Assembly (NCBI GenBank): GCA_025765615.1
Contig: JAIVFJ010000037.1
Coordinates: forward strand, 124,001-188,000
Length of the DNA stretch: 64,000 nt
Source of the DNA: Zopfochytrium polystomum
Lineage: Eukaryota > Chytridiomycota > Chytridiomycetes > Chytridiales > Chytridiaceae
Reading direction: 5' to 3'
Below the pieces are notes generated by a model, which searched no databases, was not told the origin of the DNA, and worked only from the letters and a program-made list of their open reading frames with translations. Positions 1 through 64,000 of the stretch are shown here, one piece after another. Positions within the stretch are counted from its first letter, which is position 1. Each line of letters starts with the position of its first letter. The position numbers were made by a program, and so were the translations under genes.

Positions 1-251
1 AGCAACCTCTCACAGAGATCAAACAAGGAATCCAACCCCCTCCTTGCTGCTTTGACAGAATTCAGTGCAAAACAAGCCAATCTCTCTTCCTCCATTTGCT
101 CTCTCTTCCAGCTCTGCCCACTCACTCCTCTCTCCTCTCTCCATCCTCTCACTCCTTTCCCTTTTTCCATCATCACTGCTCTCTCTCTCTCTCTCTCTCT
201 CTTCATCCCCACACACACCAAGTCCCTCCAGTCCTGGGTGGGATTTCATCA
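1..251 (+). repeat. Family A LTR, 3' part, plus orientation
   Basis: This is the terminal 251 bases of a family A LTR, running off the left window edge and ending in TTTCATCA, the same terminus as the minus-oriented LTRs at 17449, 32852, 39693, 45768 and 50154. It contains the (CT)n microsatellite typical of this LTR. It is one of only two A-LTR pieces in plus orientation; the other is at 1691-2025. The DNA after it is LINE-derived rather than A interior. Confidence 0.9.
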
Positions 252-841
252 TCAGCCGTCGCGGCTCGGCGCTCAGCGCCGGGCTGCGTCCGGCCTGAGT
301 CGTCGCTGCCCGAGGCTAAGTTTGTCCCAGTGTACATCCGACCTAACCTTTCAGATGTGAGTCGGGCTAACCCCGCCACAGCAAGAGACTTGTGTTCCGA
401 CCTGAGAAGGGCTTCCCTAGAGTACCAGAAATTTCAGTCATTGGCCAATATGCTGCTCTGATGGAATGCTGGGTGTATGAGGGAGACAAGGAGAAGTTCA
501 TCAAGGCTTGTGCTGATGCTGAGATTGCTGTGGACACTGATTGTGAGCCCTGGATGCCCTCGAAGTTGAAGGATTCTCCTGAAGCTAGGGAAGCAGCTGT
601 GCAGGCGTACATCCGCCGGGTTGCTGGGATCCTGAACCATCCATTCTTCAGACCACCACCAAATGTTGCCAAGTCTATCTATGCATCTGTGCCAAAGAAG
701 TTGGAGACACTCTTGAGGGGGAAGTTGAAGGATCTCTCTCTGTACCCATCTGCACCTTCTGGTGCAAAGGGGAAGGGGAGGGAAACTGAGACTGAACCCA
801 CTGCTGTGCGTGCAGGCAATGCAAATGCCATGGAAACATGA
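252..841 (+). pseudogene. LINE ORF1-like C-terminal fragment
   Basis: A reading frame without a usable ATG at its left side runs from about 392 to a TGA at 839-841 and encodes about 150 residues. The product is rich in Lys, Pro and Arg towards its end and I recognise no domain in it. It is placed as ORF1 of a non-LTR retrotransposon only because its stop overlaps the ATG of an endonuclease frame in the arrangement ATGA (838-841), which is known in some LINEs. Bases 252-391 hold no clear continuation. The 5' part of the element is missing because a family A LTR ends at 251. Position and overlap are seen; the ORF1 label is inference. Confidence 0.5.
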
Positions 842-1602
842 GCAAGTCAATGAGATTTGGATTTTTGAATGCCCATGGATCCTTAGCTGGACTTTCAGAT
901 CAAGTTCAACAAATTTTTTCAGATTTTCAAGTAGACTATATGCTGTTTTCAGATATTGGAATGTGGAGTTCGGACCGTATGAGTGCAGTTCGGGGTGTTG
1001 TTGCTGAGGCAAGGGGGGTGCCCCCTCCTTATCAACCTGGGTGGAATGTTGGTGCAAGGGCAAAGAAGGGAGTTGCTGTTGTGGTGAGCGGGGATCTTGA
1101 CAGTGATGCCCACCTAGTGGTGCAGATCCTGCACAGGTCCCCCAAGGGAGAATGGATAATTGTGAAGATGTTGGAGCTGATTGTTGGATTGACGTATTTT
1201 GTGCCGAGCGCACCTCTGGAGGCCATGCAGGAATTTCAAGGCCAAGTTAGTCAAGTTAGCGCTCTTATGCCTGCCGCACTCTTTCTGATCATTGGAGGCT
1301 TCAACATTTGGATGCGTGAATATGGATGTCGCACCTCTGCTCCTGCTGAACGTGTTTGCTGGCTGCGGGACTGGCTGCGACCTCCTTCCCAGTGGAGGAG
1401 GGTTGCGCCAGTTCGTGGCCAGTGGACCACACTGACAGAGGGACAGGCTGGTGGACCTGGTGGACAGGGGGTCACTGATCTTCTGTTTGTCAACCAGCAT
1501 GCTCTCCCCTTTGTGCAGAACCTGGTCGTCCATGATGACCCCTCAGAGTATGTTGGATTCTCAGATCACAGGCTGTTGTTTTCACCTTCAATGGGGATCT
1601 GA
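838..1602 (+). pseudogene. LINE ORF2 apurinic-type endonuclease domain, truncated
   Basis: The frame encodes about 254 residues resembling the endonuclease/exonuclease/phosphatase domain that opens ORF2 of APE-type LINEs. Visible landmarks in order are an LNAHG motif near residue 10, a Y-x-x-P motif in the middle, GGFN where active enzymes have GDFN, TDLLFVN, and SDHRLL near the end. The Asp of GDFN is replaced by Gly, and the usual catalytic Glu region reads SDIG, so activity is doubtful. No reverse transcriptase follows: the frame stops at 1600-1602 and an LTR starts at 1691. The 88 bases between hold nothing that I recognise. Confidence 0.75.
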
Positions 1603-1690
1603 CCACCAAGCCCCCGTTTGAGCACCTGAATATTCGGAGACTAATGATGAGACAAACCAAGTATCCTAGCTGCCTTGAGAAGACCAGGAG

Positions 1691-2025
1691 TGTTGAGATT
1701 CAACCCACAGGGTACACTACGCCTGTTACTGATGATCCCTTTGAGAACTCCATCCAATCACATTGGATGGGGTGTTTGAAGGGCTCAGTAGATTCAATAC
1801 TTGAATGGGGCGCTCAGAAGGGCAAATCTGTTCTCAATAAAAAGAGATAGGCAAAGGCGGCTGTTGTTCTTGCTTTGTTCATCCTACCGGTAGGAACAAT
1901 GCAATTAGAACATGCACAAAAACGCTCAAACTATGAACTCTGCACATGTAACACAGCACAGCAAGCTTGCAGAAGCAGTGTACCACTGCCCCATGCTCCG
2001 GAATTCTGCTCTCTGCACCGGAATC
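1691..2025 (+). repeat. Family A LTR, 5' part, plus orientation
   Basis: It begins TGTTGAGATT, the 5' terminus of the A LTR, and follows the LTR for about 335 bases through the CCTACCGGTAGG palindrome and into the GGAATTCC repeat block. It then breaks off near 2024-2026 and is joined head to head to a minus-oriented copy of the first 160 bases of the same LTR. Confidence 0.85.
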
Positions 2026-2187
2026 GCCTATCTCTTTTTATTGAGAACAGATTTGCCCGTCTGAGCGCCCCATTCAAGTATTGAATCTACTGAGCCCTTC
2101 AAACACCCCATCCAATGTGATTGGATGGAGTTCTCAAAGAGATCGTCAGTAACGGGCGTAGTGTACCCCGTGGGTCGAATCTCAACA
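2026..2187 (-). repeat. Family A LTR, first 160 bases, minus orientation
   Basis: This is the remaining part of the 3' LTR of the A1 element. Read on the plus strand it ends in GAATCTCAACA at 2187 and is followed directly by A interior sequence, including the GCGGGGGTG purine tract (minus strand, 2188-2196). Most of the LTR is missing. Its inner end is fused to the plus-oriented LTR piece, giving an inverted repeat with arms of about 160 bp. Confidence 0.85.
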
Positions 2188-2251
2188 CACCCCCGCAATA
2201 GAAAGAGAGGGGGCAACTGTTTCTCCTGGAGTACATGGCTGTCCAACAATG

Positions 2252-5200
2252 TCAGCCAAGCAGTGGGACAATGAAATGCAACCTCACGTCAAAGTATTTG
2301 ACCCGACCATGGTGTATTGGATTCATAGCAATAGCTATGGTTGAACGATTGTCTTCATAAACAGTAGTGGGCTTATTTAAATCCATACCCAGCTCCTGGA
2401 AGAGCATTTGTAGCCAAATTGCCTCTTTGATGGCCTCAGTAAGGGAGAAGTATTCCGCCTCAGTTGAGGACAAAGCGACAACTGATTGTTTCTTGCTGTA
2501 CCATGTAATAGCACCCCTGCAAAGCATGAACACATGCCCTGACCTCGACTTGCGTCCATCCTCTTCAGCATAGCTGGCATCAGCGTAGCCATGTGGTTCA
2601 TCCCACTCTGGGTAAGAAATACCCGCAGCTTTCTCTACCTCTGGGAGCGTTGCATTGGTGATGCATGTCATCTGGGAGTCTCCTTTCTGGTAGAAAAGTC
2701 CAGGATCCCAGGTAGCGCAGACATTTCGTAGCAATCTGTCAAGCGCAAGGGAATCTGAATGGGTTGGAGCGGACTGGTATTGTGCAAGTGTATTCACAGC
2801 ATACGCAATGTCAGGGCGCGTCAAGTTTGCAAGGTAAGCAAGTTGCATGAGTGTGCTTCGGAAGTATTCCGACTCTTTTTGTGGAAGTTTTCCAGAGTCC
2901 ACATCGTGTATCCATGTCGTGGACATGGGAGTTGCTTTGATTTTGACAGGTAAGCCTTCATCATCACACCAGTAGTTTGCTTCCTCCAAGACATGCTGTG
3001 TGTAGTTTTTCCGTCCAATAAAGATTTCATCTTTGATTTTCTCAACTTGGATGCCAACAGCAACTTTTGGGTTGAGGTCCTCGCGGATTTTGAACTTTGA
3101 TTTGATCAGAGAAAGAATTTTGGCAATTTCTTCTTCAGTGTGACTGAAGATGAGGATGTCATCTACGTATAGAGTGATGATGGTCTTGACCTTTCCATCA
3201 GGGTGCCTTTGCACAAAGACACAGTGGTCAGTCTTCAATTGCGTAAATCCAATTTCCACTAGGAAGTTGCGGATTGTTTTGTACCACTGTCGACCAGACT
3301 GGTGCAGTCCGTACAGACTCTTCCTGAGTAAACAGACAAGAAGTATCCCGTCTGCACCACGTATCTCAAAGCCTTCTGGTTGTTCCATGAAGTTTTCAAT
3401 GTCCAGTTTGGCGTTCAAGTATGCAGTTTCGACATCAAGGCCTGCAAGTATGAGGTCAAACAGCAACGAGATAGCAAGGATTGCCCTTATGGAGGAGCTG
3501 CGGACGACAGGGGAGAAGGTCTCATTGTAGTCCTGACCAAAGATCTGAGTGTAACCCCGACCAACAAGGCGAGCCTTGAAGCGTTCAAGGTACCCTTCAC
3601 TGTCAAACTTGTAGGCAAAAACCCATTTGGGCTTGAGTATCTTACGCCCTTTAGGTCGAGCCACTAAGTCCCAGACATGCTTTGACGTGATTGAATTGAT
3701 CTCTGAGAGTTGAGCTGCCTTCCAATACTTTGCAAAAGGAGAACGCATGGCCTCTTTATGCGAAGCAGGGAGTGGCGGTAAGTCCCGCTGGTGGATCCTT
3801 TCTGTTGGATATGCTGTGACTTCCTCCGGCTCAAGCACAGTGTACGCTTTGAGCGTTTGGTAGAGTTCACGAAATTGTCCCCGTGCTATTCGTAGTTTAC
3901 GATTTCTTGCAGTTAAAGCGCGGAGTGTTTTCCGACTGTAAGTGGAAGGACTTGTGGCAATTGATGGTTTTGTTCGTAGTTTACAAAGGTTTGCCTTCAA
4001 TGCCAGGTAGTCACGTAAACCTGATGGCTCTCGTGGTATGATTGGGGGATTTGTTGCCTCCCCTGTTGACTCTGGCAAAGCTAGAATGTCAGGGGAAGTT
4101 GAGCGCTCCCTAGGAGGGATTTCCTGTTCATCAGGTATTGACTCTGGTTCAGAATCAGAAGCGTCGTATAGCATACCCGGCTGTAGATCTCCCCCCTGTG
4201 ATTCTGCAGGTGGTACATCGTCTTCTTGTGAGTCAGGCAGAGCGTCAGGATGTGCCACATCTGGATCAGTGGACATAGCGGGGGTATGCAACGAGGAGGA
4301 AAGATATTGGAAATCCTGAGCTGTGGGTTGGACTGGTCCCCATTCCTTCAAGCGGGAGTCATGAAGGAACTGTCTCCAGTTCCGCACAATGCCAGGAAAA
4401 ACATTTTCGTGAAAGGAGACATGGAAGTGTTCCGATATTCTCTGGGTTTTCAAGTCATAGACAACTGGAAGAGTGTTTCCTTTATACCCTAAGAATATGC
4501 CTGGTGCCCCTTTGTCAGGATGTTTAAGCGTTCGCTTTTCCTTTGGGATACGGTGGATAACCAAACAGCCAAAGGTGCGGATGTGATCAACATTTGGCTT
4601 TTCACCGTACCAAGCTTCGTAAGGTGTTTTCTTAGTGTAAGAGTGGTAAACCCTGTTCTTGATGTATGCTGCGTAGCGGACTGCATACACAAAGAAAGAG
4701 TGGGGCAATCGTGACTCTAAGAGCATGCAGTGTGCCATGTCTTTGAGAGTGTTGACCTGACGTTCTACCAGCCCATTGAATTCCTTGGTGAATGCAGGAC
4801 TAGGTTCTAAAACAATAGGAGGGTGCCGAGTATTGGCCCAAGTTTTGAATTCTCCATCTTTGAAGATTTCCCCCCTGTCACAGCGCACAGATGTGATATG
4901 TTTGCCATGTTGTTGTTCAAACCTTTCGATCGTAGACCGGAATCTTGTGGGCGCGTCGGACAAAGAGTTGAGGAACTCAATGTCAAGCCAACGGGTTGAC
5001 TCTTCCACAACCAGTTGCCAATGTTTTTCACCATGGTGTCCACGTGCGGGCAGTGGGACAGCATCAGTGTGTAAACGACCAAGCAGTGTGGTGTTTGGTC
5101 TGGAAGTGGAGTGGATAGGCGAAGCTTTCAATTTCCCAACATCACGTGTCATGCAGGGAATGTCATGAATGAGGAAAAATGAATGACCAACTTTATTCAG

Positions 5201-6263
5201 ATTTGACCAAGTACGCTTCAAAGAAGATAAAGACAGGTGACCAAATTTCTTGTGAAGAGCTCGGACTGCTTCAATGTTCTGAGGGTTTGGTAAAGGGTCT
5301 GGGTCAGTTTGACTTAAAGTTGGGGTTGCAGTTTGCAAAGGAGCAGTTTGCTGTTGCGACTCACCTGGGGCGTCCCCCGATGGAGTCGGCGCGTCCCTTC
5401 CAAGTTCTGCCCTGTTGAGACCATTATGTCCCGTCAGAAGAGAAGGGTCCACAACATAAACATTTCCTGTGTCCCTGTGAGCAATGGTAAAGTCTGAACC
5501 ATGTACCCGAGGGTGCAATAGGGCTGTGTCTGCTGTGAAAGTCACGTTGTGACCTGTCTGCCGCACGATTTGCTGAACTGAGAGTAGAGTGTCTGAGAAC
5601 TCTGGCACATAGAGTGAGTTCCTCATGATGAGAGCTCTTCTGTTAACGAACAGGGTGAAGTCGCCCACTCCAGTGGCAGTTGTAAAGCCGTCAGCTGTTT
5701 TGATCTGCTGGGAGGTGGGCCGCAAGTTTGTGAAGTGCTCTTCACAAGGCGACATTGTCCTGGAAGCCCCAGAGTCAAGGATGACCTGGTGTGGGTTGCT
5801 GCCAGCAAGTCTTGCCATCAGCGCAGTCTCGTAGATGCGGCGGTAGGTGACGTTGCGGTAGAGGAAACGCCCAGATTCGTACATCACTTTGTAGCCGACG
5901 TTTGAGACAATGTTGTCAGTGATCCAGTCTGGATCCATTCTGCTGTCAAGAAGTGTAACTGTGAGTTCCACTTCAAATTCCTCCTCCACCTCAACAGCCT
6001 GGCATGTTCCAATTTCAAACTCCCGTGCCGCAAGTGCCCTTTCTACTGAAAGGAAGTCGTCTAGAGCTGAAGTGTCTGCAAGGCGCGCAGCACCCTCAGT
6101 ACTGAACTCCAACATTTCGACGTCTTCTGCTTCAGTAGGCGGTGGTGGAGTATCCATCCTGTAGCATTTGTGGGGAGGAGAATCCTCAGAGGCTGCGCAA
6201 GAGGCTTGGTGGTGTTCTTTAGCGGCCACCTCACGTGCAATCTTGGCAGTCTCAGTAGCTTTC
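2252..6263 (-). pseudogene. A1: family A Ty1/copia gag-pol, interrupted and deleted
   Basis: The long minus frame carries the C-terminal part of gag, an aspartic protease (LDSGAS), integrase (zinc-binding HHCC region, then the D,D,E core with LHTDA, RCDRGE and NGLVERQ), reverse transcriptase with YVDD, and RNase H. It differs from the other A copies in several ways. About 300 bp joining RNase H to the 3' leader is deleted near 2270, so the protein ends early in RNase H. One zinc-ligand Cys of integrase is Arg (CMTRD instead of CVTCD). At its upstream side gag is split by the D1 insertion at 6264 with target duplication CTTTC and resumes at 12744. It is not functional as it stands. Confidence 0.9.
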
Positions 6264-6492
6264 TGAAAGAATTTGCTATGGTGGCTGATTGATGGGTTGG
6301 GCTGCTGTGGTGTACACTACTGAAGGTGGTGGTGGTGGGAGGTTGATCTTGGCTTCTGTCAGTCTTGTGTTTGTCTTTATACAAAACTGTTACAAGGACC
6401 ATCACTTGCAAAATGCTGCAAGTCATCCTTGCAGAGCAGAAACTGGTCAAAGCTCCTGCACACTGCTTACACCAAAAGACCCAAAACTAACA
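6264..6492 (-). repeat. D1 3' LTR (B/D type)
   Basis: It is 229 bp long and starts TGTTAGTTTTGGG and ends CTTTCA in element direction. It matches the LTRs of element B (239 bp) with small differences near the end. The polypurine tract AGGGGGGAG lies immediately upstream (minus strand, 6493-6501), as expected for second-strand priming. Confidence 0.92.
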
Positions 6493-6643
6493 CTCCCCCC
6501 TAAGCTGTGGGCAGGAGCAAAGGCCGGCACGGAGGAAAACCTTAAGCCATAGTCAACTTAAGGAAACCGTACACCGGAGAAAGAAGAATCACAAACAGGT
6601 ATGACTGGCCATCAGATGGCAGAACAGAAAGGACAGACCACAC

Positions 6644-7640
6644 CTACAAAAATGGATGGGGGCACATATTGAACTTCAGAGGTAAAAGAAAATAAGTCAA
6701 AGTAATGAAAAAGAACAAAGAAGAAAACAGCTTCACAGATAAGAAAAAATGAATCAGAGGAAACAGACCAGTGCGACTCAGATGGTATTCACTGAGAGCA
6801 GCTGAGAGAGATTTTGTCATATAGTATGCAGGCTGTTCTTCTCCAGCAATCCATTCAAGCCGTACTACCTTTTGTTCCACAAGTTCTTGAATATAATGAT
6901 ACTTTACCATGATATGTTTTGACCGATTGGTGTAAAGATCATTTGAACTGAGGTTGATCACACTGCTGTTGTCAGTGTAGATGACAAGTGGAGTTGGAGA
7001 CAGAAGTTGAAGTGCTGAGTAGAGTTGGGATAGTGCCTGAGGTTCTCGTCCCAGTTCAGACACAGCTACATATTCAGCTTCCTGCGGTGACAGCATGACA
7101 GTACTGCTCTGAAGAGATGTCCAACTAATAGCTGTTCCTCCAAATAGAACATAGTAGCCAGGCTGTGATTTCCCATCTGAGTGGACACCATGGGCAGCGT
7201 CGGAGTAACCGGCATTGAGATATTCGAGAGCCAGAATAAGGATCTTCATGTGTTGCTCGCTAGGATCCTTGCTGAAGGCACCAAGATGTGAAACTGCTGG
7301 GGCAAGGTCTGGTCGCCTGTGTGTTGCAAGGTAGTTGATGCCGTCATGTATTGCCTGGTACAGTCTCTGATCTGAAGTTGCTTTGTCGATCCTGCGTGGC
7401 TGAAGATTGAGAGACGACTGGGAAGGCCAGTTACTGCAGTGTGGTTGTTGATAGTGTTTGCATGGCACTGAATTAACTCCTTGCTACAGACTTTCTTGTG
7501 TAAGAAGATTCTGTCATGTTGATGTTCCAGCTGCATATTGAGGATGGTTTTCATTGCTCCCATTTCGCAGAGTATGTAAAAAGATTAGGCAAGGCAATGG
7601 CAGAAGGAGTTTTTGCCAGAATCACCAAAAACAAATATTG
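6644..7640 (-). pseudogene. D1 pol: RT C-terminus and RNase H
   Basis: An open frame of about 274 codons (7468 down to 6644) encodes a copia-type RNase H nearly parallel to that of element B. Landmarks include the GYSDAAHG motif, SPQEAEYVAVSE, and IYTDNSSVINLSS. Upstream, 7469-7640 matches the B reverse transcriptase just after its YVDD motif but in broken frames. This part is far better preserved than the rest of D1. One substitution seen is AYYMTK where B has ADYMTK, which changes a conserved Asp near the C-terminus. Confidence 0.8.
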
Positions 7641-7985
7641 TTAACTTAGCTTGCGTTGTGGATGATGAGTTAATCTGACAAAGGAGGATGCAGTAGTCCC
7701 AGAAGATTGCATGACTTTCCTGACAACTGTTTGATTTTGGTGGCTGTTCAACTCCAGCAGTCAGTGCTGTCAGGAACAGGGCAGGACAGGACAAGGCAGA
7801 GAAGGAACTTTTGAGAGTCTTCCTTGTCAAGACTCAAAGGAAGTTCCAGAAAGAGCAATTAGTAATACAATGATACCAATGATAACACGACAAGTCAGGA
7901 AAGCAAAGAAGGTTCCAGAAGGTTCCACAAGGTTCCATGAAGGAATGTTCTAGAAGGTTCTGGAGGTTTCCAGAGGGTGATTCAT
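7641..7985. other. Foreign segment inside D1 reverse transcriptase, with heat-shock elements
   Basis: About 345 bp with no counterpart in B or C replaces the middle of RT, between the region of the MEQ motif and the region just after YVDD. It holds two heat-shock-element arrays at its right end and no convincing coding frame. D2 shares the first bases of the junction (CAGTTYATTAC in element direction) before an A LTR cuts it, so the insert belongs to the D family and is not private to D1. Confidence 0.65.
7908..7960. promoter_or_regulatory. Two four-unit heat-shock elements
   Basis: GAA and TTC units alternate with exact two-base spacing: GAA-GG-TTC-CA-GAA-GG-TTC at 7908-7925 and GAA-TG-TTC-TA-GAA-GG-TTC at 7943-7960, with an imperfect TTC-GAA pair between them. 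Alternating nGAAn units are the binding site of heat-shock factor trimers. A TATATAAAA sequence lies about 70 bp away at 8028-8036, in the orientation of a plus-strand promoter. Function is inferred from motif match only. Confidence 0.7.
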
Positions 7986-8478
7986 AACAAGTGCGGCGGT
8001 AATGAACTGCTCGATGCAGATTTGGCTTATATAAAATATGCTGTTGAGGTATGTGTTGCTGATATCCACTGTGCCAGTGTCCCAGTTGATTCAGGCAGCC
8101 ATTTCAGTGAGTTAACAAAGACTATTGATTAGGACAAGAGGTGGGTGAGTATTCTGAATATAAATGCAATGACACTAAGTGGGGCCCTTAGCCATGAGCT
8201 GTGCATAGAAGCACTCAATGCTGCTGTCTTCACAAAGTTTGACCTTGTAGGCCCATTTGTTCCAGGTTTTGTTGACATTCGTGGGTTGTTCAATAACTTC
8301 AAAAGCTGTCTGCACATATACATGGATCTGGGCAAGGTGTGCTTGTCAAACACAGTTGGCCTGAATGTGTACACTGAAGGTAAGAAGTTTGTGGTGGATT
8401 CCAAACTTTAAAGTGCTATGTTTGTTTTGTGGTTGTAGAGAAATAGAATCTACTTGTGATGGTTTTAACTTTAAGAAA
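7986..8478 (-). pseudogene. D1 pol: RT N-terminal fragment
   Basis: Read on the minus strand, this stretch matches the start of the B reverse transcriptase, from the Pro-rich linker through the equivalents of NKWVYKVKL and DISNAYLNS, but with stops and frame changes throughout. D2 has the same segment at 13984-14512. An extra AT-rich stretch lies between the intron acceptor and the first recognisable linker codons in both D copies. Confidence 0.7.
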
Positions 8479-8986
8479 CTTTAGGGAAAATTAGTTCAGA
8501 TTTTCTAAGATACCCTACACACAAAAGAAAGCACAAGAGAAAAAACTCTGCACAGGTGAGCCTTCCGCACGATGCTGGTCTGGGCTCCCCCCAGTACCCT
8601 ATGAGGAGAGGCGACCACTCCCCCATACACAGCTTGCCCTCAACGCTTTCCCCTGCGTCTCGCCTGGGCACATCAGGAGAATAACTGTCTCCTGGTTGGT
8701 ACTCCTTGCAGAATGGGCTCCCTGCTCAGGACTCCACCTCCTCTGACACAGGTCCAGGCCGCACTAGCCTACAAGCTGGGACTTCGGTGTTCGTGGGCCT
8801 TCGGTTGATTTCACATTGCCGGTCTGCCACATCAGTCCGGCCTTCCACAGTCATGCCTATAGTGCTCCCAGTAAGGCCCACTGGGGGTGACGTTAATTGC
8901 AGTAGCACGGAATCCAACCCGTCGTGCCGTCACCTCCAACACCAGAGCTGTACACCGTTATCCGATTCACTTTCGCTGTGGATTAC
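8479..8986 (-). other. Intron-like structured insert in D1 pol
   Basis: Minus-strand sequence of about 508 bp starts GTAATC after ATG at 8986 and ends CCTAAAG at 8479, with AACTAAT just before the acceptor. Its core of about 430 bp is close to the insert in element B, although the surrounding coding sequence is wrecked. It occupies the same place, between the integrase and RT parts. Confidence 0.65.
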
Positions 8987-11260
8987 CATGTGGTTGATAC
9001 TTTTTACCAATTCCAGTTTAACTTTTTCCAATTCTGATTGCTGAAGCTGAATGCTGACCGAATGGAGGAAGTTGTTGTTTTCTGGAGTGACTCTGCTGTG
9101 GGGAATGGTTGATGCTTTGTCTGACTTTGTTGAGGCTGCAGAAAACTGAAAGCAATTCCAATTCAACTTGTTCAACTGGCAAAATTCAGGTTCAAAGATG
9201 GTTCAAGGTGACTGCTGACTGAATGGAGCAAAGTGGTGATGTTGGTGTTGTTTCTGAAGCTGATCTGCAGGAATGAATAGTTGAAGGTTTCCTGAATTTT
9301 GCTGAGATTGCTGAGGTTTGAATAGTTTATTGATATGGTAATTGTAACTGTGTGTGAGGTGGTTGATTTTTGTTTTTGTTGGTCTAGAGTGGAAAATAAA
9401 GATAGATGCAAAGTTAGTGGTAGAAAGCATTAGTGAGAGTTAGTATATCCAGATGTTTCCACAGAGTTTGATTGCTTGATGATGATTTGCCTTTAGTCTC
9501 CATATGATGTTGTGGAATTTATGCTAGTAGAAGAGTGTTAGTGCAGGCAAAGGGAACAAAGACTTAGCCTGATGTCTTCTACTCTGCCTCATTAAAGAAT
9601 CAGCAGAATGTTTTTGTCAAGTCTAACATCCAAGCCAAACCACAAAGTTTCTGGTCAGATTACAAAAGTTGAGGGCAATCTCTGAAGCTTCCAGATCCTG
9701 GTTATGCTGCATGAATGCATGCTGGATGAATGCATGAGGCATTCAAAGAACATAGCTGTTCTGGAGTGACTCTATTAAGAGCAGTTTGAAAGCTAGAGTC
9801 AGTTAGATTTGGTTCAGCAAAGGAAGAATCTTAGATGAGAATGGAACTTCAGTAATCTTGCAAGGTTGAGCTTGTTTATAGTTTGCTCTGAAAAAGTGTT
9901 AGTGTTGAGTGTTCAATAAAGATAAACGTTGATACTCCTCGGAATGAGGCAAAAGTTATTTCAAGGAACATTGTGTTTTGTCACAGAAGTTGGTTAGGAT
10001 AATTCATCAGGGTGATGCAAACAAGGTGAGGATTCAGGTATGGCTGTGGAATTTCCTGTGATGTGGGACCTGGTGTTGTGTGTTAGTATGTCTGTGTATA
10101 AAAGCTGGAGCAGTCAATATGTGTGAGTTGAGGTCCCTAGCCAGAGTCAAGTAAGCCCAGCAATAATAGTGTATTCCATAGTTCGAATCCTGAGTCCAGA
10201 TTCATTTGGCTAAAATAGATAGAGTGTTTTCCAAGGCAGCAGCCTGGCACCAAGAAGACCACGCCAAGTTGGTGCCAATCCATGCTGAGACCACTTTGCA
10301 ACTCTGCGCTGATGATCATCGTTCACTTATTCCAAGCATTCTCCATCTAATTGGCAATACAGTGCCAGCGATCATCTTTCACTTATCCCTAGAATCCTCC
10401 CCCCTAAGTGGAAGATGATGTTTGATGTTGGACTGGGCGCTGGCTTGTGCTGATGACAAGTACTCTGAGTATTAAGTGGAACAGAAACCCAGTGTCAACA
10501 GTTTTCCTCCTCCTCTGCTCAAGCAGACAATATATGAGAGGTTTTGACCCTGTGCCGGTCACGCTTGCCTAGCAACCACTCAGAATAGACTGTTTACAAA
10601 ATGGTTAGAGGATTGTTAAACTACTCAACCAGTCCTTGTTCTATCAATGAATGGACTGCAAATTGTCTTTGGCTGAAGTGCTGAAGTTATGTGAGAAAAG
10701 ATAAAGAGAGGCTTAGCTTGATGCAACAGAGTCCAAAGTTATGTGGAAATTGCACAAGGTTGCCATGGTTGTGAGAGTTGGCACTTGCACAACTGTTGGT
10801 CATCCCAATCACTAATATGTTTGATGGTGAGAGTTTCAGTGTGGTTGAAAACACTCTGATCTCAAAAGGTGGCCATGTCAATGATAATTGTATCAGGGAA
10901 TCCAGAAATTGAACTGCCAACTCAATGGGTTGATAGACGAGGAAAACACCATATCATTAATTCCTAATTTGTTATGCCCTGTTGAAAATGAGTAAGTATT
11001 ATTAAGAGGGCACAGGGACAGTTGTTAGAGGTGCAGGTCTCCAAAAACTAAAATGCCTGTGTTGATGTTCATGGAATGATGAATCATTACTGACAGGAGA
11101 CTGCATGGCTGAATGTTGAGAGGATAAAGGCAGTTACTTTGATGCATATCAAAAGCGAAGAGCAAAACACTTAGCAGATTGATTATTAGTTGATGGAGCT
11201 GGTTGGTTTTTGAGGACCTCTGCTGTTTGTTGTTCAATCAATATGAAGAGGCAGATAACC
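8987..11260. other. D-family spacer of unknown origin
   Basis: This stretch of about 2.3 kb replaces the protease and integrase region of B. It is shared with D2 (about 14984-17030) with small indels, plus one segment of about 170 bp (near 10435-10605) absent from D2. It is AT-rich, has only short scattered frames on both strands, and shows no domain that I recognise. A TATAAAAG box occurs at about 10096-10103 on the plus strand and in the matching place in D2 (about 16065). It may be decayed pol or captured host DNA. Confidence 0.5.
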
Positions 11261-11915
11261 AGGATAGTAATAGTTGGTGTGGTGATTTCTGGTGCAGCAG
11301 TAGCCGAGTGATTGTTGCTTGATCAGCCAGCTCGATGTGTTGCTTATCAAAGTTGTTTTGTTAAACAGGTTTTTGAAGCGTGAGATTAGTTTGGCTAAAC
11401 TTGTTATCTGAGGAGCTGGGTTGCTGACAACAAGAAAAACTTTTCCTTTCCCCATATCCAATGGGCTTTGGCCCAGTGAGCCAACAAAGATTCAAACAAC
11501 TTGTTGGAAAGGGCGAATATGATGGAGAAGTTCTCCAGCTGCTGACTTTGCAAAGCTGTCGACTCGATGGTATGCTTCAGTGAATCGGGTAATGACGGCA
11601 TCTGAGGCTTCAGTTGGTTCCATTTTAATGCATTCAAAGTCGTCAATGATCTCCTTTGCAAGTTCGACCAGGTGTGATTTGGGTGAGGGCTCGATAGATG
11701 TGGCGAGGAATGATTAGACAGCAATGTGCATTCTGGTTCTGTGCACCAGGAAACCAAGTTACTTTCTCTGGTCCACAAGACGGAGGCACCAGTTGGAATC
11801 TCTGTCCTTGGAATGGTCCATCTCTGATGAGACAGGTTCCAGTGTCACAGAGGTCAAGTGGATCAACTGCATCGTTCTGCTCTGCGTTGATGTGATTGGT
11901 TGAGTCAGTAGTCAT
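11261..11915 (-). pseudogene. D1 gag fragment
   Basis: The frame starts MTTDST at 11915 like B gag, skips about 40 residues that B has (the FGDWLED region), and continues through HINAEQND, a GTCLIRDGPFQGQRF motif and the GPEKVTWF motif. Frame changes follow, with recognisable B-gag similarity down to the TSLAKLI region. Past about 11260 the similarity to B stops. The CCHC zinc knuckle present in B is missing. Confidence 0.75.
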
Positions 11916-12514
11916 GTTGTTTTCTCAGGACGATTATGTGTGCCAAGTTTGAAGGGATTTCGTTGGATTTTGGGTGTGTTGTGAAGGTGGTGTTGCAGCA
12001 GATGAAAAGTTGGTTTGTTAGCTTGGTGTGTGTCAGGTAGGGGGGTGGTCGTTGTCTGCAATTGGGGACAAAAAATCAAAAATTAATGGTGAGGGTTGGA
12101 GGTAATCTGGTGACCCTGAATGGAAAAAGGCATCGGTTATCACGAAGGAGAGTGATTTTGGGGTGCCGTTGGTGGCAGTCGTGTAGTCCCGAAGCAGGCC
12201 TTTCTAATGATAGCTTGGGATCGGCTGGGGGAGGTCTGGAAGGCGAGCAAATTGAGGTTGAAGTTGGAAAAGTAGGCGACAACTTTGGAGGCGGTGGATA
12301 CGACGTAGGAGCGTCCGATCCGAGATCAGGTGCGTTCGTTGGAAAGAGGAGATCAAGAGCTTTCCGATGATAGTAACGAAATTGCTGTACGATGTCTGTA
12401 GCGCCTGTGATCGCTCCACGAAGTTGGCAGATCTGAAAAGCGTACAACCGCTTCTACTGATTGGATTTTGTTGAAACCAAGGGGGAAGTGATTGGGATGG
12501 GTAACAGTTTTGTA
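11916..12514 (-). other. D1 5' leader
   Basis: About 600 bp between the 5' LTR and gag, homologous to the leader of B (24902-25501) over its whole length. It carries no coding frame that I would support. Confidence 0.75.
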
Positions 12515-12743
12515 TGAAAGAATTTGCTATGGTGGCTGATTGATGGGTTGGGCTGCTGTGGTGTACACTACTGAAGGTGGTGGTGGTGGGAGGTTGATCT
12601 TGGCTTCTGTCAGTCTTGTGTTTGTCTTTATACAAAACTGTTACAAGGACCATCACTTGCAAAATGCTGCAAGTCATCCTTGCAGAGCAGAAACTGGTCA
12701 AAGCTCCTGCACACTGCTTACACCAAAAGACCCAAAACTAACA
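12515..12743 (-). repeat. D1 5' LTR (B/D type)
   Basis: 229 bp, apparently identical to the 3' LTR at 6264-6492. The CTTTC target duplication follows at 12744-12748. Confidence 0.92.
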
Positions 12744-12880
12744 CTTTCTTGGAATCAGCTGGCGTGGCCTTGGCTTCTTTGGCGTGTGCAGGCTGCTTGC
12801 CCTTGGCCTTCTTTGCAGGGCGAGCCGGCTCTGACTTCCCGTGAGGGAACTTGAGGCATTCCTCGCGAGAGTGTGAGATG
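12744..12880 (-). pseudogene. A1 gag fragment beyond the D1 insertion
   Basis: The minus strand encodes the basic Ala/Lys-rich segment of A gag, including EECLKFPHGKSEPARP and KKAKGKQPAHAKEAK. It continues exactly from the codon interrupted at 6263. At about 12880 it is joined to the interior of an A LTR, so the first two thirds of gag, the leader and the outer 25 bp of the LTR have been deleted. Confidence 0.85.
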
Positions 12881-13983
12881 CAGGGACTTGGTGTGTGTGG
12901 GGATGAAGAGAGAGAGAGAGAGAGAGAGAGCAGTGATGATGGAAAAGGGAGAGGAGTGAGAGGATGGAGAGAGAAGAGAGGAGCGAGTGGGCAGAGATGG
13001 AAGAGAGAGCAAATGGAGGAAGAGTTGGCTTGTTTTGCACTGGATTCTGTCAAAACAGCAAGGAGGGGGTTGGATTCCTTTTTTGATCTCTGTGAGAGGT
13101 TGCTGCTTTTATACTCCTGCAGGTTGGAGCCATCAGAAAACAGAGGGAGCAGTGGGCTGCACAGAGCAGGCCACAGAAATGAGATAAGACAGGCTGAGCA
13201 CCAACCCCCAGCCTGGGCTAAGTACCCATTCAGGGCTGAGTACCACTCAGGGCTGGGCATCACCCAGGGCTGAGTACCAACCAGGGCTGAGTACCAGCCT
13301 GGGCTGTGCACCACCCTGGGCTAAGTACCAGCCAGGGCTGAGTACCACCTTTGGCTGAGTACTTTGTCTGGGCTGAGTACCACCAGTAACCAATTTACAG
13401 CTTCTTTGAGAAACAGTTGCTTGTAAATCGGTTTGGTTGTTTCCAAATCAAGAAGCTTGCTTGGGAAACAAGCCGCTTTTCTCCTTGTTTTTAGAAATCC
13501 AATGATTGGTGCAATCTCTGGTGAGTTCAGTTTTTATCTCACTTTTAGAAATGCAGTGATTGGTGCAATTCCTGATTCCTAAATGCCTGTTTCATTGCTC
13601 AGATTGCACAGCACAGCAGGAAAGCTGGAATTCCGGATCAGGAAGCGGAATTTCGATGCAGAGAGCGGAATTCCGGAGCATGGGGCAGTGGTACACTGCT
13701 TCTGCATGCTTGCTGTGCTGTGTTACATGTGCAGAATGCGTAGTTGGAGCGTTTTTCTGCATATTCTAATTGCATTGTTCCTACTGGTAGGATGAACAAA
13801 GCTAGAACAACAGCCGCCTTTGCCTATCTCTTTTTATTGAGAACAGATTAGCCCTTCTGAGCGCCCGATTCAAGTATTGAATCTACTGAGCCCTTCAAAC
13901 ACCCCATCCAATGTGATTGGATGGAGTACTTAAAGGGATCATCAGTAACGGGCGTAGTGTACCCTGTGGGTCGAATCTCAACA
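12881..13983 (-). repeat. Family A LTR (L3), 5' LTR of A1, outer end deleted
   Basis: About 1.1 kb of A LTR ending in GAATCTCAACA at 13983 on the plus strand. It has the (AG)n tract, the degenerate GGGCTGAGTACC repeats, one or two GGAATTCC units and the CCAAT palindrome. It has fewer GGAATTCC units than the other copies. Its right neighbour is not the expected flank of A1 but the D2 element, with GTAAT at the junction. Confidence 0.9.
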
Positions 13984-16900
13984 GTAATAAACTGTTCCAT
14001 GCAGATTGGCACATAAAATATGCTGTTGAGGTATGTGTTACTGATATCAACTGTGTCAGTGTCCCAGTTGATTCAGGCAGCCATTTCAGTGAGTTAACAG
14101 GGACTATTGATTTGGACAAGAGGTGAGTGAGTATTCTGAATATAAATGCAAAGACACTAAGTGGGGCCCTTAGCCATGAGCCATAGAAGCACTCAATGCT
14201 GGTGTCTTCACAAAGTTTGACCTTGTAGACCCATTTGTTCCAGATTATGTTGACATTGGTGGGTTGTTCAATAACTTCAAAGGCTGTCTGCACATATACA
14301 AGGGTCTGCGCAGGGTGTGCTTGTCAATCACAGGGGGCCTGAATGTGTACACTTTGCAAGGTTGTCAGATGGTGGCGACAGCTGATGTGGTTCTGATGGA
14401 ATTTCGCCTGAAGGTAAGAAGTTTGTGGTGGATTCCAAATTTCAAAGTGTTATGTTTGTTTTGTGGTTGTAGAGAAATAGGATCTACTTGCGATGGTTTT
14501 AACTTTAAGAAACTTTAGGGAAAATTAGTTCAGATTTTCTAAGATACCCTGCACACAAAAGAAAGCACAAGAGAAAACTCTGCACAGATGAGCCTTCCGC
14601 ACGATGCTGGTCTGAGCTCCCCCCAGAACCCTATGAGGCAAGGCGACCACTCCCCCATACACAGCTTGCCCTCAACGCTTTCCCTTGCGTCTCGCCCAGG
14701 CACATCAGGGGAATAACTGTCTCCTGGTTGGTGCTACTTGTGGAATGGGCTCCCTGCTCAGGACTCCACCTCCTCTGACACAGGTCCAGGCCACACTTGC
14801 CTACAAGCTGGGACTTCGGTGTTCGTGGGCCTTCGGTTGATTTACATTGCCAGTCTGCCACATTGGTCCAGCCTTCCTCAGTCATGCCTATAGTGCTCCC
14901 AGTAAGGCCCACTGGAGGTGACGTTAATTGCAGCAGCAGGGAATCCAACCCATCGTGCCGTCATCACTTTCGCTGTGGATTACCATGTGGTTGATACTTT
15001 TTACCAATTCCATTTTAACTTCTTCCAATTCTGATTGCTGAAGTTGAATGCTGACGGAATGGAGGAAGTTGTTGTTTTCTGGAGTGACTCTGCTGTGGGG
15101 AATGCTGATGCTTTGTCTGACTTTGTTGAGGCTGCAGAGAACTGAAAGCAATTCCAATTCAACTTGTTCAACTGGCAAAATTCAAGTTCAAAGATGGTTC
15201 AAGGTGACTGGTGACTGAATGGAGCAAAGTGGTGATGTTGGCGTTGTTTCTGAAGCTGATCTGCAGTAATGAATGGTTGAAGGTTTTCCTGAATTTTGCT
15301 GAGACTGCTGCATATTGAATATTTTGACGATGTGGTAATTGTGACTGTTTGACTATGAGGTGGTTGATTTTTGTTTTTGTTGGTCTAGAGTGGAGAATAA
15401 AGATAGAGATGAAGTTAGTGGAAGTAAGCATTAGTGGAGTTAGTATATCCAGATGTTTCTTGCTTGATGATGAATTGCCTTTAGTCTCCAACTGATGTTG
15501 TGGTGGTTAATGCTGGTAGAAGAGTGTTAATGCAAGCAAAGGGAACAAAGACTTAGCCTTATGTTTTCTACTCTGCCTCATTAAAGAATCAGCATAATGT
15601 TATTGTCAAGTCTAACATCCAAGCCAAAAAAACAAAGGTTCTGGTCAGATTACAAAAGTTGAGGGCAATCTCTGAAGCTTCGAGATCCTGGTTATGCTGG
15701 ATGAATGAGGTATTCAAAGAACATAGCTGTTCTGGAGTGACTCTATTAAGTGGAATTTGAAATCTAGAGTCAGTTAGATTTGGTTCTGCAAAGGAAGAAT
15801 CTTAGATGAGAGTGGAACTTCAGTAATCTTGCAAGGTTGAGCTTGTTTATAGTTTGCTCTGAAAAAGTGTTAGTGTTGAGTGTCCAATAAAGATAAATGT
15901 TGATACTCCTCGGAATGAGCCAAAAGGTATTTCAAGGAACATTGTGTTTTGTCACAGAAGTTGGTTAGGATAATTCATCAGAGTGATGCAATTGAGGTGA
16001 GGACTCAGGTATGGCTGTGGAATTTCCTGTGATATAGGACCTGGTGTAGTGTTAGTATGTCTGTGTATAAAAGCTGAAGTCAATATGTGTGAGTTAAGGT
16101 CCCTAGCCAGAGTAAGCCCAGCAATAATAGTGTATTCCATAGTTTGACTCCTAAGTCCAGATTCATTTGGCTAAAATGGATAGAGTGTTTTCCCAAGCCA
16201 GCAGCCCAGCACCAAGAAGACCATGCCAAGTTGGTGCCAATCCATGCTGAGACCGCTTTGCAACTCTGTGCTGATGATCATCGTTCACTTATTCCAAGCA
16301 TCCTTCATCTAATTTGGCAATATAGTGCTGAGGATCATCTTTCACTTATCCCTAGCATCCTCCCACCTAAGTGGAAGATGATGTTTGATGTTGCACTGGC
16401 AAAAACGGTAAGAGGATGGTTAAACTACTCAACCAATCCTGGTTCAATCAATGAATGGACAGCAAATTGTCTTTGGCTGAAGTTATGTGAGCAAAGATAA
16501 AGAGAGGCTTGATGTAACAGAGTCCAAAGTCATGAGGAAATTGCACAAGGTTGCCATGGTTGTGAGAGTTGGCACTTGCACAACTATTGGTCATCCCAAT
16601 CACTAATACGTTTGATTGTGAGAGTTTCAGTGTGGTTGAAATCACTCTGATCTCAAAAGGTGGCCATGTCAATGATAATTGTATCGGGGAATCCAGAAAT
16701 TGAACTACCTTCTCCATGGGTTGATAGGCGAGAAAAACACCATATCATTAAATCCTAATTTGTTATGCCCTGTTGAAAATGAGTAAATATTATTAAGAGG
16801 GCTCGGGGGCAGTTGTTAGAGGTGCAGGTCTCCAAAAACTGAAATGCCTGTGTTGATGTTCACGGAATGATGAATCATTACTGACAGGAGACTGCATGGC

Positions 16901-17448
16901 TGTAAGTTGAGAGGATTAAGGCAGTTACTTTGATGCATATCAAAAGAGAAGAGCAAAACACTTAGCAGATTTATTGATTATTTGTTGATGGAGCAAGTTG
17001 GTTTTTGAGGACCTCGTTGTTTGTTATTCAATTGATATGAAGAAGCAGATAACCAGGATAGTAACAGTTGGTGTGGTGATTTCCGGTGCAGTAGTAGTTG
17101 AGCCTTTGTCACTTTGATTGGCCAGCCTGATGTGTTGCTTATCATAGTTGTTTTGTCAAACAGGTTTTTGAAGAGTGAGATTAGTTTGGCTAAATTTGTT
17201 ATCTGAGGAGCTGGGTTGTTGACAACAAGAAAAACCTTTCCTTTCCCCATATCCAACAGTCTTTGGCCCAGTGAGCCAACAAAGTTTCAAACAACTTATT
17301 GGAAAGGGCGAATACGATGGAGAAGTTCTCCATCTGCTGATTTTGCAAAGCTGTCAACTTGATTGTACGCTTTGGTGAATCAGGTAATGAAGGCATCTGA
17401 GGCTTCAGTTGGTTCCATATTGATGCGTTCAAAGTCGTCAATGATCTC
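13984..17448 (-). mobile_element. D2: truncated D-family element between two A LTRs
   Basis: It carries an RT fragment (13984-14512), the intron-like insert (14513-14983), the D spacer (14984 to about 17030) and a gag fragment (about 17030-17448), all in minus orientation and collinear with D1. Both of its own ends are missing: A LTRs abut it at 13983 and 17449. Junction bases GTAAT (left) and ATCTC (right) are probably single surviving halves of target duplications from two separate A insertions. Confidence 0.8.
14513..14983 (-). other. Intron-like structured insert in D2 pol
   Basis: Minus-strand insert of about 471 bp, GTAATC at 14983 to CTAAAG at 14513. It lacks about 31 bp near the donor side compared with D1, which removes one arm of the long stem described for B and C. 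The rest of the core is clearly homologous. Confidence 0.6.
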
Positions 17449-18651
17449 TGATGAGATCCCACCCAGGACTGGAGGGACTTGGTGTGTGTGTGGGGATGAA
17501 GAGAGAGAGAGAGAGAGAGAGCAGTGATGATGGAAAAGGGAAAGGAGTGAGAGGATGGAGAGAGGAGAGAGGAGTGAGTGGGCAGAGATGGAAGAGAGAG
17601 CAAATGGAGGAAGAGAGATTGGCTTGTTTTGCACTGAATTCTGTCGAAGCAGCAAGGAGGGGGTTGGATTCCTTTTTTGATCTCTGTGAGAGGTTGCTGC
17701 TTTTATACTCCTGCAGGTTGGAGCCATCAGAAAACAGAGGGAGCAGTGGGCTGCACAGAGCAGGCCACAGAAATGAGATTAAACAGGCTGAGCACCAATC
17801 CCCAGCCTGGGCTAAGTACCCATTCAGGGCTGAGTACCACGCAGTGCTGGGCATCACTCAGGGCTGAATACCAGCCAGGGCTGAGTACCAGCCTGGGCTG
17901 AGCACCACCCAGGGCTGAGTACCAGCCTGGGCTGTGCACCACCCTGGGCTAAGTACCAGCCAGGGCTGAGTACCACCTTGGGCTGAGCACTTTGTCTGGG
18001 CTGAGTACTACCAGGAACCAATTTACAGCTTGTTTGAGAAACAGTTGCTTGTAAATTGGTTTGGTTGTTTCCAAATCAGGAAGCTTGTTTGGGAAACAAG
18101 CCGCTTTTTTCCTTGTTTTTAGAAATCCAATGATTGGTGCAATCTCTGGTGAGCTCAGTTTTTATCTCACTTTTAGAAATGCAGTGATTGGTGCAATCCC
18201 TGATTCCTAAATGCCTGTTTCATTGCTCAGATTGCACAGCACAGCAGAAAAGCTGGAATTCCAGATCAGGAAGCGGAATTCCGATGCAGAGTGCGGAATT
18301 CCGGTGCAGAGAGCGGAATTCCGATGCAGAGAGCGGAATTCCGGAGCATTGGGCAGTGTAACACTGCTTCTGCATGCTTGCTGTGCTGTGTTACATGTGC
18401 AGAGTGCGTAGTTTGCGCGTTTTTGTGCATGTTCTAATTGCATTGTTCCTACCGGTAGGATGAACAAAGCTAGAACAACAGCCGCCTTTGCCTATCTCTT
18501 TTTATTGAGAACAGATTAGCCCTTCCGAGCGCCCCATTCAAGTATTGAATCTACTGAGCCCTTCAAACACCCCATCCAATGTGATTGGATGGAGTTCTCA
18601 AAGGGATCATCAGTAACGGGCGTATTGTACCCCGTGGGTCGAATCTCAACA
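17449..18651 (-). repeat. Family A LTR (L4)
   Basis: 1203 bp, TGATGAGATCCC to CTCAACA on the plus strand. D2 lies on its left (junction ATCTC) and the end of the C element LTR on its right (junction GTAGT). The flanks come from two different elements and the five-base junctions differ, so this is not a simple solo-LTR insertion. The CCATCCAAT-GTG-ATTGGATGG palindrome is at 18572-18592 and CCTACCGGTAGG lies nearby. Confidence 0.93.
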
Positions 18652-19601
18652 GTAGTTCACCACCATCCACAACCAGCAGCAGTCATTTCTTTCATACAAA
18701 ATTGTGACCCATCCCAATCACTTGAAGTAGAGATCAGTGGAAAATAAGGAGAACGAGCAGAACGCATAGCAACAACAAGGGGGGCGTGCAGAACCAGTAA
18801 ACAAACAGTGCCACTCACCACCACACATCACCAGCATCACTACCTGCAGAACCAACTCCTTCAAGTTTTGTCCCTCACACCTCCACCACTACCAACTTTG
18901 GAGAAGACGTTTCAACGTTTGTTTTTCGCTGCGAAAGCGTCATGCAACGTGCAACAGATCAGCCACATTGGAAAACGCGCAAAACGACCGAAAAACGTCC
19001 GAAACGCGACCTTCTAGTTTGCCCACTTCTTTCAATCACTTTAGGCATCGCTTACCACCACAGGAAAGAGCCAGTTTCACTCTACCTCTCCACCAAACGT
19101 CGTGATCCTCGACTGGTTCCTTACAGAATAACAGCTGTCCGCGTTTTTACTGTTCAATTAGCACTCAACTCGTCGAATTTGCTGTATTGGAGCTTCCCAC
19201 CAACACAACTCAGCCAAAACCCGACCAAATCACTTAAAACCAATTTCTCTGCACTCAGCAACTGCTGATCTACGTGGGGCAACTCAGTGATTCTCCAAAT
19301 TCGTCCTTGGCCTCGTGGGATATTGAGTTGCAAGCTGCATCTGCATTTTGGCCCATCTAGTCACTCAATTTCGCTCCACAAACGTGACAAGTCTGTTTTT
19401 CTCAACACCAACTCGTTACACACATCACCTATCCACCTATCCACACCCATACCTTGACCATCAAGTGTCATGTCACGCTTGTTGAGTGTCAACTTAAAGA
19501 CTGCTACTATTCCCTACAAAGGGTTACCACTAAATCAGAGAAATCACTGCCTTTCAAATTTCTATTCTCCTGCAAAGCTCTCACACATTTTCCTCCCAAG
19601 C

Positions 19602-20223
19602 ATGAGCGAGCGTGATCAAATCAAGTATGCTTCCCGTGCATTCCCCATTCTCAAAGGCGCAGCAAATTTTGGAGATTGGCTGGACGACCTAATTTCAGAA
19701 CTATCCAACAAAAGCAATAGTCTCTGCCACTGCGTCGACCCAGACTGAATTAACGTATTACGCAATGATCAAGTGGACCCCAATGATTCAATTCAGAGTT
19801 TTTGGCTCAGGGTGTTTGTATCATATCACAGCAAAGGAACGTGGACAAACACATCAGTTTAAAAAGCTTGCAGAACGCGCCTGACCAGCAATTTACATTG
19901 GAAACATTGGTCGTTCCATTGCTCGTTTGATTGACATCAGCACGGGTAGAGTAATCACTCATCAATTGGATGACCTTGTAGTTGCAGAAGACAGTTTCCC
20001 TCGCCTCAGCACCTCAGCAGCAGAGGATATTGCTCAGGACCTCATTCATCAGCTAACACCACTCCTCAGCAAAGATGAACTTACATCAACTGAACAAAAC
20101 ATCACCAACCTCCTTCGTGAAGCCAATGTTCGCGTGGATCAATTCCCAGAACCAGAACCAGCAGCGGTAGCTGAACAACAACCTTCCACAGAACTAGCAC
20201 CAAATGAACATGAAGTGGTCCAG
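19602..20223 (+). pseudogene. C gag start fused by deletion to integrase C-terminus
   Basis: Gag starts with ATG at 19602 and reads like B gag (ANFGDWLDDLISELS) to a TGA at 19746-19748. Similarity to gag continues to about 19790, where a deletion joins it to the integrase C-terminal region (FRVFGSGCLYH from about 19792). That part runs in one frame to 20223 with a TGA at 19882-19884 where B has CGA for Arg, a C-to-T change. The missing piece covers most of gag, protease and the integrase core. The frame ends in phase 0 at CAG before a GTACGG donor. Confidence 0.85.
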
Positions 20224-20754
20224 GTACGGCAGCGAAAGTGAATCGGATAACGATGTACAGCACGAAGTGTTGGAGGTGGCGGCACGACAGGATGGACTCT
20301 GTGTTACCGCAATTAACGCCATCTCCAGTGGGCCTTACCTATGAGCACTAAAGCCGGGGGACCAATCGGATGAGTGAGGGCGGCGACTGGCTCTGTGACT
20401 GCAGGCGCACTCTCAGCTGGGAGTGACGTGGGTGGCGCAACCGAAGGCCCTGGGCCATACTGACCCTGCGGGAGCTAGTGTGGCGTGGACCCAAGTCAGA
20501 AGGGATGGATGCCTGTTTGGGGAGCCCATTCCGTAAGGAACACCACCAGGGTAGATAGGTCCCTTGGCGCCTGACGTTATGCATTGGGGAAAGTGCGGAA
20601 GGCGGGCTGTGGAGAGAGGAAGAGAAGGCTCTCTGGCACGGGGTGTCCCGAGCCGCATCGTGCAGAAGGCTCACCTGCCAATGATTTTTCTATTTCCTTT
20701 TTCTGCATCCTAATACTCACAAACACCTCTGTCATTTTACTAACACCACCAAAG
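20224..20754 (+). other. Intron-like structured insert in C pol
   Basis: 531 bp from GTACGG to ACCAAAG, with the sequence TACTAAC a few bases before the acceptor. Removing it joins Gln (20221-20223) to His (20755) in phase 0 in the same frame. Conserved blocks shared with B include AGCGAAAGTGAATC, GCAATTAACG, GCAACCGAAGGCCC, GGGAGCCCATTCCGT and GAAGGCTCACCTG, separated by divergent segments. The arms 20272-20281 and 20317-20326 pair over ten bases. Confidence 0.75.
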
Positions 20755-22469
20755 CATACCCCTGATGACAAAACAATTGCTGAAACACCAACTAGAGACC
20801 TACCACCTCAAGCGCCACCACCAGAACCACCACCACCAGAGCCTCCACCTACACATGTGCGCAAATCACCATGCAGCCCTACGCGCAGCCCATCTCCAAA
20901 ACATACTCGATCTGGACATCTATATTTAACCAGTGTCAAATGTCCAGACCTGGTAACACGCACTGAGGCCATGAGTGGAAAGTGGTCCAAAGAGTGGATA
21001 GCAGCAGAGCAAACAGAGATTGACGCTCTCAGAATGCTTGCAGCTTTCGAAGTCGTTGATCGACCCAAGAATGTCAATGTCGTGCAGAACAAATGGGTTT
21101 ACAAGGTCAAGCTTCGACCGGACGGCAGCATTGAGCGCTTTCGCGCACGACTAGTGGCGAAGGGCTTTACACAGCGTCGTGGCGTTGATTTCTGGAACAC
21201 TCACTCTCCTGTTGTTCGCATCAATAGTCTACGATGGCTCCTTGCTATGACAGCCTCAAACGGTTGGGACACAGCTATGGTCGATATTAGCAATGCCTAC
21301 CTCAACAGCAAACTTGATGTCCCCATCTACATGGAGCAACCAGATGGCTACCGTTCGGATGGCAAGGTCTGGCTTTTGCACAAAGCTGTCAACGGTATCA
21401 AGCAAGCGGGGTGTTGTTGGTACCAGGAACTCATTGGTCGTCTCAAATCTGCCGACTACCAACAGATCCGTGCATCCTCTTCAAGCGCACAAAGGAACGT
21501 ATTATTTTCATTGCTATCTATGTCGATGATATTTGTTTCTTTGGGCACACAGAGGAAATAACCTCTGCCATCAATTTGCTAAAATCCTTCTATAAGCTCC
21601 GCGAACTAGGTCATATCAAGACCGTACTGAATATGGAAGTTCATCGAACACCAACTGGCATTTACTTGCATCAACGAGCTTACACCAAGGAGTTACTCCA
21701 ACGCCATGCAGACCTAGTCAATGGAAAGAAGACAGCAGTAACTGCTCTCCCCAGTCCTCTCACTCTTCAACCTCGAGAAAATGATGAACCCACAGCAAAT
21801 AAAAAGCTCTACCAAGCAATCCTTGGTGGCATCAACTAATTGGCAACACACACACGACCAGACTTGGCACCAGCAGTCTCATATCTTGGCGCCTTCAGCA
21901 AGGACCCAAGCAAACACCACTTGCAGATCCTCATTCGAGTCCTTCAATATATCAATGGTACACGTGAGTATGGTTTGCTTTATTCCAACACAGGGTCTGG
22001 AATTTTCGGCTACTCGGATGCTGCTCATGGAGTTCATGCTGATGGGAAATCACAACTTGGCTACTTCGTTTTGTTTGGAAATACCGCTATCAGCTGGGTA
22101 TCAACTCGCAGTCCTACAGTTCTGCTGTCACCTCAGCAAGCAGAATACGTTGCAGTCTCAGAACTAGGACGAGAACTGGAGGCCATCTCACAACAGCACA
22201 CAGCACTTATGCTCCCATCCCCAACTCCTATTCCAATCTATACTGACAACCAAGGCGTCATCAATTTGAGCTCAAACGATCTCTACACTAAATGGTCAAA
22301 ACATATTCTGGTTAAGTATCACTATATCAGGGAACTGGTTGATCGACAAGTGATTCGACTGGAATGGATTCATGGTGGTGAGCAACCAGCAGATTATCTT
22401 ACAAAATCATTACCAGCTGCTTTAGGTGCTTACCATCTTAGTCATATTGGTCTTTGTCGTGTGCCTTAG
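20755..22469 (+). pseudogene. C pol: reverse transcriptase and RNase H
   Basis: The stretch encodes a Pro-rich linker, RT (NKWVYKVKL, DISNAYLNS, YVDDICFFG) and RNase H (GYSDAAHG, SPQQAEYVAVSE, IYTDNQGVINL). It is broken by a deletion of about ten bases near 21460 that shifts the frame before YVDD, and by TAA at 21837-21839 where B has TAC. After the stop at about 22467 the 3' leader runs to the A insertion at 22629. Confidence 0.88.
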
Positions 22470-22628
22470 TTTCTGTCCCCTTTCTTTATTTGTATTGCAT
22501 TCTCTTTCTCCTTTCTCTTTCTTGCCCTTCTTCTTCTTCTGCATTGCTTCTTATATTCCTGCATTCAAGCTTCTTTGCTCTCCATCTACAAATTTCATAT
22601 GGGCATTCTTTTCTTATTGTTCTGCCAC

Positions 22629-23871
22629 TGATGAAACCCCACCCAGGACTGGAGGGACTTGGTGTGTGTGGGGATGAAGAGAGAGAGAGAGAGAGAGAGA
22701 GCAGTGGTGATGGAAAAGGGAGAGGAGTGAGAGGATGTAGAGAGGAGAGAGGAGTGAGTGGGCAGAGATGGAAGAGAGAGCAAATGGAGGAAGAGAGATT
22801 GGCTTGTTTTGCACTGGATTCTGTCAAAGCAGCAAGGAGGGGATTGGATTCCTTGTTTGATCTCTGTGAGAGGTTGCTGCTTTTATACTCCTGCAGGTTG
22901 GAGCCATCAGAAAACAGAGGGAGCAGTGGGCTGCACAGAGCAGGCCACAGAAATGAGATAAAACAGGCTGAGCACCAACCCCCAGCCTGGGCTAAGTACC
23001 CACTCAGGGCTGAGTACCACCCAGGGCTGGGCATCACTCAGGGCTGAGTACCAGCCAGGGCTAAGTACCAGCCTGGGCTGAGCACCACCCAGGGCTGAGT
23101 ACCAGCCTGGGCTGTGCACCACCCTGGGCTAAGAACCAGCCAGGGCTGAGTACCACCTTGGGCTGAGCACTTTGTCTGGGCTGAGTACCACCAGGAACCA
23201 ATTTACAGCTTGTTTGAGAAACAGTTGCTTGTAAATTGGTTTGGTTGGTTCCAAATCAGGAAGCTTGTTTGGGAAACAAGCCGCTTTTTTCCTTGTTTTT
23301 AGAAATCCAATGATTGGTGCAATCTCTGGTGAGCTCAGTTTTTATCTCACTTTTAGAAATGCAGTGATTGGTGCAATCCCTGATTCCTAAATGCCTGTTG
23401 CATTGCTCAGATTGCACAGCACAGCAGGAAAGCTGGAATTCCAGATCAGGAAGCGGAATTCCGGTGTAGAGAGAGGAATTCCAGATCAGGAAGCCGAATT
23501 CCGATGCAGAGTGCGGAATTCCGGTGCAGAGAGCGGAATTCCGATGCAGAGAGCGGAATTCCGGAGCATTGGGCAGTGGTACACTGCTTCTGCATGCTTG
23601 CTGTGCTGTGTTACATGTGCAGAGTGCGTAGTTTGAGCGTTTTTGTGCATGTTCTAATTGCATTGTTCCTACCGGTAGGATGAACAAAGCTAGAACAACA
23701 GCCGCCTTTGCCTATCTCTTTTTATTGAGAACAGATTAGCCCTTCCGAGCGCCCCATTCAAGTATTGAATCTACTGAGCCCTTCAAACACCCCATCCAAT
23801 GTGATTGGATGGAGTTCTCAAAGGGATCATCAGTAACGGGCGTAGTGTACCCCGTGGGTCGAATCTCAACA
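22629..23871 (-). repeat. Family A LTR (L5), 3' LTR of A-outer
   Basis: 1243 bp, the longest A LTR here because the GGGCTGAGTACC-type repeat block has extra units. TG...CA ends are present. GCCAC on its left is the target duplication in C; proper A interior (CACCCCCGC) follows on its right. Confidence 0.95.
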
Positions 23872-24035
23872 CACCCCCGCAATAGAAAGAGAGGGGGCAA
23901 CTGTTTCTCCTGGAGTACATGGCTGTCCAACAATGCCAGCCAAGCAGTGGGACTCGAACCCACCCATGTACTCCCCTACACTTGTGAAAACCTGCATGAA
24001 CCCACAAGTGTAGCTGGAGAAGCCAGAGAGAGCCT
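23872..24035 (-). promoter_or_regulatory. Family A 3' leader: purine tract, hairpin and Pol III B-box-like motif
   Basis: Between the pol stop and the 3' LTR, in element direction, there is a perfect 11-bp inverted repeat (CTACACTTGTG ... CACAAGTGTAG). A tRNA T-arm-like hairpin (GTGGG-TTCGAGT-CCCAC) follows, containing the B-box consensus GGTTCGAGTCC, and then the GCGGGGGTG purine tract beside the LTR. The same segment is intact next to L6 (34055-34218) and truncated in A1 (2188-2270). No complete tRNA cloverleaf can be drawn around it. Confidence 0.6.
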
Positions 24036-24662
24036 TTAGACTAAGCGTTGTGCTGATTTGAGCGTGGGCACCACGCTTACACCTTGGAGGTCAGCGAGAC
24101 TGCAAATTCCCATCAGTGATGCAAGCTTTGCATGTTGAGCTGCGGGAAGAGCTTTGGTGAGAAGGTCGGCAATCATCATGTCCGTTGGGCAATGAATGAG
24201 TTGAACCTCCTTTTTCTCCAAGTGGTCCCGTATGAAATGCAACCTCACGTCAAAGTGTTTGACCCGACCATGGTGTATTGGATTCATAGCAATAGCTATG
24301 GTTGAACGATTGTCTTCAAAAACAGTAGTGGGCTTATTTAAATCCATACCCAGCTCCTGGAAGAGCATTCGTAGCCAGATTGCCTCTTTGATGGCCTCAG
24401 TAAGGGAGAAGTATTCCGCCTCAGTTGAGGACAAAGCGACAACTGATTGTTTCTTGCTGTACCATGTAATAGCACCCCCGCAAAGCATGAACACATGCCC
24501 TGACCTCGACTTGCGTCCGTCCTCTTCAGCATAGCTGGCATCAGCGTAGCCATGTGGTTCATCCCACTCTGGGTAAGAAATACCCGCAGCTTTCTCTACC
24601 TCTGGGAGCGTTGCATTGGTGATGCACGTCATCTGGGAGTCTCCCTTTTGGTAGAAAAGTCC
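24036..24662 (-). CDS. A-outer gag-pol, C-terminal block (RNase H)
   Basis: This is the last part of the 1752-residue A-outer polyprotein, ending in TAA at 24036-24038. It encodes copia RNase H with GYADASYAEEDG, SSTEAEYFSLTE and the EDNRSTIAIAMNP motif, then the LLTKALP motif at the C-terminus. Its upstream end is cut at AGTCC by element B; the reading frame resumes at 31180. The RNase H residues expected for catalysis (Asp, Glu, Asp) are present. Compared with A1 it keeps the complete C-terminus. Confidence 0.9.
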   Translation of the reverse strand, partial: GLFYQKGDSQMTCITNATLPEVEKAAGISYPEWDEPHGYADASYAEEDGRKSRSGHVFMLCGGAITWYSKKQSVVALSSTEAEYFSLTEAIKEAIWLRMLFQELGMDLNKPTTVFEDNRSTIAIAMNPIHHGRVKHFDVRLHFIRDHLEKKEVQLIHCPTDMMIADLLTKALPAAQHAKLASLMGICSLADLQGVSVVPTLKSAQRLV

Positions 24663-24901
24663 TGTTAGTTTTGGGTCTTTTGGTGTAAGCAGTGTGCAGG
24701 AGCTTTGACCTGATACTGCTCTGCAAGGATGACTTGCAGCATTTTGCAAGTGATGGTCCTTGTAACAGTTTTGTATAAAGACAAACACAAGACTGACAGA
24801 AGCCAAGATCAACCCCCCACCACCACCACCTTCAGTAGTGTACTCCACCCATCACCACAGCAGCACAACCCATAGACAATCCAGCCCAACGAAATCTTTC
24901 A
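24663..24901 (+). repeat. B 5' LTR
   Basis: 239 bp, TGTTAGTTTTGGG to AATCTTTCA. It contains a TTTTGTATAAAG TATA-like sequence about 120 bp in. It matches the 3' LTR at 30941-31179 and the solo LTR at 51906-52144. Confidence 0.95.
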
Positions 24902-25501
24902 TACAAAACTGTTACCCATCCCAATCACTTCCCCCTTGATTTCAACAAGATCCAATCAGTAGAAGAGCCTGTACGCTTTTCAGATCTGCCAACTTTGGGG
25001 ATCGATCACGGACGCTACAGACATCGTACAGCAATTTCGTTACTACCATCGGAAAGCTCTCGATCTCCTCTTTCCAACGAACCCACCTGATCTCGGATCG
25101 GACGCTCCTACGTCGTATCCACCGCCTCCAAAGTCGTCGCCCACTTTTCCAACTTCAACCTCAATTTGCTTGCCTTCCAGACCTCCCCCAGCCGATCCCA
25201 AGCTATCATTGGAAAGGCCTGCTTCTGGACTACACGACTGTCACCGGCGGAATCCCAAAATCACTCTCCTTCGTGATAAGCGACGCCCTTTTTCCATTTA
25301 GGGTCACCAGATTACCTCCAACCCTCACCATTAATTTTTGATTTTTTGTCCCCAATTGGAGACAACGACCACCCCCCTACCTGACACACACCAAGCTAAC
25401 AAACCAACTTTTCATCTGCTGCAACACCACCTTCACAACACACCCAAAATCCAACGAAATCCTTTCAAACTTGGCACACATAATCGTCCTGAGAAAACAG
25501 C
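24902..25501 (+). other. B 5' leader
   Basis: 600 bp between LTR and gag, without a supported frame. A primer-binding site should start at or near 24902 (TACAAAACTG), but I cannot match it to a tRNA. The D1 leader is homologous throughout. Confidence 0.7.
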
Positions 25502-26817
25502 ATGACTACTGACTCAACCAAGTATGTTGCCAAGTCCTTCAGCGTCTTGGAGGGACCAGAGAATTTCGGTGACTGGTTGGAGGATCTTACAGCAGAACTC
25601 TCCAACAAAAATGTCGACTTACGCCACTGCATTGACACAAGTCACATCAACGCAGAGCAGAATGATGCAATTGATCCACTAGACCTCCGCGACACTGGAA
25701 CCTGTCTCATCAGAGATGGACCATTCCAAGGACAGAGATTCCAATTGGTGCCTCCGCCTCGTGGACAAGAGAAAGTAACTTGGTTTCCTGGTACACAGAA
25801 CCAGAATGCACATTGCTGTCTAATTATTCGCCGCCACATCTCTCGAGCCCTTCTCACCCAAATCACACCTGGTCGAAACTTTGCTTACGAGTTGGTTGGC
25901 GAATTGGGAATAATTTGCCGCACAGCAGACCAGGGACTCGCAAAGGAGATCATTGACGACTTTGAACGCATCAAAATGGAACCAACTGAAGCCTCAGATG
26001 CCTTCATTACCCGATTCACTGAAGCATACCATCGAGTTGACAGCTTTGCAAAATCAGCAGCTGGAGAACTTCTCCATCGTATCCGCCCTTTCCAAAAAGT
26101 TGTTCGAATCTTTGTTGGTTCACTGAACCAAAGCCTATTGGACATGGGGATAGGAAACGTTTTTCTTGTTGTCGGCAACCCAGCTCCTGAGATAACAAGT
26201 TTAGCCAAACTAATCTCACTCTTCAAACAAACTGTTCGTCAAAACAACTATGATAAGCGACGCATCGAGCTGGCAAATCAAAGAGAAGGGGACACCTCCA
26301 CTGCAGCCCCTGAGGTCAACGCACCAACTGCAAATGTTGCCCAAGTTCACTATACCCACCCCCGAGGCCGTGGAAGCTATCGACCGCTCCAACCAAGGCC
26401 ACAGCCATACACCCCACGACCCTATGGTGGCTTTGGCAGAGGGTCCACTCCACTCTCTCAAGGAAGTTGGCGACCCCAGCAGATGGGATGGCGACTCCAG
26501 CAAGTGGATGGCGACCACAGCAACCATTCCGTCCACACCAGAGCCGGGCATCTGCAAATGTCACCTGCAACAATTGCAGTGGTCGTGGACATTATGCAAG
26601 GGAATGTCCTTCAGCTGCAAACGTGCAGGAGCAGATGCCTCAGCAATCCCAGCAGGCACTCCTAACATACAGTGCACCAGCAGACAGTGATTGGGATGAA
26701 CAACAGAGTCAGCAGTTTGCAAACGAACAGCAGTTATGGGAAGAGACTTACAACTCACAGCTTGGCGGCCAAAGTGACGACAACCACCAACAGGATTTTT
26801 GGATGGCCCGGGAGTGA
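25502..26817 (+). CDS. B gag with CCHC zinc knuckle (frame change near 26500)
   Basis: Gag starts at ATG 25502 (MTTDSTKYV) and reads for about 330 residues of capsid-like sequence with an FGDWLEDL motif near the start and an Arg/Gly/Pro-rich tail. Near 26480-26520 there is a short tandem repeat (TGGCGACCCCAGCAG, TGGCGACTCCAGCAA, TGGCGACCACAGCAA) whose second unit is one base shorter. The coding sequence moves to the -1 frame there. In that frame follow the zinc knuckle CNNCSGRGHYAREC and an acidic Gln-rich tail, ending with TGA at 26815-26817. The shift may be a mutation or a recoding site. Pol begins in yet another frame, overlapping this end. Confidence 0.85.
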
Positions 26818-28463
26818 TCCGGGCATTTGCAGTCAACATTCCACCTCCTGTTACTTCCTTTCCTCTTCTTATTGATAACGGTTGCAATGTTACTACTCTT
26901 CGTGATTTCTCCTTCTTTATCCCATCAACCTTCAACAACCAAAAATCCAGCATGCGCATCGCAAAGGAAGGCCCAGTTCTCAACTGCGAGGGCTCAGGCG
27001 TTGCACGAATTCCTCTTGCAAACAACATCACTCTCATTATTGAAGGCGCGCAGTTTGCTCCAGAATGCCCAGTCAACCTTATTGCCGACAGGGACCTCCA
27101 GCTATGCGGTTACTATCACTTGGCACGAGACCTCCAACCAGGTGTTATTCACCGCAGCAGTCATGAAGAAGGTGACCCAGCAGTTCTTCAAATGATCCTT
27201 CGGCACGGTCTCCAGTGGTTCCCAACTGCAGCAAACCCAACCTTCAATTACAGCACTCAATTTCTCGCCCATTGCGCCAGCAGATATTACAACTTTTTCA
27301 CGTCAGCAGAACCTGCAGACACACACAGCATTCGTGCAGCATTTCTCAACAGCAAAAAACCAGACACTCGCCGACTGCACCAACGTCTAGGACACATTCC
27401 CTATGCTCGACTTCGTTCCATGAAGGAACGACGAACCTGTGCTGACTTTCCAGACATAGACTTAGAACTGCTTGAGGACGAGTGTAAGGCCTGTATTATT
27501 GCAAAGCAGACACGTGCCTCTATTCCCCACACAGATCCTCCGGACAAGCTACCTGGGGAACACTTGGCGTTTGACCTTGTGGAGGTCAAACCCAAGTTCA
27601 GGGGGCAGTATGGCTTTGCCCTCATTGCCATTGACTATGTCAGCAATTATATCTGGTCAACCAACCTACGACGGAAGTCTGATGCTTTACCAGAAGCCAT
27701 CAAAATCATTCAGCAACTCCAGACTGTGCGAGACGTTCAGGTTAAGTCAGTTAGGTTTGATGGGGGTGAACTTAAGTCAACTGCCTTTGAACGCTTCTGT
27801 GCCTCTCGTGGGATACGGGTTGAAGTCAGTCCACCACACACACCAGAGCTCAACGGCAAAGCAGAACGTGCAGTTAGGACAGTCATGGATGTAACTCGTT
27901 CACTCCTTCAGCATGCTGGCTCACCTTGGTCTTGGTGGGGTTATGCTATTCGACATGCCGTGGACATCATCAACACACTGCCAGTTCTCAGTCGTGGTTT
28001 GCTTTCACCGGTTGAAATGCTACTTGGCTTTCCTCCCTGCATCAGCCACTTTAGGGTTTTTGGCGCTGGTTGCCTCTACCATGTGACAGCCAAGGAACGC
28101 GGCAGCACACACCAGTACAAGAAACTGGCAGAACGAGCACGACCAGCAATATACATTGGCAATATAGGCCGATCCATTGCCCGGCTCATCGACATCAACA
28201 CTGGTCGCGTTATCACACATCGCCTCAACGACCTCACTATCGCCGAAGACAGCTTTCCCAAACTCAACAAATCAGATGCTGATGATGACAGTTCAGAACT
28301 ACAGCATCACCACACGCCCTTACTCTCAGCTGACGAACTTCAGGAAACCAACAGCAACATCAAGGCCCTCCTTCGCGAAGCAAACGTACACATTGAACAG
28401 CTACCTGAGCCAGAACCAACACCAGTGGCCCCAGTGGAATTGGTAAAAAGTGTCACCCCTCAG
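26691..28463 (+). CDS. B pol, first part: protease and integrase
   Basis: Frame 0 is open from 26691 and overlaps the gag end by 127 nt. No ATG starts it, so expression by -1 frameshifting is likely; a T5 run at 26796-26800 lies in the overlap. The protease active-site motif reads IDNGCN rather than the usual D-S/T-G. Integrase has the HHCC zinc domain (LHQRLGHIP, ECKACIIAKQ) and the D,D,E core (AFDLVEV, RFDGGELKS, NGKAERAV). The part ends in phase 0 at CAG 28461-28463, followed by a GTAAGC donor. Without splicing, translation would stop at TAA 28554-28556. Confidence 0.88.
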
Positions 28464-28961
28464 GTAAGCACAGCGAAAGTGAATCAGATAACGATGTACA
28501 GCTCTGGTGTTGGAGGTGACGGCATGATGGGTTGGATTCCGTGCTACTGCAATTAACGTCATCTCCAGTGGGCCTTATTGGGAGCACTATAGGCGTGACT
28601 GAGGGAGACCGGATCGGGGGGTAGACCGGCAATGTGAAGCAACCGAAGGCCCACGACAACCGAAGCCCCAGCTCGTAGGCTAGTGTGGCCCAGACCTGTG
28701 TCAGAGGAGGTGGAGTCCTGAGCAGGGAGCCCATTCCGTGAGGAGCACCAACCAGGAGACAGTTATTCTCCTGATGTGCCCAGGCGAGACGCGGGGGGTA
28801 GCGTTGAGGGCAAGCTGTGTATGGGGGAGTGGTTGCCTCACCTCATAGGGTACTGGGGGGAGCCCAGACCAGCATCGTGCGGAAGGCTCACCTGTGCATT
28901 TCATCCTTGCTTACTTTTGTGCGTTGGATATCTGAGACTGTTATAACTAATTCCTCCAAAG
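28464..28961 (+). other. Intron-like structured insert between integrase and RT of B
   Basis: 498 bp, GTAAGC donor, AACTAAT near the end, CTCCAAAG acceptor. Removal joins Gln to Ser in phase 0 and restores one pol frame, matching the join found independently in C. The core is GC-rich with conserved blocks. Arms 28512-28521 and 28557-28566 can pair over ten bases (one G-U), enclosing a smaller GCATG...CGTGC hairpin. Further local hairpins include CAGGAGA...TTCTCCTG and CTGGG...CCCAG. It could be a spliceosomal intron, an intercistronic structured spacer, or both. Confidence 0.75.
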
Positions 28962-30680
28962 TCCCTACAAGATAAAACAATGGCAGACACACCCACTAGG
29001 GATGCCTCACAGGCTTCTCCACCTCCAGAACCACCTCCACCAGAACCACCTCCTCATCACCAACATTCACGTTCACCATCACCTGACAACTCAGCCAAGC
29101 GTACGCGTTCTGGGCAAACCTACCTCACAAGCACAACATGTCCCGACCCCCAAACTCGTGCAGAAGCCATGTTGGGTAAATGGTCCAAGGAGTGGATTGC
29201 AGCAGAGCAGACTGAGATCGATGCCCTTCGCACTTTAGCAGCCTTTGAAGTTGTGGAACGGCCCACCAACATCAACGTCGTGCAGAACAAATGGGTCTAT
29301 AAGGTCAAACTTAAACCAGACGGCAGCATTGAGCGCTTCCGTGCACGGCTTGTGGCTAAGGGCTTCACTCAACGTTATGGCATTGATTTTTGGAATACTC
29401 ACTCTCCTGTTGTCCGAATCAACAGTCTTCGTTGGCTCATTGCCATGGCGGCTGCAAACAACTGGCACACTGCTATTGTCGACATCAGCAACGCGTACCT
29501 GAACAGCATGCTTGATGTGCCCATTTACATGGAGCAGCCAGATGGCTACCGCAGTGATGGCAAGGTATGGCTACTGAAGAGAGCTGTTAATGGTATCAAG
29601 CAAGCCGGCCGGTGTTGGTACCAAGAACTGATTAGCCACCTGAAGTCGAATGGATATCAGCAAAGCACAGCAGACCCCTGTATCCTCTTCCGTCAAGTGG
29701 ATGGAAAAGTCATTTTCATTGCCATCTATGTTGATGATATTTGTTTCTTTGGGGATTCTGGGGAGATCACCTTTGCCATCACACTGCTAAAATCTCGTTA
29801 CAAGCTCCGCGAAATAGGAACAATCAAAACCATCCTCAATATGCAACTGGAACACCGCCACAACGGAATCTTCTTGCACCAGAAAGCCTATATCAAGGAA
29901 TTACTTCAACGCCATGCCAACACTATCAACAATCGCACTGCAGTAACTGCCCTTCCCAGTAGTCTCAATCTTCACCCACGTGGGATCGACGAAGCAGCTG
30001 CAGACCAGAGACTGTACCAGGCAATCCTTGGCGGCATCAACTACCTTGCAACACACACGCGGCCAGACCTTGCCCCAGCAGTTTCCTACCTTGGTGCCTT
30101 CAGCAAGGACCCTAGCAAGCAACACATGAAGATCCTTATTCGGGTTCTCGAATATCTCAACAGTACTAGTGAGTATGGTTTATTCTATTCTTGCAACTGC
30201 ACAGATATAGCCGGTTACTCCGATGCTGCCCATGGTGTCCACTCAGATGGGAAATCACAGCTTGGCTACTATGTTCTATTTGGAGGAACAGCTATTAGTT
30301 GGACATCTGTTCGAAGCAGCACTGTCATGCTGTCACCGCAGGAAGCTGAATATGTAGCGGTGTCTGAACTGGGACGAGAACTTAAGGCACTGTCCCAACT
30401 CTATTCAGCACTTCAACTTCCGTCTCCCACTCCTCTTGTCATCTACACTGACAACAGCGGTGTGATCAACCTCAGTTCAAATGATCTTTACACCAATCGG
30501 TCAAAGCATATCATGGTAAAGTATCATTATATTCGAGAACTTGTGAAACAAAAAGTAGTACGGCTTGAGTGGATTGCTGGAGGAGAACAGCCTGCAGACT
30601 ATATGACGAAATCTCTCTCAGCTGCTCTCAGTGAATACCATTTGAGTCGTATTGGCCTTTGTTTCTTCTCTTTCCTCTGA
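28962..30680 (+). CDS. B pol, second part: reverse transcriptase and RNase H
   Basis: The frame opens right after the acceptor (SLQDKTMADTP...) and could also start at ATG 28980. A Pro/Glu-rich linker (EPPPPEPPP) leads into RT with NKWVYKVKL, RFRARLVAKGFTQ, DISNAYLNS and the catalytic YVDD. RNase H follows with GYSDAAHG, SPQEAEYVAVSE and YTDNSGVINL. It ends at TGA 30678-30680. The homologous linker codons upstream of ATG 28980 in both B and C favour translation from a spliced mRNA over internal initiation. Confidence 0.92.
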   Translation, partial: SLQDKTMADTPTRDASQASPPPEPPPPEPPPHHQHSRSPSPDNSAKRTRSGQTYLTSTTCPDPQTRAEAMLGKWSKEWIAAEQTEIDALRTLAAFEVVERPTNINVVQNKWVYKVKLKPDGSIERFRARLVAKGFTQRYGIDFWNTHSPVVRINSLRWLIAMAAANNWHTAIVDISNAYLNSMLDVPIYMEQPDGYRSDGKVWLLKRAVNGIKQAGRCWYQELISHLKSNGYQQSTADPCILFRQVDGKVIFIAIYVDDICFFGDSGEITFAITLLKSRYKLREIGTIKTILNMQLEHRHNGIFLHQKAYIKELLQRHANTINNRTAVTALPSSLNLHPRGIDEAAADQRLYQAILGGINYLATHTRPDLAPAVSYLGAFSKDPSKQHMKILIRVLEYLNSTSEYGLFYSCNCTDIAGYSDAAHGVHSDGKSQLGYYVLFGGTAISWTSVRSSTVMLSPQEAEYVAVSELGRELKALSQLYSALQLPSPTPLVIYTDNSGVINLSSNDLYTNRSKHIMVKYHYIRELVKQKVVRLEWIAGGEQPADYMTKSLSAALSEYHLSRIGLCFFSFL

Positions 30681-30931
30681 TTCATTTTTTCTATCTGTGA
30701 AGTTGTTTTCTTCTTTGTTCTTTTTCATTACTTTGACTCATTTTCTTTTACCTCTGAAGTTCAATATGTGCCCCCATCCATTTTTGCTAGTGTGGTCTGT
30801 CCTTTCTGTTCTGCCATCCGATGGCCAGTCATACCTGTTTGTGATTCTTCTTTCTCCGGTGTACGGTTTCCTTAAGTTGACTATGGCTTAAGGTTTTCCT
30901 CCGTGCCGGCCTTTGCTCCTGCCCACAGCTT

Positions 30932-30940
30932 AGGGGGGAG
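30932..30940 (+). promoter_or_regulatory. B polypurine tract
   Basis: AGGGGGGAG lies directly before the 3' LTR, the expected place for plus-strand priming. The same tract precedes the C 3' LTR (51483-51491) and, on the minus strand, the D1 3' LTR (6493-6501). Confidence 0.85.
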
Positions 30941-31179
30941 TGTTAGTTTTGGGTCTTTTGGTGTAAGCAGTGTGCAGGAGCTTTGACCTGATACTGCTCT
31001 GCAAGGATGACTTGCAGCATTTTGCAAGTGATGGTCCTTGTAACAGTTTTGTATAAAGACAAACACAAGACTGACAGAAGCCAAGATCAACCCCCCACCA
31101 CCACCACCTTCAGTAGTGTACTCCACCCATCACCACAGCAGCACAACCCATAGACAATCCAGCCCAACGAAATCTTTCA
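30941..31179 (+). repeat. B 3' LTR
   Basis: 239 bp, apparently identical to the 5' LTR. AGTCC follows at 31180-31184, then A-outer pol resumes. Confidence 0.95.
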
Positions 31180-32851
31180 AGTCCATGATCCCAGGTAGCG
31201 CGGACATATCGCAGTAATCTGTCAAGCGCAAGGGAATCTGAATGGGTTGGAGTGGACTGGTATTGTGCAAGTGTATTCACAGCATACGCAATGTCAGGGC
31301 GTGTCAAGTTTGCAAGGTAAGCAAGTTGCATGAGTGTGCTTCGGAAGTATTCCGACTCTTTTTGTGGAAGTTTTCCAGAGTCCACATCGTGCATCCATGT
31401 CGTGGACATGGGAGTTGCTTTGATTTTGACAGGTAAGCCTTCATCGTCACACCAGTAGTTTGCTTCCTCCAAGACATGCTGTGTGTAGTTTTTCTGTCCA
31501 ATAAAGATTCCATCTTTGATTTTCTCAACTTGGATGCCTACAGCAACTTTTGGGTTGAGGTCCTCGCGGATTTTGAACTTTGATTTGATCAGAGAAAGAA
31601 TTTTGGCAATTTCTTCTTCAGTGTGACTGAAGATGAGGATGTCATCCACGTATAGAGTGATGATGGTCTTGACCTTTCCATCAGGGTGCCTTTGCACAAA
31701 GACACAGTGGTCAGTCTTCAATTGCGTAAATCCAATTTCTACTAGGAAGTCGCGGATTGTTTTGTACCACTGTCGACCAGACTGGTGCAGTCCGTACAGA
31801 CTCTTCCTGAGTAAACAGACAAGAAGTATCCCGTCTGCACCACGTATCTCAAAGCCTTCTGGTTGTTCCATGAAGTTTTCAATGTCCAGTTTGGCGTTCA
31901 AGTATGCGGTTTCGACATCAAGGCCTGCAAGTATGAGGTCAAACAGCAACGAGATAGCAAGGATTGCCCTTATGGAGGAGCTGCGGACGACGGGGGAGAA
32001 GGTCTCATTGTAGTCCTGACCAAAGATCTGAGTGTAACCCCGGCCGACAAGGCGAGCCTTGAAGCGTTCAAGGTACCCTTCACTGTCAAACTTGTAGGCA
32101 AAAACCCATTTGGGCTTGAGTATCTTACGCCCTTTAGGTCGAGCCACTAAGTCCCAGACATGCTTTGATGTGATCGAATTGATCTCTGAGAGTTGAGCTG
32201 CCTTCCAATACTTTGCAAAAGGAGAACGCATGGCCTCTTTATGTGAAGCAGGGAGTGGTGGTAAGTCCCGCTGGTGGATCCTTTCTGTTGGATATGCTGT
32301 GACTTCCTCCGGCTCAAGCACAGTGTATGCTTTGAGCGTTTGGTAGAGTTCACGAAATTGTCCCCGTGCTATCCGTAGTTTACGAATTCTTGCAGTTAAA
32401 GCGCGGAGTGTTTTCCGACTGTAAGTGGAAGGACTTGTGGCAATTGATGGTTTTGTTCGTAGTTTACAAAGGTTTGCCTTCAATGCCAGGTAGTCACGTA
32501 AACCTGATGGCTCTCGTGGTATGATTGGGGGATTTGTTGCCTCCCCTGTTGACTCTGGCAAAGCTAGAATGTCAGGGGAAGTTGAGCGCTCCCTAGGAGG
32601 GATTTCCTGTTCATCAGGTATTGACTCTGGTTCAGAATCAGATGCGTCGTATAGCATACCCGGCTGTAGATCTCCCCCCTGTGATTTTGCAGGTGGTACA
32701 TCGTCTTCTTGTGAGTCAGACAGAGCGTCAGGATGTACCACATCTGGATCAGTGGACATAGCAGGGGTATGCAGCGAGGTGGAAAGATATTGGAAATCCT
32801 GAGCTGTGGGTTGGACTGGTCCCCATTCCTTCAAGCGGGAGTCATGAAGGA
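31180..32851 (-). CDS. A-outer gag-pol, middle block (integrase end and RT)
   Basis: This block encodes the linker after integrase (rich in Asp, Ser, Glu and Pro) and the whole RT, including PKWVFAYKFD, ETAYLNAKL and the catalytic YVDDILIFS. The frame is continuous with 46971 at AAGGA and with 24662 at AGTCC once the target duplications are counted once. It is open throughout. Confidence 0.9.
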
Positions 32852-34054
32852 TGATGAAATCCCACCCAGGACTGGAGGGACTTGGTGTGTGTGGGGATGA
32901 AGAGAGAGAGAGAGAGAGAGAGAGCAGTGATGATGGAAAAGGGAGAGGAGTGAGAGGATAGAGAGAGGAGAGAGGAGTGAGTGGGCAGAGATGGAAGAGA
33001 GAGCAAATGGAGGAAGAGAGATTGGCTTGTTTTGCACTGGATTCTATCAAAGCAGCAAGGAGGGGGTTGGATTCATTGTTTGATCTCTGTGAGAGGTTGC
33101 TGCTTTTATACTCCTGCAGGTTGGAGCCATCAGAAAACAGAGAGAGCAGTGGCCTGCACAGAGCAGGCCACAGAAATGAGATAAAACAGGCTGAGCACCA
33201 ATCCCCAGCCTGGGCTAAGTACCCATTCAGGGCTGAGTACCACCCAGTGCTGGGCATCACTCAGGGCTGAGCACCAGCCAGGGCTGAGTACCAGCCTGGG
33301 CTGAGCACCACCCAGGGCTGAGTACTAGACTGGGCTGTGCACCACCCAGGGCTAAGTACCAGCCAGGGCTGAGTACCACCTTGGGCTGAGCACTTTGTCT
33401 GGGCTGAGTACCACCAGGAACCAATTTACAGCTTGTTTGAGAAACAGTTGCGTGTAAATTGGTTTGGTTGTTTCCAAATCAGGAAGCTTGTTTGGGAAAC
33501 AAGCCGCTTTTTTCCTTGTTTTTAGAAATCCAATGATTGGTGCAATCTCTGGTGAGCTCAGTTTTTATCTCACTTTTAGAAATGCAGTGATTGGTGCAAT
33601 CCCTGATTCCTAAATGCCTGTTGCATTGCTCAGATTGCACAGCACAGCAGGAAAGCTGGAATTCCAGATCAGGAAGCCGAATTCCGATGCAGAGTGCGGA
33701 ATTCCGGTGCAGAGAGCGGAATTCCGATGCAGAGAGCGGAATTCCGGAGCATTGGGCAGTGGTACACTGCTTCTGCATGCTTGCTGTGCTGTGTTACATG
33801 TGCAGAGTGCGTAGTTTGAGCGTTTTTGTGCATGTTCTAATTGCATTGTTCCTACCGGTAGGATGAACAAAGCTAGAACAACAGCCGCCTTTGCCTATCT
33901 CTTTTTATTGAGAACAGATTAGCCCTTCCGAGCGCCCCATTCAAGTATTGAATCTACTGAGCCCTTCAAACACCCCATCCAATGTGATTGGATGGAGTTC
34001 TCAAAGGGATCATCAGTAACGGGCGTAGTGTACCCCGTGGGTCGAATCTCAACA
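32852..34054 (-). repeat. Family A LTR (L6)
   Basis: 1203 bp, TGATGAAATCCC to CTCAACA. A-outer pol ends with AAGGA on its left; the proper 3' leader of A4 starts on its right. It is nearly identical to L8. Confidence 0.95.
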
Positions 34055-34218
34055 CACCCCCGCAATAGAAAGAGAGGGGGCAACTGTTTCTCCTGGAGTA
34101 CATGGCTGTCCAACAATGCCAGCCAAGCAGTGGGACTCGAACCCACCCATGTACCCCCCTACACTTGTGAAAACCTGCATGAACCCACAAGTGTAGCTGG
34201 AGAAGCCAGAGAGAGCCT

Positions 34219-37200
34219 TTAGACTAAGCGTTGTGCTGATTTGAGCGTGGGCACCACGCTTACACCTTGGAGGTCGGCGAGACTGCAAATTCCCATCAGT
34301 GATGCAAGCTTTGCATGTTGAGCTGCGGGAAGAGCTTTGGTGAGAAGGTCGGCAATCATCTTGTCCGTTGGGCAATGAATGAGTTGAACCTCCTTTTTCT
34401 CCAAGTGGTCCCGTATGAAATGCAACCTCACGTCAAAGTGTTTGACCCGACCATGGTGTATTGGATTCATAGCAATAGCTATGGTTGAACGATTGTCTTC
34501 AAAAACAGTAGTGGGCTTATTTAAATCCATACCCAGCTCCTGGAAGAGCATTCGTAGCCAGATTGCCTCTTTGATGGCCTCAGTAAGGGAGAAGTATTCC
34601 GCCTCAGTTGAGGACAAAGCGACAACTGATTGTTTCTTGCTGTACCATGTAATAGCACCCCCTGCAAAGCATGAACACATGCCCTGACCTCGACTTGCGT
34701 CCATCCTCTTCAGCATAGCTGGCATCAGCGTAGCCATGTGGTTCATCCCACTCTGGGTAAGAAATACCCGCAGCTTTCTCTACCTCTGGGAGCGTTGCAT
34801 TGGTGATGCATGTCATCTGGGAGTCTCCCTTTTGGTAGAAAAGTCCATGATCCCAGGTAGCGCGGACATATCGCAGCAATCTGTCAAGCGCAAGGGAATC
34901 TGAATGGGTTGGAGTGGACTGGTATTGTGCAAGTGTATTCACAGCATACGCAATGTCAGGGCGCGTCAAGTTTGCAAGGTAAGCAAGTTGCATGAGTGTG
35001 CTTCGGAAGTATTCCGACTCTTTTTGTGGAAGTTTTCCAGAGTCCACATCGTGCATCCATGTCGTGGACATGGGAGTTGCTTTGATTTTGACAGGTAAGC
35101 CTTCATCGTCACACCAGTAGTTTGCTTCCTCCAAGACATGCTGTGTGTAGTTTTTCTGTCCAATAAAGATTCCATCTTTGATTTTCTCAACTTGAATGCC
35201 AACAGCAACTTTTGGGTTGAGGTCCTCGCGGATTTTGAACTTTGATTTGATCAGAGAAAGAATTTTGGCAATTTCTTCTTCAGTGTGACTGAAGATGAGG
35301 ATGTCATCTACGTATAGAGTGATGATGGTCTTGACCTTTCCATCAGGGTGCCTTTGCACAAAGACACAGTGGTCAGTCTTCAATTGCGTAAATCCAATTT
35401 CCACTAGGAAGTCGCGGATTGTTTTGTACCACTGTCGACCAGACTGGTGCAGTCCGTACAGACTCTTCCTGAGTAAACAGACAAGAAGTATCCCGTCTGC
35501 ACCACTTATCTCAAAGCCTTCTGGTTGTTCCATGAAGTTTTCAATGTCCAGTTTGGCGTTCAAGTATGCGGTTTCGACATCAAGGCCTGCAAGTATGAGG
35601 TCAAACAGTAACGAGATAGCAAGGATTGCCCTTATGGAGGAGCTGCGGACGACAGGGGAGAAGGTCTCATTGTAGTCCTGACCAAAGATCTGAGTGTAAC
35701 CCCGACCAACAAGGCGAGCCTTGAAGCGTTCAAGGTACCCTTCACTGTCAAACTTGTAGGCAAAAACCCATTTGGGCTTGAGTATCTTACGCCCTTTAGG
35801 TCGAGCCACTAAGTCCCAGACATGCTTTGATGTGATCGAATTGATCTCTGAGAGTTGGGCTGCCTTCCAATACTTTGCAAAAGGAGAACGCATGGCCTCT
35901 TTATGCGAAGCAGGGAGTGGCGGTAAGTCCCGCTGGTGGATCCTTTCTGTTGGATATGCTGTGACTTCCTCTGGCTCAAGCACAGTGTATGCTTTGAGCG
36001 TTTGGTAGAGTTCACGAAATTGTCCCCGTGCTATTCGTAGTTTACGAATTCTTGCAGTTAGAGCGCGGAGTGTTTTCCGACTGTAAGTGGAAGGACTTGT
36101 GGCAATTGATGGTTTTGTTCGTAGTTTACAAAGGTTTGCCTTCAATGCCAGGTAGTCACGTAAACCTGATGGCTCTCGTGGTATGATTGGGGGATTTGTT
36201 GCCTCCCCTGTTGACTCTGGCAAAGCTAGAATGTCAGGGGAAGTTGAGCGCTCCCTAGGAGGGATTTCCTCTTCATCAGGTATTGACTCTGGTTCAGAAT
36301 CAGAAGCGTCGTATAGCATACCCGGCTGTAGATCTCCCCCCTGTGATTCTGCAGGTGGTACATCGTCTTCTTGTGAGTCAGACAGAGCGTCAGGATGTGC
36401 CACATCTGGATCAGTGGACATAGCAGGGGTATGCAGCGAGGTGGAAAGATATTGGAAATCCTGAGCTGTGGGTTGGACTGGTCCCCATTCCTTCAAGCGG
36501 GAGTCATGAAGGAACTGTCTCCAGTTCCGCACAATGCCAGGAAAAACATTTTCGTGAAAAGAGACATGGAAGTGTTCCGATATTCTCTGGGTTTTCAAGT
36601 CGTAGACTACTGGAAGAGTGTTTCCTTTATACCCTAAGAATATGCCTGGCGCCCCTTTGTCAGGATGTTTAAGCGTTCGCTTTTCCTTTGGGATACGGTG
36701 GATAACCAAACAGCCAAAGGTGCGGATGTGATCAACATTTGGCTTTTCACCGTACCAAGCTTCGTAAGGTGTTTTCTTAGTGTAAGAGTGGTAAACCCTG
36801 TTCTTGATGTATGCTGCGTAGCGGACTGCATACACAAAGAAAGAGTGGGGCAATCGTGACTCTAAGAGCATGCAGTGTGCCATGTCTTTGAGAGTGTTGA
36901 CCTGACGTTCTACCAGCCCATTGAATTCCTTGGTGAATGCAGGACTAGGTTCTAAAACAATAGGAGGGATGCCGAGTATTGGCCCAAGTTTTGAATTCTC
37001 CATCTTTGAAGATTTCCCCCCTGTCACAGCGCACAGATGTGATATGTTTGCCATGTTGTTGTTCAAACCTTTCGATCGTAGACCGGAATCTTGTGGGCGC
37101 ATCGGACAAAGAGTTGAGGAACTCAATGTCAAGCCAACGGGTTGACTCTTCCACAACCAGTTGCCAATGTTTTTCACCATGGTGTCCACGTGCGGGCAGT

Positions 37201-39480
37201 GGGACAGCATCAGTGTGTAAACGACCAAGCAGTGTGGTGTTTGGTCTGGAAGTGGAGTGGATAGGCGAAGCTTTCAATTTCCCAACATCACATGTCACGC
37301 AGGGAATGTCATGAATGAGGAAAAATGAATGACCAACTTTATTCAGATTTGACCAAGTACGCTTCAAAGAAGATAAAGACAGGTGACCAAATTTCTTGTG
37401 AAGAGCTCGGACTGCTTCAATGTTCTGAGGGTTTGGTAAAGGGTCTGGGTCAGTTTGACTTAAAGTTGGTGTTGCAGTTTGCAAAGGAGCAGTTTGCTGT
37501 TGCGACTCACCTGGGGCGTCCCCCGAAGGAGTCGGCGCGTCCCTTCCAAGTTCTGCCCTGTCGAGACCAGTATGTCCCGTCAGAAGAGAAGGGTCCACAA
37601 CATAAACATTTCCTGTGTCCCTGTGAGCAATGGTAAAGTCTGAACCATGTACCCGAGGGTGCAATAGGGCTGTGTCTGCTGTGAAAGTCACGTTGTGACC
37701 TGTCTGCCGCACGATTTGCTGAACTGAGAGTAGAGTGTCTGAGAACTCTGGCACATAGAGCGAGTTCCTCATGATGAGAGCTCTTCCGTTAACGAACAGG
37801 GTGAAGTCGCCCACTCCAGTGGCAGTTGTAAAGCCGTCAGCTGTTTTGATCTGCTGGGAGGTGGGCCGCAAGTTTGTGAAGTGCTCTTCGCAAGGCGACA
37901 TTGTCCTGGAAGCCCCAGAGTCAAGGATGACCTGGTGTGGGTTGCCGCCAGCAAGTCTTGCCATCAGCGCAGTCTCATAGATGCGGCGGTAGGTGACGTT
38001 GCGGTAGAGGAAACGTCCAGATTCGTACATCACTTTGTAGCCGACGTTTGAGACAATGTTGTCAGTGATCCAGTCTGGATCCATTCTGCCGTCAAGAAGT
38101 GTAACTGTGAGTTCCACTTCAAATTCCTCCTCCACCTCAACGGCCTGGCATGTTCCAATTTCAAACTCCCGTGCCGCAAGTGCCCTTTCTACTGAAAGGA
38201 AGTCGTCTAGAGCTGATGTGTCTGCAAGGCGCGCAGCACCCTCAGTACTGAACTCCAACATTTCGACGTCTTCTGCTTCAGGAGGCGGTGGTGGAGTATC
38301 CATCCTGTAGCATTTGTGGGGAGGAGAATCCTCAGAGGCTGCGCAAGAGGCTTGGTGGTGTTCTTTAGCAGCCACCTCACGTGCAATCTTGGCAGTCTCA
38401 GTAGCTTTCTTGGAATCAGCTGGCGTGGCCTTGGCTTCTTTGGCGTGTGCAGGCTGCTTGCCCTTGGCCTTCTTTGCAGGGCGAGCCGGCTCTGACTTCC
38501 CGTGAGGGAACTTGAGGCATTCCTCGCGAGAGTGTGAGACCCAGATTCCATGAAGGTCACAAGTAGGCTTGCCGTTGAGTGCCTCACCGATCTTGCGCTT
38601 CTTGGTTGCCACTGAGGTCTTTGCTGAAGCAGCTGTTTCCATCTCAGAAGTGCCGTGGTGAGCAGAGTGTCTGCTGTTCTTCTCTTTGCTTTGCTGGTAC
38701 AGCGTGTGGCAGTTTGTCAACTCCTTGACGAGATCGCTGGTGTTGGCGTAGCCTGACAGCCCCTTGAGAAGATTTTGACGAACGCCAGAGAAGATTTCAT
38801 GTCCAGGCAGCGTTTCCCTTGCTTTGTGGATGATGGCAGAACGCAGGATGTTTGTCACACCCCTGCAAGTGGTGGCAGTACATTTGAAATGCTTTGGCCA
38901 ATCCGTGACCAGTGTGGTCAGAGTGGTGTACCACTCCTGGACTGCCGGACCAGAGTCTCTGGGTTTTGCCAAACGACTGTAAGTCGCAAGCCACTTGTCC
39001 TGCTGTGAACCAGTGTGGTCCTGCAGGGCGTACTTGTCATTGAGCCACTTGTACCGATCAGCGCAGTTGGTGATGTTTGCTGCATTCATGGAGCGCACAT
39101 CCTCGATGCGCGAGCAGGAGTCGAGGGTAGCAACCGCCTTGTCGTGTTGGGCCTCAAGCTCCCTGTAGGTCTTGTGTTCTTGGCGTATACCAGTGTGGTA
39201 CTTGTCAAGGGCAGCGTGGTGCAGACGGTACATCTCACTGTACGCAGCCTTGGCCTCCGCCGTTGCAGAGGATTCAGGGGGAGAACCAATACTGGGAGGA
39301 GCAGCGCCGATGCCGACCTTGGTGCAGTGCTCGTTGAACGTACCGAAGTAATCAGGCTTGAGGAAGCTGGCAACAAGATTGTATGCCATGACCGGCTTGA
39401 TGACTTCTTCCACATGCAGTTCCCAAGCCTGGTAGCCGTAAGAAGAGAAGCGGACAGCCTTGGGGGTCGAAGAAGACATG
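34219..39480 (-). pseudogene. A4: full-length family A gag-pol with two frameshifts
   Basis: This is the only uninterrupted A interior. Gag starts at ATG 39478-39480 (MSSSTPKAV), after a 212-bp leader (39481-39692). It contains a CDLHG...HSREEC Cys/His motif and a Lys/Ala-rich basic segment. Protease (LDSGAS), integrase, RT (YVDD) and RNase H follow in copia order to TAA at 34219-34221. Compared with A1, A5 and A6 it has one extra G in the run at 36966-36968 and one extra C in the run at 34658-34662, each breaking the frame. Both indels are in homopolymers, so sequencing error is possible. Confidence 0.9.
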
Positions 39481-39692
39481 CTAGGTAGCGGCTTGGTGGA
39501 CCAGTGGACTTGTTTAGAGCGGTAGCCCTTTTCTTGTAGAGAGCCAAGAGCCCTTTGTTGCCTTAAAGTAGCTGGTGAGCCGGTGCTCACAGACAGGTTG
39601 GTCTTGTTTAGAGTCAGAAACCCTTTTCTTGTAAGAGCAGCAGGGCCCTGTTCGAGCGTACGAGTGTGGCCGACGGCTTGTAGGTAGCTTTG

Positions 39693-40901
39693 TGATGAAA
39701 TCCCACCCAGGACTGGAGGGACTTGGTGTGTGTGGGGATGAAGAGAGAGAGAGAGAGAGAGAGAGCAGTGATGATGGAAAAGGGAGAGGAGTGAGAGGAT
39801 GTAGAGAGGAGAGAGGAGTGAGTGGGCAGAGATGGAAGAGAGAGCAAATGGAGGAAGAGAGAGTGGCTTGTTTTGCACTGGATTCTGTCAAAGCAGCAAG
39901 GAGGGGGTTGGATTCCTTTTTTGATCTCTGTGAGAGGTTGCTGCTTTTATACTCCTGCAGGTTGGAGCCATCAGAAAACAGAGGGAGCAGTGGGCTGCAC
40001 AGAGCAGGCCACAGAAATGAGATAAAACAGGCTGAGCACCAACCCCCAGCCTGGGCTAAGTACCCATTCAGGGCTGAGTACCACCCAGTGCTGGGCATCA
40101 CTCAAGGCTGAATACCAGCCAGGGCTGAGTACCAGCCTGGGCTGTGCACCACCCTGGGCTAAGTACCAGCCAGGGCTGAGTACCACCTTGGGCTGAGCAC
40201 TTTGTCTGGGCTGAGTACCACCAGGAACCAATTTACAGCTTGTTTGAGAAACAGTTGCTTGTAAATTGGTTTGGTTGTTTCCAAATCAGGAAGCTTGTTT
40301 GGGAAACAAGCCGCTTTTTTCCTTGTTTTTAGAAATCCAATGATTGGTGCAATCTCTGGTGAGCTCAGTTTTTATCTCACTTTTAGAAATGCAGTGATTG
40401 GTGCAATCCCTGATTCCTGAATGCCTGTTGCATTGCTCAGATTGCACAGCACAGCAGGAAAGCTGGAATTCCAGATCAGGAAGCGGAATTCCGGTGCAGA
40501 GAGAGGAATTCCAGATCAGGAAGCGGAATTCCGATGCAGAGTGCGGAATTCCGGTGCAGAGAGAGGAATTCCGATGCAGAGAGCGGAATTCCGGAGCATT
40601 GGGCAGTGGTACACTGCTTCTGCATGCTTGCTGTGCTGTGTTACATTTGCAGAGTGCGTAGTTTGCGCGTTTTTGTGCATGTTCTAATTGCATTGTTCCT
40701 ACCGGTAGGATGAACAAAGCTAGAACAACAGCCGCCTTTGCCTATCTCTTTTTATTGAGAACAGATTAGCCCTTCCGAGCGCCCCATTCAAGTATTGAAT
40801 CTACTGAGCCCTTCAAACACCCCATCCAATGTGATTGGATGGAGTTCTCAAAGGGATCATCAGTAACGGGCGTAGTGTACCCCGTGGGTCGAATCTCAAC
40901 A
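39693..40901 (-). repeat. Family A LTR (L7)
   Basis: 1209 bp with TG...CA ends. The A4 leader is on its left as expected for a 5' LTR, and A5 pol starts abruptly on its right at CTTTT. Its repeat block differs from L6 and L8 and resembles the left half of L9. Confidence 0.95.
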
Positions 40902-43900
40902 CTTTTGGTAGAAAAGTCCATGATCCCAGGTAGCGCGGACATATCGCAGCAATCTGTCAAGCGCAAGGGAATCTGAATGGGTTGGAGTGGACTGGTATTG
41001 TGCAAGTGTATTCACAGCATACGCAATGTCAGGGCGCGTCAAGTTTGCAAGGTAAGCAAGTTGCATGAGTGTGCTTCGGAAGTATTCCGACTCTTTTTGT
41101 GGAAGTTTTCCAGAGTCCACATCGTGCATCCATGTCGTGGACATGGGAGTTGCTTTGATTTTGACAGGTAAGCCTTCATCGTCACACCAGTAGTTTGCTT
41201 CCTCCAAGACATGCTGTGTGTAGTTTTTCTGTCCAATAAAGATTCCATCTTTGATTTTCTCAACTTGAATGCCAACAGCAACTTTTGGGTTGAGGTCCTC
41301 GCGGATTTTGAACTTTGATTTGATCAGAGAAAGAATTTTGGCAATTTCTTCTTCAGTGTGACTGAAGATGAGGATGTCATCTACGTATAGAGTGATGATG
41401 GTCTTGACCTTTCCATCAGGGTGCCTTTGCACAAAGACACAGTGGTCAGTCTTCAATTGCGTAAATCCAATTTCCACTAGGAAGTCGCGGATTGTTTTGT
41501 ACCACTGTCGACCAGACTGGTGCAGTCCGTACAGACTCTTCCTGAGTAAACAGACAAGAAGTATCCCGTCTGCACCACGTATCTCAAAGCCTTCTGGTTG
41601 TTCCATGAAGTTTTCAATGTCCAGTTTGGCGTTCAAGTATGCGGTTTCGACATCAAGGCCTGCAAGTATGAGGTCAAACAGTAACGAGATAGCAAGGATT
41701 GCCCTTATGGAGGAGCTGCGGACGACAGGGGAGAAGGTCTCATTGTAGTCCTGACCAAAGATCTGAGTGTAACCCCGACCAACAAGGCGAGCCTTGAAGC
41801 GTTCAAGGTACCCTTCACTGTCAAACTTGTAGGCAAAAACCCATTTGGGCTTGAGTATCTTACGCCCTTTAGGTCGAGCCACTAAGTCCCAGACATGCTT
41901 TGATGTGATCGAATTGATCTCTGAGAGTTGAGCTGCCTTCCAATACTTTGCAAAAGGAGAACGCATGGCCTCTTTATGCGAAGCAGGGAGTGGCGGTAAG
42001 TCCCGCTGGTGGATCCTTTCTGTTGGATATGCTGTGACTTCCTCCGGCTCAAGCACAGTGTATGCTTTGAGCGTTTGGTAGAGTTCACGAAATTGTCCCC
42101 GTGCTATTCGTAGTTTACGAATTCTTGCAGTTAAAGCGCGGAGTGTTTTCCGACTGTAAGTGGAAGGACTTGTGGCAATTGATGGTTTTGTTCGTAGTTT
42201 ACAAAGGTTTGCCTTCAATGCCAGGTAGTCACGTAAACCTGATGGCTCTCGTGGTATGATTGGGGGATTTGTTGCCTCCCCTGTTGACTCTGGCAAAGCT
42301 AGAATGTCAGGGGAAGTTGAGCGCTCCCTAGGAGGGATTTCCTGTTCATCAGGTATTGACTCTGGTTCAGAATCAGAATGCGTCGTATAGCATACCCGGC
42401 TGTAGATCTCCCCCCTGTGATTCTGCAGGTGGTACATCGTCTTCTTGTGAGTCAGAACAGAGCGTCAGGATGTGCCACATCTGGATCAGTGGACATAGCG
42501 GGGGTATGCAACGAGGAGGAAAGATATTGGAAATCCTGAGCTGTGGGTTGGACTGGTCCCCATTCCTTCAAGCGGGAGTCATGAAGGAACTGTCTCCAGT
42601 TCCGCACAATGCCAGGAAAAACATTTTCGTGAAAAGAGACATGGAAGTGTTCCGATATTCTCTGGGTTTTCAAGTCGTAGACTACTGGAAGAGTGTTTCC
42701 TTTATACCCTAAGAATATGCCTGGCGCCCCTTTGTCAGGATGTTTAAGCGTTCGCTTTTCCTTTGGGATACGGTGGATAACCAAACAGCCAAAGGTGCGG
42801 ATGTGATCAACATTTGGCTTTTCACCGTACCATGCTTCGTAAGGTGTTTTCTTAGTGTAAGAGTGGTAAACCCTGTTCTTGATGTATGCTGCGTAGCGGA
42901 CTGCATACACAAAGAAAGAGTGGGGCAATCGTGACTCTAAGAGCATGCAGTGTGCCATGTCTTTGAGAGTGTTGACCTGACGTTCTACCAGCCCATTGAA
43001 TTCCTTGGTGAATGCAGGACTAGGTTCTAAAACAATAGGAGGATGCCGAGTATTGGCCCAAGTTTTGAATTCTCCATCTTTGAAGATTTCCCCCCTGTCA
43101 CAGCGCACAGATGTGATATGTTTGCCATGTTGTTGTTCAAACCTTTCGATCGTAGACCGGAATCTTGTGGGCGCGTCGGACAAAGAGTTGAGGAACTCAA
43201 TGTCAAGCCAACGGGTTGACTCTTCCACAACCAGTTGCCAATGTTTTTCACCATGGTGTCCACGTGCGGGCAGTGGGACAGCATCAGTGTGTAAACGACC
43301 AAGCAGTGTGGTGTTTGGTCTGGAAGTGGAGTGGATAGGCGAAGCTTTCAATTTCCCAACATCACATGTCACGCAGGGAATGTCATGAATGAGGAAAAAT
43401 GAATGACCAACTTTATTCAGATTTGACCAAGTACGCTTCAAAGAAGATAAAGACAGGTGACCAAATTTCTTGTGAAGAGCTCGGACTGCTTCAATGTTCT
43501 GAGGGTTTGGTAAAGGGTCTGGGTCAGTTTGACTTAAAGTTGGTGTTGCAGTTTGCAAAGGAGCAGTTTGCTGTTGCGACTCACCTGGGGCGTCCCCCGA
43601 AGGAGTCGGCGCGTCCCTTCCAAGTTCTGCCCTGTCGAGACCAGTATGTCCCGTCAGAAGAGAAGGGTCCACAACATAGACATTCCCTGTGTCCCTGTGA
43701 GCAATGGTAAAGTCTGAACAATGTACCCGAGGATGCAATAGGGCTGTGTCTGCTGTGAAAGTCACGTTGTGACCTGTCTGCCGCACGATTTGCTGAACTG
43801 AGAGTAGAGTGTCTGAGAACTCTGGCACATAGAGCGAGTTCCTCATGATGAGAGCTCTTCCGTCAACGAACAGGGTAAAGTCGCCCACTCCAGTGGCAGT

Positions 43901-45554
43901 TGCAAAGCCATCAGCTGTTTTGATCTGCTGGGAGGTGGGCCGCAAGTTTGTGAAGTGCTCTTCACAAGGCGACATGGTCCTGGAAGCCCCAGAGTCAAGG
44001 ATGACCTGGTGTGGGTTGCCGCCAGCAAGTCTTGCCATCAGCGCAGTCTCGTAGATGCGGCGGTAGGTGAACGTTGCGGTAGAGGAAACGCCCAGATTCG
44101 TACATCACTTTGTAGCCGACGTTTGAGACAATGTTGTCAGTGATCCAGTCTGGATCCATTCTGCCGTCAAGAAGTGTAACTGTGAGTTCCACTTCAAATT
44201 CCTCCTCCACCTCAACGGCCTGGCATGTTCCAATTTCAAACTCCCGTGCCGCAAGTGCCCTTTCTACTGAAAGGAAGTCGTCCAGAGCTGAAGTGTCTGC
44301 AAGGCGCGCAGCACCCTCAGTACTGAACTCCAGCATTTCGACGTCTTCTGCTTCAGGAGGCGGTGGTGGAGTATCCATCCTGTAGCATTTGTGGGGAGGA
44401 GAATCCTCAGAGGCTGCGCAAGAGGCTTGGTGGTGTTCTTTAGCGGCCACCTCACGTGCAATCTTGGCAGTCTCAGTAGCTTTCTTGGAATCAGCTGGCG
44501 TGGCCTTGGCTTCTTTGGCGTGTGCAGGCTGCTTGCCCTTGGCCTTCTTTGCAGGGCGAGCCGGCTCTGACTTCCCGTGAGGGAACTTGAGGCATTCCTC
44601 GCGAGAGTGTGAGACCCAGATTCCATGAAGGTCACAAGTAGGCTTGCCGTTGAGTGCCTCACCGATCTTGCGCTTCTTGGTTGCCACTGAGGTCTTTGCT
44701 GAAGCAGCTGTTTCCATCTCAGAAGTGCCATGGTGAGCAGAGTGTCTGCTGTTCTTCTCCTTGCTTTGCTGGTACAGCGTGTGGCAGTTTGTCAACTCCT
44801 TGACGAGATCGCTGGTGTTGGCGTAGCCTGACAGCCCCTTGAGAAGATTTTGACGAACGCCAGAGAAGATTTCATGTCCAGGCAGCGTTTCCCTTGCTTT
44901 GTGGATGATGGCAGAACGCAGGATGTTTGTCACACCCCTGCAAGTGGTGGCAGTACATTTGAAATGCTTTGGCCAATCCGTGACCAGTGTGGTCAGAGTG
45001 GTGTACCACTCCTGGACTGCCGGACCAGAGTCTCTGGGTTTTGCCAAACGACTGTAAGTCGCAAGCCACTTGTCCTGCTGTGAACCAGTGTGGTCCTGCA
45101 GGGCGTACTTGTCATTGAGCCACTTGTACCGATCAGCGCAGTTGGTGATGTTTGCTGCATTCATGGAGCGCACATCCTCGATGCGCGAGCAGGAGTCGAG
45201 GGTAGCAACCGCCTTGTCGTGTTGGGCCTCAAGCTCCCTGTAGGTCTTGTGTTCTTGGCGTATACCAGTGTGGTACTTGTCAAGGGCAGCGTGGTGCAGA
45301 CGGTACATCTCACTGTACGCAGCCTTGGCCTCCGCCGTTGCAGAGGATTCAGGGGGAGAACCAATACTGGGAGGAGCAGCGCCGATGCCGACCTTGGTGC
45401 AGTGCTCGTTGAACGTACCGAAGTAATCAGGCTTGAGGAAGCTGGCAACAAGATTGTATGCCATGACCGGCTTGATGACTTCTTCCACATGCAGTTCCCA
45501 AGCCTGGTAGCCGTAAGAAGAGAAGCGGACAGCCTTGGGGGTCGAAGAAGACAT
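40902..45554 (-). pseudogene. A5: family A gag-pol, RNase H missing, three frameshifts
   Basis: Gag starts at 45552-45554 and the domains run through protease, integrase and RT, but the RNase H end is cut at CTTTT by L7. One-base insertions break the frame at about 44070, 42456 and 42379 compared with the other A copies. The leader (45555-45767) and the first half of gag are otherwise very close to A4 and A6. Confidence 0.9.
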
Positions 45555-45767
45555 GCTAGGTAGCGGCTTGGTGGACCAGTGGACTTGTTTAGAGCGGTAG
45601 CCCTTTTCTTGTAGAGAGCCAAGAGCCCTTTGTTGCCTTAAAGTAGCTGGTGAGCCGGTGCTCACAGACAGGTTGGTCTTGTTTAGAGTCAGAAACCCTT
45701 TTCTTGTAAGAGCAGCAGGGCCCTGTTCGAGCGTACAAGTGTGGCCGACGGCTTGTAGATAGCTTTG

Positions 45768-46970
45768 TGATGAAATCCCACCCAGGACTGGAGGGACTTG
45801 GTGTGTGTGGGGATGAAGAGAGAGAGAGAGAGAGAGAGAGCAGTGATGATGGAAAAGGGAGAGGAGTGAGAGGATAGAGAGAGGAGAGAGGAGTGAGTGG
45901 GCAGAGATGGAAGAGAGAGCAAATGGAGGAAGAGAGATTGGCTTGTTTTGCACTGGATTCTGTCAAAGCAGCAAGGAGGGGGTTGGATTCATTGTTTGAT
46001 CTCTGTGAGAGGTTGCTGCTTTTATACTCCTGCAGGTTGGAGCCATCAGAAAACAGAGAGAGCAGTGGCCTGCACAGAGCAGGCCACAGAAATGAGATAA
46101 AACAGGCTGAGCACCAATCCCCAGCCTGGGCTAAGTACCCATTCAGGGCTGAGTACCACCCAGTGCTGGGCATCACTCAGGGCTGAGCACCAGCCAGGGC
46201 TGAGTACCAGCCTGGGCTGAGCACCACCCAGGGCTGAGTACTAGACTGGGCTGTGCACCACCCAGGGCTAAGTACCAGCCAGGGCTGAGTACCACCTTGG
46301 GCTGAGCACTTTGTCTGGGCTGAGTACCACCAGGAACCAATTTACAGCTTGTTTGAGAAACAGTTGCGTGTAAATTGGTTTGGTTGTTTCCAAATCAGGA
46401 AGCTTGTTTGGGAAACAAGCCGCTTTTTTCCTTGTTTTTAGAAATCCAATGATTGGTGCAATCTCTGGTGAGCTCAGTTTTTATCTCACTTTTAGAAATG
46501 CAGTGATTGGTGCAATCCCTGATTCCTAAATGCCTGTTGCATTGCTCAGATTGCACAGCACAGCAGGAAAGCTGGAATTCCAGATCAGGAAGCGGAATTC
46601 CGATGCAGAGTGCGGAATTCCGATGCAGAGAGCGGAATTCCGATGCAGAGAGCGGAATTCCGGAGCATTGGGCAGTGGTACACTGCTTCTGCATGCTTGC
46701 TGTGCTGTGTTACATGTGCAGAGTGCGTAGTTTGAGCGTTTTTGTGCATGTTCTAATTGCATTGTTCCTACCGGTAGGATGAACAAAGCTAGAACAACAG
46801 CCGCCTTTGCCTATCTCTTTTTATTGAGAACAGATTAGCCCTTCCGAGCGCCCCATTCAAGTATTGAATCTACTGAGCCCTTCAAACACCCCATCCAATG
46901 TGATTGGATGGAGTTCTCAAAGGGATCATCAGTAACGGGCGTAGTGTACCCCGTGGGTCGAATCTCAACA
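45768..46970 (-). repeat. Family A LTR (L8)
   Basis: 1203 bp, close twin of L6 with only a few substitutions seen. AAGGA follows at 46971. Confidence 0.95.
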
Positions 46971-49940
46971 AAGGAACTGTCTCCAGTTCCGCACAATGCC
47001 AGGAAAAACATTTTCGTGAAAGGAGACATGGAAGTGTTCCGATATTCTCTGAGTTTTCAAGTCGTAGACTACTGGAAGAGTGTTTCCTTTATACCCTAAG
47101 AATATGCCTGGCGCCCCTTTGTCAGGATGTTTAAGTGTTCGCTTTTCCTTTGGGATACGGTGGATAACCAAACAGCCAAAGGTGCGGATGTGATCAACAT
47201 TTGGCTTTTCACCGTACCAAGCTTCATAAGGTGTTTTCTTAGTGTAAGAGTGGTAAACCCTGTTCTTGATGTATGCTGCGTAGCGGACTGCATACACAAA
47301 GAAAGAGTGGGGCAATCGTGACTCTAAGAGCATGCAGTGTGCCATGTCTTTGAGAGTGTTGACCTGACGTTCTACCAGCCCATTGAATTCCTTGGTGAAT
47401 GCAGGACTAGGTTCTAAAACAATAGGAGGATGCCGAGTATTGGCCCAAGTTTTGAATTCTCCATCTTTGAAGATTTCCCCCCTGTCACAGCGCACAGATG
47501 TGATATGTTTGCCATGTTGTTGTTCAAACCTTTCGATCGTAGACCGGAATCTTGTGGGCGCGTCGGACAAAGAGTTGAGGAACTCAATGTCAAGCCAACG
47601 GGTTGACTCTTCCACAACCAGTTGCCAATGTTTTTCACCATGGTGTCCACGTGCGGGCAGTGGGACAGCATCAGTGTGTAAACGACCAAGCAGTGTGGTG
47701 TTTGGTCTGGAAGTGGAGTGGATAGGCGAAGCTTTCAATTTCCCAACATCACATGTCACGCAGGGAATGTCATGAATGAGGAAAAATGAATGACCAACTT
47801 TATTCAGATTTGACCAAGTACGCTTCAAAGAAGATAAAGACAGGTGACCAAATTTCTTGTGAAGAGCTCGGACTGCTTCAATGTTCTGAGGGTTTGGTAA
47901 AGGGTCTGGGTCAGTTTGACTTAAAGTTGGTGTTGCAGTTTGCAAAGGAGCAGTTTGCTGTTGCGACTCACCTGGGGCGTCCCCCGAAGGAGTCGGCGCG
48001 TCCCTTCCAAGTTCTGCCCTGTCGAGACCAGTATGTCCCGTCAGAAGAGAAGGGTCCACAACATAAACATTTCCTGTGTCCCTGTGAGCGATGGTAAAGT
48101 CTGAACCATGTACCCGAGGGTGCAATAGGGCTGTGTCTGCTGTGAAAGTCACGTTGTGACCTGTCTGCCGCACGATTTGCTGAACTGAGAGTAGAGTGTC
48201 TGAGAACTCTGGCACATAGAGCGAGTTCCTCATGATGAGAGCTCTTCCGTTAACGAACAGGGTGAAGTCGCCCACTCCAGTGGCAGTTGTAAAGCCGTCA
48301 GCTGTTTTGATCTGCTGGGAGGTGGGCCGCAAGTTTGTGAAGTGCTCTTCACAAGGCGACATTGTCCTGGAAGCCCCAGAGTCAAGGATGACCTGGTGTG
48401 GGTTGCCGCCAGCAAGTCTTGCCATCAGTGCAGTCTCATAGATGCGGCGGTAGGTGACGTTGCGGTAGAGGAAACGTCCAGATTCGTACATCACTTTGTA
48501 GCCGACGTTTGAGACAATGTTGTCAGTGATCCAGTCTGGATCCATTCTGCCGTCAAGAAGTGTAACTGTGAGTTCCACTTCAAATTCCTCCTCCACCTCA
48601 ACGGCCTGGCATGTTCCAATTTCAAACTCCCGTGCCGCAAGTGCCCTTTCTACTGAAAGGAAGTCGTCTAGAGCTGATGTGTCTGCAAGGCGCGCAGCAC
48701 CCTCAGTACTGAACTCCAACATTTCGACGTCTTCTGCTTCAGTAGGCAGTGGTGGAGTATCCATCCTGTAGCATTTGTGGGGAGGAGAATCCTCAGAGGC
48801 TGCGCAAGAGGCTTGGTGGTGTTCTTTAGCGGCCACCTCACGTGCAATCTTGGCAGTCTCAGTAGCTTTCTTGGAATCAGCTGGCGTGGCCTTGGCTTCT
48901 TTGGCGTGTGCAGGCTGCTTGCCCTTGGCCTTCTTTGCAGGGCGAGCTGGCTCTGACTTCCCGTGAGGGAACTTGAGGCATTCCTCGCGAGAGTGTGAGA
49001 CCCAGATTCCATGAAGGTCACAAGTAGGCTTGCCGTTGAGTGCCTCACCGATCTTGCGCTTCTTGGTTGCCACTGAGGTCTTTGCTGAAGCAGCTGTTTC
49101 CATCTCAGAAGTGCCATGGTGAGCAGAGTGTCTGCTGTTCTTCTCTTTGCTTTGCTGGTACAGCGTGTGGCAGTTTGTCAACTCCTTGACGAGATCGCTG
49201 GTGTTGGCGTAGCCTGACAGCCCCTTGAGAAGATTTTGACGAACGCCAGAGAAGATTTCATGTCCAGGCAGCGTTTCCCTTGCTTTGTGGATGATGGCAG
49301 AACGCAGGATGTTTGTCACACCCCTGCAAGTGGTGGCAGTACATTTGAAATGCTTTGGCCAATCCGTGACCAGTGTGGTCAGAGTGGTGTACCACTCCTG
49401 GACTGCCGGACCAGAGTCTCTGGGTTTTGCCAAACGACTGTAAGTCGCAAGCCACTTGTCCTGCTGTGAACCAGTGTGGTCCTGCAGGGCGTACTTGTCA
49501 TTGAGCCACTTGTACCGATCAGCGCAGTTGGTGATGTTTGCTGCATTCATGGAGCGCACATCCTCGATGCGCGAGCAGGAGTCGAGGGTAGCAACCGCCT
49601 TGTCGTGTTGGGCCTCAAGCTCCCTGTAGGTCTTGTGTTCTTGGCGTATACCAGTGTGGTACTTGTCAAGGGCAGCGTGGTGCAGACGGTACATCTCACT
49701 GTACGCAGCCTTGGCCTCCGCCGTTGCAGAGGATTCAGGGGGAGAACCAATACTGGGAGGAGCAGCGCCGATGCCGACCTTGGTGCAGTGCTCGTTGAAC
49801 GTACCGAAGTAATCAGGCTTGAGGAAGCTGGCAACAAGATTGTATGCCATGACCGGCTTGATGACTTCTTCCACATGCAGTTCCCAAGCCTGGTAGCCGT
49901 AAGAAGAGAAGCGGACAGCCTTGGGGGTCGAAGAAGACAT
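46971..49940 (-). CDS. A-outer gag-pol, N-terminal block (gag, protease, integrase)
   Basis: Translation should start at ATG 49938-49940 (MSSSTPKAV), the first good ATG after the LTR and 213-bp leader. The frame is also open upstream into the LTR, but that part is only translated (CT)n repeat. Gag of about 500 residues ends in a Lys/Ala-rich basic stretch, then come protease (LDSGASRTM), the integrase zinc domain (LHKKFGHLS, CVTCDVGK) and D,D,E core. The block stops at the AAGGA insertion site in the codons after the integrase region. Confidence 0.9.
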
Positions 49941-50153
49941 GCTAGGTAGCGGCTTGGTGGACCAGTGGACTTGTTTAGAGCGGTAGCCCTTTTCTTGTAG
50001 AGAGCCAAGAGCCCTTTGTTGCCTTAAAGTAGCTGGTGAGCCGGTGCTCACAGACAGGTTGGTCTTGTTTAGAGTCAGAAACCCTTTTCTTGTAAGCGCA
50101 GCAGGGCCCTGTTCGAGCGTACGAGTGTGGCCGACGGCTTGTAGGTAGCTTTG

Positions 50154-51361
50154 TGATGAAATCCCACCCAGGACTGGAGGGACTTGGTGTGTGTGGGGAT
50201 GAAGAGAGAGAGAGAGAGAGAGAGAGCAGTGATGATGGAAAAGGGAGAGGAGTGAGAGGATGTAGAGAGGAGAGAGGAGTGAGTGGGCAGAGATGGAAGA
50301 GAGAGCAAATGGAGGAAGAGAGAGTGGCTTGTTTTGCACTGGATTCTGTCAAAGCAGCAAGGAGGGGGTTGGATTCCTTTTTTGATCTCTGTGAGAGGTT
50401 GCTGCTTTTATACTCCTGCAGGTTGGAGCCATCAGAAAACAGAGGGAGCAGTGGGCTGCACAGAGCAGGCCACAGAAATGAGATAAAACAGGCTGAGCAC
50501 CAACCCCCAGCCTGGGCTAAGTACCCATTCAGGGCTGAGTACCACCCAGTGCTGGGCATCACTCAGGCTGAATACCAGCCAGGGCTGAGTACCAGCCTGG
50601 GCTGTGCACCACCCTGGGCTAAGTACCAGCCAGGGCTGAGTACCACCTTGGGCTGAGCACTTTGTCTGGGCTGAGTACCACCAGGAACCAATTTACAGCT
50701 TGTTTGAGAAACAGTTGCTTGTAAATTGGTTTGGTTGTTTCCAAATCAGGAAGCTTGTTTGGGAAACAAGCCGCTTTTTTCCTTGTTTTTAGAAATCCAA
50801 TGATTGGTGCAATCTCTGGTGAGCTCAGTTTTTATCTCACTTTTAGAAATGCAGTGATTGGTGCAATCCCTGATTCCTAAATGCCTGTTGCATTGCTCAG
50901 ATTGCACAGCACAGCAGGAAAGCTGGAATTCCAGATCAGGAAGCGGAATTCCGGTGTAGAGAGAGGAATTCCAGATCAGGAAGCCGAATTCCGATGCAGA
51001 GTGCGGAATTCCGGTGCAGAGAGCGGAATTCCGATGCAGAGAGCGGAATTCCGGAGCATTGGGCAGTGGTACACTGCTTCTGCATGCTTGCTGTGCTGTG
51101 TTACATGTGCAGAGTGCGTAGTTTGAGCGTTTTTGTGCATGTTCTAATTGCATTGTTCCTACCGGTAGGATGAACAAAGCTAGAACAACAGCCGCCTTTG
51201 CCTATCTCTTTTTATTGAGAACAGATTAGCCCTTCCGAGCGCCCCATTCAAGTATTGAATCTACTGAGCCCTTCAAACACCCCATCCAATGTGATTGGAT
51301 GGAGTTCTCAAAGGGATCATCAGTAACGGGCGTAGTGTACCCCGTGGGTCGAATCTCAACA
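50154..51361 (-). repeat. Family A LTR (L9), 5' LTR of A-outer
   Basis: 1208 bp. Its right half shares private variants with L5 (GGTGTAGAGAGAGG and AAGCCGAATTCC), as expected for a pair. Its left half lacks repeat units that L5 has and resembles L7. GCCAC follows at 51362-51366, then C resumes. Confidence 0.95.
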
Positions 51362-51737
51362 GCCACCTGGTGGCCAGTCATACCTGTTTATTGCTTTTCC
51401 TTAACCAGTGTACGGTTTCCTTACGTTGCCTATGGCGTAAGGTTTTCCTCTGTGCTGGCCCTTTTGCTCCTGCCCACAGCTTAGGGGGGAGTGTTAGATT
51501 TTGGGATTTTGCAGTAAGCAGTGTGCAGGAGCAACACCTCACACTGTGGTGCATGGGAGCACCAACTGTGATGAGGATTTGGTGCATTTTTTGTCACCTG
51601 GTCTTTGTCACAATTTTGTATAAAGCCAAACAGCATACATTGTACAACAGTCTCCCATCTCAGCTTCACCATCACAAGAGAGTAGTCCACCAGAGTAGTT
51701 CACCACCATCCACAACCAGCAGCAGTCATTTCTTTCA
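51362..51737 (+). mobile_element. C: 3' leader, polypurine tract and 3' LTR
   Basis: 51362-51491 continues the C element after the A insertion and ends in AGGGGGGAG. The 246-bp LTR (51492-51737) starts TGTTAGATTTTGGG and ends TTTCTTTCA; its last 43 bp match the 5' LTR remnant at 18652-18694. It is related to the B LTR at its ends but diverged in the middle. Confidence 0.88.
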
Positions 51738-51794
51738 GTTGTGTACACCACAGCAGCCCAATCCATCAATCAGCCAACATAGCGAATTCTTTCA
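51738..51794 (+). repeat. B/D-type LTR fragment
   Basis: 57 bp matching the 3' end of B/D LTRs (GTGTACACCACAGCAGCCC to ATTCTTTCA). C appears to have inserted into this older LTR; the matching left part would be outside the surviving C 5' end. Confidence 0.7.
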
Positions 51795-51905
51795 GAACCA
51801 AGGAGAGGTCATGACTGTCCTGACACCATTTCAGATGAGAAGGCCAATAAACCTGGAAAGCTCCTCTTTTGTGAATCGTGCTTCACCACCAGATCCAGAA
51901 TCTGC
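51795..51905. other. Short unassigned spacer between LTR pieces
   Basis: 111 bp without a recognised feature; it ends in TCTGC, the left half of the next target duplication. Confidence 0.5.
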
Positions 51906-52144
51906 TGAAAGAATTCGCTATGTTGGCTGATTGATGGATTGGGCTGCTGCGGTGATGGGTGGAGTACACTACTGAAGGTGGTGGTGGTGGGAGGTTGATC
52001 TTGGCTTCTGTCAGTCTTGTGTTTGTCTTTATACAAAACTGTTACAAGGACCATCACTTGCAAAATGCTGCAAGTCATCCTTGCAGAGCAGTATCAGGTC
52101 AAAGCTTCTGCACACTGCTTACACCAAAAGACGCAAAATTAACA
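51906..52144 (-). repeat. Solo B-type LTR
   Basis: A single 239-bp LTR in minus orientation flanked by a perfect target duplication TCTGC (51901-51905 and 52145-52149). It has no interior, so it is the product of LTR-LTR recombination after insertion. Confidence 0.92.
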
Positions 52145-53950
52145 TCTGCTCCTTCATCAAGTTCACTATCAGATTCTCCAGATGGCTGAGCATTGCCCAA
52201 ATTTGCCAACTCCGCCTCCTTTTGCTTCGGTTTTCTCATTCTTTTGGCGATGTAGTTCATGTTTGTATGAAACATGATCGGTTTTCTGCACTTCATCATT
52301 CCAAACAAGATCAAACACATCCTTTGGGTGAACAGTTTGGCTTGCTTTGCTGGGATACAAGCAGCTTTTGACAGTTCTCCAGTTTCATTCTTATGCTGAA
52401 ATGGATGAATTTGCGAGCTTTTGTCACTGACTCAACCTACTCAGCTGGACTGGTTGTGCTTTGCTCACCCTGTGCAAGGAGTTCTGCAATTTATCACTCA
52501 AACTGATCTGCATTGACAATCACAGTTCCCTCAACCATCTCAACAGAATGAGATCCACCAACATTCTCATCAGACGAAGGAGCAGGATCAGGAGGAAGAT
52601 TGCCGGAGGAGACAACTTCAACTGCAGAAATTGCTGAATCAATCAGTGCTGCTGAAGAAGTCCTGACACTTTCAGAGTCCATCATCCCACCAGCAGCACA
52701 TCCTCACAGAGTGTCCATCACTTGTCCAGGCCTCAGATTCCTAGTTTCACCGCTTGAAGCAGATCCAGAAGTAGGCAAGTTTACATAAAGATCAGGTTGT
52801 GCAGAAGCCCCCTGCTGCCACTCCCTTGTCCAGCACTGAGGCATTGTGCATTTTCTCTACCACCTGTGAAACTCTGACCAGGTTGCCGCCCATCAGACTC
52901 ACTTATCTGATGAATGCTTATGTTAGAAATATCTGTTTGTGCTTGACGTGGCATGGGACGTCACTTTGAGCAGAAGTGTGAGTACCTAGTTTGTATCAGT
53001 TGTCATTCTTAAAATGAAGAAAAAAATCACCAGCCTGTGCTTTCAGGCTATCAAGGAAAGATCAGCCAGCGATTCCTTTGTGTGACCAGAGTTGATTAAC
53101 CACATCTCCCAGTATGCCTTTGTGTTTCTCCCAGGTTTCTTTGGCACTGGGTGTGCTTTCGTCAGCCATCTGTGCTATAATATTTTTCAAGTTCTTTTTG
53201 AGTACTGGTTTGCTGGAAGCTGATCAGTGAACATTTTCAAACAAAAGAAGTGTCATTTGATGCGTGGAAGCTGGATACACCTACATGCAAAATATCGCAG
53301 CCTAAAGAGCTTGTATGTCACAGGATCTCAGCATGTGCAGTGTCAAGTTGGTGGAGGGTGGTGGCACTGTCATGAACAGATTGTCCTGCCACTGGTGAAA
53401 CTTGCGTCTCACACAGCAAGGCCTCGCAAGGCACCCTCCTCACAGGTGAGGGGGGTTGCTCTTGTTCTGTCTTTGGTCAGCTGTCTGTTCAGTCCAAGTG
53501 GAGTAGGCAGCCCTTGCTCAAAAGGGTTAAACTGCCCACCATGGGACACGCAAGCCCCCCCTTGCACTGATTCTGCGAGTGACAAAGCTACTCCCACCAA
53601 TGGCTGTTCAGCAGCAAGTAGAATGTCGGCCCTCAATGGCAATCAGTCCCACTTACACGTGAAGAAAAAGGGAGGGTACGACAGGGACAAATAAGGAAGG
53701 AGGGTAAATGAAAATGCAGAGTGAAAGGTCAGATCCCAATATAGAGAGAGGCTGTTGGGCAAGGGATATGCTACTCCACCCCTAGTTGGACAGCACAAAC
53801 CACAGAAATGAGCCAAGGGACGCTGACTAACACAGCCAAATGCCCCGAACCTGAATAACCGCCACAGTAAATGTCAGGCAAGAGGAAGAAGATATTCCCA
53901 AATGCCAGAAAATATCTTCAAAGAAGAAAGAAAACTAGAAAGTTAAAAAC
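52145..53950. other. Unassigned, probably degraded DNA
   Basis: Short frames occur on both strands but none has a recognisable domain. On the minus strand 52099-52360 shows two overlapping frames with Lys-rich then acidic content (ESDSELDEGAD), which looks like one broken coding sequence. On the plus strand 53227-53694 is open for 155 codons but has the composition of non-coding DNA. The region may be a decayed transposon; I cannot name it. Confidence 0.4.
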
Positions 53951-53973
53951 CTCTCAAATAATTAAGGATAAAG

Positions 53974-53974
<1 letters not shown>

Positions 53975-54015
<41 letters not shown>

Positions 54016-54067
54016 AGAGAGAGAGAGATAGAGAGAGGAGAGAGGGATAGAGAGAGAGAGAGAGGAG
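53975..54067. repeat. (AG)n microsatellite tract
   Basis: About 90 bp of nearly pure AG dinucleotides with a few GGGG, GAT and GGAG interruptions. It is separate from the shorter (AG)n tract inside each A LTR. Confidence 0.9.
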
Positions 54068-54155
54068 AAAGAAGCGGCGCTGTACGAGCGGCTCTGAAGG
54101 CCGCGAGTGTAGCATGTCCAAAAATTGTCCAAAACCGACTGGAGATCCAATTTCG

Positions 54156-54600
54156 CGTAGGCGTCAAAGCCGAAACCGCGGCCGAAGGCCGCGGTTGCAT
54201 CGAAAGAGGCGAGGTTGAGGGCGGCAGCGAAGCCGCCGCAATCTCAAAGTCGAGATTGCAGTCGAAAATCGCGGCCGAAATGTGAGGTTGAAATCGCGGC
54301 AGTTGGCTGCGACAGTGATAAAAATACGGTGTCGTTGACGAGAATGGAGGCGGCGGCGAAGCTGCCGCAATCCCAGTGTCGTTGGGGATGACGTCGAAAT
54401 CGCAGCTGAAGGCCGCGATTGGCGGCGGAAACGGGTGAAGCTAAAGGCGGCGGCAAAGCTGCCGCAATATCAAATCGAGATTGCGGCCTTTGGCCGCGAT
54501 TGCGGCAAGCAAGAAGTTGAGATCGCGACCGAAGGTCGCGATCGCGGCAGAAATAGCGAGACGGATGTTGAGATCGCGGCCTCCGACTGCGACCATACCA
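54156..54600. repeat. Cluster of short GC-rich hairpins in irregular higher-order repeats
   Basis: About ten short inverted repeats follow one another. Two are perfect 10-bp stems with a GAA loop: AACCGCGGCC-GAA-GGCCGCGGTT and GATCGCGACC-GAA-GGTCGCGATC. Another is ATTGCGGCC-TTT-GGCCGCGAT. A GGCGGCRGCGAAGCYGCCGCAAT-like hairpin recurs at 54220, 54349 and 54446, marking three units of about 129 and 97 bp. GC content is far above the flanks. No protein frame is convincing. Confidence 0.8.
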
Positions 54601-55133
54601 TGGCCGGTCACATAGCTACCATTTTGCATCATAAACGGATGTGGACATGGTATCACAGGCTGTTTTACTTTGCATTGGACGCCTGTCTGGTCAATGCACG
54701 TGCTGTTTACCAAAAGGTGCAAAAATCTGCTGGGTTGTCAGATGACGTTTCAATAACAGACTTTTGCCTTGAGCTTGCAATGCAACTGTTTGGAAGGGTC
54801 AGACTGCTGTAAATGGTCAAGCAGCAGATGCAGGGGGCATTGGTGCACTTGCCCCACGCACCACCACGGTTGGCAACATTGCCCTTTTCTATCACATTCC
54901 AGCTTACTACACCTGTACACCCAGTGGGAACATACACAGCACGAGTTAGATGCCACAACTGCCCTGCCAATCCAGGAACAAGGACGACAAATGTCTGTGC
55001 TCAATGCAAAATTGGCTTTTGTCTTGGAAAATGTTTTAGTGATCATGTATTTGGCAATGGAACTTTTGATCATGTGAAAAAGAAGGCTCTTGACAGTGCT
55101 GAGGCAAAAACTGAAAAGCAAAGAAAGCATTGA
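54600..55133 (+). pseudogene. piggyBac-type transposase, C-terminal remnant
   Basis: The frame encodes a segment typical of the end of the piggyBac DDE domain (W-x-x-x-LFYFALDACLVNA, then a DFCLELAMQLF helix). After an in-frame TAA at 54810-54812 the same frame continues through a Cys-rich zinc-finger domain with C-x2-C pairs (CHNCPAN, VCAQCKIGFCLGKC) and a Lys-rich tail ending at 55133. That finger binds terminal repeats in this family. The catalytic Asp residues lie upstream and are not present; the hairpin cluster takes their place. No TTAA-flanked terminal repeats were found nearby, so this is a relic. Confidence 0.75.
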
Positions 55134-55370
55134 GCAACTACTTGATGAAATTTCATTCCACTGCAGATCCAGTCTATGTCCCTTTGTTTTTTAATGACGT
55201 GTCAGGGGCCCGAACGTGTTGAATGAAACCAGTGATCAGAAAAGTGTGTTCTGAACAAGTGTTCTACGCCCGAAGCAATCAAACCAATCAAAGGCAGGAG
55301 ACATTTGTTTCCACGCCACACAAAGCTAAAAACAAAGCCAAGGAATGAAGAAAACAGGAACAGGATTTGT

Positions 55371-58300
55371 CTATGCAGTTGGTCCAGTGATATTGTACTT
55401 GAGGACGTTTTGGCTGACAGTGGCGTCCACTCCGTTCGCCTCCTGTCGCCGAATGCTCTTGTAATCACTGTTGGCTTCACCACACGATACAAGGATTAGG
55501 CCACTCTCCTTAATAGTCCGAATTAAGGCTGGCATCTGGATCTGTTGGCAGAGGTTTAGAGTACAAATATTGAGGCGAAGCCAGAGTGTTGGTTGTAGAG
55601 ACTGACACATACCAGTGGCTTTGCTTCGCAAATAACTCCCAGGAACTTGTTTCTTCCGTGCGAACCTCACTGCCTGCTTGATGGAAGTACACCTGCGGTC
55701 TGTTTCCCGAGAAGTCGGAATCCAATGAGCAGCTGACATACCAACCACACTGCCGAGGCCGTCACCAAACCCGCAGCGTGTGGCAAAGAAACACACCGTA
55801 GTTGGGTTGCTTCCAGGTGATGGCTGTGCAAACAGCAGGATTGAAAGATGAGAAAATAACTGGCCGCGAGGTGGCAGTGGTGTGGTCGTACACAGATGTG
55901 AGTACTCGGTCAACGAATTTGTTTACAGAGGGAACATCACAAATGTGCAGGCGCTCCCGCTGCCAGGGCGTGGGATATTGGAGATCGAGGCTGACACCAA
56001 TACGCGGTGGAAGATTCTGTTAACCGACCAAAGACAATGTTACTAAACCCCATTAACACACCCAATTATTCTCTCACAAACCTCCAGCAATTCATCCAGG
56101 GTGAAAAATGCATCAGCGATCACCCTGGGCAGTTCCGCACGGCTGGCCCGTAAGCCACCTTCCCCTGCCCTGAGGACAGGCTCAGATGACCAGAATCCAT
56201 CAGCACGACCATCAAATCCACTCATCAGACCATATTCCTGGCTACGACGCTGATGCTGGCTGTTTTCCTGTTTTTTGAGACCGGTCAAACAGTTTACGAG
56301 CTTGTGTATGGGTAAGGGAAGTTATAGGAAAGCCATGGGAGACTCTGCTGATGGAGCTGCCAGTTTCATCCTCTTCATCAAGGTCGAAGAGGTCCAGATA
56401 CCAAGAGTCATAGATAACTGGAACTCCATCCCTCGTCATCTGGACAGAAAGGTGGATGTATTTCTTCCGCCATTGAGGGGTAGCAGTGATAAGCGACTGA
56501 ATGCTGTTGTCGCCGTGGCCCTTTTTATCACTAACAACCTGAACAATGCAAAAAGTTTTAGGTTTTGTGCCACAATGCGCCAATGCGTGATCTTCATACC
56601 TTTGTGGACTTCCAATAAGTCTCGATTTTACCACCAATCTTCACCCCAGGATGATTTAAGGCTGACACAATTGAGAACCCAAAACTGAGCTCACCAACAA
56701 CCTTTAGGTGACTGTCAAAGAAAGGAGCCACAACTCTTTCTTCATCCCCACTCCCAGCGCCACCTTTTCCAATAGTGAATTGTGAGCTGAGCACTGCTGC
56801 GCGGCCAAGGATTTTGGTGCCAAAGGTCGGATAATTTCAAAGTAGAGGGAAAACTCCGCCAGGTTGTCCACAAGAACGTGTATGACTCCGAATCATCTGT
56901 TAGAGGAAGAATGACATTATAGGGGATAGAATCAGGCTTGCTGCTGATAACCAGGCGGTAGGATGAGAGCTTTTGAGAGCCAAAGAGCTGAAGGAGGATT
57001 AGAAAATCTTTGAAGAGGGCGTACCACCATACCTTGACTGGAGAGGAATTGAGAGAGTCAGCAAACCCATTCAGGTTGACCTCAACATAGTATTGCTTGT
57101 CGAGGTAGTTGTGCCCACTGTTTAAGGTTGTAAGAATCACTAATTGTTCACAAGAGACCAGAGAACTCAACTAAATGCGGAATGGGATCATTGGGGGTGG
57201 TAATGACAATGATGGGATCTCATCTAAGCTCATCTCAAATTCAAAACCGCCTGCAGCTGGTGTCACAACGGTGTTCTCTGAGAACAATGCACTTGGCGCC
57301 ATGGGCTGCAGGGGAATGTCCATGGGAAGTGCGTCTGCAGTCCCACGATCAGCTAACATGATTGGTCCATCACTGCCGAGGCTACTGACACTAAGATCCG
57401 AGCTGTCCACTGCCATTGCAGTGGCACCACTGCTGGTTATTATAGGAATGCCAACCACTGCAGACAAGGAACCAAGCGATGACGACAAGGCCGGGGAAGC
57501 TGAAGTGACAGTCGCAGCAGCAGTGGGAGATAACGCAGAACCTGGTGACTTCATCACTGGCTGTGAAATTTCCAACAGCTTAGCCACATCGACATGACCG
57601 TGGTAGAGCGCATAGGTCCAAGGCAACCAGCCATCCTCATCTGTGACATCAACGCGGCAGTGGGCATCAAGAAGTACTTTAACACAGGAGATATGACCTT
57701 CAGACGCTGCGAAAAATATTGGGGTCCATCCACTGTAGCTGTCTGTCTCATTAACATCTGCACCACTGCGAATGAGTAGGGCGCACAACTCTGCATGGCC
57801 TTCACGTGCCGTTAGATGAAGGGAGGGAAGATTGTTACCCTCTGTGATTTGCTGAGGGTGAGCAGACGAGGCTGGCGTGGTGGCATTGTGCAACGATGCG
57901 CCTTTTTCCAAAAGCAAGGTAGCGATGGCAAGGTGCCCGTATTGGCAAGCAAGAGAGAGGGGGTTCAGTGTCGTTGCTGCAGGCGGATCTAAGGCAACAC
58001 CGTGCTGGAGAAGCAGCTGGACACACTTAGTGTGTCCGCCAATGATTGCATATGTCAAAGGTGTATTGTCGTCCACATCGACAGCTGAAGCAGCAGCTGC
58101 ACTCGAGTACTGGGACAACAGGAATAAGAGACAGTCACTGTGGCCATACATAGCAGCGTAATGGATCCCGTAGCGATCATAAATGTCAACAGCGTCAATA
58201 TTAGCCTTCCCACGTGAGATAGCAAGGGTCAGAACATCAAGCCTGCCATGAATAGCAGCTTCATGTATACAGGTACGGTTACTGATGTCGTCCATGAAGT

Positions 58301-59453
58301 CACAATTAATAGTTACATCTTCAGAATCAAAAAGAGCTGAAAGCATGTCAATTGGTCCTTCATCACATGCCCGAAGAAAAACGCGAGAAAGGAGCTCTGG
58401 ATCCTCTTCGCGGAGCGAGCTGGCACTTGTTCCAGATTTGTGCGTAAACTTTTTCAAGCTATCCTTCAGGTAGTCAACACGGCTCTCAGTGATTGCAGAG
58501 AGAAAATCATTCTCTGCTTCCATCAACGGATCCCAACTCCGCTGTTGTGGTTGGAGTGGTTCGACCGTGATTTTTATTGGTATTGAATCTGTTCGTGACT
58601 GTGCGGCGTCCAGGAGTGCGTCGAGTTCGGCAATATTCATAGTTACAACATCTGTGAGCTCCGTCAACACGTCCCGGTTAAAGCATGGCTGGATCACCAC
58701 TTGGCGCGACAAGTAAAACTCCTTAGTCGTTGACTTGGCCCGTTTGTCCCACTTCTTCAGAATTTTTGTGAAGCCTGTCGCATTAATCTCAACATAGCTT
58801 TGCAACTTCGCAAGATCGCGTTGGAACTGAAGGAATGCTTCCCTCAGTGATTCAAGGTTGGAGCTGGTTTTTATGGCAACACTTCTGCTCTGAAGAATAC
58901 GCTTTTTGTCGAGGAGTGATCGCTGACGAACCTTGAACTCTTGCTCTTTTTGTAGGTAAAATGAGTTGACCTGGGAACAAAAAATGGAAAAACAAGTCAA
59001 TTTGCAATTTGCTTCGAGGAACGCAGCCAGCTGTTCAACGTAGACCATGTAGCAATCAAGATGGCACACAATCAAGTGTACCATGGAACAGTGAGGTCAA
59101 TCAGAAGCACCAACCTTCTCAAGTTCTCGTTCTAGTTTGAAAAAGAATGCTGTCTTGAGTGCCTGAAACTGCCTGGTGGTGTCTGCATGGTTGCTGTTTG
59201 TCGAACTACTGACAATCGAGATAGTTGTCTGGGAATGAGAGTGCGAAGATGGAGTAAGAGCCTCAACGGAATTTATGATCTTCTTGAGAGCCTTGTAGTT
59301 TAAGTGATGTGCGCCGCCCCATTCCGATTGCTGGCTCTGGATATACTTGCCAAACTACAGGGGAACCGAGGAAAGCCGCGGGAAGTCGTTGAGAGTCAGC
59401 AACCGCAAAAAGTACGAGAAACTCATGCACTAGATAAAGCAGCCTACCTTCAT
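55371..59453 (-). CDS. PHO81: PHO81-like SPX-ankyrin-GDPD protein, six introns, five one-base frameshifts
   Basis: In budding yeast Pho81 inhibits the Pho80-Pho85 kinase in phosphate signalling; SPX domains bind inositol pyrophosphates. Exons: 59453-59448 (Met-Lys), 59354-59115, 58970-57172, 57117-56600, 56538-56082, 56016-55613, 55541-55371; all introns are GT-AG, 54-144 nt. SPX is residues 1 to about 200 (MKFGKYIQSQQ, YKALKK, LKKWDK), six or seven ankyrin repeats about 280-560, then a Ser/Pro linker, PPPMIPFRIYGHNYLD and a GDPD-like domain (TRDGVPVIY without the catalytic His, VIFSSFNP, ALIRTIKESGLIL). After allowing for indels near 56875, 56829, 56273, 55788 and 55651, all exons join in frame to about 1197 residues. 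All five are in homopolymers, so they may be assembly errors or recent decay. Confidence 0.88.
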
Positions 59454-60556
59454 GTCGCAAATGCAGATGAACTAACAAACAATCAATCGAAAATGGTTTC
59501 GCTCTGCTTGAAGTCTGCGTAGTGGCTTTGCTTGCCAGCTGCTGGAGAGAGAAGCAAGACCAAGAGGCCGAAGAGAATGGCAGTGACGTCTGGGGATCGC
59601 GCGAAGTCGACGCGGTTTGGACTTGGTTTGGATCGACTTTCTGAAATCGATTCGTGCGCTCGTGTGATCAACTAACAAACGGATCAAGGCCGGACGAAAC
59701 GATCGCGGCTGATTTTTCTGCAAAGATCGACAACGCGGGTCCGCTTGCAGCTGTAAGAGGATAGCAGCCCAAGACACCCACACAGCGCCGGACCGATCTC
59801 TTCTTCTTGGGTCGATGGATTTGGTCAGGGAAGATTTGGCGGCCGCTAAGAGCAATCCCCCCGCACGGACGCCAACCGGCTGCGGCTGGTCTCGGCCCGG
59901 GCGATTACGGCAACGTCGTGGGCGCGAGCACGGTCTTCTGTCGAGGTGTGCGACTTGGAGTCTGGTCTGGGGCTTGGTTTGGTTCGACTCTGTGAAATCG
60001 ATTGGTGTGGGCTCGTGCGTTCTGCGTTGCAGGCTGATTGGCCGGCCACCCCGACAACAACGATCACGTGACGGAGGAAGGGCCAACAAGGAATGAAGCT
60101 GCTGAAGGCGGAGCCAAACTGCCAGTATGCGGGCGCTGGCGGTTTACGCTGAGCTTGGCACGCTTTCAACAGTCGTCGTATTCTGCACAATTTCTTCTGC
60201 TTCGAATATGTGAAATCACCCCAGCAGCCGGCAATCGGAACGTTTTATAAATGCCTTGTGTCTGAGTGAGCTGGAAACCCCGCCTTATCGCCCAACTATT
60301 TCCAGTACTCTTCTTTGAAGAAACTTTTGACGCCATGATCAATCCCCTTTCTCCGCCAGCTCCCGCCGGACACCGGTGCATGCAGCACGATCGGTAGTTC
60401 ACTGGGCGTGGTCGGCGTGCAGGTCGCTATGCCATATGTTGCTCACGGCGATAATAGGGTTCGACACGGAAGACGCGGTGACCTTGTTTCAGACCCTGTC
60501 AAGAAGCGGCAGCAGCCGCCGAAGAGGATAAAGCTTCGGAGCCAACACACTACCAT
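59454..60556. other. Upstream region of the PHO81-like gene
   Basis: About 1.1 kb. Overlapping frames exist on both strands but none has a domain. Two diverged direct copies of a segment of about 60 bp (GGTTTGG...TCGACT...GAAATCGATT...GCTCGTG) lie at about 59618-59670 and 59965-60018. A promoter for the minus-strand gene must lie here, but no clear TATA element was identified. Confidence 0.5.
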
Positions 60557-60602
60557 ATGAGACCTCGCCCTCGCACTGCTTCCGGGTCTAGCCCACACAG
60601 CG

Positions 60603-61682
60603 ATGCTAAACGGGCTGTGGCCAAGTCGATTAGTCCAGCCAAGTCGATTAGTCCAGATTTACTTCCTTTTGCGCAGGTCAGCCCAACGATATTCATTTCG
60701 GAGCCTGCTGCGCGAACTCCGCCCAACACAACCGACCGCCCTCACCTCAACACAAACCAAACTCGCCTCATCCTCAACCGCAGACTCTCTAGACCTTGTG
60801 GTGGCCCTGCGCTTTCTACTGTCCGCGCCGGGTCGACGTCCCAACGCGGGTCGACGCGAGCGTCCTACTTCTCTACCTTATACCGGGAACGAGCCTCAGA
60901 CAAGGCGCAGACTCGACGCCCAGAACAAACCATTCGCGCAACCGCTGCCGCCACTGCCGTTCCTCCCGTCCCCCGGGGCACGCAACGCGTCCACGAGCTC
61001 CGCTTCGTCGCCGCCAAAGCATCGTCCGCATGGCGTCTCGCCTGCCCCGTCACCTCTTGCTTTCTCCGACAACGTCGCGCGCCGACGGTCCGCATCAGTG
61101 TCCGGTCGCCGTGTCTGCCCGACCGCCGTTGCTGTTCTTGAACCCGCCCGCGTCGGTGGTAGCGCCACATCGGCGTGGGTGTGCCCAGAAAGCAATGATG
61201 AAAACTGCTGTGAAGCCCAGCTGAGCGGAAAGCTGCAGGTGGCTGCGGCAGTCATGTCCGTGGATATCCCTGTCTTTTGGCATCCCGTTTGTGAAATCCC
61301 GTTCACATCCCTGCTCATCGACCCTCGTACACACACAACAATCGTACAGCGGACCGTTCCTGATGAGCTCCTGCTTCTGCTCCGTGAAGTTTGCGGATGT
61401 CGTGCGAGCACCCTCGCCCTGCAGCACCAGCGGCAGTCGGGCTGGCGAGCGCAGTCACTGAAGCACCCGCCTCCACACAAATTATCGTATTGGCATCTCC
61501 AGTTACCATTTTACATGAAAATGGGACCAACTGGAACAAGAAGAATGCGATTTAACGGACCAGAATCAACGAAAATGGTATCTCTGGACCCCGAGAAATG
61601 GAGCCAAAATTGGACTTTCTCGGTCCCTGAAAGAATAAATCAAAAAATGAGTGTTTTTCCGACCAGAGTCTCGGCCCCATAG
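60603..61682 (+). CDS. Possible Pro/Ser-rich hypothetical protein
   Basis: An open frame of 359 codons in GC-rich DNA. The middle is disordered and rich in Pro, Ser and Arg (LPPLPFLPSPGARNAS, RRRSASVSGRR), a composition common in regulatory fungal proteins. No domain is recognised. Other frames in the same place are also long (for example 60557-61141), because GC-rich DNA has few stops, so the choice of frame is weak. An inverted repeat (GGACCCCGAGAAA ... TTTCTCGGTCC) near its 3' end suggests that the last 100 bp may not be coding. Confidence 0.3.
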   Translation: MLNGLWPSRLVQPSRLVQIYFLLRRSAQRYSFRSLLRELRPTQPTALTSTQTKLASSSTADSLDLVVALRFLLSAPGRRPNAGRRERPTSLPYTGNEPQTRRRLDAQNKPFAQPLPPLPFLPSPGARNASTSSASSPPKHRPHGVSPAPSPLAFSDNVARRRSASVSGRRVCPTAVAVLEPARVGGSATSAWVCPESNDENCCEAQLSGKLQVAAAVMSVDIPVFWHPVCEIPFTSLLIDPRTHTTIVQRTVPDELLLLLREVCGCRASTLALQHQRQSGWRAQSLKHPPPHKLSYWHLQLPFYMKMGPTGTRRMRFNGPESTKMVSLDPEKWSQNWTFSVPERINQKMSVFPTRVSAP

Positions 61683-62279
61683 TGCGTGTGAATGATGCTC
61701 AATAGTCACTTTTGGAAAAGGCGCCACAATCTAGCCGCAGATAAGGTTTTGGCGCCAAGCGCGGCCTAATATATGGTGAATGAAAATTGAGTTCGGGCAG
61801 GGGGCATGAGTCCTCAATGGAATCACTACTACGTTTCACCCCCTGCAAAATGTGCTCCCAAGTCTTGTTAGCGTCGCCAGAGTATCATCTTAACATCCGG
61901 TAACCGCTGGGAAAAATCCTCAAGTATTGGATAAGGCAACCTCGGTGCACACCAATGCGTACCGCGCTCTTAAGGATGCTCTCTAAAACCGTGAGACTCT
62001 ACGATCCCCAACTGTTTGAAAAATGCTGCTGTTTTGTCTGGCACTGAAAGGGCTGAACACTGGCGATCACCGCCCACTCCAGCACTTGGCAATGGAAATT
62101 GTAGAAACTATTATTTCAATGAGGCCCAACGGACAAGTTTCAACAAAGGATCAAAGAACGACAGGTTGCCTTTCTTCCAATATGACCCGCGCAATTAGAC
62201 CGCAAAATACAAAATGAAGATGGTAGCACACATTGGAGGACGAGAAAGGAATTAGGAAAGAAAGTTCGCGAAAATTGAA
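61683..62279. other. Intergenic region
   Basis: About 600 bp with no supported gene. It should contain the 3' end and terminator of the minus-strand DOMON-b561 gene; no clear polyadenylation signal was picked out. Confidence 0.5.
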
Positions 62280-64000
62280 TCACTTTGGCGCAGAGGCCCG
62301 CACTGCGGTTCCTTCCTCCACCTTGTCTGCAGTCGAAGGCGTAGATCCAGCTACATGATGAACAACACCAAATCGCCACTGGCCGAGTGCAAAAACAATA
62401 ACAACAACAGCAATCCATAGCCAGTAGAGTACCATCACGACAACTGACGTGCTGTACAAGACCAAGCCCAAGTAGAGCTCAATCACTGCGAGAAGCACAG
62501 TAGATCGCCCAACCCACCAATGAAGCTGGTCCCACCACGGGATGGCAGTTCGGTCAGGCTTCCATAGTCCATTGCTAATGTAACCGAGAATGACCTGCGC
62601 CGGAAGAAGCGCAAGCGAAAGAGCCACACCAATTGGCCGATGTGCGCTGTCCTTCTGGGACAGGAACCGATTGGGTGTGCCATTGGGCAGCGAGAGCTCG
62701 ACGAAGAGCAAACCGAGGATGGTGAATGCGACGGTACCGACACCAAGGCTCGCTAAGTGGATGCGGTACCAATTGTGACCCAGCTGATTCTTAAGGTAGC
62801 GCGCAGTGAATATGCCAACTGCCGGGAAGACAGCCCAGGCCAAGAAGAGCATCACGCCGTGAAGGGTAAGCAGTGTGTCGCGCGATAGCGACGTTGGATA
62901 GCCTGCGCTGACAGCTTCACCATTACTGGTGGTTCCGGCGGTAGACAGGTCAAGTGCAAACGAGCCGTAAGCGTCATGTTCAACAATTGACGAGGACGAA
63001 GAGGCTGGGTTGGCAGGGGCCTTGCTGGAGAAGGCATAGATAAACTTCGTAGAACCGCCTGAGGAAATCGGAGAGTCGGCGGTGCGGTTGAACGAAAAGG
63101 CAATTTTCGCCGCGTTGTCGACAGTAAGATTCGTTGAAGTTGCCGTCGGGATGGATGGCAACAGAGTAAATGTGCTCGGCACGACGGTTGGGTCATCATG
63201 GCCGGAAGCGGTTCGCTGGGAGAGGGTAACGTTTGCACCATTATTATAACCGACATACATGACGGCACCGCTCATGATCGTGGAGCCAATGCCTATGCCA
63301 ACCCAACCTGGAGAGCGGGAGGTGACGGTAAAAGTAACGACATTGGCAGCGAAATCCCTCTGACCATGGACGCAAAAAGTGTTGGTCGGGTCGCAAAATG
63401 ATGCGACGCAGATGCCGCTTGACGGTACGGTGGCGGCCGTCACATTCTGGGTGGAGGTGGGCGAGGGGATCGGTGAAGCGGAAGATGTCATAGAAGAAGG
63501 TGAAGTCGTCGTTGAGATTACAGAAGTAGTCGCTGCAACGTTGGTCGAAGAAGAAGTAGTCTTCGGCGGTTCCGAAGGAGTGAAATCCAAGCTGAAGTAT
63601 CCGTAGCTGTCGTGCTCTCTAATGGATGCCGAAGTGCTCCCAGGGTTTGAAGGCCGCGACCCTGAAACAGCCCAGATGAAGGAAGATCCAATTCCATCCA
63701 TGGACCTGCTGAACGAGACGCTAACAGAGCCAGCAACCTGCGCGGTGCTGGGTGTGGAAACTATAGAAAACGAGTTGCCAACAACGCTCGGGTCGTAGTG
63801 GCCACCGCCCTGACGCTGTGAAAGGGTGGTTCCTCCGTTCCCGTCGGCGTAGGCCACAAACATTGTGGACCCCGCCATGCGGGAGCCAGTGCCGAAGGCG
63901 ACCCATCCGGACGTGGACGAGGAGAGGGTGAAGGTGATCGTGTTGGCGCGGACGTCGCGTTCGCCGGAGACGCAGATGGTCCCGCCGTTGCACCAGGAGT
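62280..64000 (-). CDS. Tandem DOMON / cytochrome b561 membrane protein, 5' end outside window
   Basis: The frame runs from the right edge to TGA at 62280-62282, about 573 residues without an intron. Two DOMON domains (b-type haem or sugar binding, extracellular side) each carry a GW-V-(G/A) strand, a Met-containing loop (GSRMAGSTMF, GSTIMSGAVMY), an LSQR strand and an EHD(S/A)YG motif. A Ser/Thr-rich linker separates them. The C-terminus is a cytochrome b561 module with five or six membrane helices and four His in the expected places (LTLHGVML, YRIHLAS, SAHRPIG, QLHWWVG). Such proteins move electrons across membranes, for example in iron or copper reduction. The signal peptide is not in the window. 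Confidence 0.9.
   Translation of the reverse strand, partial: SWCNGGTICVSGERDVRANTITFTLSSSTSGWVAFGTGSRMAGSTMFVAYADGNGGTTLSQRQGGGHYDPSVVGNSFSIVSTPSTAQVAGSVSVSFSRSMDGIGSSFIWAVSGSRPSNPGSTSASIREHDSYGYFSLDFTPSEPPKTTSSSTNVAATTSVISTTTSPSSMTSSASPIPSPTSTQNVTAATVPSSGICVASFCDPTNTFCVHGQRDFAANVVTFTVTSRSPGWVGIGIGSTIMSGAVMYVGYNNGANVTLSQRTASGHDDPTVVPSTFTLLPSIPTATSTNLTVDNAAKIAFSFNRTADSPISSGGSTKFIYAFSSKAPANPASSSSSIVEHDAYGSFALDLSTAGTTSNGEAVSAGYPTSLSRDTLLTLHGVMLFLAWAVFPAVGIFTARYLKNQLGHNWYRIHLASLGVGTVAFTILGLLFVELSLPNGTPNRFLSQKDSAHRPIGVALSLALLPAQVILGYISNGLWKPDRTAIPWWDQLHWWVGRSTVLLAVIELYLGLVLYSTSVVVMVLYWLWIAVVVIVFALGQWRFGVVHHVAGSTPSTADKVEEGTAVRASAPK

Follow-up and report, generated by a model that had tools for sequence, protein, structure and literature searches.

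An intron-like insert bearing a conserved RNA structure between integrase and reverse transcriptase in a chytrid copia-type retrotransposon family

A clade of copia-type LTR retrotransposons in the chytrid Zopfochytrium polystomum carries an intron-like insert between the integrase and reverse transcriptase (RT) parts of pol. The insert is retained across three subfamilies, has transposed recently with its element and is conserved in sequence and in RNA fold. We consider it probable that this insert is a spliceosomal intron in phase 0, with unspliced RNA being copied and spliced RNA making RT, and that its body likely serves as a cis-acting signal. Retroelements use one transcript as genome and messenger, and introns are normally lost on transposition. 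Here, a family with an insert motif at 261 places keeps an insert whose removal would be needed for RT, the reverse of splicing that yields Gag only, and its genomic and messenger RNAs would be distinguishable by one splice junction.

Results

Anatomy of the element

The window (the whole 64,000-nt stretch of DNA analysed, C37:124001-188000) belongs to a host assembly of 80.16 Mb in 761 contigs, which was searched for relatives. The element is a Ty1/copia LTR retrotransposon, with integrase before an RVT_2-type RT, TG..CA LTRs and a 5-bp target duplication (Table 1). As its LTRs are identical and AGTCC stands on both sides, the window copy is a recent insertion. In the upstream pol ORF, which continues to 28556 without splicing, SH3_retrovirus scored above the Pfam cut-off and rve and gag_pre-integrs slightly below it. 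The preliminary description of this DNA had placed an insert at the same point of pol in four window copies, named B, C, D1 and D2; the four are real, and their matching to the inserts of Table 1 was made here.

Table 1 Coordinates of the subfamily I element and of the related inserts in the window
Feature	Position	Strand	Basis or remark
Whole copia-type LTR retrotransposon, subfamily I	24663-31179	+	Nested in another, minus-strand copia-like element
Target-site duplication AGTCC	left 24658-24662, right 31180-31184	+	Same 5-mer outside both LTRs
5' LTR, 239 nt, TG..CA	24663-24901	+	Identical to 30941-31179
3' LTR, 239 nt	30941-31179	+	Identical to 5' LTR
gag ORF	25502-26665	+	ORF listing; no Pfam match
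Upstream pol exon, protease-integrase part	26799-28463	+	Pfam; protease assigned by eye
Insert, intron-like, 498 nt, GTAAGC...AAAG	28464-28961	+	Sequence
Conserved structured RNA body, GTGAATC / GGCTCAC closing helix	28479-28891	+	Consensus fold
Branch-point-like AACTAAT, putative branch A about 11 nt before acceptor end	28945-28951	+	Sequence
Downstream pol exon, RT-RNase H part	28962-30680	+	Pfam RVT_2, E 1.8e-53
Subfamily II insert, 531 nt, GTACGG..TACTAAC..AAAG	20224-20754	+	
Subfamily III insert, defective copy, 508 nt, GTAATC..AACTAAT..AAAG	8479-8986	-	
Subfamily III insert, second copy, 471 nt, internally shortened	14513-14983	-	

Several further features of the window were observed. 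The 14 nt after the 5' LTR (24902-24915), at the position of a primer site, are perfectly complementary to 24762-24775, a stretch inside the LTR that shares bases with a TATA-like TATAAAG. A subfamily III copy has this post-LTR sequence too, at 12514 (minus strand). The arrangement is reminiscent of the self-priming of Tf1-type elements, which would be odd for a copia element. A gag zinc knuckle, CNNCSGRGHYAREC (within 25502-26830), lies in a frame that differs from those of the gag and pol ORFs, and the window copy has two frame changes ahead of pol. Seven copies of a repeat unit of ~1 kb lie 4-10 kb apart over ~12860-51260, amid nested repeats that surround a second, minus-strand copia-like family.

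Splice signals and reading frame

At the junctions, CCCCTCAG ends exon 1 and is followed by GTAAGC, the insert ends in ATAACTAATTCCTCCAAAG and exon 2 opens with TCCCTACAAGATAAAACAATG. Translated separately, both flanks lie in phase 0 in subfamilies I and II. The intron signals and phase 0 described earlier are thus present in both autonomous subfamilies; the restoration of the frame claimed for B and C applies to two of the four window copies, the minus-strand pair being defective with non-coding flanks. Splice signals were surveyed in 81 motif-bearing rows from fetched loci, which overlap and so represent fewer copies; three rows came from subfamily III. The donor GT was present in all 81 rows and the acceptor AAAG in 75 of the 75 in which an acceptor was located (none was located in six). 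The branch-like motif reads AACTAAT or AATTAAT in I, TACTAAC in II and AACTAAT in III; the AATTAAT variant, found in 14 rows of subfamily I, was counted against the intron reading. Judged by eye from one host gene in the window, host introns use similar signals: its introns are 93 and 144 nt long, with the donors GTAGGC and GTTGGT, CTGAC- or TTGAC-like branch sites and the ends TAG and CAG, neither of them AAAG. This gene (57171-59453, minus strand) has an SPX-like start, near which both introns lie, and ankyrin repeats, and resembles Pho81-type proteins.

Coding constraint in the flanking exons ends at the insert. Between subfamilies I and II, 100 of 144 codons are identical at the end of exon 1 (mismatches by codon position 36/28/89) and 111 of 147 at the start of exon 2 (28/23/83), third positions holding most of the mismatches (89/153 and 83/134). 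Constraint changes kind at the donor: bases are conserved there, but I and II differ in length by one base, so that the frame is not kept. Within the subfamily I insert the upstream frame meets six stops, the first at 28554, and in the subfamily II copy L029 it stops five codons in, with several stops present in II. Insert lengths of 498, 531 and 551 nt were found, of which the first two are multiples of three and the last is not. Stop-codon read-through was rejected on these grounds: the stops are too many, and phase fails in the 551-nt subfamily II copies and in subfamily I copies with single-base indels. Phase alone rules read-through out only for the 551-nt length, and the stops argue against it in all copies. 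In subfamily II copies L026, L028, L029 and L030, 20 extra nt, a direct duplication, lie between the fold described below and the branch point; since L029 is 551 nt long and the window II copy 531 nt, the spacing from fold to branch point tolerates variation.

The preliminary description had offered separate translation of RT from ATG 28980 as an alternative. A version of this idea, in which the insert stays unspliced and contains an internal ribosome entry site, would account for a large conserved structured RNA between two ORFs, with that ATG following soon after in I. We regard it as unlikely. At 28980 subfamily I has ATG, II has ATT and III has ATC, so that no downstream start codon is conserved, and the next in-frame ATG in II lies ~70 codons in. 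The exon-2 frame is conserved near its start (DKT.A.TP.RD), so that the RT N-terminus is kept though the ATG is not, and coding conservation begins upstream of the ATG, at DKT. In the rows examined, the GT and, where found, the branch-like motif and AG are also kept. A non-AUG start would escape the argument from the ATG. Translation of RT from 28980 is accordingly disfavoured, and we retain the reading as a spliced intron.

Retention of the insert across the genome

A 29-base insert motif near the donor was found at 261 places in the 80.16-Mb assembly at ≤3 mismatches, and its reversed control at none; the earlier count of four copies, correct for the window, was thus a great understatement for the genome. 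Donor-spanning patterns matched 61 places for subfamily I, 88 for II and 139 for III (controls, 0), counts that include truncated copies and in which at least two three-mismatch places of the I list recur in the III list. The RT of subfamily II is ~77% identical to that of I. The insert is identical over all 498 bases at five loci, the window locus among them; together with the identical LTRs of the window copy, this indicates that the insert survives recent transposition, which supports the retention noted in the preliminary description.

Copies found through the insert cannot test its absence, and loci were therefore also fetched by RT similarity, a set not selected by the insert. This search gave 83 matches (77 of 2004 candidates scored), the best 30 of which became loci L009-L038. 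All 30 carry the insert motif, the insert being truncated in L024 and L025. Junction patterns lacking the insert had no match in the assembly at ≤3 mismatches. Queries of 70+70 nt of joined flanks, for which a close insert-free copy should have ranked first, gave only half-matches, all ending at the junction, among the matches listed (40 of 114 candidates for I and 40 of 180 for II). The genome search that had been suggested for members with and without the insert thus found many with it and, among the loci and matches examined in the subfamilies, none without it.

More distant relatives do have a continuous pol. The 801-nt locus L078 on contig C70 has a single open frame across the integrase-RT linker and no insert; the minus-strand copia family of the window has a continuous 1325-aa pol ORF (2252-6229), also without insert; and in the Chytriomyces confervae protein P0001 integrase and RT are joined, in a gene model that may itself have been spliced. 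The preliminary description had held that such relatives would mark the insert as private. They exist, but the insert is not private, as three subfamilies share it. With two other copia families of the genome having a continuous pol, a single gain in a common ancestor of the three subfamilies is the probable origin of the insert. Three C. confervae proteins are among the best seven outside RT matches; RT relatives were absent from the viral contig collection searched, and the insert motif from the viral contigs and other genome contigs searched.

The insert might instead be a separate mobile or self-splicing element lodged in pol, such as a group I or II intron or a SINE-like sequence. It is structured, discrete and absent from the other copia families seen, as such an element could be. 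Against this, the motif is exact at 82 of the 261 places, and at the first 30 of these in contig order (L039-L068) the exon-1 tail lies just upstream in 30 of 30, so that an independent mobile piece was not seen. No Rfam model reached its gathering score anywhere in the window; with the limit relaxed to E 10, 28300-29100 gave three matches, all at chance level (E 2.2-6.6). The ends of the insert, as we take it, do not fit group I or II introns. We consider this origin extremely unlikely. One subfamily I copy, L071, passes into the sequence of another repeat shortly inside the insert, and a place on contig C555 has the same variant motif as L071, GAATCTGATAACG.

A conserved RNA fold in the insert

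The preliminary description had treated the insert as a simple intron and left out that most of it is a conserved folded RNA; given this conserved body, an intron that contains a cis-acting signal becomes likelier than a plain one. Over 417 aligned columns, inserts of I and II share 68% identity, rising to 85% in the first 100 nt, and third codon positions beside the insert are 38% and 44% identical (144 and 147 codons). A plain functionless intron, carried because only unspliced RNA gets copied for other reasons, would require no role for the insert if genomic and messenger RNA pools are separate, as passages of PMC3735527 describe for BARE, which keeps them apart by promoter, cap and poly(A). 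The excess of conservation over the adjacent third codon positions and the conserved fold speak against this, and we judge it very unlikely.

The conserved RNA spans some 413 nt of the subfamily I insert; we hold its predicted fold to be real and the details of that fold to be provisional. The alignment comprised 32 distinct insert bodies of 41 distinct sequences, five having been dropped for want of a 3' end and four being duplicates after trimming. Its consensus structure comprises 20 helices with 99 pairs, and 99.1% of cells are paired compared with 40-46% when partners were slid. In 200 column shuffles the consensus energy averaged -70.7 (sd 6.7) and never fell to the observed -98.0 (z -4.1), and a three-row test with local shuffles gave z -3.4 (1 of 300 as low); neither kind of shuffle preserves dinucleotides. 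Folds of single sequences are not unusually stable (whole insert z 0.27 with dinucleotides kept, and -0.7 to -1.9 in simple shuffles).

Compensatory change was also assessed. Between a I row and the II row L028, 25 of 25 differing pairs are still paired, 14 by two-sided change; for L063, the figures are 24 of 26 and 12. Refolded shuffled alignments had a mean of 9.3 two-sided changes (sd 2.7), and 15 of 200 reached 14. The 17 two-sided pairs were therefore discarded as strong proof of the fold, as shuffled alignments yield nearly as many, and the claim of a fold rests on the consensus energy. A fold predicted from I and III only left 102 of 132 cells paired in II, compared with 49-64 when slid; among changed cells the same fold kept 24 of 54, compared with 21-33 of 53-68, which is no gain. 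The reverse test, a fold from II applied to I and III, was weaker (91 of 140 cells versus 50-61). For covariation these comparisons offer, in effect, a single split, with I and III on one side and II on the other.

The closing helix pairs 28479-28485 with 28885-28891, and in I 15 nt lie outside it to the donor and 70 nt to the acceptor end. This geometry suggests a narrower alternative, in which the fold serves splicing only: it would compact a 500-nt intron to an effective 85 nt, and its stability would set the splicing ratio, with no packaging signal involved. The 15 and 70 nt left outside the helix suit this idea, given the host introns of 93 and 144 nt, and it accounts for conservation in I and II. 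A simple helix would be enough for compaction, yet more than 400 nt are conserved, and the subfamily III copies described next bear on the same point. We find a role in splicing only rather doubtful.

A defective subfamily that keeps the insert

In subfamily III the RT region is broken and the flanks of the insert are not coding. The window III copy gave no integrase match, and in L069 and L070 the 1.2-1.4 kb preceding the insert had no long frame. The insert body is nevertheless kept, which a fold for splicing only does not by itself explain. Successive stretches of the insert up to the end of the fold are 94, 86, 91, 95 and 100% identical between III and I. On the upstream side, identity is 79% in the last 30 nt of exon 1 and 44-49% further upstream (49% in the preceding 170 nt); on the downstream side, it is 69% in the linker after the fold and, over the opening 200 nt of exon 2, 57%, and the local match spans 28435-28981. 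Changed pairs were kept in 9 of 13 cases, only slightly more than the 6.5 expected (sd 1.6).

Stretches of 570 nt are identical between L070 and the window minus-strand III copy, so that III has also moved recently. Retention of the insert in III fits a cis-acting signal exploited in trans by a parasite. Relative to I, the subfamily has likewise preserved its LTR, the beginning of gag (both 91-97%) and the part from RNase H to the 3' LTR (~95%), and retention of the insert could thus partly reflect recency or recombination.

Discussion

Proposed mechanism

We infer the following course of events for splicing, for the choice of the packaged RNA and for the fold. Most simply, the ancestor of a copia-type clade would have acquired the intron in a single event, and the spliceosome would remove it from part of the RNA. 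The unspliced RNA would encode only Gag-protease-integrase, translation stopping inside the intron, and would be the template for reverse transcription; as the copied form, it would pass the intron on. The spliced RNA would join RT-RNase H to integrase and give the full polyprotein. The closing helix starts 15 nt after the donor and in I ends 70 nt before the acceptor end; it would bring the donor close to branch point and acceptor, and the fold could also cut the effective intron length to 85 nt. Most likely the fold would act in cis as well, for example in packaging or dimerisation, marking the unspliced RNA as genome. Present sequence data fit packaging and splicing-control roles of the fold without telling them apart.

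A more specific proposal, which we hold only tentatively, is that the intron contains a packaging or replication signal, the unspliced RNA being the genome, the spliced RNA the sole source of RT and III a parasite that keeps the signal. On that proposal III, the most numerous subfamily, lacking integrase and a working RT, would be carried by the others. In retroviruses the packaging signal psi lies in an intron, and only unspliced RNA becomes genome. If the proposal is true, the fungal copia element would provide an independent parallel, in pol, to this placement. The conserved RNA of more than 400 nt would be of interest in its own right, being without an Rfam counterpart.

Comparison with known systems

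Among close relatives by domain order, C. confervae P0001, L078 and the minus-strand family share the arrangement of the element and have integrase and RT in one open frame with no insert; the RT is 45-46% identical to that of P0001. Retained introns are known in copia-type elements of plants, EVADE (EVD) and other Arabidopsis Ty1/Copia, according to the sections of PMC8892269 drawn on here. There, two RNA forms, one of them the spliced shGAG RNA, are reported to set protein ratios, and nuclear retention is reported for EVD (PMC8892269); by analogy, two RNA forms may set protein ratios in the chytrid element too, such as the Gag-integrase to RT dosage for which the preliminary description had suggested a possible control. 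The logic differs. Unspliced EVD RNA encodes the whole Gag-Pol and splicing leads to Gag only, whereas here the unspliced frame ends after integrase and RT would need splicing; the same sections mention no large conserved fold of the kind found in the insert (PMC8892269).

Splicing with exclusion of the spliced RNA from replication is likewise described for BARE1 of barley and Drosophila copia, and as of 2013 only copia and BARE had been shown to splice in superfamily Copia (PMC3735527, in the passages used). BARE2 is a defective partner packaged in trans, as may hold for III here. In copia and BARE, splicing removes or disables pol and yields Gag only, the opposite of what we propose, and their introns, one 104 nt long and the other about 2950 nt, lie at other places than the insert (PMC3735527). 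A complete Gag-Pol encoded by unspliced RNA, a feature of copia, BARE and EVD, is not found in the window element. The retroviral psi, placed downstream of the major splice donor (PMC5035971), offers a likeness as structured intronic RNA lost on splicing. This likeness is one of placement within an intron; psi lies in the leader and the insert in pol, and a packaging role of the insert is predicted.

The search, made in the open-licence PMC literature, turned up no copia element that an intron interrupts at the integrase-RT boundary; the parts of PMC5014426 and PMC6875170 covered describe no such intron. That Copia elements can contain introns, and that their unspliced RNA can serve as genome, is already known. 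New within the literature searched are the place of the intron, the reversed logic that it would impose on expression of RT, and the conserved fold.
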